Below are positions 1 to 43,786 of a stretch of DNA of 43,786 nucleotides, in pieces. The stretch is from the IMG/VR virus record IMGVR_UViG_3300028802_000468, positions 1-43,786 of that record; one strand, given 5' to 3'. The stretch comes from a virus. The translations under genes and the position numbers were made by a program. How positions within the stretch are numbered: the stretch's first letter is position 1; each line of letters starts with the position of its first letter. The notes under the pieces are model-generated. The model did no database searches. It saw nothing but the letters and a program-made list of their open reading frames with translations, and had not been told where the DNA came from.

Positions 1-618
1 TCACGATGTCGTCGAATCGTGCTCGTGACGATAGGCTTCTCGCATCGCCCGCAACCGCTCCAGCTCGCGCCGTCCGCGCTTGATCGCCAGCAAGATGATC
101 ACGGTGGCGATCGCCGCGCCGCCAAAGCCCAGCGCGCTCAGCCACGCCCGGGAGGTCGGGATCTCGTGCAACGCCGGAAGAAGGGTGCGGATGAAGTTGG
201 AATCCGCCGACGTGGCGGAAAGAAGCCCGGCCAGGAAGGCAGGGCCGCCGATGATCAGGCTCAGCCGGTGGTGCTTGAGCGTGGTTTCGATGCGCTCGAT
301 CGTCTGGTCGAGCATGTCCTCGGTGCTGCCGCTCAGGCTCTTGAGCTCGACTTGCCTGAGGTTGCGCAGCCGGATGTTGCTGCCGAGCAGGACCAGGATC
401 GCGGCGCCGCCGATCAGGAACGTCCCGATCTTCGGATTGGAGAGGACGAGCAGGATCACTACCGCCGCCAGCGCCAGAGCGGCGGCGATGTCGACGACCC
501 GCGCGAGCCGCGCCCGGCGGCTCACCAAAGCGGCGCTGCGCCGCAGCCGCTCCATCTCGGCCGGATTGGGCTGCTGGCGCCAGACGTCGCCGAGACGGTC
601 CAGGTCGAGGTCGGTCAT
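1..618 (-). CDS. Multi-pass membrane protein, probable anti-sigma partner of the ECF sigma factor
   Basis: This 205-residue protein has a polar N-terminus (about 1-40), two adjacent hydrophobic segments (about 42-82), a polar central stretch, and two more hydrophobic segments (about 119-136 and 159-178) before a basic tail. Four membrane passes are therefore likely. Its start overlaps the stop of the ECF sigma gene upstream (ATGA at 615-618), so the two are translationally coupled. ECF sigma genes are commonly followed by a membrane anti-sigma factor, which suggests that role, but I see no zinc-binding anti-sigma signature (HxxxCxxC). It could be an unrelated membrane protein of the same operon. 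The stop codon is at positions 1-3, so the gene is complete. It belongs to the host flank, not the prophage. Confidence 0.7.
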   Translation of the reverse strand: MTDLDLDRLGDVWRQQPNPAEMERLRRSAALVSRRARLARVVDIAAALALAAVVILLVLSNPKIGTFLIGGAAILVLLGSNIRLRNLRQVELKSLSGSTEDMLDQTIERIETTLKHHRLSLIIGGPAFLAGLLSATSADSNFIRTLLPALHEIPTSRAWLSALGFGGAAIATVIILLAIKRGRRELERLRAMREAYRHEHDSTTS

Positions 619-1136
619 TCACTCCGCTCCAGCATCGACTTGAGTGCAGCCTTGGCACGGGACAGCCTGAGCGCCAAGGCATTCGGCGCGATCTCAAGCA
701 TTTCGGATATTTCCGGGTAAGTAAAACCTTCGAGCACCAGGATGATGACTTGCCGCTGCGGCAAAGGCAGCTCGCGCGTCGCCTTCATCAGCATCTCGCG
801 CTCGTTGGATTCGATCGCATGCTCTTCGGGGTTCGGCGCGTCGGCCTCGAGCTTCTCCGGGATTTCGGCGACCGGTGGCAGGCGGACCTGCTTGGTGACG
901 AAGGAGATCGAGCGGTTCTGCGCGACCCGGGCGATGAAGGTCTTGAGCGAGGCGTCGGCGCGCCAGGAGGGCAAAGCCTGCCAGACCGCCAGGAAGATCT
1001 GCTGGGTGAGGTCCTCGCGCAGGCTGGGATCGGCCTCGTAGGACGAGGCGATGCGCGAGATGAGCGGCCCGTAATCGGCGACAATATCCTCGAACGGCGG
1101 GGCGGCGCCGTTGCCGCTTTTCGCGGCGGTCGTCAT
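615..1136 (-). CDS. ECF-family RNA polymerase sigma factor
   Basis: This is a 173-residue sigma-70 family protein of the short, extracytoplasmic-function type, with only regions 2 and 4. Region 2 (about residues 17-75) contains the LREDLTQQIFLAVWQALPSW core-binding stretch. Region 4 (about 120-168) has the LPLPQRQVIILVLEGFTYPEISEML helix-turn-helix pattern that reads the -35 element. I chose ATG at 1136 because the family homology begins there; the frame stays open upstream to 1253, but that extension is basic and Gly/Arg-rich and unlike the family. The downstream membrane protein overlaps by 4 nt. It is a host stress or envelope regulator; its signal cannot be told from the sequence. Confidence 0.9.
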   Translation of the reverse strand: MTTAAKSGNGAAPPFEDIVADYGPLISRIASSYEADPSLREDLTQQIFLAVWQALPSWRADASLKTFIARVAQNRSISFVTKQVRLPPVAEIPEKLEADAPNPEEHAIESNEREMLMKATRELPLPQRQVIILVLEGFTYPEISEMLEIAPNALALRLSRAKAALKSMLERSE

Positions 1137-1378
1137 GGGCAATGCTCCAGCCCCACCATGCCCCCGCACAATCTCATCATGCCCCGTTCCGCCTATAGCG
1201 CGACGATCGCTGGAAGTCCCGCGCCAGTGACGACACCGGGGCCATTGTCCCAAATGGAGGCCAAAGTTGCGGCAAAGGTGTGAATGTCCCTGCTTAACCC
1301 GATCTTAGACGATCCCGGCTAGCGGCTCGATGCGGCGCCCGCCGGCGGGGCCTGCCACGGCACAAGGAACAGCGATCG

Positions 1379-1774
1379 TTGCGCGCTCTCTCGACCCGGC
1401 TGGTCTCGGCCGCCCATTATATCGTCCGCTGCCAGAACCGGATGCCGGCCTTCGGCAAAGTCTATCTGAAGCAAGACGGCCTGCCCGATCTTGCGCTGTC
1501 GCTGAAGAACGTCTCGCGGTCGGGCTTCATGGCGGTGACCAGCGCGCACATCGCGGCCGGCAGCCGGGTCCGGCTGGTCATCCCCTGGATCGGCGCCGTG
1601 AGCGCGGACGTGCGCTGGTCGCACGACAACCGGATGGGGTGCCGCCTGACCCGCGATTTCACCTTTGGCCAGATGCTGCGCCTGTGCCTGTTCTGCGCGC
1701 CGCGTTCGCTGCCGGCCGAGCTCGAGATAGTGGCGGTCACGGTCATCGCCCTGGCGCTGATCGCTTTGGCATGA
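1379..1774 (+). CDS. PilZ-domain-like protein
   Basis: This 131-residue protein has a PilZ-like core at about residues 20-100: a glycine-bounded N-terminal strand, an N-x-S-x-x-G motif (NVSRSG, about 43-48), and a beta-barrel stretch ending in WSHDNRMGCRL (about 80-90). PilZ domains bind cyclic di-GMP through RxxxR and (D/N)xSxxG motifs. The second motif is visible; for the first, several arginines in the N-terminal 20 residues could serve. A hydrophobic C-terminal segment (about 113-131) may anchor it in the membrane. The first possible start is TTG at 1379; ATG at 1442 is an alternative that would remove the N-terminal arginines. It is a host gene transcribed toward the tRNA. Confidence 0.7.
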   Translation: MRALSTRLVSAAHYIVRCQNRMPAFGKVYLKQDGLPDLALSLKNVSRSGFMAVTSAHIAAGSRVRLVIPWIGAVSADVRWSHDNRMGCRLTRDFTFGQMLRLCLFCAPRSLPAELEIVAVTVIALALIALA

Positions 1775-1870
1775 GGCCGCTTGTGTCGCGCCTTTCCGGC
1801 CCGATCTCCTCGGCTTGACGCCGCAACGCCCGCTCTGGCAGGGAGGCCGGCGCGGCCCGACGGGCCCCAA

Positions 1871-1910
1871 GCGGGTATAGCTCAATGGTAGAGCACTAGC
1901 CTTCCAAGCT
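1871..1910 (+). tRNA. 5' half of tRNA-Gly(TCC), interrupted by the prophage
   Basis: The acceptor strand (1871-1877), D arm (GCTC 1880-1883, GAGC 1891-1894), anticodon 5' stem (1896-1900) and loop CTTCCAA (1901-1907, anticodon TCC at 1903-1905) are all present. After three bases of the 3' anticodon stem (GCT, 1908-1910) the sequence leaves the tRNA. There is no variable loop, no T arm with GGTTC, and no 3' acceptor strand nearby. This is what integration at the anticodon loop leaves at one junction. The fragment cannot give a functional tRNA alone. Its 3' half should lie beyond the right edge of the window. Confidence 0.9.
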
Positions 1911-1924
1911 GCCGCCTTTGGCAG
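1901..1924. other. Left prophage attachment junction (attL core and hairpin)
   Basis: The shared core probably lies in the anticodon loop and stem, CTTCCAAGCT (1901-1910), a usual crossover place for tyrosine recombinases that use tRNA genes. Immediately inside the phage, CTGCC (1909-1913) and GGCAG (1920-1924) form a 5-bp inverted repeat spanning the junction. The exact core length cannot be set without the right junction. Confidence 0.7.
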
Positions 1925-1942
1925 AAATCAGCCACGCGTACC

Positions 1943-2003
1943 GTAAAACGCACGATTTCCGCGGCGTTCCAGATCAATAGCTTATCGAGCGGCTGTAAAA
2001 CGC
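1943..2003 (+). repeat. Direct repeat GTAAAACGC, candidate integrase arm-type sites
   Basis: The nine-base sequence GTAAAACGC occurs at 1943-1951 and again at 1995-2003, in the same orientation, 52 bp apart (about five helical turns). Both copies lie in the 109-bp gene-free stretch between the tRNA junction and the first phage gene. Tyrosine integrases of the lambda type bind such repeated arm sites beside the core. The role is inferred from position; the stretch 1911-2019 shows nothing else. Confidence 0.5.
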
Positions 2004-2019
2004 GAAGCGGTCGGGCAAC

Positions 2020-2247
2020 TCAGCGCGGCGGCTTGCGAACGATCTCGATCTTCACGCTCTTCTCTCCGCACTCGCTACAGACGAGCTTCGTCAGCGCGCC
2101 GGTGAGCGGAAGCGGTTGAGGGAACATCAGATTGAGAATGGTCTGGTCGACGAACAAGGCGTGGCCGCAGGCATCGCACCATATCCGCGCCTCGGCGAAT
2201 ACCCGCCCGAAGTCGCAGGTTCGGAGAATCGGTCGATGCTCGGCCAT
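2020..2247 (-). CDS. Small zinc-ribbon-like phage protein, function unknown
   Basis: This 75-residue protein has two cysteine pairs, WCDAC (about 23-27) and CSEC (about 57-60), the arrangement of a four-cysteine zinc ribbon. The middle is hydrophobic and proline-rich. ATG at 2247 is the only sensible start; the frame stays open far upstream but overlaps the spanin genes there. It is the last leftward gene before the attachment site and lies beyond an intrinsic terminator (2283-2309), so it may have its own promoter or be expressed by read-through. Function not recognised. Confidence 0.6.
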   Translation of the reverse strand: MAEHRPILRTCDFGRVFAEARIWCDACGHALFVDQTILNLMFPQPLPLTGALTKLVCSECGEKSVKIEIVRKPPR

Positions 2248-2282
2248 TCGGAACACATAGCGAACGCTTCGAGAGCAGGCAC

Positions 2283-2309
2283 AAAAAAAGCGGGGGCCGG
2301 AGCCCCCGC
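2283..2309 (-). terminator. Intrinsic terminator of the lysis operon
   Basis: On the minus strand an 8-bp perfect GC stem (2302-2309 with 2290-2297) and a four-base loop (2298-2301) are followed by seven T residues (2283-2289). It lies just after the stop of the outer-membrane spanin gene and fits the end of the late leftward transcript. Confidence 0.9.
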
Positions 2310-2329
2310 CTGCCTTCAGTCGGCTCGGA

Positions 2330-2644
2330 TCAGCCGCCGGGCGGATCGACCGGCGGGGAGGCGCAAGCCGCCATGGCCCCCTCCGCCGCTTCCTCTCGCG
2401 CGATCCGCTGCACGCGGCCGGCCAGCAGAAGCCGGACCTTGGCGGCGAGACCGATCGCCGCAGCGAGCGCCGGGTTGCTGTCCGGATAGTCCGGTCGCGG
2501 GCCGATCCTTTCCAGCGCCGGGCAAGGCTGCGGGACCGGAACGCGGACTTCCACGATCCGAACCGTCGGTTCAATCGGGACGCGGGCAGCGGTGGTGCCG
2601 CAGCCGGCGAGCAGGACGGACATGAGCAGGATGGGGCGTTTCAT
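2330..2644 (-). CDS. Outer-membrane spanin (Rz1-like lipoprotein)
   Basis: This 104-residue protein begins with a short lipoprotein signal peptide ending in the lipobox LLAGC, with the lipid-modified cysteine at residue 15. A proline-rich stretch (about 23-60, including VPVPQPCPAL) follows, as in Rz1-type o-spanins. The start overlaps the stop of the coiled-coil membrane protein upstream (ATGA, 2641-2644), the usual i-spanin/o-spanin order. Together the pair is expected to bridge the periplasm and fuse the inner and outer membranes in the last step of lysis. The alanine-rich C-terminal half (about 60-104) makes it longer than many Rz1 proteins. The assignment rests on lipobox, proline content and position, not on clear family homology. 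Confidence 0.75.
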   Translation of the reverse strand: MKRPILLMSVLLAGCGTTAARVPIEPTVRIVEVRVPVPQPCPALERIGPRPDYPDSNPALAAAIGLAAKVRLLLAGRVQRIAREEAAEGAMAACASPPVDPPGG

Positions 2645-3096
2645 CGGGCAATCTCCCTGTTAATCAGCGCTTCAGCGTCGGCGCAGTCGTCGCCAGTGCC
2701 GCGGCTGGCGAGGATGGCAGCGGCGCGCTGTAGGGCCGCCTGAGCCCCCTGGCGCGCGTCTATGGCAGCACGATCGAGCGCAGCGATCCTTGCCGCCCCA
2801 TCGCGGCGTAGCGCCTCCACGGCCCTGTTCTGGTCGTCTATGGTGGATTGCAGCCGGGCACCGTTCTCGCGGCAGGTGCGAAGGTTGCCGGCGATGGTGG
2901 CGACTGCCGCCGCCGCGTCCTTCGGTTTCAGGTTGCGGAGGCCAGCTGCCGTTTCGACCGCGCTCGTGATCGTCTCGGTCTGCTTCTTCCACTCGGCGCG
3001 AAGGTGATCGACGCGAAGGGCCCAGGCGAGAAGCAGGGCGAACGCGATGGCCACACCGAAGCCGATGGCCGCCTTCATAGAGGTAAAAGGGTTCAT
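2641..3096 (-). CDS. Inner-membrane spanin (Rz-like)
   Basis: This 151-residue protein has one N-terminal transmembrane segment (about 8-26) and a long, charged, alanine-rich region (about 30-135) predicted to form coiled coil, with cysteines near 74 and 137. This is the architecture of a Rz-type i-spanin: anchored in the inner membrane, helical in the periplasm. A Shine-Dalgarno GGAG stands about 8 nt before ATG at 3096. It overlaps the membrane gene upstream by 4 nt (3093-3096) and the o-spanin gene downstream by 4 nt, so the lysis genes are tightly coupled. Sequence alone does not prove the role, but the lipoprotein partner strengthens it. Confidence 0.75.
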   Translation of the reverse strand: MNPFTSMKAAIGFGVAIAFALLLAWALRVDHLRAEWKKQTETITSAVETAAGLRNLKPKDAAAAVATIAGNLRTCRENGARLQSTIDDQNRAVEALRRDGAARIAALDRAAIDARQGAQAALQRAAAILASRGTGDDCADAEALINREIAR

Positions 3097-3338
3097 TGTC
3101 TGGTCTCCGAAACGGTGGGCCGCGAGCCGCGGACGTAGGCGCTGATGCCGGCGACGATCGCGAAGAGAGCGAGAAGCACAAAGAACTGGTTGACACAGCC
3201 ATTGATCGCCCTGGTGCGGCGGCCGCCAGGATCACGGGTGCCGGCGCCATCCATGTACTCGTGCCATGCATCCTCTTCCGCCGAGCCGTACTGGTAACGG
3301 GGCTCGTCCGGGGGCGGCTCCGGGGGAGTGGTGTTCAT
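3093..3338 (-). CDS. Small single-pass membrane protein of the lysis cassette
   Basis: This 81-residue protein has a proline- and acid-rich N-terminal half (about 1-45) and one hydrophobic segment (about 50-70, containing FFVLLALFAIVAGI), followed by a short basic and polar tail. ATG at 3338 is chosen because AAAGGAGAT stands 6-8 nt upstream; an in-frame upstream extension to 3398 lacks such a site. Its position between the holin-like gene and the spanins suggests a role in lysis, such as an accessory holin or antiholin. No family is recognised. Confidence 0.65.
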   Translation of the reverse strand: MNTTPPEPPPDEPRYQYGSAEEDAWHEYMDGAGTRDPGGRRTRAINGCVNQFFVLLALFAIVAGISAYVRGSRPTVSETRQ

Positions 3339-3360
3339 GATCTTGATCTCCTTTCGGTTG

Positions 3361-3633
3361 TCAGCCGGTGGGCGAGCGGGTGCCGGCCGCCGCGGCATTT
3401 CGGCCGGCCGGGCTTGAGCCGAACTCGTAATTGACGACGGTCCCGCCCCAGCCGAGTACGAGCCCGAGCGCGAGCATCAGCGGCTCGCGATTGCCTTCGG
3501 GGATTGGGACAAAGAACAGGGCTATGAAGCCGAGGCCGCCCAACGCGAGGGTCGCAAGGCCGATGATCCCGCGATGTTTCGCCCCTTCCTTGGGCGGTCC
3601 GGCGTCGAACGCGGATTGTTCTTGTTTGCTCAT
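3361..3633 (-). CDS. Two-pass membrane protein, holin candidate
   Basis: This 90-residue protein has a charged N-terminus (about 1-20), two hydrophobic helices (about 23-43 and 50-68) joined by a short polar turn, and a small C-terminal tail. Size and topology fit a class II holin. It lies directly after the endolysin and the small frameshifted frame. Its ATG overlaps the stop of that frame (ATGA at 3630-3633), which suggests the frameshifted stretch is or was translated. Other membrane proteins at 3093-3338, 5277-5579 and 5576-5920 are competing holin candidates, so the choice is uncertain. Confidence 0.65.
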   Translation of the reverse strand: MSKQEQSAFDAGPPKEGAKHRGIIGLATLALGGLGFIALFFVPIPEGNREPLMLALGLVLGWGGTVVNYEFGSSPAGRNAAAAGTRSPTG

Positions 3634-3826
3634 TCTGCGGTTTCCTTCTTTCGGAAGAGCAGGCCGACAGCGTTGCGGCGGCCGGGGAAGCGGTTGTTCG
3701 CGTGGGTTTGAGGCTGAAACTGAAAGTCGATCGGTAGGCCGGTCAGCTTCGACAGGCGCTCCGATATCGAGACGGTCAGCAGCAGCCAGCGCTGTTCCAG
3801 CCCTTGAGGATGCCGGGGGCGCTCAC
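3630..3826 (-). pseudogene. Small lysis-cassette gene with an apparent one-base deletion
   Basis: GTG at 3826 overlaps the endolysin stop as GTGA, but its frame ends after 16 codons. A second frame, open from just after the endolysin stop to the TGA at 3630-3632, has no ATG, GTG or TTG start, yet encodes a convincing C-terminal half (SISERLSKLTGLPIDF and, later, GRRNAVGLLFRKKETAE). The 197-nt span is one base short of 66 codons. Adding one G in the short G run near codon 10 would join both halves into a 65-residue protein that overlaps its neighbours at each end, like the rest of the cassette. It is either a real frameshift mutation, a sequencing error or, less likely, recoding. Function unknown. 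Confidence 0.5.
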
Positions 3827-5160
3827 TTCGGCACCACTGCCCAGGTCAATTGACCAGTCACGCCGTCGACGTTCAGCCCGTGGGCGCCCTGGAGCTCCCT
3901 GACCGCCGCTTCGGTCTTGGGGCCGTAGGTGCCGTAACCCGGATCGCCAGGGCCGACGACACCGAGCTTGACCTGCAAGAAGCCGACCGCGTCGCCTTTC
4001 ACTCCGCGCCGCAGCGTGGGATACTCGCCAGCCTTGATCACGCTAGCGTCGTCGTACTGGTAGAAGTTTCCGCCGCGCATGATCTGCTTCAGGACGGTGC
4101 CGTAGGTGGGATCGGTCGCATAGACGCCGGTGAGGGCGTCCGCGAAGGCGTCCACATTCGGGAGCAGGGTGCGGGCGTTCGCATAGGCGCCAACGGTCGC
4201 GAGTAGCTTGCCGTGCTCGTCGAAGGCCTCTGCCAACGAGGCGAACTTGCGGAACGGGGCGTTGATGTAGATGGTCTCACCGCGCACGACCTCGCGGGTG
4301 CGGACGACGACGCTCGGATCGCCCTTGCGCGCCTTGATGCCGAAGGGGTTGTTGCTGCCGGGCGGCATATGCTTCCCCCGGCCGCTCTCGACCGCCCACT
4401 GCGCGAGCGAGATTGATGCGGGGATGCCCCACTTCGCCTGCGACTCCCTGGCCGCGGCGATGATGTCGGCGGGGATCGTGGTGCCCTTGCTGGTCGGCGG
4501 GGACGGTGCCGGCGTGGGAGGAGCAACCGTGGGCACGCCGACGGTCCGCGCCTCCTCCACCGCCATATCGAACAGGGCATAGGTGATAGCGGTCTTGTTC
4601 CACCGATCACCGTAGACGGCCTGCGCCTCGCGCTTGGCGTCGGCGTAGAAGTCGTCCCACTGGGACGGCGGGAAGGTCTGGCAACCCAAGCTCGACGTGC
4701 CCCAGTCGCCTCCCTCATGGAGGTTGATCCCGAACATGCCCTTGTCCGGATACGGCCCGCTGGGGCCGTCTCGCATCACGTTCACCGGACCGAGGCGCTG
4801 GCAGATCGCCGGATATTGTCGCTTCGAGCCGTTGTGCGTGGAGAACTGATAGACCGGATATACGCCGGGAAGCAGACTCGCCATGCCCTTCCCCGCGCCA
4901 GTTCCCTGACCCGCGCGGAAGCGCGACGGGTCGCAGTTGCCATTGTAGGTCTCGAAGAACGTCGCTGTCAGAATGAAGAAGCCGTCGTCGTTGACGCCTC
5001 GATCGTTGCCTGGCGTCGACCCCATGCTCTGCGGGAAATAGCCCCTCATCCCGCCGATCTGAAAGGGGGTCGTCTCCAGGCGGACGCCCTTGCTCTCCGT
5101 CATTCGGATCGCGGTAGCGCGGTCGATTTGCGGTTTGGCGGGTGGAAGCATCAGCATCAT
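3823..5160 (-). CDS. Three-domain endolysin / peptidoglycan hydrolase
   Basis: This 445-residue protein has three parts. The N-terminal domain (about 30-205) carries H148 and the signature GTSSLGC ending at C160, resembling the His...Ser-x-Gly-Cys active site of L,D-transpeptidase (YkuD)-like folds. A Pro/Thr/Ser linker (about 207-226) leads to a glucosaminidase/FlgJ-like domain (about 230-350) with a likely catalytic E258 in AVESGRG, then NNPFGIK. The C-terminus (about 380-445) is a peptidoglycan-binding type 1 repeat (LRRGVKGDAVGFLQ ... DGVTGQLTW). There is no signal peptide, so release would depend on a holin. Start: ATG at 5160, with AGGAG about 6 nt upstream. It heads the lysis genes and is followed by the small frameshifted gene. 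Whether the first domain is an active enzyme is not clear. Confidence 0.85.
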   Translation of the reverse strand: MMLMLPPAKPQIDRATAIRMTESKGVRLETTPFQIGGMRGYFPQSMGSTPGNDRGVNDDGFFILTATFFETYNGNCDPSRFRAGQGTGAGKGMASLLPGVYPVYQFSTHNGSKRQYPAICQRLGPVNVMRDGPSGPYPDKGMFGINLHEGGDWGTSSLGCQTFPPSQWDDFYADAKREAQAVYGDRWNKTAITYALFDMAVEEARTVGVPTVAPPTPAPSPPTSKGTTIPADIIAAARESQAKWGIPASISLAQWAVESGRGKHMPPGSNNPFGIKARKGDPSVVVRTREVVRGETIYINAPFRKFASLAEAFDEHGKLLATVGAYANARTLLPNVDAFADALTGVYATDPTYGTVLKQIMRGGNFYQYDDASVIKAGEYPTLRRGVKGDAVGFLQVKLGVVGPGDPGYGTYGPKTEAAVRELQGAHGLNVDGVTGQLTWAVVPK

Positions 5161-5255
5161 AGGCTCCTATCGAAGGGTCGCATCGGGGAATTACCAAGGA
5201 ACAAGCATCCTGCTCGCTGGGAGCAGGGACATGGCTTTCTCCTGTCGGGGTATGT

Positions 5256-5271
5256 GGCCGGGCAACCGGCC
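5256..5271. other. GC hairpin between membrane gene and endolysin
   Basis: GGCCGG (5256-5261) and CCGGCC (5266-5271) form a 6-bp perfect stem around the loop GCAA. It lies in the 116-bp gene-free stretch 5161-5276. There is no T run on either strand, so it is not a standard terminator. It may act as an RNA processing or stability element between the membrane genes and the endolysin. Confidence 0.45.
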
Positions 5272-5276
5272 GGGGG

Positions 5277-5579
5277 TCAGCGCTTAAGGTGCAGCCGCGC
5301 CTGCCGGATCGCGGCCTGATTGTTGTGCCGATGCTTGAGCAGCCGGCCGATGAAGTAGACCGCGCAGCCGAGCCGAAGCAGCGTGCCGCTCCAGTCCTCG
5401 AAGGGCGTCTGTGCCGACCACATGATCGGTCCGATGCTCAGGATGCACCCGGCCCCGGTCAGGGCCATGCCGATGCGTTCCATGCAGGTGAAGCCCGTCG
5501 CGCGCCAGCCGAGCTTGTACGTCACGATCCCCGCGACGATCATGCTGGCGATCATGTTGATCACAGGCCAGAACATCAT
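5277..5579 (-). CDS. Small multi-pass membrane protein of the lysis region
   Basis: This 100-residue protein has hydrophobic segments at about 3-20, 38-53 and 66-80, and a basic, histidine-rich C-terminal tail (about 82-100). The C-terminal charge and two to three membrane passes are typical of holins or of small phage membrane proteins next to them. The start ATGATG at 5574-5579 overlaps the stop of the upstream membrane gene by 4 nt. The frame stays open upstream, but it is then antisense-like and overlaps the coupled gene, so the short form is preferred. No family recognised. Confidence 0.7.
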   Translation of the reverse strand: MMFWPVINMIASMIVAGIVTYKLGWRATGFTCMERIGMALTGAGCILSIGPIMWSAQTPFEDWSGTLLRLGCAVYFIGRLLKHRHNNQAAIRQARLHLKR

Positions 5580-5920
5580 GGCCGGCCCTCCTCGTTTCTG
5601 CTGGCCCCGTTCGATCCGTTGCTGCCGAACAGGCTGCTCAGCTTTCTGACGGCCAGGGGGACAAGGACGTTCGACCCCGTCGCCATCAAATAGAGAATGC
5701 CGCCCATGATCCGCAGGTCGACCTGCGAACGGCCGAAAATCCACAGCGCCACCAGCGGCCCGACGAAGATCGCGAAGGACGCGCCGACGATGAGCGCCAT
5801 CATGATCTCGCCGCGAGTCATGTCCCTGAAGGGGCGCGCGCTCAGCGCGGTGAGCGCCCCGGCGAAACTCGCCAAAAGCGACCAGACGAGCGTGGCCCAC
5901 GGGTGGTTGTTATCCGGCAT
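5576..5920 (-). CDS. Holin-like membrane protein
   Basis: This 114-residue protein has hydrophobic helices at about 8-27, 39-62 and 70-88 and a polar, Asn/Ser/Gly-rich C-terminal tail. Three passes and a short charged end fit a class I holin. GGGAGGGG stands just upstream of ATG at 5920. The gene is coupled to the following membrane gene by a 4-nt overlap, and such pairs often encode a holin and antiholin. It lies upstream of the endolysin gene in the same direction. Among the four membrane proteins of this cassette, this one or the one at 3361-3633 is the best holin candidate. Confidence 0.75.
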   Translation of the reverse strand: MPDNNHPWATLVWSLLASFAGALTALSARPFRDMTRGEIMMALIVGASFAIFVGPLVALWIFGRSQVDLRIMGGILYLMATGSNVLVPLAVRKLSSLFGSNGSNGASRNEEGRP

Positions 5921-6137
5921 GGGCCCCTCCCTTCGCTTCGATCACTGTCGGCAGGCGCGGTGTTCGCCGCACCGTCATTTCTTCGCTGCCTGGGCGCCCT
6001 GCGGAGCGGCGCTGCCGGCCTGAGCCCGGATGATCCTCGACAGCCCCGAGGCGCTTCTTCTCCAGCCCATCGATCGATAGCCCCGCCCCGCTGACTGCGG
6101 CGCCGACCGCGACTAGGGCGGTTCGCGCCACACCCAC
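5910..6137 (-). CDS. Small hypothetical protein with N-terminal hydrophobic segment
   Basis: This is a 75-residue frame with a hydrophobic, alanine-rich N-terminus (about 3-21) followed by a polar, arginine-rich remainder. The GTG start at 6137 has a strong Shine-Dalgarno GGGAGGA (6145-6151 on the minus strand) 7 nt away, the main support for a real gene. Its end overlaps the next gene by 11 nt. The C-terminal half looks poorly conserved and may be non-coding or shifted in frame. No homolog recognised. Confidence 0.4.
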   Translation of the reverse strand: MGVARTALVAVGAAVSGAGLSIDGLEKKRLGAVEDHPGSGRQRRSAGRPGSEEMTVRRTPRLPTVIEAKGGAHAG

Positions 6138-6162
6138 CCGCCTATCCTCCCGACCGGCTCAA

Positions 6163-6471
6163 CTAGCGGCGCTTGATCGCGACGTGGCGAGGCCGCTTCT
6201 TCTCGCCGCCCTTCGGATCGTCCACTTCGCCGACAAAGCGCCGAAGCGTCATGGTGAACCGGACCGGCGAGCGCTCGCCTTTCTCGGTGACCAGCGGGAT
6301 GCTCTCGAGGAAGACGGTCGGGCGCAGTGTCTCGCTGTCGAGCCCCAAGTCGATCACCCGATAGACCTTGCCGCTATAATGGCGGAATTCCCGACCGGCA
6401 TAGTCGCGGGCGAGCGCGTTGAGCCCGCGCGCCAGGTCGCTAAGCGTTTTGCGCGCCTTTTTCGTCGGCAT
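6163..6471 (-). CDS. DUF1653-like small protein
   Basis: This 102-residue protein has a basic N-terminus (about 1-25), then a compact beta-rich segment (about 29-90) with YSGKVYRVIDLGLDSET followed by P-x-V-F-L-E. This recalls DUF1653 proteins, which share a Y-x-G-x-x-Y-x-V ... DSET ... P-x-V-x-Y pattern. The molecular role of that family is not known to me. It lies two bases after the small coiled-coil gene and before the lysis membrane genes in the late operon. Family match is moderate and made by eye. Confidence 0.6.
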   Translation of the reverse strand: MPTKKARKTLSDLARGLNALARDYAGREFRHYSGKVYRVIDLGLDSETLRPTVFLESIPLVTEKGERSPVRFTMTLRRFVGEVDDPKGGEKKRPRHVAIKRR

Positions 6472-6473
6472 TC

Positions 6474-6776
6474 CTAACTTCCTTCCATCCTCGACAACCG
6501 ATTTTCGAGCGCCGCCACGCGATGCTCCATGTCATCGTGCCACTGCCGTTTATTGCGGCGCGCCTCTTCCTCATGCTGGGCGCGGCGCGCGGCATGGACA
6601 TGGCTCCGCCCCGACATCCCGACGAAGAGCTCGAATGGCGCCGGCTCCCGGGGCAGCTCGACCGCCGAGCGCATGTCGATCCCCAGATCTTCGGGCAGGC
6701 GACCCGCGGGGACGAAGCGCACCTGATCGGCGATCTTGATCCATTGCCTTCGCGACCTCTCGTCGGCCTTGCTCAT
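6474..6776 (-). CDS. Small phage protein with C-terminal coiled coil
   Basis: This 100-residue protein has a hydrophilic N-terminal part (about 1-55, including EPAPFELFVGMSG) and a strongly charged C-terminal helix (about 62-98) with heptad-like leucines. ATG at 6776 overlaps the stop of the giant tail protein (ATGA, 6773-6776), so it is coupled to tail expression. An extension upstream to 7022 is a shadow of the tail gene. It could be a tail-fibre chaperone or accessory structural protein by position, but nothing in the sequence settles this. Confidence 0.6.
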   Translation of the reverse strand: MSKADERSRRQWIKIADQVRFVPAGRLPEDLGIDMRSAVELPREPAPFELFVGMSGRSHVHAARRAQHEEEARRNKRQWHDDMEHRVAALENRLSRMEGS

Positions 6777-9700
6777 CCCTGTGCTCCTGCCGTGCCCGTG
6801 GTCGAGTAGGTGCCTGCGACCGAGTTCGTGGCGTGCCGGCGCATCATCAGGCGGAACCTGTTTGAGCTTCCGGCGGTAAGGCCGGTTTTCGACGTGCTGA
6901 TGTTCACCTGCGCTCTGGTGACGGTGATCCATACCCCGGTATCGGCGTCTTGGTCCCTGACAGCGTGCGGGCTCGAGAGCGTCTCCGTGCCCACGTCCGA
7001 CCATGAGGCGCCGTTCCACCACTGGAAAATCGCATAGATCTGGCAGGCCGTGGCCGAGCTGGCGTTGTGCTGCGTGCTCAACGAGGCGGTCAGGGCGACG
7101 GAGGTGCCGCTGGCGGTCACCACGAACTCCGCGGTGCCGCTGGGCATAACCGTCGCCATGCCAGTCGAAGAGAACTGGCTGAACGAACTCACACTGGCGG
7201 CCGTCCCGCCTCCGGTTGTGCCGGTCACCGGAGCGTCTGCGGTATCGCGTCGGAGTAGCACCGTCTTGATGAAGGGAACGCTGTTGGCGTCGACGACCTT
7301 GATCTGAATCGTCGCGGTATCTGACGCCAGCGCGGCGACGCTGAGAGTGACCGCCCCCGCCCCGGTGATGGACTGCGCGCCGGAGGCGGACGTGAAGCCG
7401 TTCACGTTCCCGCTGATGATCGTGTAGGTCCAGGTGAGACCGCTGGAGACGGTAGAACCGTTCCTGACCAGCTTGTAGGTCTCCGGGCGGGTCAGCTCGC
7501 CAGCCTGGGCGGCGCCTGTGTTGTCGTACCTGATGGCGATATCGGCCAGGCCAGTTATCACGGTCGACGCCGCCAGCACGTCCGCTTCACTGACCGCTTT
7601 GTCGAGCGCATCGAGCGCCGCCGAATAGTCCCTGAGCCTGGCGCGGAACGCATCGCGGCCCAGCTTGTCGAAAGTGCCGAGAGCCTGCATCGGATCGCGC
7701 ACCGAGATGGTGCCGGTCTTGGCGGGGTCATATGCTCCGCCGGTCGCGCTGGCCGCCGGGTATATGCTGGCCATGAAGTTGGTCTCGCCGGCCGCCGCCG
7801 TGCGCGAGACCCAGACCAGGTACTCGTCGTCGTTGATGGCGGTGACGCCGGCAGTGCCTGCCGCGACCCCGACGGCCGTGTTGTAGGGGATGTCGGAGGC
7901 GCCAGTAGAGGTGTCCACCCGGATGTCGGTAAAGTTGCTGGCCGAAGGCGTTCCGAGCCTGAATGACGGCGCGCGCGTGGCTCCGGCCACGGCATCCTTC
8001 TTCACCACAACCCCGAAGACGTAGGTGTTGCTAGGCGTGGTGACGAACGTGGTCTCGCGGTCAAGGTAGTCCACCGCGCTGTTGTCGTTGACAGTCGAAT
8101 ATAGCCCGCTGTTTCCCAGGACGGCGGAGCCTCCCCAAGCCGACAGGATGATAGAGGCCAGGCTGGCGGTCGCCAGTGTCGTATCCTGACTGGTGTCGTC
8201 GTAGACCGGCGAGAGGGCGGCCAGGTAGGTCAGGAAGGCCGTGCGCACAGTCGAGGCGGCGCTCGTGCTCACGCTCAGCGCGCCCGCCCGCGCGGCCATG
8301 TAGGTGTAGCGAGCGCCGAGCTCGGCGACAGCCGGGAGCAGCCTTGCCGTCTTCTCCGCCGCCGTCAGGACGTTGTCGTCGACCAGTGCCGCGAGCGACG
8401 CAAGCTGGGCCGAGTTGAGGCCCTGCACTGTGAGGCGCACCGTCCATTCGCCTGCCGCGATGGAGTCGGTCGATCCGGTGCCAAGCGCAGTCGCCTGAGC
8501 CGTGAAGAGATAGGCCCCAGAGGCCGCCCCAGGATCGGCCTGCGCCCAGCTTCCCAGCGACCCGCTCAGAACGCCTGTCGCAAAGGTGTACGTCGTCGTC
8601 GAGCCAGGCGCCGAAGGCGGCGTGCCGGTCGTGTTGCGTTGGAAGAGAGAGACGGTCGCGGCACTGGTCCCCGCCGCACCAGTCCCGCCAGTGGCACCCG
8701 TCGCTCCATCCTGCGCTTCAACGACCGCGGTCGCCCATTCCCCTGAGGCTATCGTGTCCGTTGATCCGGTCCCGGTTGCAGCCGCCTGGCTCACCCATAG
8801 TGGATTGCCGTCCGAAGTTGGGACGTTGCGGGTCCAGCCGTTGTTGAGGCCGGTCAGGCCGCCGGTGGCGAACGTGAAGGTGGTTGTCGCGCTTGGGAGG
8901 GCCGGGGGTGTTCCTGCCGCAGCGCGCTTGTAGATCCGCACCTCTGCCGTGCTGAGCCCTGCCGAGCCGGTCCCGCCAGTGGCGCCGGTCGCGCCGTCCT
9001 GAGCCTCGATGACCGCGGTAGTCCACTCACCGCTTGCGATGGTATCCGTCGATCCCGTTCCTATCGCAGCCGCGACGCTCACCCACAGCGGATTGCCGTC
9101 AGCGGCCGGTACGCTGGCAGACCAGCTGTTATTCAGACCGGTGATGGCGCCCGTGGCGAAGGTGACGGTGGCCGTGGCGCTAGGAAGCGTCGGAGGCGAC
9201 CCTGCAGCTGCGCGCCGGTAGATGCGGACGGGGAATGTGCTGATCCCGGCCGCGCCGGTCCCGCCCGTGGCGCCGGTAGCGCCGTCCTGGGCCTCGATCG
9301 TCGGCGTGTACCATTCTCCGCTGCCGATCGTGTCCGTCGAGCCTGTCCCGCTCGCCGTGGCCGCGCTGACGTAAAGGGGGGTTCCATTCGAAGTGGGGAC
9401 ATTGGTCGTCCACCCGTTGTTGAGGCCTGTGACGACGCCTGTGGCAAACGTGAGTGTCGCCGTCGCGGACGGAAGTGTTGGGAGGCTGGCGGAGCGTTTG
9501 TAGATCCGCACGATCGCGACGCTTAACCCATGTGGCCCCGGCGGCCCTTCTGTCCCCGTGATCACGCCCACCGTCACGGGCCCGAGGATGAGCCGGTCGC
9601 CAGGGATCCCGCCGACGACATAGGACATGGCGGCGTAATAGTCCGCCCCCGACGCGATGGTAGATATTTCGACCCGCGTCACGCCCGCGCCATGGTCGCC

Positions 9701-11383
9701 GAGCGTGATCCAGTTGGTAACATCTTCGGGGTCGGTCACTCCATCATCGCGCCAATACTCGACCCGGATTGCCCGAGCGTAGCTGTCATCAACCGCGCCA
9801 GTGATAGCGAGGATCGGGATGGCCGGCCCACCACTATCCAGCATCTCGGCCTGAAGCTCCCACGCAGCCCCGCCCGGCGCGCCGATGGAAGGCAACGCGC
9901 CCGGCTGATCAGCCAGTGCGGCGTTCGCTATGAAGTCGCCCGCGCTGAATACGCTCGCAGTGATCTCGCGGAGCTGCAACCTGTTCTGCCACTCCTGGCT
10001 CAGTTCGTAGCCTTCGATCCGAAACATGATGCTCGCGCCGTGGAAATAGCGCTGCGAGGTCCAGACGATCCAGTCGCCATCCTCAAGCTCGGCATGTGGC
10101 GGCCCCAGCGTGATCCCCGCCCGCTTCCACAGGCGCCCGAACCGACGTCGAATCTCCCCGACGCGGCCCGCCTGCTTTCCGCTCGTCACGAGGGGCAGGT
10201 TCAGGACCTCCTCGCGCGGCCCGCCGTCCGCGATCACGTCGGCGTCCAAGCGGCGGATCGGCGCGCCATGGTCAGCCCAGTTCTGAGCGGGCTCGACGTA
10301 GCGCGGAACGACGGTGTTGAACCACTCGTCATCCGAGCGGGGCAGGAACTCGCTGTAGTCGACGCTGCTGCCGACCACGAGGTCGTCGTCGGTGATATAG
10401 GCCACCGCCGCCTTGGCCTGCCCCGGCTCGATCTCGACGCTGCCCTCAGGCTGAACGATCACGCCGCCGCAGGCGGCCGCGAACATCTCCTCGACGTTGA
10501 TGAATATTTCGTCGGCTCGGATGACGCCGCCAATTTTATAACGCGGCTCGCCGTCCACAACCTCGTCGCAAAGGTTGGCCGGCGCGAAGGTGTTTTCGGG
10601 CGGTGCTTCGACGGCGCTGAGGCCGCGCCCGATCAGCAGCATCGTGGGATCTGTGACGCGGTTGCAAGCGTAGATGCCACGCACCCACGAATAGCGGCAG
10701 TCGATCAGATTAGCGGTCCAGGTCCAAGTCGAGGGCGTGTTGCGGCGGTGAGGGCCGGAGCCGCCCGCGACCGTGCTATCCAGGCGGGCGACGTAGCACT
10801 TTGCGCCCTTGAGCCGCCAGCGGAAGGCCGGCCGGCCTGCGGGATAGATGGGGTTTTGGGCATCGGAGGCGTCGGCTTTGTAAGCGGCCACGACGTAGCA
10901 GATTCCCACACCCCGGTCGTCTGCCGTCCACCCCGGGCCGTTCGCGGCGAGGATGGCTGGAGCCGTTTGGCTTTCGGTGCCGTGGCGAAAGTAGATGGCG
11001 AGCTGGTTATTATAGCCGGCCACCATACCGTCGCCCGTGAAGGCGACATATTGGTCGTTGACGTAGAAGCCGACGAGCGAGTCGCACTCATGATCAGCGA
11101 GCGCAATCACCAGAACTTCCCAATCGGTCCCGTACTTGCCGCCGTAATTGAAGGCGTCGGCCAGCGACCCGCCCGTGACCGCCTCGCCCAACACTGCTTC
11201 GCGGGCAATCTCGCCGATCGTCAGGTTCGTGACGGACGCCTGCCGCTGCCCCTGCTTCACCTTCGGCGTGAGGAGTGCCGAGGCCGTCATGGACACGCCC
11301 ATGACGATCAGGCCCGGATTGGCGGTGACGACGCCGACGACGGCGAGGCCAATCCCAACGACGGCTTTGACGGTCCTACCCAT
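6773..11383 (-). CDS. Tail tip / host-specificity protein (J-like, GTA gp15-like)
   Basis: This 1536-residue protein is the largest of the phage. It starts with a hydrophobic segment (about 5-40), as often seen in this protein class. Residues about 40-600 form the conserved tail-tip part (attachment and baseplate-like). A collagen-like GPPGP stretch near 610 leads into four tandem modules of about 96 residues (about 615-985), three of them closely similar, separated by Gly-x-y linkers (GATGATGGTG). The rest (about 985-1536) is Ser/Thr/Ala-rich beta structure, ending in a likely receptor-contacting domain (about 1375-1536). It follows the NlpC/P60-like gene with an 8-nt overlap, matching the order tape measure - gp12 - gp13 - gp14 - gp15 known from gene transfer agents. 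The modules are a likely site of host-range variation. Confidence 0.9.
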   Translation of the reverse strand: MGRTVKAVVGIGLAVVGVVTANPGLIVMGVSMTASALLTPKVKQGQRQASVTNLTIGEIAREAVLGEAVTGGSLADAFNYGGKYGTDWEVLVIALADHECDSLVGFYVNDQYVAFTGDGMVAGYNNQLAIYFRHGTESQTAPAILAANGPGWTADDRGVGICYVVAAYKADASDAQNPIYPAGRPAFRWRLKGAKCYVARLDSTVAGGSGPHRRNTPSTWTWTANLIDCRYSWVRGIYACNRVTDPTMLLIGRGLSAVEAPPENTFAPANLCDEVVDGEPRYKIGGVIRADEIFINVEEMFAAACGGVIVQPEGSVEIEPGQAKAAVAYITDDDLVVGSSVDYSEFLPRSDDEWFNTVVPRYVEPAQNWADHGAPIRRLDADVIADGGPREEVLNLPLVTSGKQAGRVGEIRRRFGRLWKRAGITLGPPHAELEDGDWIVWTSQRYFHGASIMFRIEGYELSQEWQNRLQLREITASVFSAGDFIANAALADQPGALPSIGAPGGAAWELQAEMLDSGGPAIPILAITGAVDDSYARAIRVEYWRDDGVTDPEDVTNWITLGDHGAGVTRVEISTIASGADYYAAMSYVVGGIPGDRLILGPVTVGVITGTEGPPGPHGLSVAIVRIYKRSASLPTLPSATATLTFATGVVTGLNNGWTTNVPTSNGTPLYVSAATASGTGSTDTIGSGEWYTPTIEAQDGATGATGGTGAAGISTFPVRIYRRAAAGSPPTLPSATATVTFATGAITGLNNSWSASVPAADGNPLWVSVAAAIGTGSTDTIASGEWTTAVIEAQDGATGATGGTGSAGLSTAEVRIYKRAAAGTPPALPSATTTFTFATGGLTGLNNGWTRNVPTSDGNPLWVSQAAATGTGSTDTIASGEWATAVVEAQDGATGATGGTGAAGTSAATVSLFQRNTTGTPPSAPGSTTTYTFATGVLSGSLGSWAQADPGAASGAYLFTAQATALGTGSTDSIAAGEWTVRLTVQGLNSAQLASLAALVDDNVLTAAEKTARLLPAVAELGARYTYMAARAGALSVSTSAASTVRTAFLTYLAALSPVYDDTSQDTTLATASLASIILSAWGGSAVLGNSGLYSTVNDNSAVDYLDRETTFVTTPSNTYVFGVVVKKDAVAGATRAPSFRLGTPSASNFTDIRVDTSTGASDIPYNTAVGVAAGTAGVTAINDDEYLVWVSRTAAAGETNFMASIYPAASATGGAYDPAKTGTISVRDPMQALGTFDKLGRDAFRARLRDYSAALDALDKAVSEADVLAASTVITGLADIAIRYDNTGAAQAGELTRPETYKLVRNGSTVSSGLTWTYTIISGNVNGFTSASGAQSITGAGAVTLSVAALASDTATIQIKVVDANSVPFIKTVLLRRDTADAPVTGTTGGGTAASVSSFSQFSSTGMATVMPSGTAEFVVTASGTSVALTASLSTQHNASSATACQIYAIFQWWNGASWSDVGTETLSSPHAVRDQDADTGVWITVTRAQVNISTSKTGLTAGSSNRFRLMMRRHATNSVAGTYSTTGTAGAQG
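8420..9530 (-). repeat. Tandem repeat modules inside the tail tip gene
   Basis: Four consecutive units of about 288 bp (approximate boundaries 9245-9530, 8957-9245, 8669-8957, 8420-8669) encode modules opening with VRIYKR or a variant, then LPSATxTFTFATG, LNNGW, and GTGSTDTIxSGEW, and closing with a collagen-like linker. The first three are close copies; the fourth is divergent (SLFQR opening). The nucleotide similarity can support recombination and copy-number change. Confidence 0.85.
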
Positions 11384-11795
11384 CGGCGGCCTCGTCAGGA
11401 TCGAGTGACCAGGCCGCGACCATCATCGCCCGCGGCAGGCGCTCGGGCCGGTGAGCGCCGGGGCCGACAAGGGTGGAGCCCTCCACGACCATCAATCGAA
11501 GGCCGAAGGTCTCATCGGCAACGCCGGCAATGTCCCCGCGCTGGGCCATGGCGGGCGCGACCCTGCGGAGCCGAGCGTCGACAGCCGCCTCGAGACCGCC
11601 GAGCTCGTCGAGCAGGGCGAGCGCCTCCTTACGCGAGCCCCACTTGAGACCGCCCAGGGGATTGCGCGCCGTCTGGGCCTTGGCCGCCAGCGCGCCGAAC
11701 GAGACGCAATCGTTCCGGGCGCTTCCCCAGCGGAACGGCATGGCCGCGCGCTTCGCGAGGAAGCCGATCAAGGCGCCGTGGTCGCGCGCCATCAT
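11376..11795 (-). CDS. NlpC/P60-like tail peptidase (DUF6950-type)
   Basis: This 139-residue protein begins with a helix and the motif FRWGSARNDCVSF (about 21-33), whose Cys30 matches the nucleophile of NlpC/P60-type phage tail cysteine peptidases. The usual later histidine is less obvious; H115 (GAHRPER) is a candidate. Such proteins sit at the tail tip and are thought to open peptidoglycan during DNA entry. It overlaps the upstream hub gene (ATGA, 11792-11795) and the giant tip gene by 8 nt, the gp14 position of gene-transfer-agent tails. Activity is inferred; the short form of the family may be only structural. Confidence 0.75.
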   Translation of the reverse strand: MMARDHGALIGFLAKRAAMPFRWGSARNDCVSFGALAAKAQTARNPLGGLKWGSRKEALALLDELGGLEAAVDARLRRVAPAMAQRGDIAGVADETFGLRLMVVEGSTLVGPGAHRPERLPRAMMVAAWSLDPDEAADG

Positions 11796-12436
11796 TCGTG
11801 CTGCATCTGGTAGATGCCGCCCCGGCCGGCACCGCCGCCAGAGCCGGCCCCCGGCAGGACGGAGCCAGCCGCCGCCGGCTTCATGCCGCCCCAGGCCAGA
11901 AGCTTTTCGCCGGCGAAGCTGACGTGCTTAAAGAAGCCGTCGGTGGGGTCGATCAGGCGCTGGTCGGCGTCGGTCCGCATCCGGCCGCCGCTCCGCCCCA
12001 GGCCGCGCGCGGCGCTTTCGATCAGCGCCTTGATCGTCGCCGATGCGCCCACCACGTCCTCAATCGGAAGGTGATCAAGCCGGCCGCGCGTGAACACATG
12101 GCCGCTCAGCAGGGTCTTGGCATCACCCTTGAAAACCAGCCGCCAGAGGGTGACGGGAGCGCCTTGGACCTCGCTCGCATCGAGCAGCTCCAGTGCGGCG
12201 GGCTCAACACCGGACAGCGAAAGCGTGACGTTCTGCTCCGCCCCGCCCAGGGCGGCGGCCGACACCTGGGCCAAGCCCCGGTCGCCCAGCCCGACGAAGT
12301 CCTCGCCCTCGATCTCGATCGTGCCGTAGCCGCCCCATACGCGAACGGGCGGGTCGCTCGCGATCTCGACCGCGCCCGTGACGACGGCCGTCCCCTTCGC
12401 GATCTCGGCGAGCGCGGGAGCGGAAAAGCTCTTCAT
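11792..12436 (-). CDS. Tail hub-like minor tail protein (GTA gp13-like position)
   Basis: This 214-residue protein is mostly beta strand (about 15-120) with a later helical piece (about 130-150) and TDADQRLIDPTDGFF (about 155-169), a pattern I associate with phage baseplate hub proteins of the DUF2163 type. A Gly-rich tail (about 188-208) ends the protein. The ATG at 12436 overlaps the upstream stop by 4 nt; the upstream open extension is a shadow. Its position between the gp12-like and NlpC-like genes supports a hub role in the tail tip. Family assignment is tentative. Confidence 0.65.
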   Translation of the reverse strand: MKSFSAPALAEIAKGTAVVTGAVEIASDPPVRVWGGYGTIEIEGEDFVGLGDRGLAQVSAAALGGAEQNVTLSLSGVEPAALELLDASEVQGAPVTLWRLVFKGDAKTLLSGHVFTRGRLDHLPIEDVVGASATIKALIESAARGLGRSGGRMRTDADQRLIDPTDGFFKHVSFAGEKLLAWGGMKPAAAGSVLPGAGSGGGAGRGGIYQMQHE

Positions 12437-13131
12437 TCGCGAAGGTCCTGCAAGCCCACGATCTTTCCTCCCGCCGAGGTGAACGCCATGAGGCCCTGTT
12501 CTGCGAGCAGGGTTTCGGCGGTGACGAGGCGCATGAGGCAGACCGGGACGTTCAGGTACGCCACGGCGCCGACCGGCACGACGAGCGGCACGGCGGGCTC
12601 GGAGGTGACGGTTAGGACGCCCCCCGCGCTGCCGGTCGCGGCGTCGACGACCCGGACCATCGCGCGGCGCTTTAGGTTGCCCCCTGGATATTCGGCGTCG
12701 TCCCAACGGAAGCCGATGTAATCGCCCAGACCGAGGGCGAAGTTCGCCGGCAAACCGTTGAGCGTCACCCGGGAATTGTTCTCGCTGTCGAGCGCTTCCG
12801 ACCAGGATGTTGCGGCACCGTCGAAAGCGCCGCCGCCCGCTCGCGTCATTCCCGCGAAGCCACCGCGATATGCCTTCGGATAAGGCCGGTCGAGATCGCG
12901 GCCATAGAACAGGCGGCCCGCGCCGCGCTGGACGGGGATCCAGGCGCGCCATATGTCGGCGTCGTCGGGGACCATGTTCTGCAGGCCGACCGCCATTTTC
13001 CACAGCGGCTGCCCGGCCGTCACTGCACCGAGCCGGCCGCCAGCTTCGGGGGAGAGATAGTCCACGCGGTCCAGTTCGAACCATTGCCCGAGGGCGCCCA
13101 CGCTCGGCATGTCTCGAGGAAACGTGATCAT
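12433..13131 (-). CDS. Minor tail protein (GTA gp12-like position)
   Basis: This 232-residue, beta-rich protein has aromatic motifs spread throughout (for example WFELDRVDYL near 17, YIGFRWDDAEYP near 138). It directly follows the tape measure gene (ATGA, 13128-13131) and precedes the hub-like gene with the same 4-nt overlap. In lambda-like and gene-transfer-agent tails this slot encodes the distal tail protein. No active-site or metal motif is visible. The name rests mainly on gene order. Confidence 0.65.
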   Translation of the reverse strand: MITFPRDMPSVGALGQWFELDRVDYLSPEAGGRLGAVTAGQPLWKMAVGLQNMVPDDADIWRAWIPVQRGAGRLFYGRDLDRPYPKAYRGGFAGMTRAGGGAFDGAATSWSEALDSENNSRVTLNGLPANFALGLGDYIGFRWDDAEYPGGNLKRRAMVRVVDAATGSAGGVLTVTSEPAVPLVVPVGAVAYLNVPVCLMRLVTAETLLAEQGLMAFTSAGGKIVGLQDLRE

Positions 13132-15794
13132 CGGATAAGCCTTCGTTTGATCGCGTCCTCAACGACGCCGACGACCCGCGCCGGCAGCGTCCGCTCCCGC
13201 GCCTGCATTTCCGCGCGCAACTGATTTATGCCGTCCCGGTCGGCGCCGCGAGCGTCGATCTGGTAGATGATGCTCGCGCTCACCCCGCCCGCGCCGGGAA
13301 GCTTATCGTTGGGGATGATCTGCCCGGGGACGCTGGGCTGGAACAGTTCCACCCCACGCTCACCGACCTGATAGATGCGGTTCGGTGAGACGCCGCCACC
13401 GATCGCGCGTGGGCCGCCGATGGAAAACGCCTTGCTGATCAAAGCGCCGATCCCGCCATCGCCGCCGGCGCCAGTCCCGCCGGAGAAAAGACCGGCGATT
13501 TGCAGGATCGCCTGCTGAAGCGCGAGTTCGGCGAGCGCCGCCACCACATTCCCGATTGCGCCGCGCAAGCCCAAAGCGGCGGCGGTGGCCGATCCGAACT
13601 CGCTGGTCAGTTCCTCGAGGGCGCGGACCTCGATCGACTGAAGCTGTTCGTTGATCTCGTCGGTCGTGTTGGGGAGCCCTTCAAAATACTCTTCCAGGGG
13701 GCCGCGAGTATTCCGTCGCGCCGTCTCTCGGCGCTGGCCGGTCTGGGCGTCCAAGGCGCCCAACCGGAGGCGGGCGTCGGCTTCTTCAGCGTCACCTCTG
13801 TTGAGGGCGATAATCCTTTGAAGGCGCGCGCGCTCCTCTTGGAAGGCGAGTTCAACGAGGCGAAGCTCGATCCGGCGCCGCGCGGCGGCCGTAGTGGCAA
13901 GCGCCCCCTCCCCTTCGAGCAGGCTTCGCTGCAGCTCGACCCGCGTGGCCGTAAGCCGCTCCATCTCCTCGCGGCGGTTATTCGCCGCCTCAAGTTGAAT
14001 CGCCTCAAACCGCAGGCGGTCTGCGATGTCATATTCTTGCTTGAGCGCGTCGGCCTGAGCTTGCGTCCGCTCGCCCATCGTCACCTGCAGATCGAGCTGT
14101 TCGAACTCCTGTTGCCGCTCGAGGTCCAGCATCCGCGTCGAGAGTTCGGCCCGCACCCCGTGGTCGGTAGCCAGGTCGCGCATCGCGCCGAGGGTGGTGC
14201 CTTGCGCGCGGCGAAGCTCGCTATCGTATTGGAACGTCTCCCTCAGCGCCCGCTCCCGCTCGCGCGTCGCCTCCTGATCCTGCCGCTCCTGCTCGTCGAT
14301 CGCCACTTCGAGATCGCCGCGCTGGGCGCTGTGGCCGGTCCATTCGTAGTGCTTCCGGCCACCGCTTTCGTTGACGATTCGGAAGCCGCGGAGCCCAGCC
14401 TGGCTTGCCGCCGTCCTCGCCGCGTCGTCGCTCTGAGTGACACGGCTAGGATCAAAGGCCTGATGAGTCTGGTGGCGGCTGACGCGGCGGGTGCCGTCCA
14501 GTGGGCTCTCGCCTTGGGCGTGGATTTGCGCCTGATCGCGGGCGGTGCGGAAGCCGTATCGCCCGGAGGCGGGGCGGACCCCCAGCGCCGCCAGTGCAGC
14601 TGCGAAGTCGCGGAACGCCTGCGCGTTCGTGCGCTCCGGCGTCGGTCGGCGGTGGGTCGCCGCCGCGTTCCAGTTGTCCAGGTCCGGGGTCGATGAGGGC
14701 GGGCGCGGCGTGACGGGCGTCCGAGGCAGCGCGGGGGCTCGATAGCTCGGGTCCGCACGCCGGGCAATCTCAAGCCGCTCTGCGTCGATCTGCTGAAGCT
14801 CGCCAAGCAGGCGCCGGCGCTCGTCCAGCGTCATCGCCTGTCCGCGCCCGCCAGTCCCCCATTCGGGAGGGTCGGCCAAGTTGCGGTTGCCGAGCGCCGC
14901 CACGATGCCGCCCCGGCGAAGCTCGAGGCGGAAATTACGCCATGCGTCCCCGGCCCTGGCCGCGTAGCTGATGAGATCCGCCAGCGCCTGAATGAGGCTC
15001 AGGATCGCATCAATGTTGTCGGCGATCAGCGCGGCAATTTGCGCCGACAGCAGCGTCTTCAAGGCGTCGTATTTATCGGCCGCGTCGTCCAGCCGTTGAA
15101 GCTGCTCGTCGCTCAGCACCACGCCCAGGCGCTCGGCCGCTTCGGACAACTCGTTGATCTTCCGTCCGCCCTGCTTGAGCAGAGGATCCAGCGCCTGCCC
15201 GGCCCGACCGAAGAAAGCGACTTCCACGGCCGCGCGGCGGGATGAACTCTCGATCCTGGAAAGGCCATCCGCCAAGCGGGGGATCGCCTCCTCAACCGTG
15301 AGGCCGCGCCTGATCTCTGTCAGCGTGAAGCCGAACGCGCGCAACTGGCGGGTCGGAGCAGCGGCGCCCAACGCAGCCCTGCCCAGCGTCTGGTTCAACT
15401 TGCCCAGCGACCGGTCCATGGTCTCGGTAGCGATGCCCGCTTGCGAGCCGATATAGCGGTAGATTTGCAGGGCGCGCGCCGAAACCCCCAATTGTTGAGA
15501 GGTCTCGATGAGAGAGGCCGCCAGCTCAAAGGAGCTGCGGATGAAGCCGGTGAGCTGCGCGATCCCGAAGGATAGACCAATGGCTGCCAGCGCGCCCCGG
15601 AACGCACCGAAGCGACCCCTCAGGGAATCGACGCCCCGGCCGAGATCGTGGAAGCTGCGATCGACTGACTGAAGCCGGCGCTTCGTGTCCCGCTCGAAGC
15701 GCTCGACGGTATCGCTGCCGCGCGAGACTTCGCGCCTCAGCAGCTCCGTTGAGGCGTCGATCTGGAGGAGCAGTTTCTTGACGTCTTCGGCCAT
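13128..15794 (-). CDS. Tail tape measure protein with embedded M15-like domain
   Basis: This 888-residue protein has long alpha-helical and coiled-coil stretches (about 1-65, 215-345, 490-700) and hydrophobic segments (about 65-100, 250-280 and 740-775), typical of a tape measure protein that sets tail length and later enters the cell envelope. Within a proline-rich linker region lies a globular insert (about 390-487) with SRHQTHQAFD (439-448) and HYEW (482-485). These resemble the zinc-ligand motifs SxHxxGxAxD and HxE/HW of M15 D,D-/L,D-carboxypeptidases (H441, D448, H482). The usual ExxH catalytic acid is not in its expected place. The C-terminal part (about 785-835) is glycine-rich. It is followed by the distal tail genes, coupled by ATGA. 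Confidence 0.9.
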   Translation of the reverse strand: MAEDVKKLLLQIDASTELLRREVSRGSDTVERFERDTKRRLQSVDRSFHDLGRGVDSLRGRFGAFRGALAAIGLSFGIAQLTGFIRSSFELAASLIETSQQLGVSARALQIYRYIGSQAGIATETMDRSLGKLNQTLGRAALGAAAPTRQLRAFGFTLTEIRRGLTVEEAIPRLADGLSRIESSSRRAAVEVAFFGRAGQALDPLLKQGGRKINELSEAAERLGVVLSDEQLQRLDDAADKYDALKTLLSAQIAALIADNIDAILSLIQALADLISYAARAGDAWRNFRLELRRGGIVAALGNRNLADPPEWGTGGRGQAMTLDERRRLLGELQQIDAERLEIARRADPSYRAPALPRTPVTPRPPSSTPDLDNWNAAATHRRPTPERTNAQAFRDFAAALAALGVRPASGRYGFRTARDQAQIHAQGESPLDGTRRVSRHQTHQAFDPSRVTQSDDAARTAASQAGLRGFRIVNESGGRKHYEWTGHSAQRGDLEVAIDEQERQDQEATRERERALRETFQYDSELRRAQGTTLGAMRDLATDHGVRAELSTRMLDLERQQEFEQLDLQVTMGERTQAQADALKQEYDIADRLRFEAIQLEAANNRREEMERLTATRVELQRSLLEGEGALATTAAARRRIELRLVELAFQEERARLQRIIALNRGDAEEADARLRLGALDAQTGQRRETARRNTRGPLEEYFEGLPNTTDEINEQLQSIEVRALEELTSEFGSATAAALGLRGAIGNVVAALAELALQQAILQIAGLFSGGTGAGGDGGIGALISKAFSIGGPRAIGGGVSPNRIYQVGERGVELFQPSVPGQIIPNDKLPGAGGVSASIIYQIDARGADRDGINQLRAEMQARERTLPARVVGVVEDAIKRRLIR

Positions 15795-15812
15795 GCTATC
15801 TCCTGGACGCTC

Positions 15813-15840
15813 TCGACAGAGGATGGATTATCGCTAACCT
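15813..15840 (+). promoter_or_regulatory. Probable promoter of the zinc-ribbon moron
   Basis: TCGACA (15813-15818) and TAACCT (15835-15840) are separated by 16 bp, a fair -35 and a weak -10 element, in the 54-bp gap before the plus-strand gene. GGAG (15842-15845) just before ATG 15849 serves as ribosome-binding site. The -10 is weak, so the call is tentative. Confidence 0.4.
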
Positions 15841-15848
15841 CGGAGACT

Positions 15849-16181
15849 ATGCCGCCGCCCCCTCGACGCGACGCGCCAAAGCGCCCACCGCCCGAAGCTT
15901 TGGGCTCCGCGCTGAAGGTCTGTCCGGGTTGCCAAGGGACTATCCACGCGAGCGCGTCGATCTGCCCCCGGTGCCGGTATCGCTTTGGGTGGGACCCCAT
16001 GGATAAGCGCGAGGCCAACAGGACGAAGGCCTGCCCCCGCTGCCGGAAGCAAATCCGCGCCCATGCGCGGGCGTGCCCGCACTGCGGGACAGACTTCTAC
16101 ACGCTGAGGATGCGGCAGATCGGGACAGTGCTGATCATCGCCCTGCTCGTTGCCGTGCTGGCGACGTGCCTCCGACGCTAA
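15849..16181 (+). CDS. Double zinc-ribbon, tail-anchored membrane protein (probable moron)
   Basis: This 110-residue protein has two zinc-ribbon units: CPGC...CPRC (about 25-42) and CPRC...CPHC (about 62-79). Then follow one hydrophobic helix (about 91-106) and a short basic end, so it should be anchored in the inner membrane with its ribbons in the cytoplasm. It is the only plus-strand gene within about 35 kb of minus-strand genes, between the tape measure and tail chaperone genes. Its end overlaps the convergent chaperone frame by 4 nt (16178-16181). Having its own promoter candidate, it fits a moron expressed from the lysogen. Superinfection exclusion or host modulation is possible, but unproven. 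Confidence 0.75.
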   Translation: MPPPPRRDAPKRPPPEALGSALKVCPGCQGTIHASASICPRCRYRFGWDPMDKREANRTKACPRCRKQIRAHARACPHCGTDFYTLRMRQIGTVLIIALLVAVLATCLRR

Positions 16182-16812
16182 TCGTCGCCCGGCTTTTTCG
16201 TCATGTTCATTTCACGCCAGACCTCGAAGCAGGCCCAGAACTCGTGCGGCGTTGACCGCCAGAACTCCGCCGCTGTCCAGTGAAGCGCGGCGCCCGCTAT
16301 GCCTGCGAGCCGACGACGGGGATCTCGGGCGCCTTCTCCGTCGTCGGCGGTGCTTCCCCCTCCTTTGGGGTCCCGTCCACGTTTACGCCGCCAGTGACCG
16401 CGTTTTGCAGGACGAGGGCAAGCCGAAGCATGACACCCATAAGCCCGAACGTATGGAGCAACTGGCCGACCCGTTCGGCGTCCAAGTTCTGCGCCACCTG
16501 GTCGCCAGTCGCGCGGCCCCATGCGCGGGCAAGCTCGACGACGACAAGCGCGGCCTCGCTCAGCGTCATCTCGGCATCGGCCGCGCGCTGCGCCAGTTTC
16601 AGGCACGACATGCGGGTCAGCTTTTCCACCTCGACGATCGCTTCGTGGGACGGCCGCAGGACGAGCCGCGTCCCGTCGAGGATGAGGTCGACTTCGCCCC
16701 GAAGACCATTCGCGCCCATGGTGACGCCGGCCGCGACGAGCGCCGCCGTCTCGTCATCCGCCAGCAGCTCGTCGCCCAGCGCCTCAATCGAGGGAATGCC
16801 CTTACCACTCAT
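16178..16812 (-). CDS. Tail assembly chaperone, -1 frameshifted long form (gpGT-like)
   Basis: Joining the first 150 codons of the chaperone frame (16812-16363) to the -1 frame that runs to 16178 gives a 211-residue fusion. Its added C-terminus (IAGAALHWTAAEFW, then STPHEFW) matches short tail assembly chaperones in which a W-x-P/A-x-E-F-W motif follows an alanine-rich helix. Lambda and many siphophages make a similar G/GT pair, and the minor long form bridges tail tube subunits and the tape measure protein. The slippery heptamer CCCAAAG sits in the right register (16363-16369). The gene lies just before the tape measure gene as expected, separated only by the plus-strand moron. Confidence 0.75.
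16297..16812 (-). CDS. Tail assembly chaperone, short form (gpG-like)
   Basis: This 171-residue protein is the unshifted product. It has a beta-rich part (about 28-60) and helices (about 70-140), then an acidic, proline-rich tail (about 145-171) ending in the in-frame TAG. The tail is encoded by the stretch after the slippery site, so it is replaced by the longer C-terminus upon frameshifting. ATG at 16812 overlaps the upstream gene by 4 nt. The family is recognised mainly from position before the tape measure gene and from the frameshift arrangement. Confidence 0.75.
   Translation of the reverse strand: MSGKGIPSIEALGDELLADDETAALVAAGVTMGANGLRGEVDLILDGTRLVLRPSHEAIVEVEKLTRMSCLKLAQRAADAEMTLSEAALVVVELARAWGRATGDQVAQNLDAERVGQLLHTFGLMGVMLRLALVLQNAVTGGVNVDGTPKEGEAPPTTEKAPEIPVVGSQA
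16363..16369 (-). promoter_or_regulatory. -1 ribosomal frameshift site CCCAAAG
   Basis: In the chaperone reading frame the bases read C CCA AAG, an exact X-XXY-YYZ slippery heptamer. Slippage to CCC AAA connects directly to the downstream frame encoding the long C-terminus. A run GGAGGGGGAAG follows directly, which could add a stimulatory element. Confidence 0.7.
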
Positions 16813-17228
16813 GCTTCCACCTTCGCCGCTGCCCGCGCCTTTCGCGCGGACCGCATCGCCGCCAGAATGTCATTCAGCCGCTTGAGGCCAGCGAGGTCGG
16901 TCTGCTCCGCCTCGGCCTTCTCGCAAAGCTGAGCGATGGTCAGACCGTCGAGATCATCGGCTCCGGCCGCGACGTAGAGCCCCACGACCTGAGCCGCGAC
17001 GGCACCCGTCCCCGCCGCCTCAATCTCCCCCGCCAGCTCGGCGAGCGACGGCCTGCCGTCCTCGGCAAGGAAAGGAAGCAGCGCGCGCGCCACCGTCCCC
17101 GCCAACGGATTGCCGGCAATGATCCGGCCGATCTCAGCAGCATTGCAGCCGGTGTCGGCAAGCAGCCCCCTGTCGAGGTCCGTCGGCATTCGGGTGGCGA
17201 GCTTCCTGTCGCCGATCTGTACCGTCAT
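16809..17228 (-). CDS. Phage tail-region protein, function unknown
   Basis: This 139-residue, alanine-rich, mostly helical protein has a short basic N-terminal strand region (about 1-20) and a lysine/arginine-rich C-terminal helix (about 118-139). It sits between the major tail tube gene and the chaperone gene, and its stop overlaps the chaperone start (ATGA, 16809-16812). In some siphophages this slot holds a first tail chaperone or tube-associated protein. No specific family is recognised. Confidence 0.65.
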   Translation of the reverse strand: MTVQIGDRKLATRMPTDLDRGLLADTGCNAAEIGRIIAGNPLAGTVARALLPFLAEDGRPSLAELAGEIEAAGTGAVAAQVVGLYVAAGADDLDGLTIAQLCEKAEAEQTDLAGLKRLNDILAAMRSARKARAAAKVEA

Positions 17229-17240
17229 GGTTGCGCCCCC

Positions 17241-17681
17241 TTAGGCCAGAGTGTCGATGGTCGGCGCGGCGGCGGCTGTGAACGTAGTCTTGGTGCTGAC
17301 CGCTGCGCCCTGACCGAGGCTCGTGGTGTCCAGATTGCCGTAGACCGAGCACTGGAAGACGGCATCGGCCGGCGCGCCTGTGAGGCCGCCCTTCCGAATT
17401 TGGATATTGAACGGAGCCCGCGGGCTCGCGTTCGCCAGCGTCTCGAGCCGGGTGTAACCGTTCGCGTCAGGCAGCTTGGGCAGAATGTCGAGATCGACGC
17501 TGAGCGCGCGGGGACCGGGCGCGCCGGTGCCGTAGTCGCCGTCATCCTTCGACGTTAAATCGATATTGCTGGACGAGCGATTGATCGTCGCATTGCCCTG
17601 CCCGAGGATCACGTTGTACGTGCCGGGGACAGCGCTTTCGACCCAGACCATATAGTCGCTACCGAGTTTCTTCGTGGCCAT
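17241..17681 (-). CDS. Major tail tube protein
   Basis: This 146-residue protein has the profile of a siphophage tail tube subunit: a start with MATKKLGSDYMVWVE, alternating beta strands, a loop with SSNIDLTSKDDGDYG (about 37-51), and a Thr/Ala-rich end. The residues near 30-50 resemble TP901-1/phi13-type tube proteins, which form the hollow hexameric tail shaft. It lies between the DUF3168-like terminator gene and the tail chaperone genes, the usual order. The start at 17681 is preceded by a GGAGGG-type site. Confidence 0.85.
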   Translation of the reverse strand: MATKKLGSDYMVWVESAVPGTYNVILGQGNATINRSSSNIDLTSKDDGDYGTGAPGPRALSVDLDILPKLPDANGYTRLETLANASPRAPFNIQIRKGGLTGAPADAVFQCSVYGNLDTTSLGQGAAVSTKTTFTAAAAPTIDTLA

Positions 17682-17702
17682 GACTTGCCCTCCTCTTGCG
17701 GT

Positions 17703-18095
17703 TCAATCGTTGCTGAGCGCCAGGACGTTGAAGCGGCTCGTCCCGACATAGGTTTTTCCGTCTTCCATCAGCGCGCCATCGCTGGACTGGAACGCGAACT
17801 TGAGGACCCAGCCGGCAGGGGTGACGCGAAGCCCATCCAGGGTGGTCTCAATCTCCCCTTGGATGTCGAGGAGCGGCTTGCGCGCTTCGCCCTCGGTGAC
17901 GGTGACGATCGACAAGGTGATGCTTCGGTCGGGGTCGCCTTCCTTTGTGCCGAGCCTTTCGGCGTCCATGTCAGCGACGATCACGACGGGCGGAGGGGTG
18001 TCCTGGGGGACATGCTGATAGACCGTGGCGAGCGTGACGCCAGCGCTCAGGGCCGCAAATGCGGAGGCCTCTACGACTGAAACTGCGTTCGGCAT
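17703..18095 (-). CDS. Tail completion/terminator protein (DUF3168-like)
   Basis: This 130-residue protein has the DUF3168 layout: an N-terminal helix with short spacers (ALSAGVTLATVYQHVPQDTPPP), a beta hairpin (VVIVADMD), a central SITLSIVTVTEG strand, then helix and strands ending in R-F-N-V-L-A. In related phages (lambda gpU-like) it caps the tail tube and joins it to the head. Its ATG overlaps the upstream gp10-like stop (TAATG). It sits between head-tail joining and tube genes as expected. Confidence 0.85.
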   Translation of the reverse strand: MPNAVSVVEASAFAALSAGVTLATVYQHVPQDTPPPVVIVADMDAERLGTKEGDPDRSITLSIVTVTEGEARKPLLDIQGEIETTLDGLRVTPAGWVLKFAFQSSDGALMEDGKTYVGTSRFNVLALSND

Positions 18096-18556
18096 TAACC
18101 CACTCCCGCGACGCGCCGGAGCGCTCTGCCCCAGATGCCTTTGATGTGCCGGTTGAGGCCGGACCTGAGGTCGGACAGCGGGCCGGTGACGAACTTCATC
18201 GCGCGGATCGGCGAGACGTTCATCGCATAGGTCGAAACCCCGCCGCTCTTGAGCCGCTTCCGCGCTTGGACAGTTCGCCCCTTCCGCCCGAGATCGAGGA
18301 CGCGGGCGTAGAAAAGCGCGTTCCGCTCCCGCTTGGAAACGATCAGGCCGACCCGCAGCCTGAGGACTTTGGGATAGACCTTGTAGCCGATGCCGCCGAC
18401 TAGCCTCCCGCTGCGCTTCGGCGTCCTCGCCCGCATGACGCCGGCCAGTTCACGGCCCCAGCTGTTAAGGCCGGTAATCAATTCCTGTCGGAAACCCTCT
18501 GGCAGGTTCCTCAGGATGCGACGAATTGCCGCGCCACCGCGAACACCGGAAGCCAT
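18095..18556 (-). CDS. HK97 gp10-like head-tail joining protein
   Basis: This 153-residue basic protein has GLNSWGRELAGVMRARTPKRSGRLVGGI (about 29-56 in part), the typical helix followed by the A-P-x-x-T/S-G-x-L motif of HK97 gp10-like proteins that fill the neck between connector and tail. The C-terminal half (about 75-150) is rich in Arg and Lys. ATG at 18556 overlaps the stop of the adaptor gene (TGATG). A longer open frame upstream is a shadow of the adaptor gene. Confidence 0.8.
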   Translation of the reverse strand: MASGVRGGAAIRRILRNLPEGFRQELITGLNSWGRELAGVMRARTPKRSGRLVGGIGYKVYPKVLRLRVGLIVSKRERNALFYARVLDLGRKGRTVQARKRLKSGGVSTYAMNVSPIRAMKFVTGPLSDLRSGLNRHIKGIWGRALRRVAGVG

Positions 18557-18900
18557 CAGCCGCCCGCCGCGGGCGCGCCGGTCTCGCAGATGAGCAGCGT
18601 CGCCGCCTCGCTGCGAGGATCGGGCATGACCGATTTGATGTCGTAGACGACCGAGCCTTCCTTGAGGCGGTGCTTGGCGGTCACGTCCTCGCGGCGCCTT
18701 ATCGTCACCCGCCATTGCTGCACGTTGCGCTCGATGCCGGCCTTCAAGGCCTCGTCTCCCGACAGGCCGATAATCTCCGCCCTGACGTTCGGCGCGGTCG
18801 CCACGGGCGCCCAGACGATGGTGTAGCCGCCCTGGCCATTCGGCGTCCTGGTCCCTACCTCGATCGTCACGCGCTTCTTGAGGCGGCCCGCGCTTAGCAT
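18556..18900 (-). CDS. Head-tail adaptor (head closure protein)
   Basis: This 114-residue protein begins MLSAGRLKKRVTIEV, the strand typical of SPP1 gp16/HK97-type head-tail joining proteins. It continues with GQGGYTIVWAPVATAPNVRAEI and a final strand pair, forming the small beta-barrel that closes the portal channel. I prefer ATG at 18900, which overlaps the upstream stop; an extension to 18930 would add 10 residues inside the connector gene. Order connector - adaptor - gp10 - terminator is intact. Confidence 0.85.
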   Translation of the reverse strand: MLSAGRLKKRVTIEVGTRTPNGQGGYTIVWAPVATAPNVRAEIIGLSGDEALKAGIERNVQQWRVTIRRREDVTAKHRLKEGSVVYDIKSVMPDPRSEAATLLICETGAPAAGG

Positions 18901-19493
18901 GAGATGCCAAGACGACGGTAAGGCCGGCACAGCGCTGCGACGCCGCCAGGCAGATCGTTGACGATCGGTCCGACGACAACGCTCTCCCGCTGACCGTACA
19001 ACGTGCCAAGCAGAAGCTTGACTGCCGCGACCAAGGAAGCCGGCGCCAAACCTATGTCGTAGCCCGCCTCGAACTGCAGCCGGAAGCTGCCGCGCTCTTC
19101 GGCCGCACTGGGCCAGCTAGTTCCGAAAGCGGGCCGCACGAGCCCGGGCTCGAACTCGTCCCAGCGCCAATCAGCATTGTCGAGCGTCTGAGCCACCCCT
19201 TCCGGGTCGGTATAGATCAGCGACAAGACGCCGGTCACTGGTTCGCGGGGGAGTAGAATCTCCCCAGGTGGTCCCGGGAAGCCATCGAAAGACATTTCCA
19301 TGACGCGCGGCGTAAGTATCCGGGAGGTGAACTGCTCAACGAAATCCTGAGCAGCCAGCACCTGCGCCACAATCAGCGCGTCGTCCGCGTCATGATCGAC
19401 ATTAAGGTGCTGCTTCGCCTCCTCGAGGTCGATCACTCCCTCAATGTCTTCATCGGGGGGCAGCGGGCCGACAGTCCTGATGGAATATCTCAC
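18894..19493 (-). CDS. Head-tail connector protein (HK97 gp6 / phiE125 gp8-like)
   Basis: This 199-residue protein contains IDLEEAKQHLNVDHDADDALI (about 21-41 in part), the hallmark of gp6-like head-tail connectors, in which DDALI lies in the first helix. A long middle with PREPVTGVLSLIYTD (about 82-96) and an extended helical end follow. These proteins form a ring under the portal. The start at 19493 is ATG. It overlaps the adaptor gene by 7 nt and follows the small lysine-rich protein. Confidence 0.85.
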   Translation of the reverse strand: MRYSIRTVGPLPPDEDIEGVIDLEEAKQHLNVDHDADDALIVAQVLAAQDFVEQFTSRILTPRVMEMSFDGFPGPPGEILLPREPVTGVLSLIYTDPEGVAQTLDNADWRWDEFEPGLVRPAFGTSWPSAAEERGSFRLQFEAGYDIGLAPASLVAAVKLLLGTLYGQRESVVVGPIVNDLPGGVAALCRPYRRLGISC

Positions 19494-19531
19494 AGCACCG
19501 TCCCCTGAATTGCCGGCGTCGCCACAAAGGG

Positions 19532-19750
19532 TCAGCGAGCGCTCTTGTTCTTCGGCTCGGCCGCCTTCTTGTTGGCGGGCTTGGCTGCCTTTTTCGTCTC
19601 GCCAGATGCTTTCACTTTCACCTCCCGCGCGAGGCCACGCGCCACCAAGGCGCGACCCTCTTCATCATTGATCTCAAATTCCTCGCCAACGCGAAGAGGG
19701 TCCGCCCGCACGTTGCTGACGTGGAGTGTGTCGTTCGCTATGAGCTTCAT
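19532..19750 (-). CDS. Small lysine-rich head-region protein
   Basis: This 72-residue protein has a compact N-terminal part (about 1-42, IANDTLHVSN ... GEEFEINDEEGRALVARGLA) and a Lys/Ala/Pro-rich tail (about 43-72). The N-terminal pattern (a short strand, then E-F-x-x-x-D-E-E-G-R-A-L-V-x-R-G) is frequent in small proteins next to phage head genes. GGAGACC stands close to ATG 19750. It is between major capsid and connector genes. It may be a capsid accessory protein; evidence is positional. Confidence 0.7.
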   Translation of the reverse strand: MKLIANDTLHVSNVRADPLRVGEEFEINDEEGRALVARGLAREVKVKASGETKKAAKPANKKAAEPKNKSAR

Positions 19751-19840
19751 GGCCGGTCTCCTTTTCGGGCCGTCGCGGACGGCGGCCAGGAAAGAAGGGC
19801 CGGCGACGCGTGCCGCCGGCCCAGCAAGGGACGAGGACGA

Positions 19841-21175
19841 TTAGGGAGTGGTCGCCGCGGTCCGGGCATCACTGAAGTCGCCCTTGATGAACGCCTCGGG
19901 CCGATAGACCGCGAGCGCCAAGCGCTCTTCGGCGCGGATCGTCACCAGGTTCTTGCGGAAGTTGTCGCTGTCCTCCGTCGAAATCTCGACATTGGCATCC
20001 TCCCGATCGAAGATCTGGGCGCCGAGCTTGAACGCGCCGACCAGGAACTTGTCGGCGGTCATCGCCGGCGTCTCGACCACCGGCAGCCGCCACAGCGTGG
20101 TGGTATTGCCCCCGGCGCCAGGGTTGCCGATGATGTGCCGGCCCGTGGTGTCCTTGACCAGCTCGATCACCGCCCAGTCGGTCGGGTGCATGACGATGCC
20201 GGAAGCTGGATATTCGGCAAGGACTGCCTGCAGCATGGCAAGGCGGATAACGTCGATATTCGTCACCGTCGCCGGCAGCGTCGTCGGCGTGGAGAACGCC
20301 GTCGCCTGGGTATAGACGCCGTTGAGATCGGTGCCGGTGCCACCGCCATTGAGCAGCTGCCCCTCCTCGACATATTCGAGGCCGTAGCGAAGGCGGCCAT
20401 CGATATAGGACTGCAGTTGCGGGACGTCGTCCAGGATCTGCTTGGTGGCAAGCACCCAATGGGCGATCGTGGTCACCGCGGCGGTCATGATGTCGAACTT
20501 GATCTCGGACGAGGCCTTGGCCGCACCGCTGGTCTCGGACACCGTGGCCGCATTGTTCGTGAAGCCCGTCTCCTTAATATACTGGATCGCGTTCGCCGTG
20601 GTGTTGCCGGGCGTCAGCAGGTCACGGATCGTCATGCGCCGCTGCGGCGCGGTGATGATGCCGGGCTGGCGCTGCGGCACGATCAGGTCGCCAGCGGAGC
20701 CATTGGCGTCGGTGGTCAGCGCCGAGATAATCGCCTTCACCGGATGGCTGAACGTGCCCTTGCGGCTCCCACCGAGCCAGGCTTTCAGCTCCTCGCTCTC
20801 GCAGACCTGCTGGCCGGCAGACCTGCTGCCTTCGGGGCGCTCGTCGCCGCGGCGCTGCATCTTCTGCTCGATCTCGTCGAGTCGCGCCGAGATGCCGTTC
20901 ATGTCGTTGAGCGCCTTGTCCGCGCTCTCCTTGGTCTCCCCGGTCACGGCGCCGAGCCGCTTCATTTCCGTGTCGGCCGTTTCGGCGAACCGCTTCACCT
21001 CGTCGGTCGCCTTCTTGAGGTCCGCGGCGAGTTGCTTGATCTGCCGATCGTCGGGCGGATTGTCGGGATCGCCCACCTCCTTGCGGCCGAACTCGAATGG
21101 CGCGGGGGGAAGATGCGCGTCGGGCGCGCCGGCGGACATCGCGGCGGCTGCCGCGAGCAATGCATTGGTCTTCAT
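19841..21175 (-). CDS. HK97-fold major capsid protein
   Basis: This 444-residue protein has an N-terminal scaffold-like delta domain (about 1-110, with coiled coil at about 45-105) and an HK97-fold core (about 115-440). The core includes AGDLIVPQRQPGIITAPQ (about 160-178 in part), the ILDD...YIDGRLRYGLEYVEE spine helix, and the C-terminal RLALAVYRPEAFI strand. The protease encoded upstream should remove the delta domain during maturation. ATG at 21175 has GGAG about 8 nt upstream; the open extension to 21382 reads as a shadow of the protease gene. Confidence 0.95.
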   Translation of the reverse strand: MKTNALLAAAAAMSAGAPDAHLPPAPFEFGRKEVGDPDNPPDDRQIKQLAADLKKATDEVKRFAETADTEMKRLGAVTGETKESADKALNDMNGISARLDEIEQKMQRRGDERPEGSRSAGQQVCESEELKAWLGGSRKGTFSHPVKAIISALTTDANGSAGDLIVPQRQPGIITAPQRRMTIRDLLTPGNTTANAIQYIKETGFTNNAATVSETSGAAKASSEIKFDIMTAAVTTIAHWVLATKQILDDVPQLQSYIDGRLRYGLEYVEEGQLLNGGGTGTDLNGVYTQATAFSTPTTLPATVTNIDVIRLAMLQAVLAEYPASGIVMHPTDWAVIELVKDTTGRHIIGNPGAGGNTTTLWRLPVVETPAMTADKFLVGAFKLGAQIFDREDANVEISTEDSDNFRKNLVTIRAEERLALAVYRPEAFIKGDFSDARTAATTP

Positions 21176-21194
21176 GTCATGTCTCCGATCAGAG

Positions 21195-21887
21195 CTACGG
21201 CAACCGGAAATCGGCCACCGCTGAGGACAGGGCTTCGAACCCCGCTTTCGTCGCCGCGCCCTCGGACTCGCTCCGGAGCAGATGAGGCAGGCCGCGATTG
21301 GCGACGACGGCGGCCTGCGTCTTGGAGAAGCCTGCCTCGCGCAGGAGCTTCTCGAATTCCCTGATGTTGGGCAACTCGCCATGGGCGAGCTTGAATTTGA
21401 CCGCCTCGACCCGCGCGTCGTCGTTGGCGGGGAAGGTGACCAGGCTGACCTCGACCAGGTCCAGCTTGGTCAGTGTGCGAATGCCGGTCTTCTCGTCATA
21501 GCTGCTCTCGCGCACCCAATAGCCGATGGAGAGCCCGGTCACGGCGCCCGCCTTCATCAGAGCATGCGCTTCGGCGGCCTGGGCTACCTTCTCGATGAGC
21601 AACTGCCCCTTCACGAAAAGGCCGGTCTCGTCCTCCGTGATCTCGAGGTAGATGCCGATCGGCTGATCGCTGCGGTGCTGCCATAGGACGGGCACCCGCC
21701 GCTGCTTCGCGGCGAGCTCGGCCAAGCTCTCGGCGAATGCCCCAGGCGCGACGACTTCCTGATAGCTGTCGACGGTGCCGTAGACCGAGCCATAGCCCTC
21801 GAAGGTTCCGTCGTCGGAAACGCCATCGGCCTTTACGCTGAGCGCAAAGTCGCGCACCTTCAGCGTGCGCTTCGTCCCGAACCGCAT
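21195..21887 (-). CDS. HK97-family prohead protease
   Basis: This 230-residue serine protease matures the prohead. The visible motifs are the N-terminal FEGYGSVYGTVDSY (about 29-42), VLWQHRSDQPIG with the catalytic histidine (H71), and the nucleophile serine in GLSIGY (about 117-122), followed by EVSLVTFPANDDA (about 145-157). The protein lies between portal and capsid genes in the standard order. A purine-rich GGGAGAGGG precedes ATG 21887. Confidence 0.93.
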   Translation of the reverse strand: MRFGTKRTLKVRDFALSVKADGVSDDGTFEGYGSVYGTVDSYQEVVAPGAFAESLAELAAKQRRVPVLWQHRSDQPIGIYLEITEDETGLFVKGQLLIEKVAQAAEAHALMKAGAVTGLSIGYWVRESSYDEKTGIRTLTKLDLVEVSLVTFPANDDARVEAVKFKLAHGELPNIREFEKLLREAGFSKTQAAVVANRGLPHLLRSESEGAATKAGFEALSSAVADFRLP

Positions 21888-21907
21888 CGTACCCTCTCCC
21901 AGTTTGA

Positions 21908-23233
21908 CTAGCTGTATCGGTGGTCGCGAAGAGCGGCCGCTAAGTAGGTCGGAAGCATCTCGCGCAGTCCGCTCTCGACGGCGTCGCGCAAAGCGTCTTC
22001 AAGCGGCACATTCTGTGCTTGCACCCGCGCCACGTCTCCCCCTTCGATCGGGGGCAATTCCTCTTTCTCGCGGACTTCGTTGATGGTCCGCCAGCCGTTG
22101 CGCAGGCCGGATTCGTGGAACCTGGCGCGCGCTGCGCTGTCGGCCGCCAGGAACGCCTCCATATTGAATTTTGCGTAGAGCCCAGAGGCACGCTCCGCTG
22201 GAGAGAGAAGTTGCTTTCGGATCGATTGCTGAATGCGAATCAGGTATGGATTGAGCGTGAACTTCTGGAAGGTAAGAACCTGCTGTTCCAGGCTTGCCGG
22301 ATAGCCGCTCGCCTTCTCGTTGTGGCCAATCATGAACGGCGGCACACCCGCCCACCGACATATTTCTTCGACGCTCCAACTGCGGCTCTCCAGCAGTTGT
22401 GCATCGTCAGCATTCATCGAGATAGACTCCCAGCTGGAGCCGAACTCGAATACGAAAGGTTTGCCGGCATTGTCCGGGCCGGTGAAACGCTTCTCCAGTT
22501 CCTGGTAGAAATCCGTCCTCTGTTCCGGGGTCAGGGGCTTGTCGACTTTCACGCCGCCTGACGGCTTCAGACCGTTGGCGAACATTGCGCCGGCAGTCCG
22601 ATCGGCGGCAATCGCGATGCCTAGCGACTCCCGAGCATATGCAATTGTCGACAGGCCGCCCAGAGGGCCGCCGCCGAAGCCGCGGACGTGGAAAACGTCA
22701 TCCTCTGTCAGGTCGTAATGCTCGCCCTCATGCGACCAGCGATAACCGATCCGGCCATCGGAGCGGCGGCGCACGGCGACAATATCCGGCCTCACCGGCT
22801 CAAGCCCGATCAGCCGCGAACCTTCCTTCATCTTGCGTGCGTAATGATTACCACGAAGCAATAAGGAGATGACCAGAAACTCTATGTAATCGAGCGGCGT
22901 CTGATCAGCATTCGGGCTATCAAATACCCGTGAAAGCTGCGCCTCGTCGGCTAAGGTAGGCGACTTATCACTCGGCCGCTTGCGATAAAGCTGCAGTGGC
23001 AGAGAGCCAATGGTCGAAGAGAGCAGACGAACACAGGCGAAGAACGCGCTCAGCCTCATGGCGGCATGGTCGTTAACGGTCACTCCCGCCGAACTTCCTC
23101 CGCCAACGGCGTTCTGGGGATCGCGAATCTTCGGCGAGCGCCCCACTTCCAGCCATCCAGACACCGCGGTCACGGCCTTCTGCCACAGGCTCGGGGGCGT
23201 GGACGCACCGGTGATCTGGCGCAAACTGCTCAC
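21908..23233 (-). CDS. HK97-family portal protein
   Basis: This 441-residue protein has the phage portal features: a core with SAFFACVRLLSSTIGSLPLQLYRK (about 62-85), LLLRGNHYARKM (about 126-137), a clip region with EEICRWAGVPPFMIGH (about 290-305), and the C-terminal NEVREKEELPPIEGGD (about 395-410). It forms the dodecameric gate through which TerL packages DNA. It overlaps the terminase gene by 4 nt (23230-23233). Length is near the usual 400-450. Confidence 0.95.
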   Translation of the reverse strand: MSSLRQITGASTPPSLWQKAVTAVSGWLEVGRSPKIRDPQNAVGGGSSAGVTVNDHAAMRLSAFFACVRLLSSTIGSLPLQLYRKRPSDKSPTLADEAQLSRVFDSPNADQTPLDYIEFLVISLLLRGNHYARKMKEGSRLIGLEPVRPDIVAVRRRSDGRIGYRWSHEGEHYDLTEDDVFHVRGFGGGPLGGLSTIAYARESLGIAIAADRTAGAMFANGLKPSGGVKVDKPLTPEQRTDFYQELEKRFTGPDNAGKPFVFEFGSSWESISMNADDAQLLESRSWSVEEICRWAGVPPFMIGHNEKASGYPASLEQQVLTFQKFTLNPYLIRIQQSIRKQLLSPAERASGLYAKFNMEAFLAADSAARARFHESGLRNGWRTINEVREKEELPPIEGGDVARVQAQNVPLEDALRDAVESGLREMLPTYLAAALRDHRYS

Positions 23234-24999
23234 GCCTCCGCGCCCTTCAAGCTCTGTAGCCAGGCGGCGACCCCGCCGTGGTCCTGCTCATGGTCTGCCA
23301 TCGCCACTCCGATTCCCATCACGGTCGCCACGATCCCGTCGATCTTCTCGGCCGACCGCTTCTTCGCAGGCATGAAATTCATGTTTTCGTCGAAGCGCAC
23401 GACGGCGTTTCCAGCCATCCAGCGCAGTAGGGGGTGGCCGCCATGGTCGAGGATCCCGGCGAAGACGAGGCGCTCGAAATGCTTGCTCGGCTCGCCCATC
23501 GACAGGATGCCCTGGCGGATCTCCATGAAGAGCTCCGGATCGACGCCAGCCTGCTGCAGGTCGGCGACCAGCTTCTTGGCGTTCCAGCTGTCGAAGCCCC
23601 ACCGCTCGACCTCGTAATCGGCCATATCCTCCAGCATCGCGCGCTGGACGTAATTCTGATCGACATAGTCACCGGGCGTCGTCTCGAGAGCGCCGTCAGC
23701 TAGCCAGTTGGTATAGTCGATCCGGTCGGTCTTGATCCGTTCGGCCAGCGTCTCCTCTGGCACCCAGAACCGGCACGCCAGCTTCCACCTTTCCGCTTCG
23801 TCTTCGGGCGGAAAGACCAGTATCTTGGCCGTGATATCTTTGGTCGCCGATACGTCGAATGCGCCGAAGCATCGGCGCCCCTTCAACTCCGCGCCGTAGC
23901 GCCGCCAAGCTTTCTTGTCGGGCGCGCAGGCGTCCCACTTCTTCAGCGGTATCCATCGCGCCGTGCTCTCCACCCATTGATTGAGGTGGTAGCACCTGAA
24001 CGTTGCCTCCTTGCGCGGATTGCCCAGCGCCAGCGAAGCTTCGCGCCGGAGGAACGGCACGGTCGGCGACAGGCCGAGCGAGGGGTTCGCCCGCGCCCAG
24101 GTCGCTTCGTCGTTCCACTCGTCCTCGGCTGCGGCGGCGAACAGCGCCACCAAGGTGGTCGGATCGTCCGTCTTGCCCTCTAAGATGGAAAGGCTCTCGT
24201 CCCACAATTCGACGCCAACCAGGTTCGTTTTTAGCCCTGCGGTCGAGGCATAGAGCTCAATCGGCTGCAGCCTGGTCCCCGTCCCCTGCCGCAAATCGTT
24301 CTCGATTTTGCGGCTCTTCCACTCGTGCATCTCGTCGCCGACGATGACGATCGGGCCCTTGCCGTGCTTACCCTCCTCCGCGCCAGTCAGCAGGTGGAAC
24401 CCCGCCGCCCTGGTCTTCAGATAGAGTGACTTCTTGTGGGCCTGGATATCCCCGGCGAGCGCCTCGTTATAGGCGACCATCGCCTTCATCTTATTGAACG
24501 CCAATTCGGCCTGATCCTCGTCGCGGGCGAAGACGTAACCTTGCCCGCCGACGACCCCTTCGAGCGCCCAGAACAGCAGCGCCAGCGCCGCTAGAAATTC
24601 GGACTTGCCGTTCTTCCTGGGCACCCACAGCATCAGCCGGCGAAACAGCCGGACATGAACGCGCGTCGGCGCACCCGTGTCGGCGTCGGCGATCTCGACC
24701 GGGACCTTCCATCCGACCAAGAGGCGGACGATGATTTCCTGCCAACGGTTTAGTCTGAACGGCTTGCCCGCGAAGCGATCGTCAGTGAGCCGAAACACCC
24801 GCGGCCAGAGCGCTACGACCTTGTCCGCCTTGGCCGAATCGAACCACGCTTCCGACGCCGCTGCGGCGCGGCGCCAAGCTTTGACCGCCCAATCGAACTC
24901 CGCATCCCCTGCCACAGCTTCGAGCCATGGTGGCAGCGGATCGGTCTCAGCCCAGAACGGGGGCATCGCCACCGCGATCACGGCCCCGCTCGCGCCCAT
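23230..24999 (-). CDS. terL: Terminase large subunit
   Basis: This 589-residue packaging ATPase/nuclease has an adenine-binding R-W-Q-E near 85-88, Walker A VPRKNGKS (126-133) and Walker B IVIVGDE (217-223), followed by MHEW. The nuclease domain includes GAFDVSATKD (about 367-376) and a later acidic cluster near FDSWN and FDENMNF. Sequence style is that of the Terminase_1/P27-linked family used by HK97-type phages. It acts on the portal vertex. Its start at 24999 overlaps the TerS stop; M12 is an alternative start. Confidence 0.95.
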   Translation of the reverse strand: MGASGAVIAVAMPPFWAETDPLPPWLEAVAGDAEFDWAVKAWRRAAAASEAWFDSAKADKVVALWPRVFRLTDDRFAGKPFRLNRWQEIIVRLLVGWKVPVEIADADTGAPTRVHVRLFRRLMLWVPRKNGKSEFLAALALLFWALEGVVGGQGYVFARDEDQAELAFNKMKAMVAYNEALAGDIQAHKKSLYLKTRAAGFHLLTGAEEGKHGKGPIVIVGDEMHEWKSRKIENDLRQGTGTRLQPIELYASTAGLKTNLVGVELWDESLSILEGKTDDPTTLVALFAAAAEDEWNDEATWARANPSLGLSPTVPFLRREASLALGNPRKEATFRCYHLNQWVESTARWIPLKKWDACAPDKKAWRRYGAELKGRRCFGAFDVSATKDITAKILVFPPEDEAERWKLACRFWVPEETLAERIKTDRIDYTNWLADGALETTPGDYVDQNYVQRAMLEDMADYEVERWGFDSWNAKKLVADLQQAGVDPELFMEIRQGILSMGEPSKHFERLVFAGILDHGGHPLLRWMAGNAVVRFDENMNFMPAKKRSAEKIDGIVATVMGIGVAMADHEQDHGGVAAWLQSLKGAEA

Positions 25000-25646
25000 C
25001 AGTTCAACCGCTGCGGCGGCTCCGAATCCATCTGGTCCAGCGAGCCGACCAGGCCGCCCACTACTTTGAGGTCAGCATCACTTCCAGCCCCACCCTCCCT
25101 AGGCGCGCCATCCTCCCGACGGCGAATATCGAAGAGGCCGGGGTTCTGCGCGGCCGCGATCGCCTGGTCCTTGAACAGCGCGTACTCGTCCGAGGGCGTC
25201 AGCCCGAAGCGGTCCGACAACTTCATCACCATCTCGAAGGCGCGGTCGCGGATCACGACGATCGGCCGCATCCGCTCCATCCTACCGCCGGCGACCGTCT
25301 TGACGTTCTGGGTGTGGCCCTTCGCCAGCACGTCCTCGTTGGCGATCACCCACTCGGCGAAATAGACACAGAACATCGCGAAAATCGGGCGGTGCTGCGG
25401 CTGCAGCCGGTGCGTTTTCGCCAGCTTGGGCGCCAGCTCACGCCAAACGGCGATGGCCGCCGCGGTCAATGGGCCGCGGTCGATCAGCGCCGGCGGCGCT
25501 GCGGCGTCGTTTCCGTCCGCCGGAGCGGCGGCGAGCAGCTCGGCGACCCGCTCCGCCTCCTCCTCGCGGCGGCGAAGAGCCGACTTCCGGCGCCCCGGGT
25601 GCCCCTTCGCGGCCTGTTCGCCACGCGGGTCAGGAAGTCGTCCCAT
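24999..25646 (-). CDS. terS: Terminase small subunit (P27 family)
   Basis: This 215-residue protein opens with GRLPDPRGEQAAKGHPGRRK (about 2-21 in part), the GNPGKR-like motif of P27 small terminases. A helical central domain (about 58-150) with AIAVWRELAPKLAK and the YFAEWVIANE helix follows, and then an acidic tail. It binds the packaging initiation site and recruits TerL. ATG at 25646 is favoured, with GGCGGAG about 9 nt upstream; ATG at 25670 would add eight residues. The larger open frame to 26150 overlaps the HNH gene and is rejected. Confidence 0.88.
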   Translation of the reverse strand: MGRLPDPRGEQAAKGHPGRRKSALRRREEEAERVAELLAAAPADGNDAAAPPALIDRGPLTAAAIAVWRELAPKLAKTHRLQPQHRPIFAMFCVYFAEWVIANEDVLAKGHTQNVKTVAGGRMERMRPIVVIRDRAFEMVMKLSDRFGLTPSDEYALFKDQAIAAAQNPGLFDIRRREDGAPREGGAGSDADLKVVGGLVGSLDQMDSEPPQRLN

Positions 25647-25863
25647 GTCGTTATCGTCTCCGCCTGGCATTGATCCGAGGCCCCGCGGAGCCGCCTTAGC
25701 GTAGCGGACCCGCGGGGGCGGACCGCGGCCTGCGGTCCGGTGCGGGACCTGCCCACACGCGCTCAGCGGCGTCGCGCGCTCGCCGAGACCCGTAAAAAAA
25801 CTTTTCCGAAAATATCGCGCCGATTTTTTCGATGTTGACCACCGGTGATCCAGCAGCGTCCGC
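25647..25863. other. Gene-free stretch between terS and HNH nuclease, candidate cos region
   Basis: This 217-bp stretch has no convincing gene. It holds a 7-bp inverted repeat GGACCGC/GCGGTCC with a 5-base loop (25720-25738) and an AT-rich patch (about 25795-25835) unusual for this genome. In phages with an HNH gene next to terS, cos sites are known to lie about here. The assignment is from position only. Confidence 0.35.
25720..25738. repeat. Inverted repeat upstream of terS
   Basis: GGACCGC (25720-25726) pairs perfectly with GCGGTCC (25732-25738) around a five-base loop. There is no following T run, so it is not a standard terminator. It may be part of a terminase-binding or cohesive-end site. 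Confidence 0.5.
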
Positions 25864-26211
25864 CTAGACTTTTGCACCCCCCCTGGCCGCCTTGGAGGCC
25901 GCGCGCTCCTCACGCTGGACCTCGCCATCGTGGCAAGCCTTGCACAGGCTCTCAAAGGGCCCGGCGACGAACATCTCCCAGTTCCCCCGATGCGGGAGCC
26001 GGTGGTTGCACACCGCCGCCGCGACGGTTTTTCCCCGCCGGAGATGTCGCTCGCATAAAGGCTGAGCAGCCAGTTGGGCGGCGCGGATCGAGCGCCATAA
26101 CGCCGACGAATACCAATCCCGCCACGGCTTCGCCTTACGCCGCGCCGCATCGTTGGCCCGGCCTCGGACCGCGACGGGACGCTTGCCGAGCGTGCGCGGC
26201 CTCACCGGCAT
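25864..26211 (-). CDS. HNH endonuclease (terminase-associated)
   Basis: This 115-residue protein has a basic N-terminal half (about 1-45), then LCERHLRRGKTVAAAV and the HNH core: CNHRLPHRGNWEMF (about 68-81) and LCKACHDGE (about 88-96). Conserved His and Cys pairs would hold a zinc ion and a catalytic metal. HNH proteins next to terS/terL assist cleavage at cos sites in HK97-like phages. It is in the same direction as the terminase genes and 217 bp upstream. Many such genes can be mistaken for homing endonucleases, but position argues for packaging. Confidence 0.88.
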   Translation of the reverse strand: MPVRPRTLGKRPVAVRGRANDAARRKAKPWRDWYSSALWRSIRAAQLAAQPLCERHLRRGKTVAAAVCNHRLPHRGNWEMFVAGPFESLCKACHDGEVQREERAASKAARGGAKV

Positions 26212-26313
26212 GGCGAGCCGCCCCGGTGCATCCTAGTCTCCGATATGGGAATGACGGAAAGGCCCGGTGTCCGCAGCCCTGCCCGACGATATCGATGACA
26301 TAGCCTGAATGAG

Positions 26314-26360
26314 GGTGCGTGGCGAACACCCATTATTTGCACGGATGAGCGCCACGCACC
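26314..26360. repeat. Long hairpin between DUF6362 gene and HNH gene
   Basis: GGTGCGTGGCG (26314-26324) and CGCCACGCACC (26350-26360) form an 11-bp perfect inverted repeat with a 25-base AT-rich loop, in the gene-free stretch 26212-26384. A partial third copy, CGCCACGC, follows at 26367-26374. It may be a terminator without a T tract, a protein-binding site or an origin element. Confidence 0.6.
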
Positions 26361-26384
26361 TTGACACGCCACGCGGGTTCAATC

Positions 26385-26897
26385 TCAACAGCTTAGCGGT
26401 ATCTGGTCTTTCGTTAGATGCTGAGCAATGCGGGTGATCGCCCGCGAGTAACGCATGCGCAAGCCGTCAGGGCCGGGCCTCCCGCGCCCCACATCCCGCC
26501 ACACCCGCTCCCAGCTCATGCGGCGGTCCCCGCCGGCGACTTGGAAGGCGAGCGCGAGCGCCACCATGCGGCGGTCCCGTTCCGGTACAATCAGCAGCCA
26601 CTCGCTCGCTTCATTCATCTGGGCGATCTGGCCACGGGTCAGGTGAGGACGACGCGGCACTGGGTCCATCTCGCGCTCGCTGAACTCGCCTTCAACGTCG
26701 ACGCGCCAGCCATGGTGTTTTAGCTCAGGCCACAGCGCCTTGACGTGAAGCCAGCCCCGTTCCCGATCAGGCATCCGGCGCCAATGACGCAACGCCTCTA
26801 TCAGCCGCCCCTCAACCTCTCGAAAAGTCCAGAAGGTGGGATCTTCGACGTCCCTCCCAAAGATGGGAGGATCATTGGGAGGATTGGAGTTAGTCAT
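26385..26897 (-). CDS. DUF6362-like phage protein
   Basis: This 170-residue protein has WTFREVEGRLIEALRHWRRMPD (in part about 24-43), a middle ALWPELKHH, and a C-terminal helix pair with WERVWRDVGRGRPG...LRMRYSRAITRIA (about 128-157), which look like a DNA-binding helix-turn-helix. This is the pattern of DUF6362, a family common in alphaproteobacterial prophages, where it lies near the terminase genes. It may be a late-gene regulator. The start ATG 26897 follows AAGG by 7 nt. Confidence 0.75.
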   Translation of the reverse strand: MTNSNPPNDPPIFGRDVEDPTFWTFREVEGRLIEALRHWRRMPDRERGWLHVKALWPELKHHGWRVDVEGEFSEREMDPVPRRPHLTRGQIAQMNEASEWLLIVPERDRRMVALALAFQVAGGDRRMSWERVWRDVGRGRPGPDGLRMRYSRAITRIAQHLTKDQIPLSC

Positions 26898-27077
26898 ATC
26901 AATGCCTTAGGTTCAATCAGGGAGCATGGGAGCGAGAACTGGGGTAATCTTGCGCGCGCGCCTGCCCGCACATGCTACGAAGGTGGTGGCGGTTTTCCCT
27001 CCCAAGCTCCCGCAAGCTCCCAATCCCGCAGAAAACCGCGAGTTATGGTGCTTTGCGATCCTCCCGGTTCAGGGAGG
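26853..27077. promoter_or_regulatory. Pair of palindromes CCTCCC-N6-GGGAGG
   Basis: Two 18-bp elements with identical arms occur at 26853-26870 (inside the DUF6362 gene start) and 27060-27077 (just past the primase stop). Between them, GGGAGC repeats point in opposing directions (26920-26933; 27003-27021). They could be binding sites of a regulator or replication initiator. Confidence 0.45.
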
Positions 27078-27086
27078 GAGGGAGGA
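26898..27086. other. Gene-free stretch between primase and DUF6362 gene
   Basis: This 189-bp stretch has no plausible gene. It contains GGGAGC-type repeats, CAAGCTCCC twice with a 10-bp period (27003-27011, 27013-27021), and a GCGGTTTT/AAAACCGC inverted repeat (26989-26996, 27032-27039). A late promoter or replication origin could lie here. No clear -35/-10 pair is visible. Confidence 0.4.
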
Positions 27087-30035
27087 TTAGAACGGAACAT
27101 CGTCATAGCCTCCTGGGAGGAAGTCCGCAGCATCGGGGGGGTGCGGGGGCACCGGCGTGCCCTTCGGCAAGGCCTCGTCCGCGAACGTCGCGGGCGGCGG
27201 CAGCTCGGCCTCGACCGGATGCATATGACCCTTCTCATCGACGGTAACGAAATCGCTCTCCTTGAAGCGCAGCGCCACGTCCTGCCATTGCATCGTGCTC
27301 GACTTGGCGATCTTGAAGCTCTTGCGCCGCATCTGCGAATTGAGATGCTTGGCGGACCAGGGTTTTCCCGATTGCGGCAACTGCCCGGCCCAGTTCTGCC
27401 AGGCTACGAACAGCCGGTGCAGCGGCGTCGCCCCGACAGTCATCCCCTTCACCCTCGCGATGCACAGCTCGAGGAAGCCGCCGAGCAGATCGTTCTCCGC
27501 CTGATATTCGCGGGTCGCCTCCTTCACCGCCTCCGGCATGGCAAGGCCCTCGCTGAGGTAGCGCAGCGCGCCCCGGACCATGCGGTTGAGGATGCCGTTG
27601 GCTTCGGCCTTCAGCTTGTCCTTGAGCCGCAGATCCTGTTCTTCGTCGGGAATGATCACGCCCCAAGGGATCACCTGCACCCGGCGCTGGATGCCGTGAT
27701 CCGTGCTGATGCGCGGCATGTTGTTCGCCATGACCGTGTTGGTGAAGGTGATCCTGAGCTCGAAGGGCGGCTTCATCAGCTCGCGCACGCCGCCCTTTGA
27801 CTCATCACTGGTGAGCGATTTGATGAGGCCATCGGCGAACTTCGAATTGTCCTCAGGCTCGTTGGCGTAGACCATGCGGCGGCCGGCGAGCGCGGCCAGA
27901 TCGGGCGAGGCGTCGGCGCCCTTGCGGGTGCGCCCGGCGTCCATGAAGGTCTCGATGCCCGTCGACCAGGCATAGTCGCCCAGGATGTGCGCCTTGGTGG
28001 CGACCCACACGCCTTTGCCGTTCGAGCCCTCGCCGTAGAAGACGGCCATCTTCTGCGCGTCGGCGAGGCCCAGGCTGTTATAGCCCGCCCAGGTGTCGAG
28101 GAAGTCGCGCATCTCGATCGTCGGCTGCACCTTCTCTAGAAAGGCGTCGTAGGCGGGACAGGCGGCGGCGGGGTCGTAGGAGGCGTTGCCGATCTTGGTG
28201 ATCCGGTCCTCGCGCCGATGCGCGCGCAGGCTGACCGACGCCGGCAGGCCTTCATCGGGCCTCAAGAAGACCAGCGTGCCGTTCTCCATGTTGAGCAGCA
28301 GCGGGTCCGCATCGAAATCGTCGGGCATGGCCGAAAGCCGCGCCTCGGCGAGCTTGGCGATGCAGTTGATATGGCCAGCGCCCTCGCTTGTTCGCCCCCA
28401 CGAGCCGATCTTCTGCGAAAACAGGACGATCTCGCCGCTGGACTTGATCTGGGCGATATAGTCGTGGCGCTCGCCGTCATTGTCGCTCTGCCGCGCCAGG
28501 TGTCGCTGCCACCGCCAATTCAGGGTCTTGCGCTTGCGCGTCGCCTGTATCGTCTTGATCGGCAACCGATCATCGCCATCCTCGTCGTCATAGTGATCGC
28601 TGTCGTCGTCGAAGCCTTCCTTTGGCGGGAACGGCACACCGCTGGCGCGGACGATCTCGGCCTCATCCTGTATCGCGCGCATAGTGAGCTGCACGGCGTG
28701 GCCCAGCAGCGCCATCGCCATGTCGCGGTTCCACCGGCGACCGTCCCAGGCCAGCCACCCCCACGCCTCGACGAAGAGGAAATCCGCCCCGTAACGAGCA
28801 AGGAAGCGCTCGAGGTTGCCTAGGTCCGTCTGGGGTAGAAAGCCGCACTTCCGCGTCAGATCACCATCAGCAGCGCCCCCACGCCCCCTTCCTCTGTCAT
28901 CTGAGCCCAATGATCCCGTTTGGGAGGATGGCTTGCCATAATCTTTCTCGAAGGGGGATGCTGGGGGCAAGGGGGGAGAGGGCGAGCGAGGGCGGGAGGA
29001 TGCGTTTCGGCCAGAGCGAGAAACCCGGTCACGAGCGGCGGCCGCGATCTCGGAGAGATCGCGAGGGTTGTTGATCCCGGCGGACCAGCCGCTGTCGATC
29101 GTCGCGATGAGCTGGCGATCGTCGTCGCGGCCCGGATTGGCGCGCGCGGCAGCCTCCAGGCTCGATCGCGCGATCGTCTCGTCCAGCGCGCCTGACGCCA
29201 CCAGCGAGGCAATCTTGAGCGCGCTGTCGTTCAGCTGAGGGTTGCGCCGGCCACTCGGCGCGTCTCGCACGGCCCGGCATTCGAGATCGAGCCCGGACAG
29301 CGCATATTTGCGGATCGCCTCGCGCTCGGCCTCGCCGAGGTCGGAAGGCATCGGCCGCGGCGCCACGCTCGGCCGAGCGGCGGCGTCCGGGTGCGTCTTG
29401 CGCTCCCGCAGCACTTCGACCAGCCGCGCCGGTGCCCGCGCGATCCCGCCGATCGGCTCCTTGCGGTGCCAGCGATATTTGAGCCCGGCTTGGCCCTTGA
29501 CCGCGTTCGGCCCCATCACGCTCGGCGGCGCGATCACATAGCCGCCCAGGCCGCGGACGTCGACATGCTCGGGCAGGTTGTCACTATTGGTGATCGCCGG
29601 CCCGTCGTCGTTCTGCAGCAGATAGGCATGGACCCCGTCCGAAGGCGTCAGCGCCGCCAGCGTGACCGGAAATTCGCAGCCGAGCTGCGCCTCGAGCTCG
29701 CCCTTGAGCCGCTCCAGCGTCCAGACCTCGCCCGTATCCTCCTCCACCCGCGGGTCGAAATCGACGATGAAGAGCCTGAGCCCGCCGGCGTCGACTGTCG
29801 GATGACCGGTGGCGAGGCCGATCAACGCCTTGGGCCAGCGCTTCCACCAGGCGCCAATCTCCGCCGGATCGGTCGAGGCTCGGCTGACGCCGCCGCTGTT
29901 CGGAATCGGCTTGCCGGCGTCGTCATTGAGCTTGGCGAGGAGCGGCTGCTTGTTCTTCGGGTTGCACGGGAAGACGGGCCATCCGCGCGCGGCATAAGCG
30001 AGCGCGGCGTCGAGAAGGGGGTTGTCGGCCGTCAT
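27087..30035 (-). CDS. Bifunctional primase-polymerase / SF3 helicase (replication protein)
   Basis: This 982-residue protein has an N-terminal Prim-Pol domain (about 1-215) with the catalytic D-x-D in FIVDFD (about 89-94), VHAYL (about 133) and GLGGYVIAPPS (about 161-171). A proline- and serine-rich linker (about 345-395) follows, then a D5_N-like region (about 620-660), and an SF3 helicase with Walker A EGSNGKG (about 668) and Walker B-like MVYANEPED (about 722). It is expected to prime and unwind DNA for phage replication. ATG at 30035 overlaps the upstream stop (ATGA). An extra ten codons upstream are unlikely. Similar proteins occur in P4-like elements, but this gene is within a normal siphophage early region. 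Confidence 0.93.
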   Translation of the reverse strand: MTADNPLLDAALAYAARGWPVFPCNPKNKQPLLAKLNDDAGKPIPNSGGVSRASTDPAEIGAWWKRWPKALIGLATGHPTVDAGGLRLFIVDFDPRVEEDTGEVWTLERLKGELEAQLGCEFPVTLAALTPSDGVHAYLLQNDDGPAITNSDNLPEHVDVRGLGGYVIAPPSVMGPNAVKGQAGLKYRWHRKEPIGGIARAPARLVEVLRERKTHPDAAARPSVAPRPMPSDLGEAEREAIRKYALSGLDLECRAVRDAPSGRRNPQLNDSALKIASLVASGALDETIARSSLEAAARANPGRDDDRQLIATIDSGWSAGINNPRDLSEIAAAARDRVSRSGRNASSRPRSPSPPLPPASPFEKDYGKPSSQTGSLGSDDRGRGRGGAADGDLTRKCGFLPQTDLGNLERFLARYGADFLFVEAWGWLAWDGRRWNRDMAMALLGHAVQLTMRAIQDEAEIVRASGVPFPPKEGFDDDSDHYDDEDGDDRLPIKTIQATRKRKTLNWRWQRHLARQSDNDGERHDYIAQIKSSGEIVLFSQKIGSWGRTSEGAGHINCIAKLAEARLSAMPDDFDADPLLLNMENGTLVFLRPDEGLPASVSLRAHRREDRITKIGNASYDPAAACPAYDAFLEKVQPTIEMRDFLDTWAGYNSLGLADAQKMAVFYGEGSNGKGVWVATKAHILGDYAWSTGIETFMDAGRTRKGADASPDLAALAGRRMVYANEPEDNSKFADGLIKSLTSDESKGGVRELMKPPFELRITFTNTVMANNMPRISTDHGIQRRVQVIPWGVIIPDEEQDLRLKDKLKAEANGILNRMVRGALRYLSEGLAMPEAVKEATREYQAENDLLGGFLELCIARVKGMTVGATPLHRLFVAWQNWAGQLPQSGKPWSAKHLNSQMRRKSFKIAKSSTMQWQDVALRFKESDFVTVDEKGHMHPVEAELPPPATFADEALPKGTPVPPHPPDAADFLPGGYDDVPF

Positions 30036-30535
30036 GCCGGCACCTCGGGCAGGACGCTGCCCCACCTGGTCTTGTCCAGTTGCTCCGAGGCCCTAGGGGC
30101 GCGTCTGCGGGTTGGTGTGTCCCAGGTCCGCCCGCGCACCCGCTGCTCGATGACGAAGCCGGCCGCACGCAAGGAGGCCCCGCTCTCCGCCTCGAGCGTG
30201 TAGGTGACGACCCTATCCCCGCCCATGAGCTGCCAGATCCGCTTGGCGCGGCCATATAATTTTGAGCATGTGTTTCGCGGCGCCGCAGGCGAGGCGCAGA
30301 GGCGGAGTATCTCCGCGGTGCCGGGCTGGTGGAGCAAACGCGCCACGGGGCGGCCGACGATCGCGACGCCCACGAGCGCCCCCCCCCATTCCATGCCGAT
30401 CGCGAATTTGCCGCCGTCATTCGACGTGCGGGCGCTATGTCGATGGTGAGCCTCGACGAAATCGTTCGCCGCGCGCAGGGTCAACGGCACGATCCGCATC
30501 CGTGTGCGGCCATCTTGATCGCCCTCGGCGCTCAT
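30032..30535 (-). CDS. XF1762-family protein
   Basis: This protein has 167 residues from ATG 30535, which overlaps the upstream stop (TAATG). ATG at 30499 is a possible shorter start. The main domain contains LRAANDFVEAHHRHS, KFAIGMEWGGALVGVAIVGRPVAR (in part), EILRLC, CSKLYGRAKR and GASLRAAGF, the complete signature of the phage XF1762 family. That family has a GNAT-like alpha/beta fold, but its substrate is not known to me. It is placed directly upstream of the primase, and overlaps it by 4 nt. Confidence 0.85.
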   Translation of the reverse strand: MSAEGDQDGRTRMRIVPLTLRAANDFVEAHHRHSARTSNDGGKFAIGMEWGGALVGVAIVGRPVARLLHQPGTAEILRLCASPAAPRNTCSKLYGRAKRIWQLMGGDRVVTYTLEAESGASLRAAGFVIEQRVRGRTWDTPTRRRAPRASEQLDKTRWGSVLPEVPA

Positions 30536-30954
30536 TACGCAGCTCGCAGCTCCAATGTGAATTGATCCAGATCCGCCACGGCAGGCGCGGCCTCGCCGCG
30601 CGGCGCCGCGAAGGCGCGCTCGGCGTCGGCCTGCGCCTGGCGCTGCTCGCAGCGCAGCTTGATCGCCCGCATCCTGATCGCTTCCTCTGATCGGCCGAAC
30701 CGCCCGGTCAGCTGGGCCGCCTTGTCGCCCGCGCCGACAGCCTGCAGCAGCGCGATATCCTCTGCGGGGCTCCAGCCCTTGTTGCGCATCGCCAGCGTCC
30801 CCGCGCGCTGCAGCCTCTCGATCTGGTAGCGCAGCGAGCGAGACGACACGCCGAACCCGAAGGCGATCACCTTCACCCGCTCCCCAGCGCAATAGCGACG
30901 GATCAGCTCAGCCTCCCGCTCCGGCGGCCAGGCGGCGTTGGCGGCGGCGCTCAT
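30535..30954 (-). CDS. SANT/HTH DNA-binding protein, GcrA-like N-terminus
   Basis: This 139-residue protein has two DNA-binding-like helix-turn-helix segments. The first (about 8-50: WPPEREAELIRRYCAGE ... SSRSLRYQIERLQ) resembles the N-terminus of GcrA-type regulators, which starts with W-x-x-E-x-x-x-x-L. The second (about 59-100: GWSPAEDIALLQAV ... SEEAIRMRAIKL) is SANT/Myb-like. An alanine-rich tail completes the protein. It lies in the early operon between a small unknown and XF1762. It could be a transcription regulator, but the target is unknown. Confidence 0.65.
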   Translation of the reverse strand: MSAAANAAWPPEREAELIRRYCAGERVKVIAFGFGVSSRSLRYQIERLQRAGTLAMRNKGWSPAEDIALLQAVGAGDKAAQLTGRFGRSEEAIRMRAIKLRCEQRQAQADAERAFAAPRGEAAPAVADLDQFTLELRAA

Positions 30955-31151
30955 GCCGGCATCCCGTCATCGACAAGGCCGGCTCGGATCGAACTCGCGA
31001 GGCGCCGGGCGGCGCTGGCGAGCTGGCTGGCCACGGGGGGGGGGCGTCGCGCGTCGACCAGGTCGGCATAGGCATCGAGAAAGGCCGCGACCTGGATGTC
31101 GCGCTCGCCCATGGCCGCCTCGCGGATCTGCGCGTGGGTGCGGCGGCTCAT
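30951..31151 (-). CDS. Small hypothetical early protein
   Basis: This is a 66-residue helical protein with an N-terminal helix rich in charged residues (about 1-33) and a second alanine/arginine-rich helix (about 40-58). It overlaps both neighbours by 4 nt (31148-31151 and 30951-30954), so it is translated in series with them. No family recognised. Confidence 0.6.
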   Translation of the reverse strand: MSRRTHAQIREAAMGERDIQVAAFLDAYADLVDARRPPPVASQLASAARRLASSIRAGLVDDGMPA

Positions 31152-31486
31152 GCACTGCCCTTCGCGGGAAGCTGTTCGAGCATTGCTTTGCGGGCTTCAT
31201 TCTTGCCTAGCTCGATCCCGTTTCGGAAGTTGGTCAGGATCACCTGACCGGCGCGCCTCTTGTCCTGTTCCTTCATCACGCCCAGCGCGATCATGTGCCC
31301 GACGGTTATGCCGGCGAACAGCGCCGCCGCCGTTAGCGCGTAACTCTGGTTGACGGGGATATTCTCTGGATCGTCATTGAACATCGGCGCCAGAGCGAAG
31401 CGCATGCGCGCTATGATATTTTCGATCTGCGCCCGTGCCGCCGGGTCCTCCATCGCGTCGAGCAGGGGGATAGGATCAACCATCAC
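31148..31486 (-). CDS. Hypothetical early protein
   Basis: This 112-residue protein has an acidic start, a hydrophobic alanine-rich central segment (about 50-68, YALTAAALFAGITVGHMIAL in part) that could be a helix or a weak membrane segment, and a charged C-terminal part (about 70-112). It overlaps the upstream zinc-binding-like gene by 11 nt and the downstream gene by 4 nt. No family recognised. Confidence 0.6.
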   Translation of the reverse strand: MMVDPIPLLDAMEDPAARAQIENIIARMRFALAPMFNDDPENIPVNQSYALTAAALFAGITVGHMIALGVMKEQDKRRAGQVILTNFRNGIELGKNEARKAMLEQLPAKGSA

Positions 31487-31754
31487 GCTCCCCCATCATT
31501 CGGGCGGTCCGCGCCGCCGCCGCGGCGGCGGCTTCGCCGGCCCGCGCCGCGAGGGCAGCCGCGCCTTCGATCATCAACCTGGAGACGATGTGGGGCGCCC
31601 GCGCCTCCCGCGCTTCGCGGATGGCGGCGCGCGTCGCCCAAGGCAGCGCGCGGAAATGCGCGTCACAAATGACTTTCCAGGGCTCGATGATCGTCCCGCA
31701 GGCCTTGACCAAGCAGGCCTTCGGTGCACGGGGCTGGCGGCGGCTGCGCCTCAC
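31476..31754 (-). CDS. Small Cys/His protein, possible zinc finger
   Basis: This 92-residue protein has an N-terminal C-x4-C...C-x2-H cluster (C14, C19, C30, H33) in a WKVICDAHFRALPW setting, a pattern seen in small early phage proteins that may bind zinc. The rest (about 40-92) is a long alanine/arginine-rich helix. It overlaps the upstream gene by 4 nt and the downstream by 11 nt. Function unknown. Confidence 0.6.
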   Translation of the reverse strand: MRRSRRQPRAPKACLVKACGTIIEPWKVICDAHFRALPWATRAAIREAREARAPHIVSRLMIEGAAALAARAGEAAAAAAARTARMMGERDG

Positions 31755-32140
31755 AGTCCCGGCTCCTTGGGAGGTGGAGGGGTGAGGGAGACGGCAATGT
31801 CCTCGTCACGTTCGCGAAGCTCAGATCGATAGGCTTCAACGGCCCTGTCGCCGGTCCCCTGACCGCTTGCCTCGTCGAGCGCGCGACGAAGCACCAGATT
31901 TTCGGTTTCCATCGAGAGCGTGTACGGCGTCAGCGGGACGACATAGACCTCGACCAGAACGTCACAGCCATTGTTAAGCCCCTTCGTCCAACCCGTGCTC
32001 CAGCCCGTGTGTCGGAAATCACCGACTCTCGTCTCGACCTGCGCAGCCATTCCTAAGCGGCTCGCCATTTTTTTGGCTGCGTCGTGGACCTCCATCTGGC
32101 GGACCAGTTGCGTCTCGGCGGTGAGAACGAACGTAGCCAT
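31751..32140 (-). CDS. Hypothetical early protein
   Basis: This 129-residue protein has an N-terminal mixed alpha/beta half (about 1-70, ending in DVLVEVYVVPLTPYTL) and a C-terminal helix (about 75-112), then a proline-rich end. It starts at ATG 32140, overlapping the upstream stop (TAATG), and overlaps the next gene by 4 nt. No recognisable domain. Confidence 0.6.
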   Translation of the reverse strand: MATFVLTAETQLVRQMEVHDAAKKMASRLGMAAQVETRVGDFRHTGWSTGWTKGLNNGCDVLVEVYVVPLTPYTLSMETENLVLRRALDEASGQGTGDRAVEAYRSELRERDEDIAVSLTPPPPKEPGL

Positions 32141-32766
32141 TACCTGTCAGCTTGTGTTGGGGAGAGGCCGCAGCGCTCAAGAACCGAAAGCTGCTCAGCG
32201 ATTTCCGTCAGAGCGTTGGCCACTCGCTGCCCCTTGGCGGCAGCAATCATGGTGACGACGCGCCGCGCCTCTTGAAGGCCGGCTCTAAACCCGGCGCGCT
32301 GTCCCTCCACCGCTGAACCGCATTGGAGGGCGCGGAGTGCGTCGGCTGCACGATAGCAAGCGTTGATGCGATCTTGGGTTTCCAGAAGCGGAAGATGGTC
32401 GATCCATGTTCCACAGGCTTCAACAGCGTCGGCCAGATCGTTCGCCTCGATCGGGGCGGGAGCGAGGGCTTGCAGCCCTTTCGACAACTCGGAGAGGCAG
32501 GAGCGCGCTGCGCCCGCAATAACCGACCCGCCCGCCGCTTTCCGATAAGTGTCGTCGCAAAGCTCAATGGCCTGCTTCAGGCCGTCCTGAACTCCGGAAA
32601 GATAGGGGCGGCAAAGGACGTCCAGGCGCTCGATCTCGTCGGCGGCTTTGATCGCGGGATTGCGATAAAATTCCCAAGGGACACGCCAGACATCCGCGCC
32701 CAATTCCCGCAGCCAATATAGCAGATGCGCCCTCGCTTCGGCCTGTGCTTTTGCTGCATCCGTCAT
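32140..32766 (-). CDS. Hypothetical helical early protein
   Basis: This 208-residue protein is almost wholly alpha-helical, with tryptophans in the N-terminal part (about 18-35, LYWLRELGADVWRVPWEFY in part) and several cysteines (52, 70, 90, 118, 137, 149, 199). The start at 32766 overlaps the helicase-methyltransferase stop by 4 nt. Open sequence upstream to 33333 is a shadow. Its location right after the methyltransferase suggests a related function, but nothing in the sequence says which. Confidence 0.6.
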   Translation of the reverse strand: MTDAAKAQAEARAHLLYWLRELGADVWRVPWEFYRNPAIKAADEIERLDVLCRPYLSGVQDGLKQAIELCDDTYRKAAGGSVIAGAARSCLSELSKGLQALAPAPIEANDLADAVEACGTWIDHLPLLETQDRINACYRAADALRALQCGSAVEGQRAGFRAGLQEARRVVTMIAAAKGQRVANALTEIAEQLSVLERCGLSPTQADR

Positions 32767-35408
32767 TCCGCCGCCTCCAGCTCTTCCGGGACATCCTCGT
32801 CGCCGGGACCGACGGCTTCCTCCGCCGCCAACAGATCGAACAGGGTGAGAGACTGGCGGGCATGATCGGCCTCGCGCAGGATCGTCACGCCGTCGTCGAA
32901 ATAGGAGGGATTGAGCTCGACCCCGAGCCCGCGGCGGCCGAGCCGCACCGCGCGCAGCGGGACCGTCATCAGCCCGCCGAACGGATCGTAGACCAGCTCG
33001 CCGGGGTTCGAGAAGCGGTTGATCAGGCGGTCGACGATGTCGAACTGGAGCGGGCAGAGGTGCCGCTCGCGGCCCTTGGCGACCTGGACCCCGTTGAGAG
33101 TGCGCATGCGGGTCACGTCCGACCAGACGTCGGGATGGCGGGAGACGGGCGGCAGCGTCATGAAATGGGTCGGGAGCTGATTTGCGTCGTCGAGCGCCTT
33201 GGCGATCGCGACGTGCCGGTCGTAGTCGTAGACGCTCTCGGCCGAGAAGCCGCGGAACATACGATAGACCGTCTTTGTGTCCAGGCCGAGCAGTTCCTCC
33301 GGCTCGAGCAGCCGGTCGCCGCGCGACTTCCACAGCGCGTGCGCGTCGAGCTGCCAGCGGGCGCGGCTATAGTCGGCCTTGCTCTTCTTCACCGGCTCGT
33401 CGGCATAGCCGTCCGTCGTGTCCGTGGGCGGCTTGCGGAACAGCAGCACATATTCGGGCATGCCGACGCTCATCCGGCTACCGTCGTCGCACTGCATCGA
33501 CCAGCCGAGCCGATAGGTCGCATTGTTCTCGCGGACCACGTCGGTCACGACCGTGATCATGCCCATGTAGAACAGTCCGTGCCGGCGGCGGTGCGCGATG
33601 CACTCGGCGTGGAAGGGCGAAACGCTCTGGAAGCTGACGCCGTCGAGGCCACCGGGGCGAATGCGATCCTTGACGTGGAAGCACATCATCCGCCCCGGCT
33701 TCAGCGCGCGCACCAGGTCCGGCAGCAGATAGTCCATCTGCGCGAAATAATGGGCGTCGTTATCGGTGTGGCCGAAGTCGTTATAGCTCGGCGTATATTC
33801 ATATTGGGTCGAGAAGGGCTCCGACGTGACGATCAGGTCGAGGCTGTTCTCGGCCAGTTGCGCGGCCTCGATCACCGTGTCTTGGTTGATGACCCGCCAA
33901 GCCGGCTTGCCGGCGATCGAAGCACCCGAGACTTCCTCGCGCCGCTCGACTCCGATCGACCGACCGAGCATGTCGTCCGCGCCGGCGAGGCCCAGCCCGT
34001 AGGTCCTGATGATCTCGCTCATCCGGCGGCACATTTCCTCGTGCCGCTTCCATTTGCCTTCGAGGCTGGCGCGCACGCTGCGCTCGGCTTCGGTGAAGAT
34101 CAGGTCGATTCGCACCGGCTTCGTCTGCAGGAATCGCTGGATGCGGTGGATCGCCTGGATGAAGTCGTTGAACTTGAACCCGATGCCGAGGAAGATCGCC
34201 CAGGCGCAGTGGCGCTGGAAATTGCAGCCGGAGCCCGCGAGGATCGGCTTGGCCGCCAGCTCCTGAATATCGCCGTCCGAAAAGCGGATGATCGCCCGCT
34301 CGCGATCGTCGAGGTCTTGAGCGCCGTAAACCGAAACCACGTTCGGCACCGCCGCCTCGATCGCCGCGCGCTCGGCCTCGAGGTCGTGCCAGAGCAGGCG
34401 GTGCGCGCCGGGATCCTCGCTTCGAAGCTCGAGCATCTTGGCGATCCGGGCGCCGAGGCTGTCTTTCTTCTCGCGCGCGGCGTCGACGACGCCGATCGCG
34501 CTCGCCTTCAGCAGACGGCGCTGTCCGTCCGCCTCCTCGCCGGCCTTGCGATGGTCGGAGGGAACCTCGTGCCAGCGCACGTCCAGCGGCGGCAGGTCAT
34601 AGCCCTCGTCGGAGAAGCCGAGATCGGAGGGGCGCTGGATGAAAGCCGCCCAGCTGTTCACCCACAGCCAGAACTCGGCCTCCTTGTGCGGGTGGATGGT
34701 GAGCGCGTCGGCCTTCTCGCTGTTGCGCTTGAAGAAGCGGGTCTTGGCCTGGCCTACGTCCATGACTTCGAGGAAGGCCGCGTAGGCGAGAAGCTCGATA
34801 TATTCGTTGGGCGAGGGCGTCGCGGTGGCGACGAACTTGAACCGGACGCCGTCGAACAGCTTCATGAACTCGCGGAAGGTCTTGGTCCCGCCGAAGCCGC
34901 GCAGACAGGACGCCTCGTCCAGCGAGACGGCGGTCAGGATCGACGTGTCGATCTTCCCTTCGCGCACCGATTCGTAGTTGGTGAGGTAGAGCCCGCGGAA
35001 CCCGGCCGCCTGCGCGTCAAGGATCTCGCGCGTGGTGCGCACAAAGAGGACGTCTATGCCGAGCTTGGCCGCGTCGGTCTTGAACTCTGTGACGACGGTC
35101 AGCGGGATGACGATCAGGCACAGTGGCCAGCGCGCTTCGCCGCGCTCGATCTCCTCTGCGAGGAGGCGCATCGCCTCCAGCTGGATCATGGTCTTGCCGA
35201 GCCCGAAATTGGCGAACAGCGCACGTCGGCCGCCCTCGACCAGCCATTTGACCAGGACCGGCTGATGTCGATGCAGCAGCGGATGCACGTCGCCGATCGC
35301 CACCGGCAGCCCGAGCTCCGGCGCCCGCACCGCCTTGGCCGCGACGAAGTCGAGATAGGACAAAGGTTCTGAGCCCGGGTCCGCTAGGATGGCGGAGCCG
35401 TACCTCAC
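32763..35408 (-). CDS. SNF2-like helicase fused to a beta-class DNA methyltransferase
   Basis: This 881-residue protein joins two enzymes. The N-terminal part (about 1-450) is an SF2 helicase with Walker A GLGKT (69-73), DEAS (164-167), motif III ATATPSP (194-200) and a motif VI-like QAIHRIQRFLQ (418-428). The C-terminal part (about 500-850) is an N4-cytosine/N6-adenine methyltransferase of permuted order: catalytic motif IV DLIVTSEPF (524-532), then the SAM-binding motif DPFGG (808-812) and ELNPSYF. The usual S/D-P-P-Y/F is SEPF here. It probably modifies phage DNA and escapes host restriction, but could also act in replication. The start is GTG 35408; no clear Shine-Dalgarno is seen. It is coupled to the downstream gene. 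Confidence 0.88.
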   Translation of the reverse strand: MRYGSAILADPGSEPLSYLDFVAAKAVRAPELGLPVAIGDVHPLLHRHQPVLVKWLVEGGRRALFANFGLGKTMIQLEAMRLLAEEIERGEARWPLCLIVIPLTVVTEFKTDAAKLGIDVLFVRTTREILDAQAAGFRGLYLTNYESVREGKIDTSILTAVSLDEASCLRGFGGTKTFREFMKLFDGVRFKFVATATPSPNEYIELLAYAAFLEVMDVGQAKTRFFKRNSEKADALTIHPHKEAEFWLWVNSWAAFIQRPSDLGFSDEGYDLPPLDVRWHEVPSDHRKAGEEADGQRRLLKASAIGVVDAAREKKDSLGARIAKMLELRSEDPGAHRLLWHDLEAERAAIEAAVPNVVSVYGAQDLDDRERAIIRFSDGDIQELAAKPILAGSGCNFQRHCAWAIFLGIGFKFNDFIQAIHRIQRFLQTKPVRIDLIFTEAERSVRASLEGKWKRHEEMCRRMSEIIRTYGLGLAGADDMLGRSIGVERREEVSGASIAGKPAWRVINQDTVIEAAQLAENSLDLIVTSEPFSTQYEYTPSYNDFGHTDNDAHYFAQMDYLLPDLVRALKPGRMMCFHVKDRIRPGGLDGVSFQSVSPFHAECIAHRRRHGLFYMGMITVVTDVVRENNATYRLGWSMQCDDGSRMSVGMPEYVLLFRKPPTDTTDGYADEPVKKSKADYSRARWQLDAHALWKSRGDRLLEPEELLGLDTKTVYRMFRGFSAESVYDYDRHVAIAKALDDANQLPTHFMTLPPVSRHPDVWSDVTRMRTLNGVQVAKGRERHLCPLQFDIVDRLINRFSNPGELVYDPFGGLMTVPLRAVRLGRRGLGVELNPSYFDDGVTILREADHARQSLTLFDLLAAEEAVGPGDEDVPEELEAAE

Positions 35409-35469
35409 GATCGCACAACGCCAAGTGGGGTGTCGGCGGCGAATGCCAGTGTTTTCGGCGAGGGCTGGC

Positions 35470-35976
35470 TCATGCTGCCACCCTCGACGGCGACGCCGTC
35501 TGCCTGCGGGTTTGGACGATCGTCACGATGCGCCAAGGCCCGTCGGGCGTGTCGATCGACTGAGACTGAATGCGGCCCGAGCGCTCAAGCTTGCGCATGC
35601 GCCACGCCGCTTGGTTGCGGGTCGCGAGCCCGGCGCCGCGCGCCAGCTCCGCGTCGGAGGGGCAGCGTCGACCGCGCTGGGCCGCGCGCGACAGCACTTC
35701 GAAGATATCTTCCAGCGCCTGGTCGAGTGGAGCGGCCTCGATCCTGACCGGCTCTTCCACCCGCTTGACCACGTAGGATTCGAGCGCGCCGCCAGCTCCC
35801 CTGCGCTGATGCGCACGAACCGTGCCCGAAGCGATCAGTCTCTTGACGCGCTCCTTCGTCGGCCCGGGCGGCACGGCAGGGCCCGTGCAATAGACGAAAC
35901 TGTCGCCGGGCAAGGCCATGCGCGCCCAGCCCGTCAGCTCCGCCTCGGTTACCAGACGGGTTTCCGGGCCGCTCAC
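35470..35976 (-). CDS. Winged-helix-like DNA-binding protein
   Basis: This 168-residue protein has two possible helix-turn-helix units. The first (about 38-60, GPTKERVKRLIASGTVRAHQRR in part) resembles a DNA-binding reader head, and the C-terminal (about 105-155) with DAELARGAGLATRNQAAWRMRKLERSGRI looks like a winged helix. I choose GTG 35976 for the start because GGGGGAGG lies 9-11 nt upstream and the frame would otherwise overlap the upstream gene. The C-terminus ends before the helicase gene, leaving 61 bp in which I see nothing. Role as early regulator or replication accessory is inferred. Confidence 0.6.
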   Translation of the reverse strand: MSGPETRLVTEAELTGWARMALPGDSFVYCTGPAVPPGPTKERVKRLIASGTVRAHQRRGAGGALESYVVKRVEEPVRIEAAPLDQALEDIFEVLSRAAQRGRRCPSDAELARGAGLATRNQAAWRMRKLERSGRIQSQSIDTPDGPWRIVTIVQTRRQTASPSRVAA

Positions 35977-36004
35977 CTGACACTGCGCCTCCCCCGCGCC
36001 GACA

Positions 36005-36499
36005 TCATTCTTGCTCCAGGGCGAGCGCAGCCAGCGCGTCGAGGCAGGCCAGCCGCTCCATCGCTTCGGCAATCTCGCGGCGAATATCGGTGTCGCGAAC
36101 CTCCTGCGCCGTGACGCCGCCTGGCATCGCCCGCAGCAGACGATCCTGCACGTCACCGAAATCAGCGACAGCTGCCGCGAGCGCCAAGCACCAATCGCTG
36201 TTGCCGGGCTGGACTTGGGGCTTCGGAACCAGGAGAAAGCCGGCCTCGCCGGCCAAATAGCGGGTGACGTGCGGGTGCCCGGGCAGCCCGTGGGTTATCC
36301 CCTCCAGCGCTACGACGACGTCGATGGGCGCGAAGTCAGGCGCATTTGGTACGCCATAGGCTGAGAGCCGCGCTTGGCTTTTGCCTGTGTCAGCCGCAGC
36401 GGCTTCTTGCCCGCCGGCGGCGCGGACTAGGGCTTTGGTCGCCGCCTTCGCGCGCTGAAGCGGCGGAGAGTGGACGACGCTGCGCCGATCGCCGCTCAT
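36005..36499 (-). CDS. Probable phage regulatory protein
   Basis: This 164-residue protein has an N-terminal DNA-binding-like segment (about 16-50: LQRAKAATKALVRAAGGQEAAAADTGKSQ, in part), followed by LSAYGVPNAPDFAPIDVVVALE (in part). This ordering, helix then S-x-Y-x-x-P-x-x-P-D-x-x-P-I-D-V, occurs in alphaproteobacterial phage regulators beside the Cro/repressor pair. A C-terminal helical part (about 100-164) carries D-T-D-I-R-R-E-I-A-E. Its start overlaps the Cro-like gene stop by 4 nt. May be CII-like; the precise function is unknown. Confidence 0.65.
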   Translation of the reverse strand: MSGDRRSVVHSPPLQRAKAATKALVRAAGGQEAAAADTGKSQARLSAYGVPNAPDFAPIDVVVALEGITHGLPGHPHVTRYLAGEAGFLLVPKPQVQPGNSDWCLALAAAVADFGDVQDRLLRAMPGGVTAQEVRDTDIRREIAEAMERLACLDALAALALEQE

Positions 36500-36957
36500 G
36501 CCGCCACGCCCGCTTCGTCAGCCGTGGGTGATGGCGAAGGCGAAGAGGCTTGGCTGCTCGATGCCGACCTCGTTTCGCCGTTGCCCGCGCGCGGGCTCGA
36601 CATGCTGGAAGAGGTCGCAGAGAAAGGGTGGCCGGGGCCGTCCCCCTCGCCGGTATTCTCCGCTTCGGAGCAAATAATTTCGTCGGTTTTAGTTGCTGAC
36701 TGGATCGGCCATTCGGCTGCAGAACTTCCCGCATGCAACGGGAGATCGCTTTTAGCTTCGGGAGGCAGGAAATCTTCCAGCCGCAAGATGCGGTGTCTCG
36801 CGGCGGCCGCCTTGATTATCTTGGGCCAGGCGCGCGACGGAATGTCGCGGCGATTGCGCCATTGCCGCACGGTGACGCCGAGCTCGTCGATGTCGGCGGC
36901 CATCGCTTCGGCGTTGCCGCCCCACACATCGTATATGGGCTGGAGGTGCTGTGACAT
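36496..36957 (-). CDS. Cro-like regulator
   Basis: This 153-residue protein has an N-terminal Cro-type helix-turn-helix (about 2-55: IYDVWGGNAEAMAADIDELG...VRQWRNRRDIPSRAW) and a long Ser/acid-rich disordered tail (about 75-153). It is divergently transcribed from the repressor, the usual arrangement of the lysis-lysogeny switch. ATG at 36957 lies only about 8-9 nt past the predicted -10 box and has no Shine-Dalgarno, so the message may be leaderless. Frame extension to 37053 covers the operators and is rejected. The tail is long for a Cro protein. Confidence 0.75.
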   Translation of the reverse strand: MSQHLQPIYDVWGGNAEAMAADIDELGVTVRQWRNRRDIPSRAWPKIIKAAAARHRILRLEDFLPPEAKSDLPLHAGSSAAEWPIQSATKTDEIICSEAENTGEGDGPGHPFSATSSSMSSPRAGNGETRSASSSQASSPSPSPTADEAGVAA

Positions 36958-36965
36958 GCTGTCAC

Positions 36966-36993
36966 GTAATACGCAGCGTATTATCCCTGTCAA
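36966..36993 (-). promoter_or_regulatory. Leftward early promoter (cro promoter)
   Basis: On the minus strand TTGACA (36988-36993) and TATTAC (36966-36971) are separated by 16 bp. The -35 is a perfect consensus. Operator O2 covers its first two bases and operator O1 its -10 box, so repressor should block it. Transcription would start near 36958-36960, right at the ATG of the Cro-like gene. Confidence 0.75.
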
Positions 36994-37030
36994 TACCCCT
37001 TGTATTAGCGGATTTGCTACGCTGCGCATT
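36967..37030. promoter_or_regulatory. Three phage operators spaced 24 bp
   Basis: O1 AATAC-GCAGC-GTATT (36968-36982) and O2 AATAC-CCCTT-GTATT (36992-37006) are exact matches to the same ten-base palindrome arms. O3 GCTAC-GCTGC-GCATT (37016-37030) is a weaker match. Centres are 36975, 36999 and 37023, exactly 24 bp apart. O3 touches the repressor ATG at 37031, so it may regulate repressor synthesis. Confidence 0.85.
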
Positions 37031-37768
37031 ATGGCGAGCCGCAAGGATATCATGGCCGAACGGTTGCGGGAGGCCCGACAGGATGCCGGCTACGGCACGG
37101 TCGCAGCGGCGGCCGAGGCGTTCGGATGGTCCCCGGCTACGCTTACCAGTCACGAAAACGGTACGCGGGGCTTCGACGTGGATGCCGCTATTCGCTATGC
37201 GCGCGCGTTCCGGCGCCAGCCTGGTTGGTTGCTGGGCCTGGATCACATCGAGGCGCCACAGCATGGGCCCGTTGGAGCATACACTGTCGTTCGGAAAATC
37301 CCGCTGCTCGGAACTGTGGCCGCGGGGATCTGGCGCGAAGCGTCGGTGCTTGATGCCGACGAGCCTGAGGAAATAGATTTTACCGCTTTGACCGGCGATG
37401 AGGGCGAAGAGATGTTCGCGGTCAATCTGGAAGGCCAGAGCATGAACCTGACCCTCCCGACCGCGTCCACCCTCATTTGTCGGCGGATCGGGTTCGGCAG
37501 GATCGAGGCCCGGCCCGGCGAGCTGGTGATCGTTCAACGCCAATCTCACGATCTGGTGGAACTGACCTGCAAAAGGCTGGCGCTGGTTGAAGGCCAATAT
37601 GTCCTGCTCAGCGAGTCGGACCGCCCCGAATTCCAAAAGCCGATCGTCCTGGGCGCGCCCGATCTTGAACATGCAGCGGACGAAGAGACGCGGGTGATCG
37701 GCGTCGTGCGTCGCGCAATCCTGGCCAGCTTCCCGCCTCCAGCGAGCAGTGCAGGGACGCTCCAATAA
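37031..37768 (+). CDS. CI-type phage repressor, S24/LexA-like autopeptidase
   Basis: This 245-residue protein has an N-terminal helix-turn-helix (about 9-68: RLREARQDAGYGTVAAAAEAF and SPATLTSHENG) and a C-terminal S24 domain (about 88-232). The autocleavage site is A98-G99 in VAAGIW, the nucleophile is S137 in EGQSMN and the general base is K181 in ELTCKRL. So RecA-promoted self-cleavage should switch the prophage to lytic growth after DNA damage. ATG at 37031 directly follows operator O3 and lacks a Shine-Dalgarno; ATG 37052 with AAGGA nearby would remove seven residues. Its stop overlaps an operator of the next promoter. Confidence 0.93.
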   Translation: MASRKDIMAERLREARQDAGYGTVAAAAEAFGWSPATLTSHENGTRGFDVDAAIRYARAFRRQPGWLLGLDHIEAPQHGPVGAYTVVRKIPLLGTVAAGIWREASVLDADEPEEIDFTALTGDEGEEMFAVNLEGQSMNLTLPTASTLICRRIGFGRIEARPGELVIVQRQSHDLVELTCKRLALVEGQYVLLSESDRPEFQKPIVLGAPDLEHAADEETRVIGVVRRAILASFPPPASSAGTLQ

Positions 37769-37807
37769 TACATAACGTATTGACATAGGCGTTACGACAC
37801 GTATTAA
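37767..37807 (+). promoter_or_regulatory. Rightward early promoter with two operators
   Basis: TTGACA (37780-37785) and TATTAA (37802-37807) are 16 bp apart. Operator AATAC-ATAAC-GTATT (37767-37781) overlaps the -35, and GTTAC-GACAC-GTATT (37791-37805) the -10; their centres (37774, 37798) are 24 bp apart. AGGAGG (near 37824) precedes ATG 37835. The repressor should therefore also silence the whole rightward operon. Confidence 0.8.
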
Positions 37808-37834
37808 TCCGCCTCCTGACCATCAGGAGGCCCC

Positions 37835-38209
37835 ATGCTCGACAACCACGCTCCATTCCCGCTCGCAGGCAGCGCCGCGCTCATCAATCTCGACGGCCGC
37901 CGCGCCCTTGCCCGCATCAACCTGGTGCACGACGACGGCACCCGCACCGTCTTCATCGGCAATCAGTTCGGCGCGTCGGCGACCAAGCGGGTTCCGCTTA
38001 CAGAGCTGATCGACGGGACGCCGCTCAGCGACGCGGAGGTCGCCGAGCTGGCGAAGCTCGACCGGGAGATGGCTGGCAAGGCCCGCGTCTCGGCCAAGAA
38101 GCTCCAGCGCTTCAACGTCCTGATGGACCGCCAGGCCAACGCCCCGGTCCTCGAAGGCCTGCTCGCCCGCCACCGGCGCAGCCTCGAGCGGCAAGGGCAA
38201 GCGGCATGA
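37835..38209 (+). CDS. Hypothetical early protein
   Basis: This 124-residue protein has a short beta-rich start (about 12-50) with INLDGRRALARINLVHDDGTRTVFIG (in part), then a charged helical C-terminal half (about 60-120). A strong AGGAGG site precedes ATG 37835. It is the first gene of the rightward operon and is coupled by ATGA to the next. First genes of such operons often encode anti-repressor, recombination or host-takeover functions, but no family is recognised. Confidence 0.65.
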   Translation: MLDNHAPFPLAGSAALINLDGRRALARINLVHDDGTRTVFIGNQFGASATKRVPLTELIDGTPLSDAEVAELAKLDREMAGKARVSAKKLQRFNVLMDRQANAPVLEGLLARHRRSLERQGQAA

Positions 38210-38427
38210 GAGGCCCCCGGCTCCGCCTGATCACGAGCAGCCCAATCGCGACCGTCCAGCCGCACGATCCGCAACGGCGAGGCTATGTCGTCGGCTGGCG
38301 GTCTGGTGAGGCGAACCATTGTCCGAGCTGCGGGCGGCAGCATTGGCTGGTGGGCCGCCAAGCTGCGGAATGCGCCTTCTGCTCGACGGCTCTGCCGATC
38401 GTCGATGCCCGGCGTTCGCAATCATGA
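38206..38427 (+). CDS. Small zinc-ribbon protein
   Basis: This 73-residue protein has two cysteine pairs, CPSC (about 39-42) and CAFC (about 56-59), typical of a compact zinc ribbon, after a beta-strand start. Flanking genes overlap by 4 nt on both sides (38206-38209 and 38424-38427). Function unknown; such ribbons in early phage operons may bind DNA or RNA polymerase. Confidence 0.65.
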   Translation: MRGPRLRLITSSPIATVQPHDPQRRGYVVGWRSGEANHCPSCGRQHWLVGRQAAECAFCSTALPIVDARRSQS

Positions 38428-38534
38428 TCACCCTCCTGCAGCGCCGCTGGCGTCGACGCGACGATCTCGACCGGGCGCTGCTTCGGCTTGGCATTGTCCT
38501 CGCCGTGGCCCTTCATTTCGGGCTGGGGCTGTGA
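38424..38534 (+). CDS. Very small membrane protein
   Basis: This is a 36-residue frame with a basic N-terminus (about 7-13) and one hydrophobic helix (about 19-36). It starts as ATGA overlapping the previous stop and ends as GTGA overlapping the next start. The perfect coupling at both ends supports translation. Orientation should be N-terminus in. Confidence 0.55.
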   Translation: MITLLQRRWRRRDDLDRALLRLGIVLAVALHFGLGL

Positions 38535-38692
38535 ACGCTCGCCTACGCCGCTGGATCGAGGATGCAGTGTTGCTGGTCCGTGACGTCGCGCTCGTCGGGG
38601 CGGGGCTGGCCCTCGCCTACCTCGTCATCCGCCTCATCGTGCCGGGCCTCGCCTGGCTTCTTCCTCTGATTGGAAAGGATCTGCTCCCATGA
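38531..38692 (+). CDS. Small single-pass membrane protein
   Basis: This 53-residue protein starts at GTG 38531, overlapping the previous stop by 4 nt. It has an amphipathic basic start and one long hydrophobic region (about 20-47). Its stop overlaps the next ATG (ATGA 38689-38692). Together with the previous gene it forms a pair of tiny membrane proteins, possibly acting as a complex. No family recognised. Confidence 0.6.
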   Translation: MNARLRRWIEDAVLLVRDVALVGAGLALAYLVIRLIVPGLAWLLPLIGKDLLP

Positions 38693-39306
38693 CGAAGCAA
38701 GCCGCCTCGGCGCCAAAGCTCTGCATCACGGTCGGCGAATTGAGCAAGCTCAAGCCCTGCGCCGACGACGGTCGCCGCGTCCGCGCCGCACTTAGGCGTC
38801 TGAACTGCGACCCCGGCTATTGCTTCAGCGCCGCCGCGGCTCGCGAGGCGGGTTGCACCTATTCGGACATGATCTGGGCAGCTTCCGCGATTGCCATGAC
38901 GGACGATGAAGTCGCGCGGCGCCTGACCTATTTCGTCAACGATTGCGCGATCAAGGTGCTGCACATCTTCGAGGAACGCTGGCCCGATGACCAGCGCCCG
39001 CGGCTCGCCATCAAGGCGACCTTGGGCTTCCTCGCCGGCCGCGTCTCGGACGAGGAATGGGGGCGAGCCAGCCGGGATGCGTGGGCTGCGTGGGCTGCGC
39101 GGGCTGCGTGGGCTGCGCGGGCTGCGTGGGCTGCGCGGGCTGCGTGGGCTGCGCGGGCTGCGTGGGCTGCGCGGGATGCGTGGGCTGCGACGGAGTTCGA
39201 TGCCTGGCAGTTCGACCGTCTCATCTTGTGGCTCAGCGAAGCGCCGCCGAAGCCGCTGCGCCTCCCGTCCCGGCCGAAGGCAGTTGCCACCAAGGCCGCA
39301 GCATGA
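38689..39306 (+). CDS. Hypothetical protein with Ala-Trp-Ala-Ala-Arg repeats
   Basis: This 205-residue protein has a mixed N-terminal domain (about 1-128) with a few cysteines (12, 24, 40, 45 and 56) and a long helix. Next comes a strikingly regular stretch (131-167) of AWAARA units coded by 18-bp repeats, and then a C-terminal [13 protein letters not shown] (about 169-181) and basic tail. The repeats should form a helix with tryptophans and arginines on fixed faces. ATGA overlaps are found at each end. Comparable A-W-A-A-R runs occur in phage proteins of unknown function. Confidence 0.7.
39079..39189 (+). repeat. 18-bp tandem repeat in coding sequence
   Basis: The unit GCGTGGGCTGCGCGGGCT is present in four perfect copies (39088-39159), a fifth with GAT at the end (39160-39177) and partial units on both flanks. 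Because the unit is a multiple of three, gain or loss would change length but not reading frame. Confidence 0.95.
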
Positions 39307-39704
39307 GGATCGCGGCGGCGCCGCGATCAGGGGCCGGTGCGGCGTCAATGCCCCGACGGGTCAGGCGTTCCAGAAAGAGGGGGTCGCGCACGCCTGAGGG
39401 CGTGATCTACTGCGGCCGCCCGACGGTCCGCGGCAACCCCTTCGACTGGCGCCGGTTCGGCGTCGCCCGCTCGGTACGCCTCTACGAGCAATGGTTCGAC
39501 GGCAAGCTCGCCGCGCTGTCCCTGGAGCGGCTCGGCTTCTCGACTGGAGAAGTCGACGCCCTGTTTCGCTGGCGCGCGCGCCTGCTCGCCGAGCTGCCCC
39601 GCCTGCGCGGCGCCGACCTCCAATGCTGGTGCCCCGAGACGGCGCGCTGGTGCCACGTCGACATCCTCATCAAGCGCGCCAACGCGCCGGAGACCTTCCA
39701 ATGA
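39303..39704 (+). CDS. DUF4326-like protein
   Basis: This 133-residue protein has an arginine-rich N-terminus (about 1-32), then VIYCGRPTVRGNPFDWRRFG (in part, about 34-53), a helix with LYEQWFDGKL, and the C-terminal LRGADLQCWCPETARWCHVDIL (in part). Both ends match DUF4326: Y-x-G-R-x-x-x-x-G-N-P-F and L-R-G-x-D-L-x-C-W-C-...-C-H-x-D-x-L. The conserved cysteines and histidine may bind metal. The function of the family is not established. ATG 39303 overlaps the previous stop; the MTase gene overlaps its end. Confidence 0.85.
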   Translation: MRIAAAPRSGAGAASMPRRVRRSRKRGSRTPEGVIYCGRPTVRGNPFDWRRFGVARSVRLYEQWFDGKLAALSLERLGFSTGEVDALFRWRARLLAELPRLRGADLQCWCPETARWCHVDILIKRANAPETFQ

Positions 39705-42019
39705 AGCATCCCGACCTGCTCGATGGCGCCTCGCCCGTCGCCTTCATCCGCGTCTGGGGTGAAGGCATCATCGTCGACAATTTCGCTGGCGGCGGCGGCG
39801 CCTCGACCGGCATCGAGGCCGCGATCGACCGCCCCGTCGACCTTGCCATCAACCACGACGCCGAGGCGGTGGCGATGCATCTCGCCAATCACCCGGCGAC
39901 GCACCACCTCTGCCAGTCGATCTACGCCGTCGACCCGCTCGAGGCGGTGGACGGCCGCCCCGTCCTGGGCGCGTGGTTCTCGCCCGACTGCAAGCACTTC
40001 TCCAAGGCCAAGGGCGGCAAGCCGGTCGAGAAGAACATCCGCGACCTGGCCTGGACGGTCGTCCACTGGGTCGAGCGGCTCGGTCCGCAACTGCGCCCGC
40101 AGATCATCTGGCTGGAGAATGTCGAGGAGTTCCGCACCTGGGGCCCGCTCGGCGCCGACGACAAGCCCGATCCGAAGCGTAAGGGCGAGACGTTCGACCA
40201 ATGGGTCGGCCGCCTGAGGCGCGCCGGGTACAAGGTCCAGTCGCGCGAGCTGAGGGCCTGCGATTATGGCGCGCCTACCAGCCGCAAGCGTCTCTTCGTC
40301 ATCGCCCGCTGCGACGGTGAGCCGATCGTATGGCCCCAGCCGACACACCGTCCCTCCTGCGAGCTTGCGTTCGAGCGGTGGAACCGCGGCCTGGTGGAGC
40401 GCGGGTTCGAGAAATCGAGCCCGGCCTTGCCGCACTACCGCACCGCCGCCGAGATCATCGACTGGTCGATACCGTGCCCGTCGATCTTCACCCGCAAGAA
40501 GGAGCTGAAGGACGCGACAAAGCGCCGCATCGCCCATGGCATCATGCGATTCGTCGTCAACAGCCCGAAGCCGTTCATCGTCCCGATCACGCACAGCGGC
40601 GGCGACAGCAGGGTTCACTCGGCCGAGGATCCGCTGCGCACGGTCACCACGGCCGCGCGCGGCGAGTTTGCCATGGTCGCCCCGGTCTTCGCGCGCACCG
40701 CCCATGGCGAGCGCGACAGCAAGGGCAAGAAAAGGGGGAAGGGCGATCACGGCCCGGCCGAGCCGTTCCCGACCGTGCTGGCCAGCCGGGACAGTGCGCT
40801 GATCAGCGCGACGATCGTCGGTTGCGGCGGGCGGCGCGGGCAGAGCGGCCCGGTCGACGTCCAAGGGCCCTATCCGACGACGACGGCCAAGGCCGACGCC
40901 TGCCTTGTCGCGGCGGCGCTGGTGAAGCAGAACTTTGGACCGAACCCCGCCCAGGCGGCGGACGCCCCGCTTCACACGGTCACGACGCAGGGCAACAAGT
41001 TCGGCGTCCTTGCCGCCACGCTGGTCAGCGTCGACAACACCAGCACCCGGGCGATCCGCGCCTTCCAGGCACAGGATCCGCTGCGCACGATCACCAGTGC
41101 TGGCGGCGGCTTCGCGGCCGTAAGCGCGACGCTGATCCAGATGGGCTATGGCGAGCGGGAAGGGCAGGCGCCCCGCGTCCTCGATCTGCACATGCCGCTC
41201 GGCACCATTGTCGCCGGCGGGATCAAGCACAGCGTCGCGACCGCGCTCCTCGTCCCCCACGTCATGACGATGCGCAACGCGCAGAAGCCCTACACCGCGG
41301 GCGACGAGCCGACGCATACGATCACGGGCGGCGCGCATCAGAACCTGGTCAGCGCCTTCCTCCACAAATACCGGCCCGATCATCCCGGCCAGTCGCTTGA
41401 CGATCCGGCGCCGACGGTCACCGCGAACAGCTTCATCAAGCGCCCCGGCGGCGCGCCGCCGCTCGCGGTCGTCTGCGCCCATATGGAACAGGCCAACACG
41501 GGCGTCATCGGCCATTCGATGGGCGAGCCAGTGTCGACGATCGTCCAGAAGGGCTGCACGCAACGCCTCGTCGCCACCAGCGTCATGAAGCTGCGCGGCA
41601 CGTCGAAGGACGGCCAGCCGATCGACGAGCCGCTCCACACCGTCTCCGCCGGCGGCACTCACTTCGCGGAAGTGGCCGCCTTCCTGATCAAATATTACGG
41701 CAACGAGAATGGAGGCCACGGCTTCGACCAGCCGATCGGGACTGCCACGACCAAGGAGCGATTCGGCTTGGTCACCGTGACGATCGACGGCGAGGAATAT
41801 GTCATCGCCGATATCGGCATGCGGATGCTGACGCCGCGCGAGCTGGCCCGGGCCCAGGGCTTTCCCGACGATTACATTCTCGACCCGATCGTCAACGGCA
41901 AGCCGCTCACCAAGACGGCGCAGATCCGCATGATCGGCAACAGCGTCTGCCCGCCGCTGTCGGAAGCGCTGGTGCGGGCGAACCTGGTGGCCACTGCTGC
42001 AGAGGCAGTGGCAGCGTGA
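39701..42019 (+). CDS. C5-cytosine DNA methyltransferase with repeat-rich recognition domain
   Basis: This 772-residue protein has motif I IVDNFAGGGGAS (24-35), catalytic motif IV with C97 in SPDCKHFS, motif VI ENVEEF (139-144), motif VIII SRELRACDYGAPTSRKRLF (181-199) and, after a very long gap, motifs IX-X (LTPRELARAQGFPDDY ... MIGNSVCPPLSEAL) near 700-760. Between about 308 and 690, the target-recognition region repeats a motif of the type D/E-x-P-x-x-T-(V/I)-T about eleven times. Typical family members have far fewer copies. The enzyme should methylate phage DNA and protect it from restriction. ATG 39701 overlaps the DUF4326 stop. Confidence 0.9.
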   Translation: MKHPDLLDGASPVAFIRVWGEGIIVDNFAGGGGASTGIEAAIDRPVDLAINHDAEAVAMHLANHPATHHLCQSIYAVDPLEAVDGRPVLGAWFSPDCKHFSKAKGGKPVEKNIRDLAWTVVHWVERLGPQLRPQIIWLENVEEFRTWGPLGADDKPDPKRKGETFDQWVGRLRRAGYKVQSRELRACDYGAPTSRKRLFVIARCDGEPIVWPQPTHRPSCELAFERWNRGLVERGFEKSSPALPHYRTAAEIIDWSIPCPSIFTRKKELKDATKRRIAHGIMRFVVNSPKPFIVPITHSGGDSRVHSAEDPLRTVTTAARGEFAMVAPVFARTAHGERDSKGKKRGKGDHGPAEPFPTVLASRDSALISATIVGCGGRRGQSGPVDVQGPYPTTTAKADACLVAAALVKQNFGPNPAQAADAPLHTVTTQGNKFGVLAATLVSVDNTSTRAIRAFQAQDPLRTITSAGGGFAAVSATLIQMGYGEREGQAPRVLDLHMPLGTIVAGGIKHSVATALLVPHVMTMRNAQKPYTAGDEPTHTITGGAHQNLVSAFLHKYRPDHPGQSLDDPAPTVTANSFIKRPGGAPPLAVVCAHMEQANTGVIGHSMGEPVSTIVQKGCTQRLVATSVMKLRGTSKDGQPIDEPLHTVSAGGTHFAEVAAFLIKYYGNENGGHGFDQPIGTATTKERFGLVTVTIDGEEYVIADIGMRMLTPRELARAQGFPDDYILDPIVNGKPLTKTAQIRMIGNSVCPPLSEALVRANLVATAAEAVAA

Positions 42020-42444
42020 TCGCCGATTTCCTTTCGGCCGCCATCCGCGCCGGCTACGCGCCGGACGCCGCACGGGAGCGCGACGAGCGCGCGCGGCTCT
42101 ACCCGGCGAGAATCGCCGAGGAGAAGATCGAGCGCGGCGATGCCGAGGCGGATTATGCGGCATGGGGCGCGATCGCGCGGTGGTGCGAGGGCAGATGGGG
42201 CGAGACGGTGATCGTCGGCGCCGCCGGCGAGGAGATCACGCTCGAGGCGATGGAGCTCGCTGCCGCCCGCGCCCTCCAGGCTGGCGAGGCGGCCGTGGCG
42301 AAGGCCCCGGCCGATCCGTCCCGGATCGCCCGCCGCGACGCCGTGGCGGCCATTCACGGCCTCCTGAGCCACTATCGCGCATGGCTGGGCGATCTCAATA
42401 CGGAGCTTCGCGCCCAGGCCGCGGCAAGGCGGCAGGCCGCCTGA
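42016..42444 (+). CDS. Hypothetical helical protein
   Basis: This 142-residue protein starts with GTG 42016 (overlap GTGA with the MTase stop). It is alanine- and glutamate-rich and mostly helical, with WGAIARWCEGRWGETVIVG (about 50-68). It lies between the methyltransferase and a small gene upstream of integrase. No family recognised. Confidence 0.6.
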   Translation: MIADFLSAAIRAGYAPDAARERDERARLYPARIAEEKIERGDAEADYAAWGAIARWCEGRWGETVIVGAAGEEITLEAMELAAARALQAGEAAVAKAPADPSRIARRDAVAAIHGLLSHYRAWLGDLNTELRAQAAARRQAA

Positions 42445-42650
42445 TGGGCGCTCACGCCAATTTGCCGAAAGCCGCCTATCCGAGCCAGGCCGTCATCGAC
42501 CGCACCGTCGCGGCCGCGCGCAAGGCGGGCCTTGACCCGGCCGGGCTCGAAGTGCTTCGTGACGGCACCATCCGCATCGTCGAGGCGCGCGCCATGCCGC
42601 AACAGCCAGCCAGCCTTTTCGACGAGCTCGAAGCCGCCGGAAAACTTTGA
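42444..42650 (+). CDS. Small protein upstream of integrase, excisionase candidate
   Basis: This 68-residue protein has one helix (about 14-28: SQAVIDRTVAAARKAGLD), a beta hairpin (GLEVLRDGTIRIVEAR, about 34-49) and a short acidic end (SLFDELEAAGKL, about 57-68). The start TGATG overlaps the previous stop, and its own stop overlaps the integrase ATG in the same way. Small proteins in this position sometimes direct excision, but the fold here does not visibly match the Xis winged helix. The role is an inference from neighbour and size. Confidence 0.6.
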   Translation: MGAHANLPKAAYPSQAVIDRTVAAARKAGLDPAGLEVLRDGTIRIVEARAMPQQPASLFDELEAAGKL

Positions 42651-43786
42651 TGAGCGACGTCGCCGGCGTCCATTTCGTGCGCAGCGCTCGCCCCGGCAAG
42701 CCGGTCCGCTGGTACGTCTATGCCTGGCGGGGCGGCCCGCTCATCATGAAGACCGCCGGCCCAACCAGGCCGAGGCTCGACAGGGAGGCGCTGAGCGCGC
42801 TCGCGGCCGAGCAGGCCAAACTCATCAGTCCGCGGGACGAAGGCACGCTGGCGGGCCTTGCGCGGCGCTGGCGGGGCACAATCCCCGCCAAGGCCAGCCC
42901 GGAATGGACCAAGCTCGCCGCGACGACGAAAGAAACTTGGGGCTACGAGCTGGACGCGATCGAGCGGAGGTGGGGTGAGACGCCGCTGGACGTATGGAAC
43001 GACCCGCGGATGGTGGCGAAGGTCATCGCCTGGCGCGATTCACGCGCAGCCACGCCGCGCGCGGCCGACATGGGCGTCCAAGTGCTCGGCGAGCTGCTCT
43101 TCTGGGGCAAGCTGAGGACCATGGTCGCAATCAACGTCGCTGCGGATGTCCCTGCGCTGTACGAAGGCGCGGACCGCGCTGAGATCATCTGGCTCGAGCA
43201 AGATGATGAAGCCTTCGCCTTGTCGGCGCTCGCTCTCAATCGCCCGCACGTCATCGACGGCCTCGATCTTGCCAACGTCACCGGCATGCGCCGAGGCGAT
43301 CTGATCGGCGTCACCTTTGACGAGGTCAGCGACCACGCGATCGTTCGCACCGCGCGCAAGAAGAGCCGGGGACGGCGGCGGCGGGCGGTGATCCCGCTGA
43401 TCCCCGAGAGCCGCCGGCTGATCGCCGAGCTGCGCACGCGGCACCGAGAGCCAGGGGTCAACACGCTGCTGGTCAATAGTCTCGGCAGGCCATGGACGGC
43501 GGGCAGCTTCACTGCGGCTTTCAATCAGATCCGCGATGCTGCCAACGGCGCCGCCGGCATAATCCACCCGGGCGATCCATCGCTGGGCGAGCCGGATCGA
43601 GTGAAGCATCTCCACGATTGCCGCGGCACGTTCGTGACGAAGCTTTGCCGCACAAATCTGACCGACGAGGAGATCGGTCGCATCGTCGCTTGGTCGCCCC
43701 AGAATGTCGGCAGGGTCCGCCGAACCTATGTTGACGACGCCGCCACCGTGGTGGCACTGAGCGAGCGGATCAGGCCTGCCCTGTAA
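42650..43786 (+). CDS. int: Tyrosine-type site-specific integrase
   Basis: This 378-residue integrase has an N-terminal arm-binding part (about 1-60), a core-binding helical domain (about 65-170) and a catalytic domain (about 180-378). The active residues are visible: R214 in TGMRRGDL, a lysine at about 237-238, H322-x-x-R325 in HLHDCRGTF, W348 in the place of the second histidine, and Y360 in RRTYVDD. ATG 42650 overlaps the previous stop (TGATG). It is transcribed toward the right end of the prophage, where the second attachment junction must be. It is the last gene of the repressor-controlled rightward operon. Confidence 0.93.
   Translation: MSDVAGVHFVRSARPGKPVRWYVYAWRGGPLIMKTAGPTRPRLDREALSALAAEQAKLISPRDEGTLAGLARRWRGTIPAKASPEWTKLAATTKETWGYELDAIERRWGETPLDVWNDPRMVAKVIAWRDSRAATPRAADMGVQVLGELLFWGKLRTMVAINVAADVPALYEGADRAEIIWLEQDDEAFALSALALNRPHVIDGLDLANVTGMRRGDLIGVTFDEVSDHAIVRTARKKSRGRRRRAVIPLIPESRRLIAELRTRHREPGVNTLLVNSLGRPWTAGSFTAAFNQIRDAANGAAGIIHPGDPSLGEPDRVKHLHDCRGTFVTKLCRTNLTDEEIGRIVAWSPQNVGRVRRTYVDDAATVVALSERIRPAL

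Follow-up and report, generated by a model that had tools for sequence, protein, structure and literature searches.

RATAC-N5-GTATY site pairs flanking a CI-type repressor gene point to a probable lambda-type immunity region in a temperate phage genome

The window analysed here, an entire IMG/VR viral record of 43.8 kb, carries at positions 37031..37768 (+) the gene of a 245-aa CI-type repressor, in which an XRE HTH and an S24 peptidase domain were recognised (Pfam PF00717, PF13560 and PF01381; phrog_4; E=1.2e-10 for PF00717). The cleavage site A98-G99 and the catalytic residues S137 and K181 are present and invariant in the alignment, and with this Ala-Gly site and Ser/Lys dyad the protein would belong to the cleavable S24 class (lambda CI/LexA type). 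The leftward operon, divergent from cI, starts with a small HTH-like protein in the position of Cro (36496..36957, -), which is conserved in relatives and has a helical fold. Its matches to Cro/lambda-repressor-like structures were weak (E > 0.4), and its score with carph-isopro (P0002; 32.8 bits) was below the NCBIfam cut-off of 38, so that it is not a member by score; it is referred to here as Cro-like. The second leftward gene (36005..36499, -) encodes a CII-like regulator (phrog_101, E=2.3e-18) and is followed by the helicase/methyltransferase, primase, terminase, capsid, tail and lysis genes. The rightward operon begins with a gene of unassigned function (37835..38209, +), for which no family match was obtained in PHROG, Pfam and NCBIfam profile searches, continues with a DNA methyltransferase gene and has at its far end the integrase gene (42647..43786, +; phrog_1, E=2.9e-18). 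The two DNA methyltransferases of this phage are encoded at 32763-35408 and 39491-42019, and a Mom-like DNA modification gene (phrog_1384; 30032-30892, -) adjoins the primase gene.

Five sites of the form AATAC-N5-GTATT, assigned to no strand, surround the repressor gene, three on its left with centres at 36975, 36999 and 37023 and two on its right with centres at 37774 and 37798. The centres are 24 bp apart within each group, and both the positions and this spacing were confirmed as the original prediction gave them. L1 (36968..36982; AATACGCAGCGTATT), L2 (36992..37006; AATACCCCTTGTATT) and R1 (37767..37781; AATACATAACGTATT) are exact matches with 0 mismatches, the weak sites L3 (37016..37030; GCTACGCTGCGCATT) and R2 (37791..37805; GTTACGACACGTATT) having 3 and 2 mismatches, respectively. 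L3 adjoins the ATG of cI, and at the other end of the gene R1 extends into the stop codon. At positions 36992-36999 of L2, AATACCC is strongly preferred in most relatives (GGGTATTGAC on the promoter strand), a preference that is absent from the other operators.

Each group covers an early promoter. The leftward, pR-like promoter (36966..36993, -) consists of TTGACA (36993-36988), a 16-bp spacer and TATTAC (36971-36966), and the rightward, pL-like promoter (37780..37807, +) of TTGACA (37780-37785), 16 bp and TATTAA (37802-37807). The claims that the two share one geometry and that their operators cover the same bases also proved correct: the distal operator (L2 or R1) supplies the first two T of the -35 box, and the proximal operator (L1 or R2) overlaps four bases of the -10 box. 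A pattern-scanning promoter prediction found neither of the two early promoters, because it demanded T at position 6 of the -10 box.

Outside these sites the motif has no exact copy in the window, and nothing there scores better than 2 mismatches. Three exact matches were found in the 43.8-kb window, where 0.001 were expected under a first-order (dinucleotide) model, and all three are the operators L1, L2 and R1; the original prediction had regarded frequent occurrence elsewhere as evidence against it. Besides the operator sites, a single match with 2 mismatches or fewer was found in the window, at position 22449. Taken individually, L3 and R2 are no better than chance (17 other words with 3 mismatches were listed in the window), and they were accepted because they stand in the 24-bp register and relatives have sites at the same places. 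A third operator on the right-hand (OL) side was not found, since the 24-bp positions flanking the right pair score 9 mismatches.

Relatives were gathered by scans with the repressor alignment and with the Cro-like protein, which together gave about 25 distinct phages, both operator pairs being scored in 24 of them. A scan of genome contigs with the window repressor alone gave no match, and neither did a blastn search of phage records with the left control region. In about 25 distinct relatives the repressor gene is likewise flanked by paired RATAC-N5-GTATY sites. This lends good support to the predicted arrangement, two divergent early promoters of identical geometry that flank the repressor gene and would be silenced by it in both directions. 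Some of these relatives reside as prophages in genomes of Sphingomonas and Sphingobium, and the records of two name them as Synechococcus phages. In L005 and L006, whose repressors are 92-93% identical to that of the window, all half-sites are kept (those of R2 included), L3 is identical, and the differences are confined to the N5 centres and to the DNA between sites. The L1 half-sites are also kept in relatives, R1 is likewise supported by them, and some have perfect sites at the R2 position. The two recorded with Synechococcus hosts are L007 and L112 (PP438430 and OM868076; GC 62-63%); the switch that they carry was otherwise seen in sphingomonad-type phages, and they may actually infect an alphaproteobacterium that was present in the culture.

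Operator spacing in the relatives is 24, 25 or 26 bp, with a promoter spacer of 16, 17 or 18 bp. The promoter register is conserved: at least 5 consensus -35 bases were found at a fixed base of the distal operator in 24/25 right pairs and in at least 14/25 left pairs. Since the -35 box is fixed relative to the distal operator, operator spacing equals the promoter spacer plus 8, a correlation that is partly built in, because the -35 TT and the -10 TAT lie inside the motif, the following GAC lying outside it. The 24-bp step had been taken as a sign of cooperative binding on one face of the DNA. Placement on one face did not hold, since 24 bp corresponds to 2.29 turns, about 103 degrees off, and relatives use 24-26 bp. 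Cooperative binding at the 24-bp pairs is plausible, because adjacent lambda operators, which are about two turns apart and are bridged by a CI tetramer, bind cooperatively (PMC8053113); the spacing itself follows the promoter spacer and hence is not independent evidence of cooperativity. Within this family the distance tracks the promoter spacer over 24-26 bp, which suggests that the commonly cited figure of 24 bp owes as much to the promoter as to the repressor.

The start of cI was placed at 37031. An alternative start at 37052, preceded by AAGGA, was disfavoured because the start codon of relatives lies 24 nt downstream of L2 (in 15/25 by script, and in L098 and L101 on reading the sequences) and because L005 has two synonymous changes upstream of 37052. 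A presumed -10 box of the cI maintenance promoter, TACGCT (37018..37023, +), lies 7 nt before the ATG; it was deduced from the relatives, most of which have TA at this position together with the start codon 24 nt after L2. L2 spans the -35 region of this presumed promoter and L3 overlies its -10 box. The third left site of relatives is 24 or 15 bp from L2, and both placements fall on the presumed cI -10 box. As the start codon of the Cro-like gene is 8-10 nt from L1 in most relatives, both messages would be leaderless, and the cI and cro mRNAs are presumed to be so. From the centre of L2 to the cI start there are 32 bp, 10 bp (about one helical turn) less than the 42 bp of lambda OR2, and in this respect the region departs from lambda sensu stricto. 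With L2 occupied, CI would sit partly on the -35 region of the cI promoter itself, which makes lambda-style self-activation from this middle site unlikely; its absence is a prediction of the shifted cI start.

The region has the organisation of a lambdoid immunity region. Two divergent early operons flank a CI-type repressor gene, the related operators to its left and right overlap the -35 and -10 boxes of both early promoters, and the CII-like, helicase and primase genes are on the operator-rich side, with integrase on the other. Lambda has the same gene order, with cro in the place of the Cro-like gene: cI, cro, cII and replication genes make up one arm, and int is on the opposite one. It likewise has three sites on the cro side, and in its annotated record the OR1-OR2 and OL1-OL2 pairs are 24 bp apart and lie on both early promoters. 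In lambda pR and pL, as in both window promoters, the -35 box starts 6 bp after the centre of the distal operator, the centre of the proximal operator is 18 bp downstream of the first -35 base, and four -10 bases are covered. The register is thus identical to the base, despite a different operator and genome. Lambda differs from the window in its operator sequence, in its promoter spacer (17 versus 16 bp), in having three OL sites where the window has two, in its OL-OR distance (2.3 kb versus about 0.8 kb) and in its cro, that of the window being presumed leaderless.

Further parallels were found in other phages. In immB of N15/phiKO2, whose repressor is CB, there are three OR and two OL sites (PMC4997575), with about 630 bp between OL and OR in phiKO2 (PMC8053113); this resembles the 3+2 set and the short distance of the window. 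OL controls repA in N15/phiKO2, unlike in the window. The S24 residues are present in the window repressor, whereas for CB it was reported that residues which other repressors and LexA have were not detected (PMC4997575). In the CI region of HK022 the OL-OR distance is about 700 bp, and looping by the repressor was shown for it as well as for lambda and phiKO2 (PMC8053113). HK022 differs from the window in its operators and in having an OL3, placed 53 bp from OL2. The leaderless cI and cro mRNAs of PY54 immB (PMC4488713), in which one operator was identified, match what is presumed for the window. The 'Synechococcus' phages Ssp-JY40 and Yong-M3-232 have a repressor 40% identical to that of the window and agree with it in gene order and in carrying RATAC-N5-GTATY pairs left and right of the repressor gene; they differ in a spacing of 25, in G as the usual outer base and in a recognition helix of YRHH or similar type (RHHENG). 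Given the precedents for the operator set, the short looped distance and the leaderless messages, the switch belongs to an already known kind; the find itself is well supported.

The five paired sites flanking the repressor gene are almost certainly, as judged from sequence and conservation, the repressor's operators, laid out like those of phage lambda. We consider it very probable that the region as a whole is a lambda-type immunity region whose repressor binds RATAC-N5-GTATY. A repressor dimer would recognise each palindrome, and dimers on the 24-bp pairs would probably cooperate. Repressor on L1 and L2 would cover the -10 and -35 boxes of the leftward promoter and silence the Cro-like, CII-like, replication and structural genes, and repressor on R1 and R2 would cover the same elements of the rightward promoter and thus the early genes through integrase. 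The 775 bp between the left and right groups would suit a repressor-held loop. L3, on the repressor's own start, would shut cI transcription at high repressor level, and induction would free both operons through RecA-type self-cleavage of the repressor at A98-G99. If correct, this provides a predicted operator code and a full control map for little-studied temperate phages, some of which reside in Sphingomonas and Sphingobium genomes.

Since operators are common to CI and Cro in lambda, the sites might mainly be operators of the Cro-like protein or of another regulator, the CI-type repressor binding elsewhere. The Cro-like gene is linked to the sites as closely as the repressor gene is, and its homologues bring in the same operators. 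Nevertheless, the sites flank the repressor gene on both sides, and the Cro proteins of phiKO2 and PY54 bind OR3 alone (PMC4997575, PMC4488713). The outer operator base also varies with the repressor recognition helix: it was G 92 times and A 34 times in phages with the helix YRHHENG, versus 15 A and 3 G in the window clade with LTSHENG, in a comparison that used positions outside ATAC which the -35 box does not fix. LTSHENG represents one clade, so the sequences suggest only weakly that the operator letters go with the recognition helix. Assignment of the sites mainly to the Cro-like protein or another regulator is very improbable. Repressor relatives with other helices (e.g. YIQHENG in L016, L017 and L020) are without the sites.

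The likeness of the two sides had been read as the outcome of duplication, with copies of one control cassette to the left and right of the repressor gene. Motif, spacing and promoter register are indeed alike, and left and right spacing are equal in 18/24 phages, but once the motif is set aside the two window promoters agree at 26% of positions, a value equal to chance. In the equal-spacing phages mean identity was 33-45% for pairs from the same phage versus 31-34% for pairs from different phages, and no relative was seen in which the two cassettes share spacer and flank. Lambda has the same matched pair, and common selection on a repressor-covered promoter explains the likeness; a recent duplication was therefore not borne out and we regard it as very unlikely. 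Chance occurrence of AT-rich palindromes at two promoters of a GC-rich genome draws on the base composition (41-49% GC in both operator regions versus 66% in the genome) and on the weak sites, which are not significant alone. It is refuted by the 0.001 exact matches expected and by conservation in about 25 divergent phages, and hardly deserves consideration.

The motif was also sought independently of any protein, by scanning viral contigs, not all of them independent, for two ATAC-N5-GTAT words at a distance of 14-43 bp. Among the 100 matches listed, 10 were at 24 bp and 22 at 25 bp, with about 2.4 pairs at each other spacing. Seven viral contigs of about 50% GC (L134, L136, L153, L157, L161, L173 and L182) contain AATAC-N5-GTATT pairs with 24-25 bp spacing twice, about 1-3 kb apart, and are possibly a further phage group with the same operator code. 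The exact pair pattern is also very rare among host-family genomes (9/301), where the two pairs of G004 (Sphingomonas sp. BK235) are the only ones known to lie on either side of a repressor of the window's family; a regulon of the host chromosome was accordingly rejected. A different paired palindrome, CATAC-N5-GTATG, was seen in host-family genomes (G259:C1:167529-167596, G140, G146, G121 and G304).

Downstream of the rightward promoter, an inverted repeat (37811..37831, +; GCCTCCTGA-CCA-TCAGGAGGC) forms a predicted 9-bp hairpin (fold z = -5.6) that would sequester the Shine-Dalgarno sequence of the first rightward gene. Hairpins occur at the same place in L007, L010, L011, L097, L099, L101 and L102, where the stem sequence varies, pairing is kept and the first gene differs. 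Rightward leaders reached z <= -2.5 in 8/10 cases, versus 10/373 leaders at other ribosome sites in these loci (Mann-Whitney p = 2.5e-7; the phages, being related, are not fully independent). Folds begun at the end of R2 had a mean z of -3.1. Folds begun at the predicted start site showed no signal (mean z 0.03), since this site is within the 5' arm of the hairpin; the RNA reading is therefore uncertain for the window group. An Rfam search of the window gave no match.

In the sphingomonad group, a conserved element of about 36 nt (TCASC-N-GATC-NCC-NNC-GGG-N-CGAAGAC-G-STGA) lies just after the CI-controlled rightward promoter. It is present in L252-L258, L117/L259, L260, L261 and probably L263 and L264, a pattern search gave seven contigs, and it is common to prophages with unrelated operator sequences. 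Compensatory changes were observed (2 pairs changed on both sides), and no Rfam match was obtained for the element. In twelve cases the leader that bears it also ends in a Shine-Dalgarno hairpin (mean z -3.0). Among the loci tested it is on the rightward arm only, whereas HK022 put is on both arms (PMC9378689). The element is a candidate antitermination or regulatory RNA. A bolder reading, somewhat less likely than not, is that the rightward region could be a two-layer switch, in which lambda-like operators are combined with presumed leaderless cI and cro messages and with control of one arm at the RNA level, by translational gating or put/nut-like antitermination.
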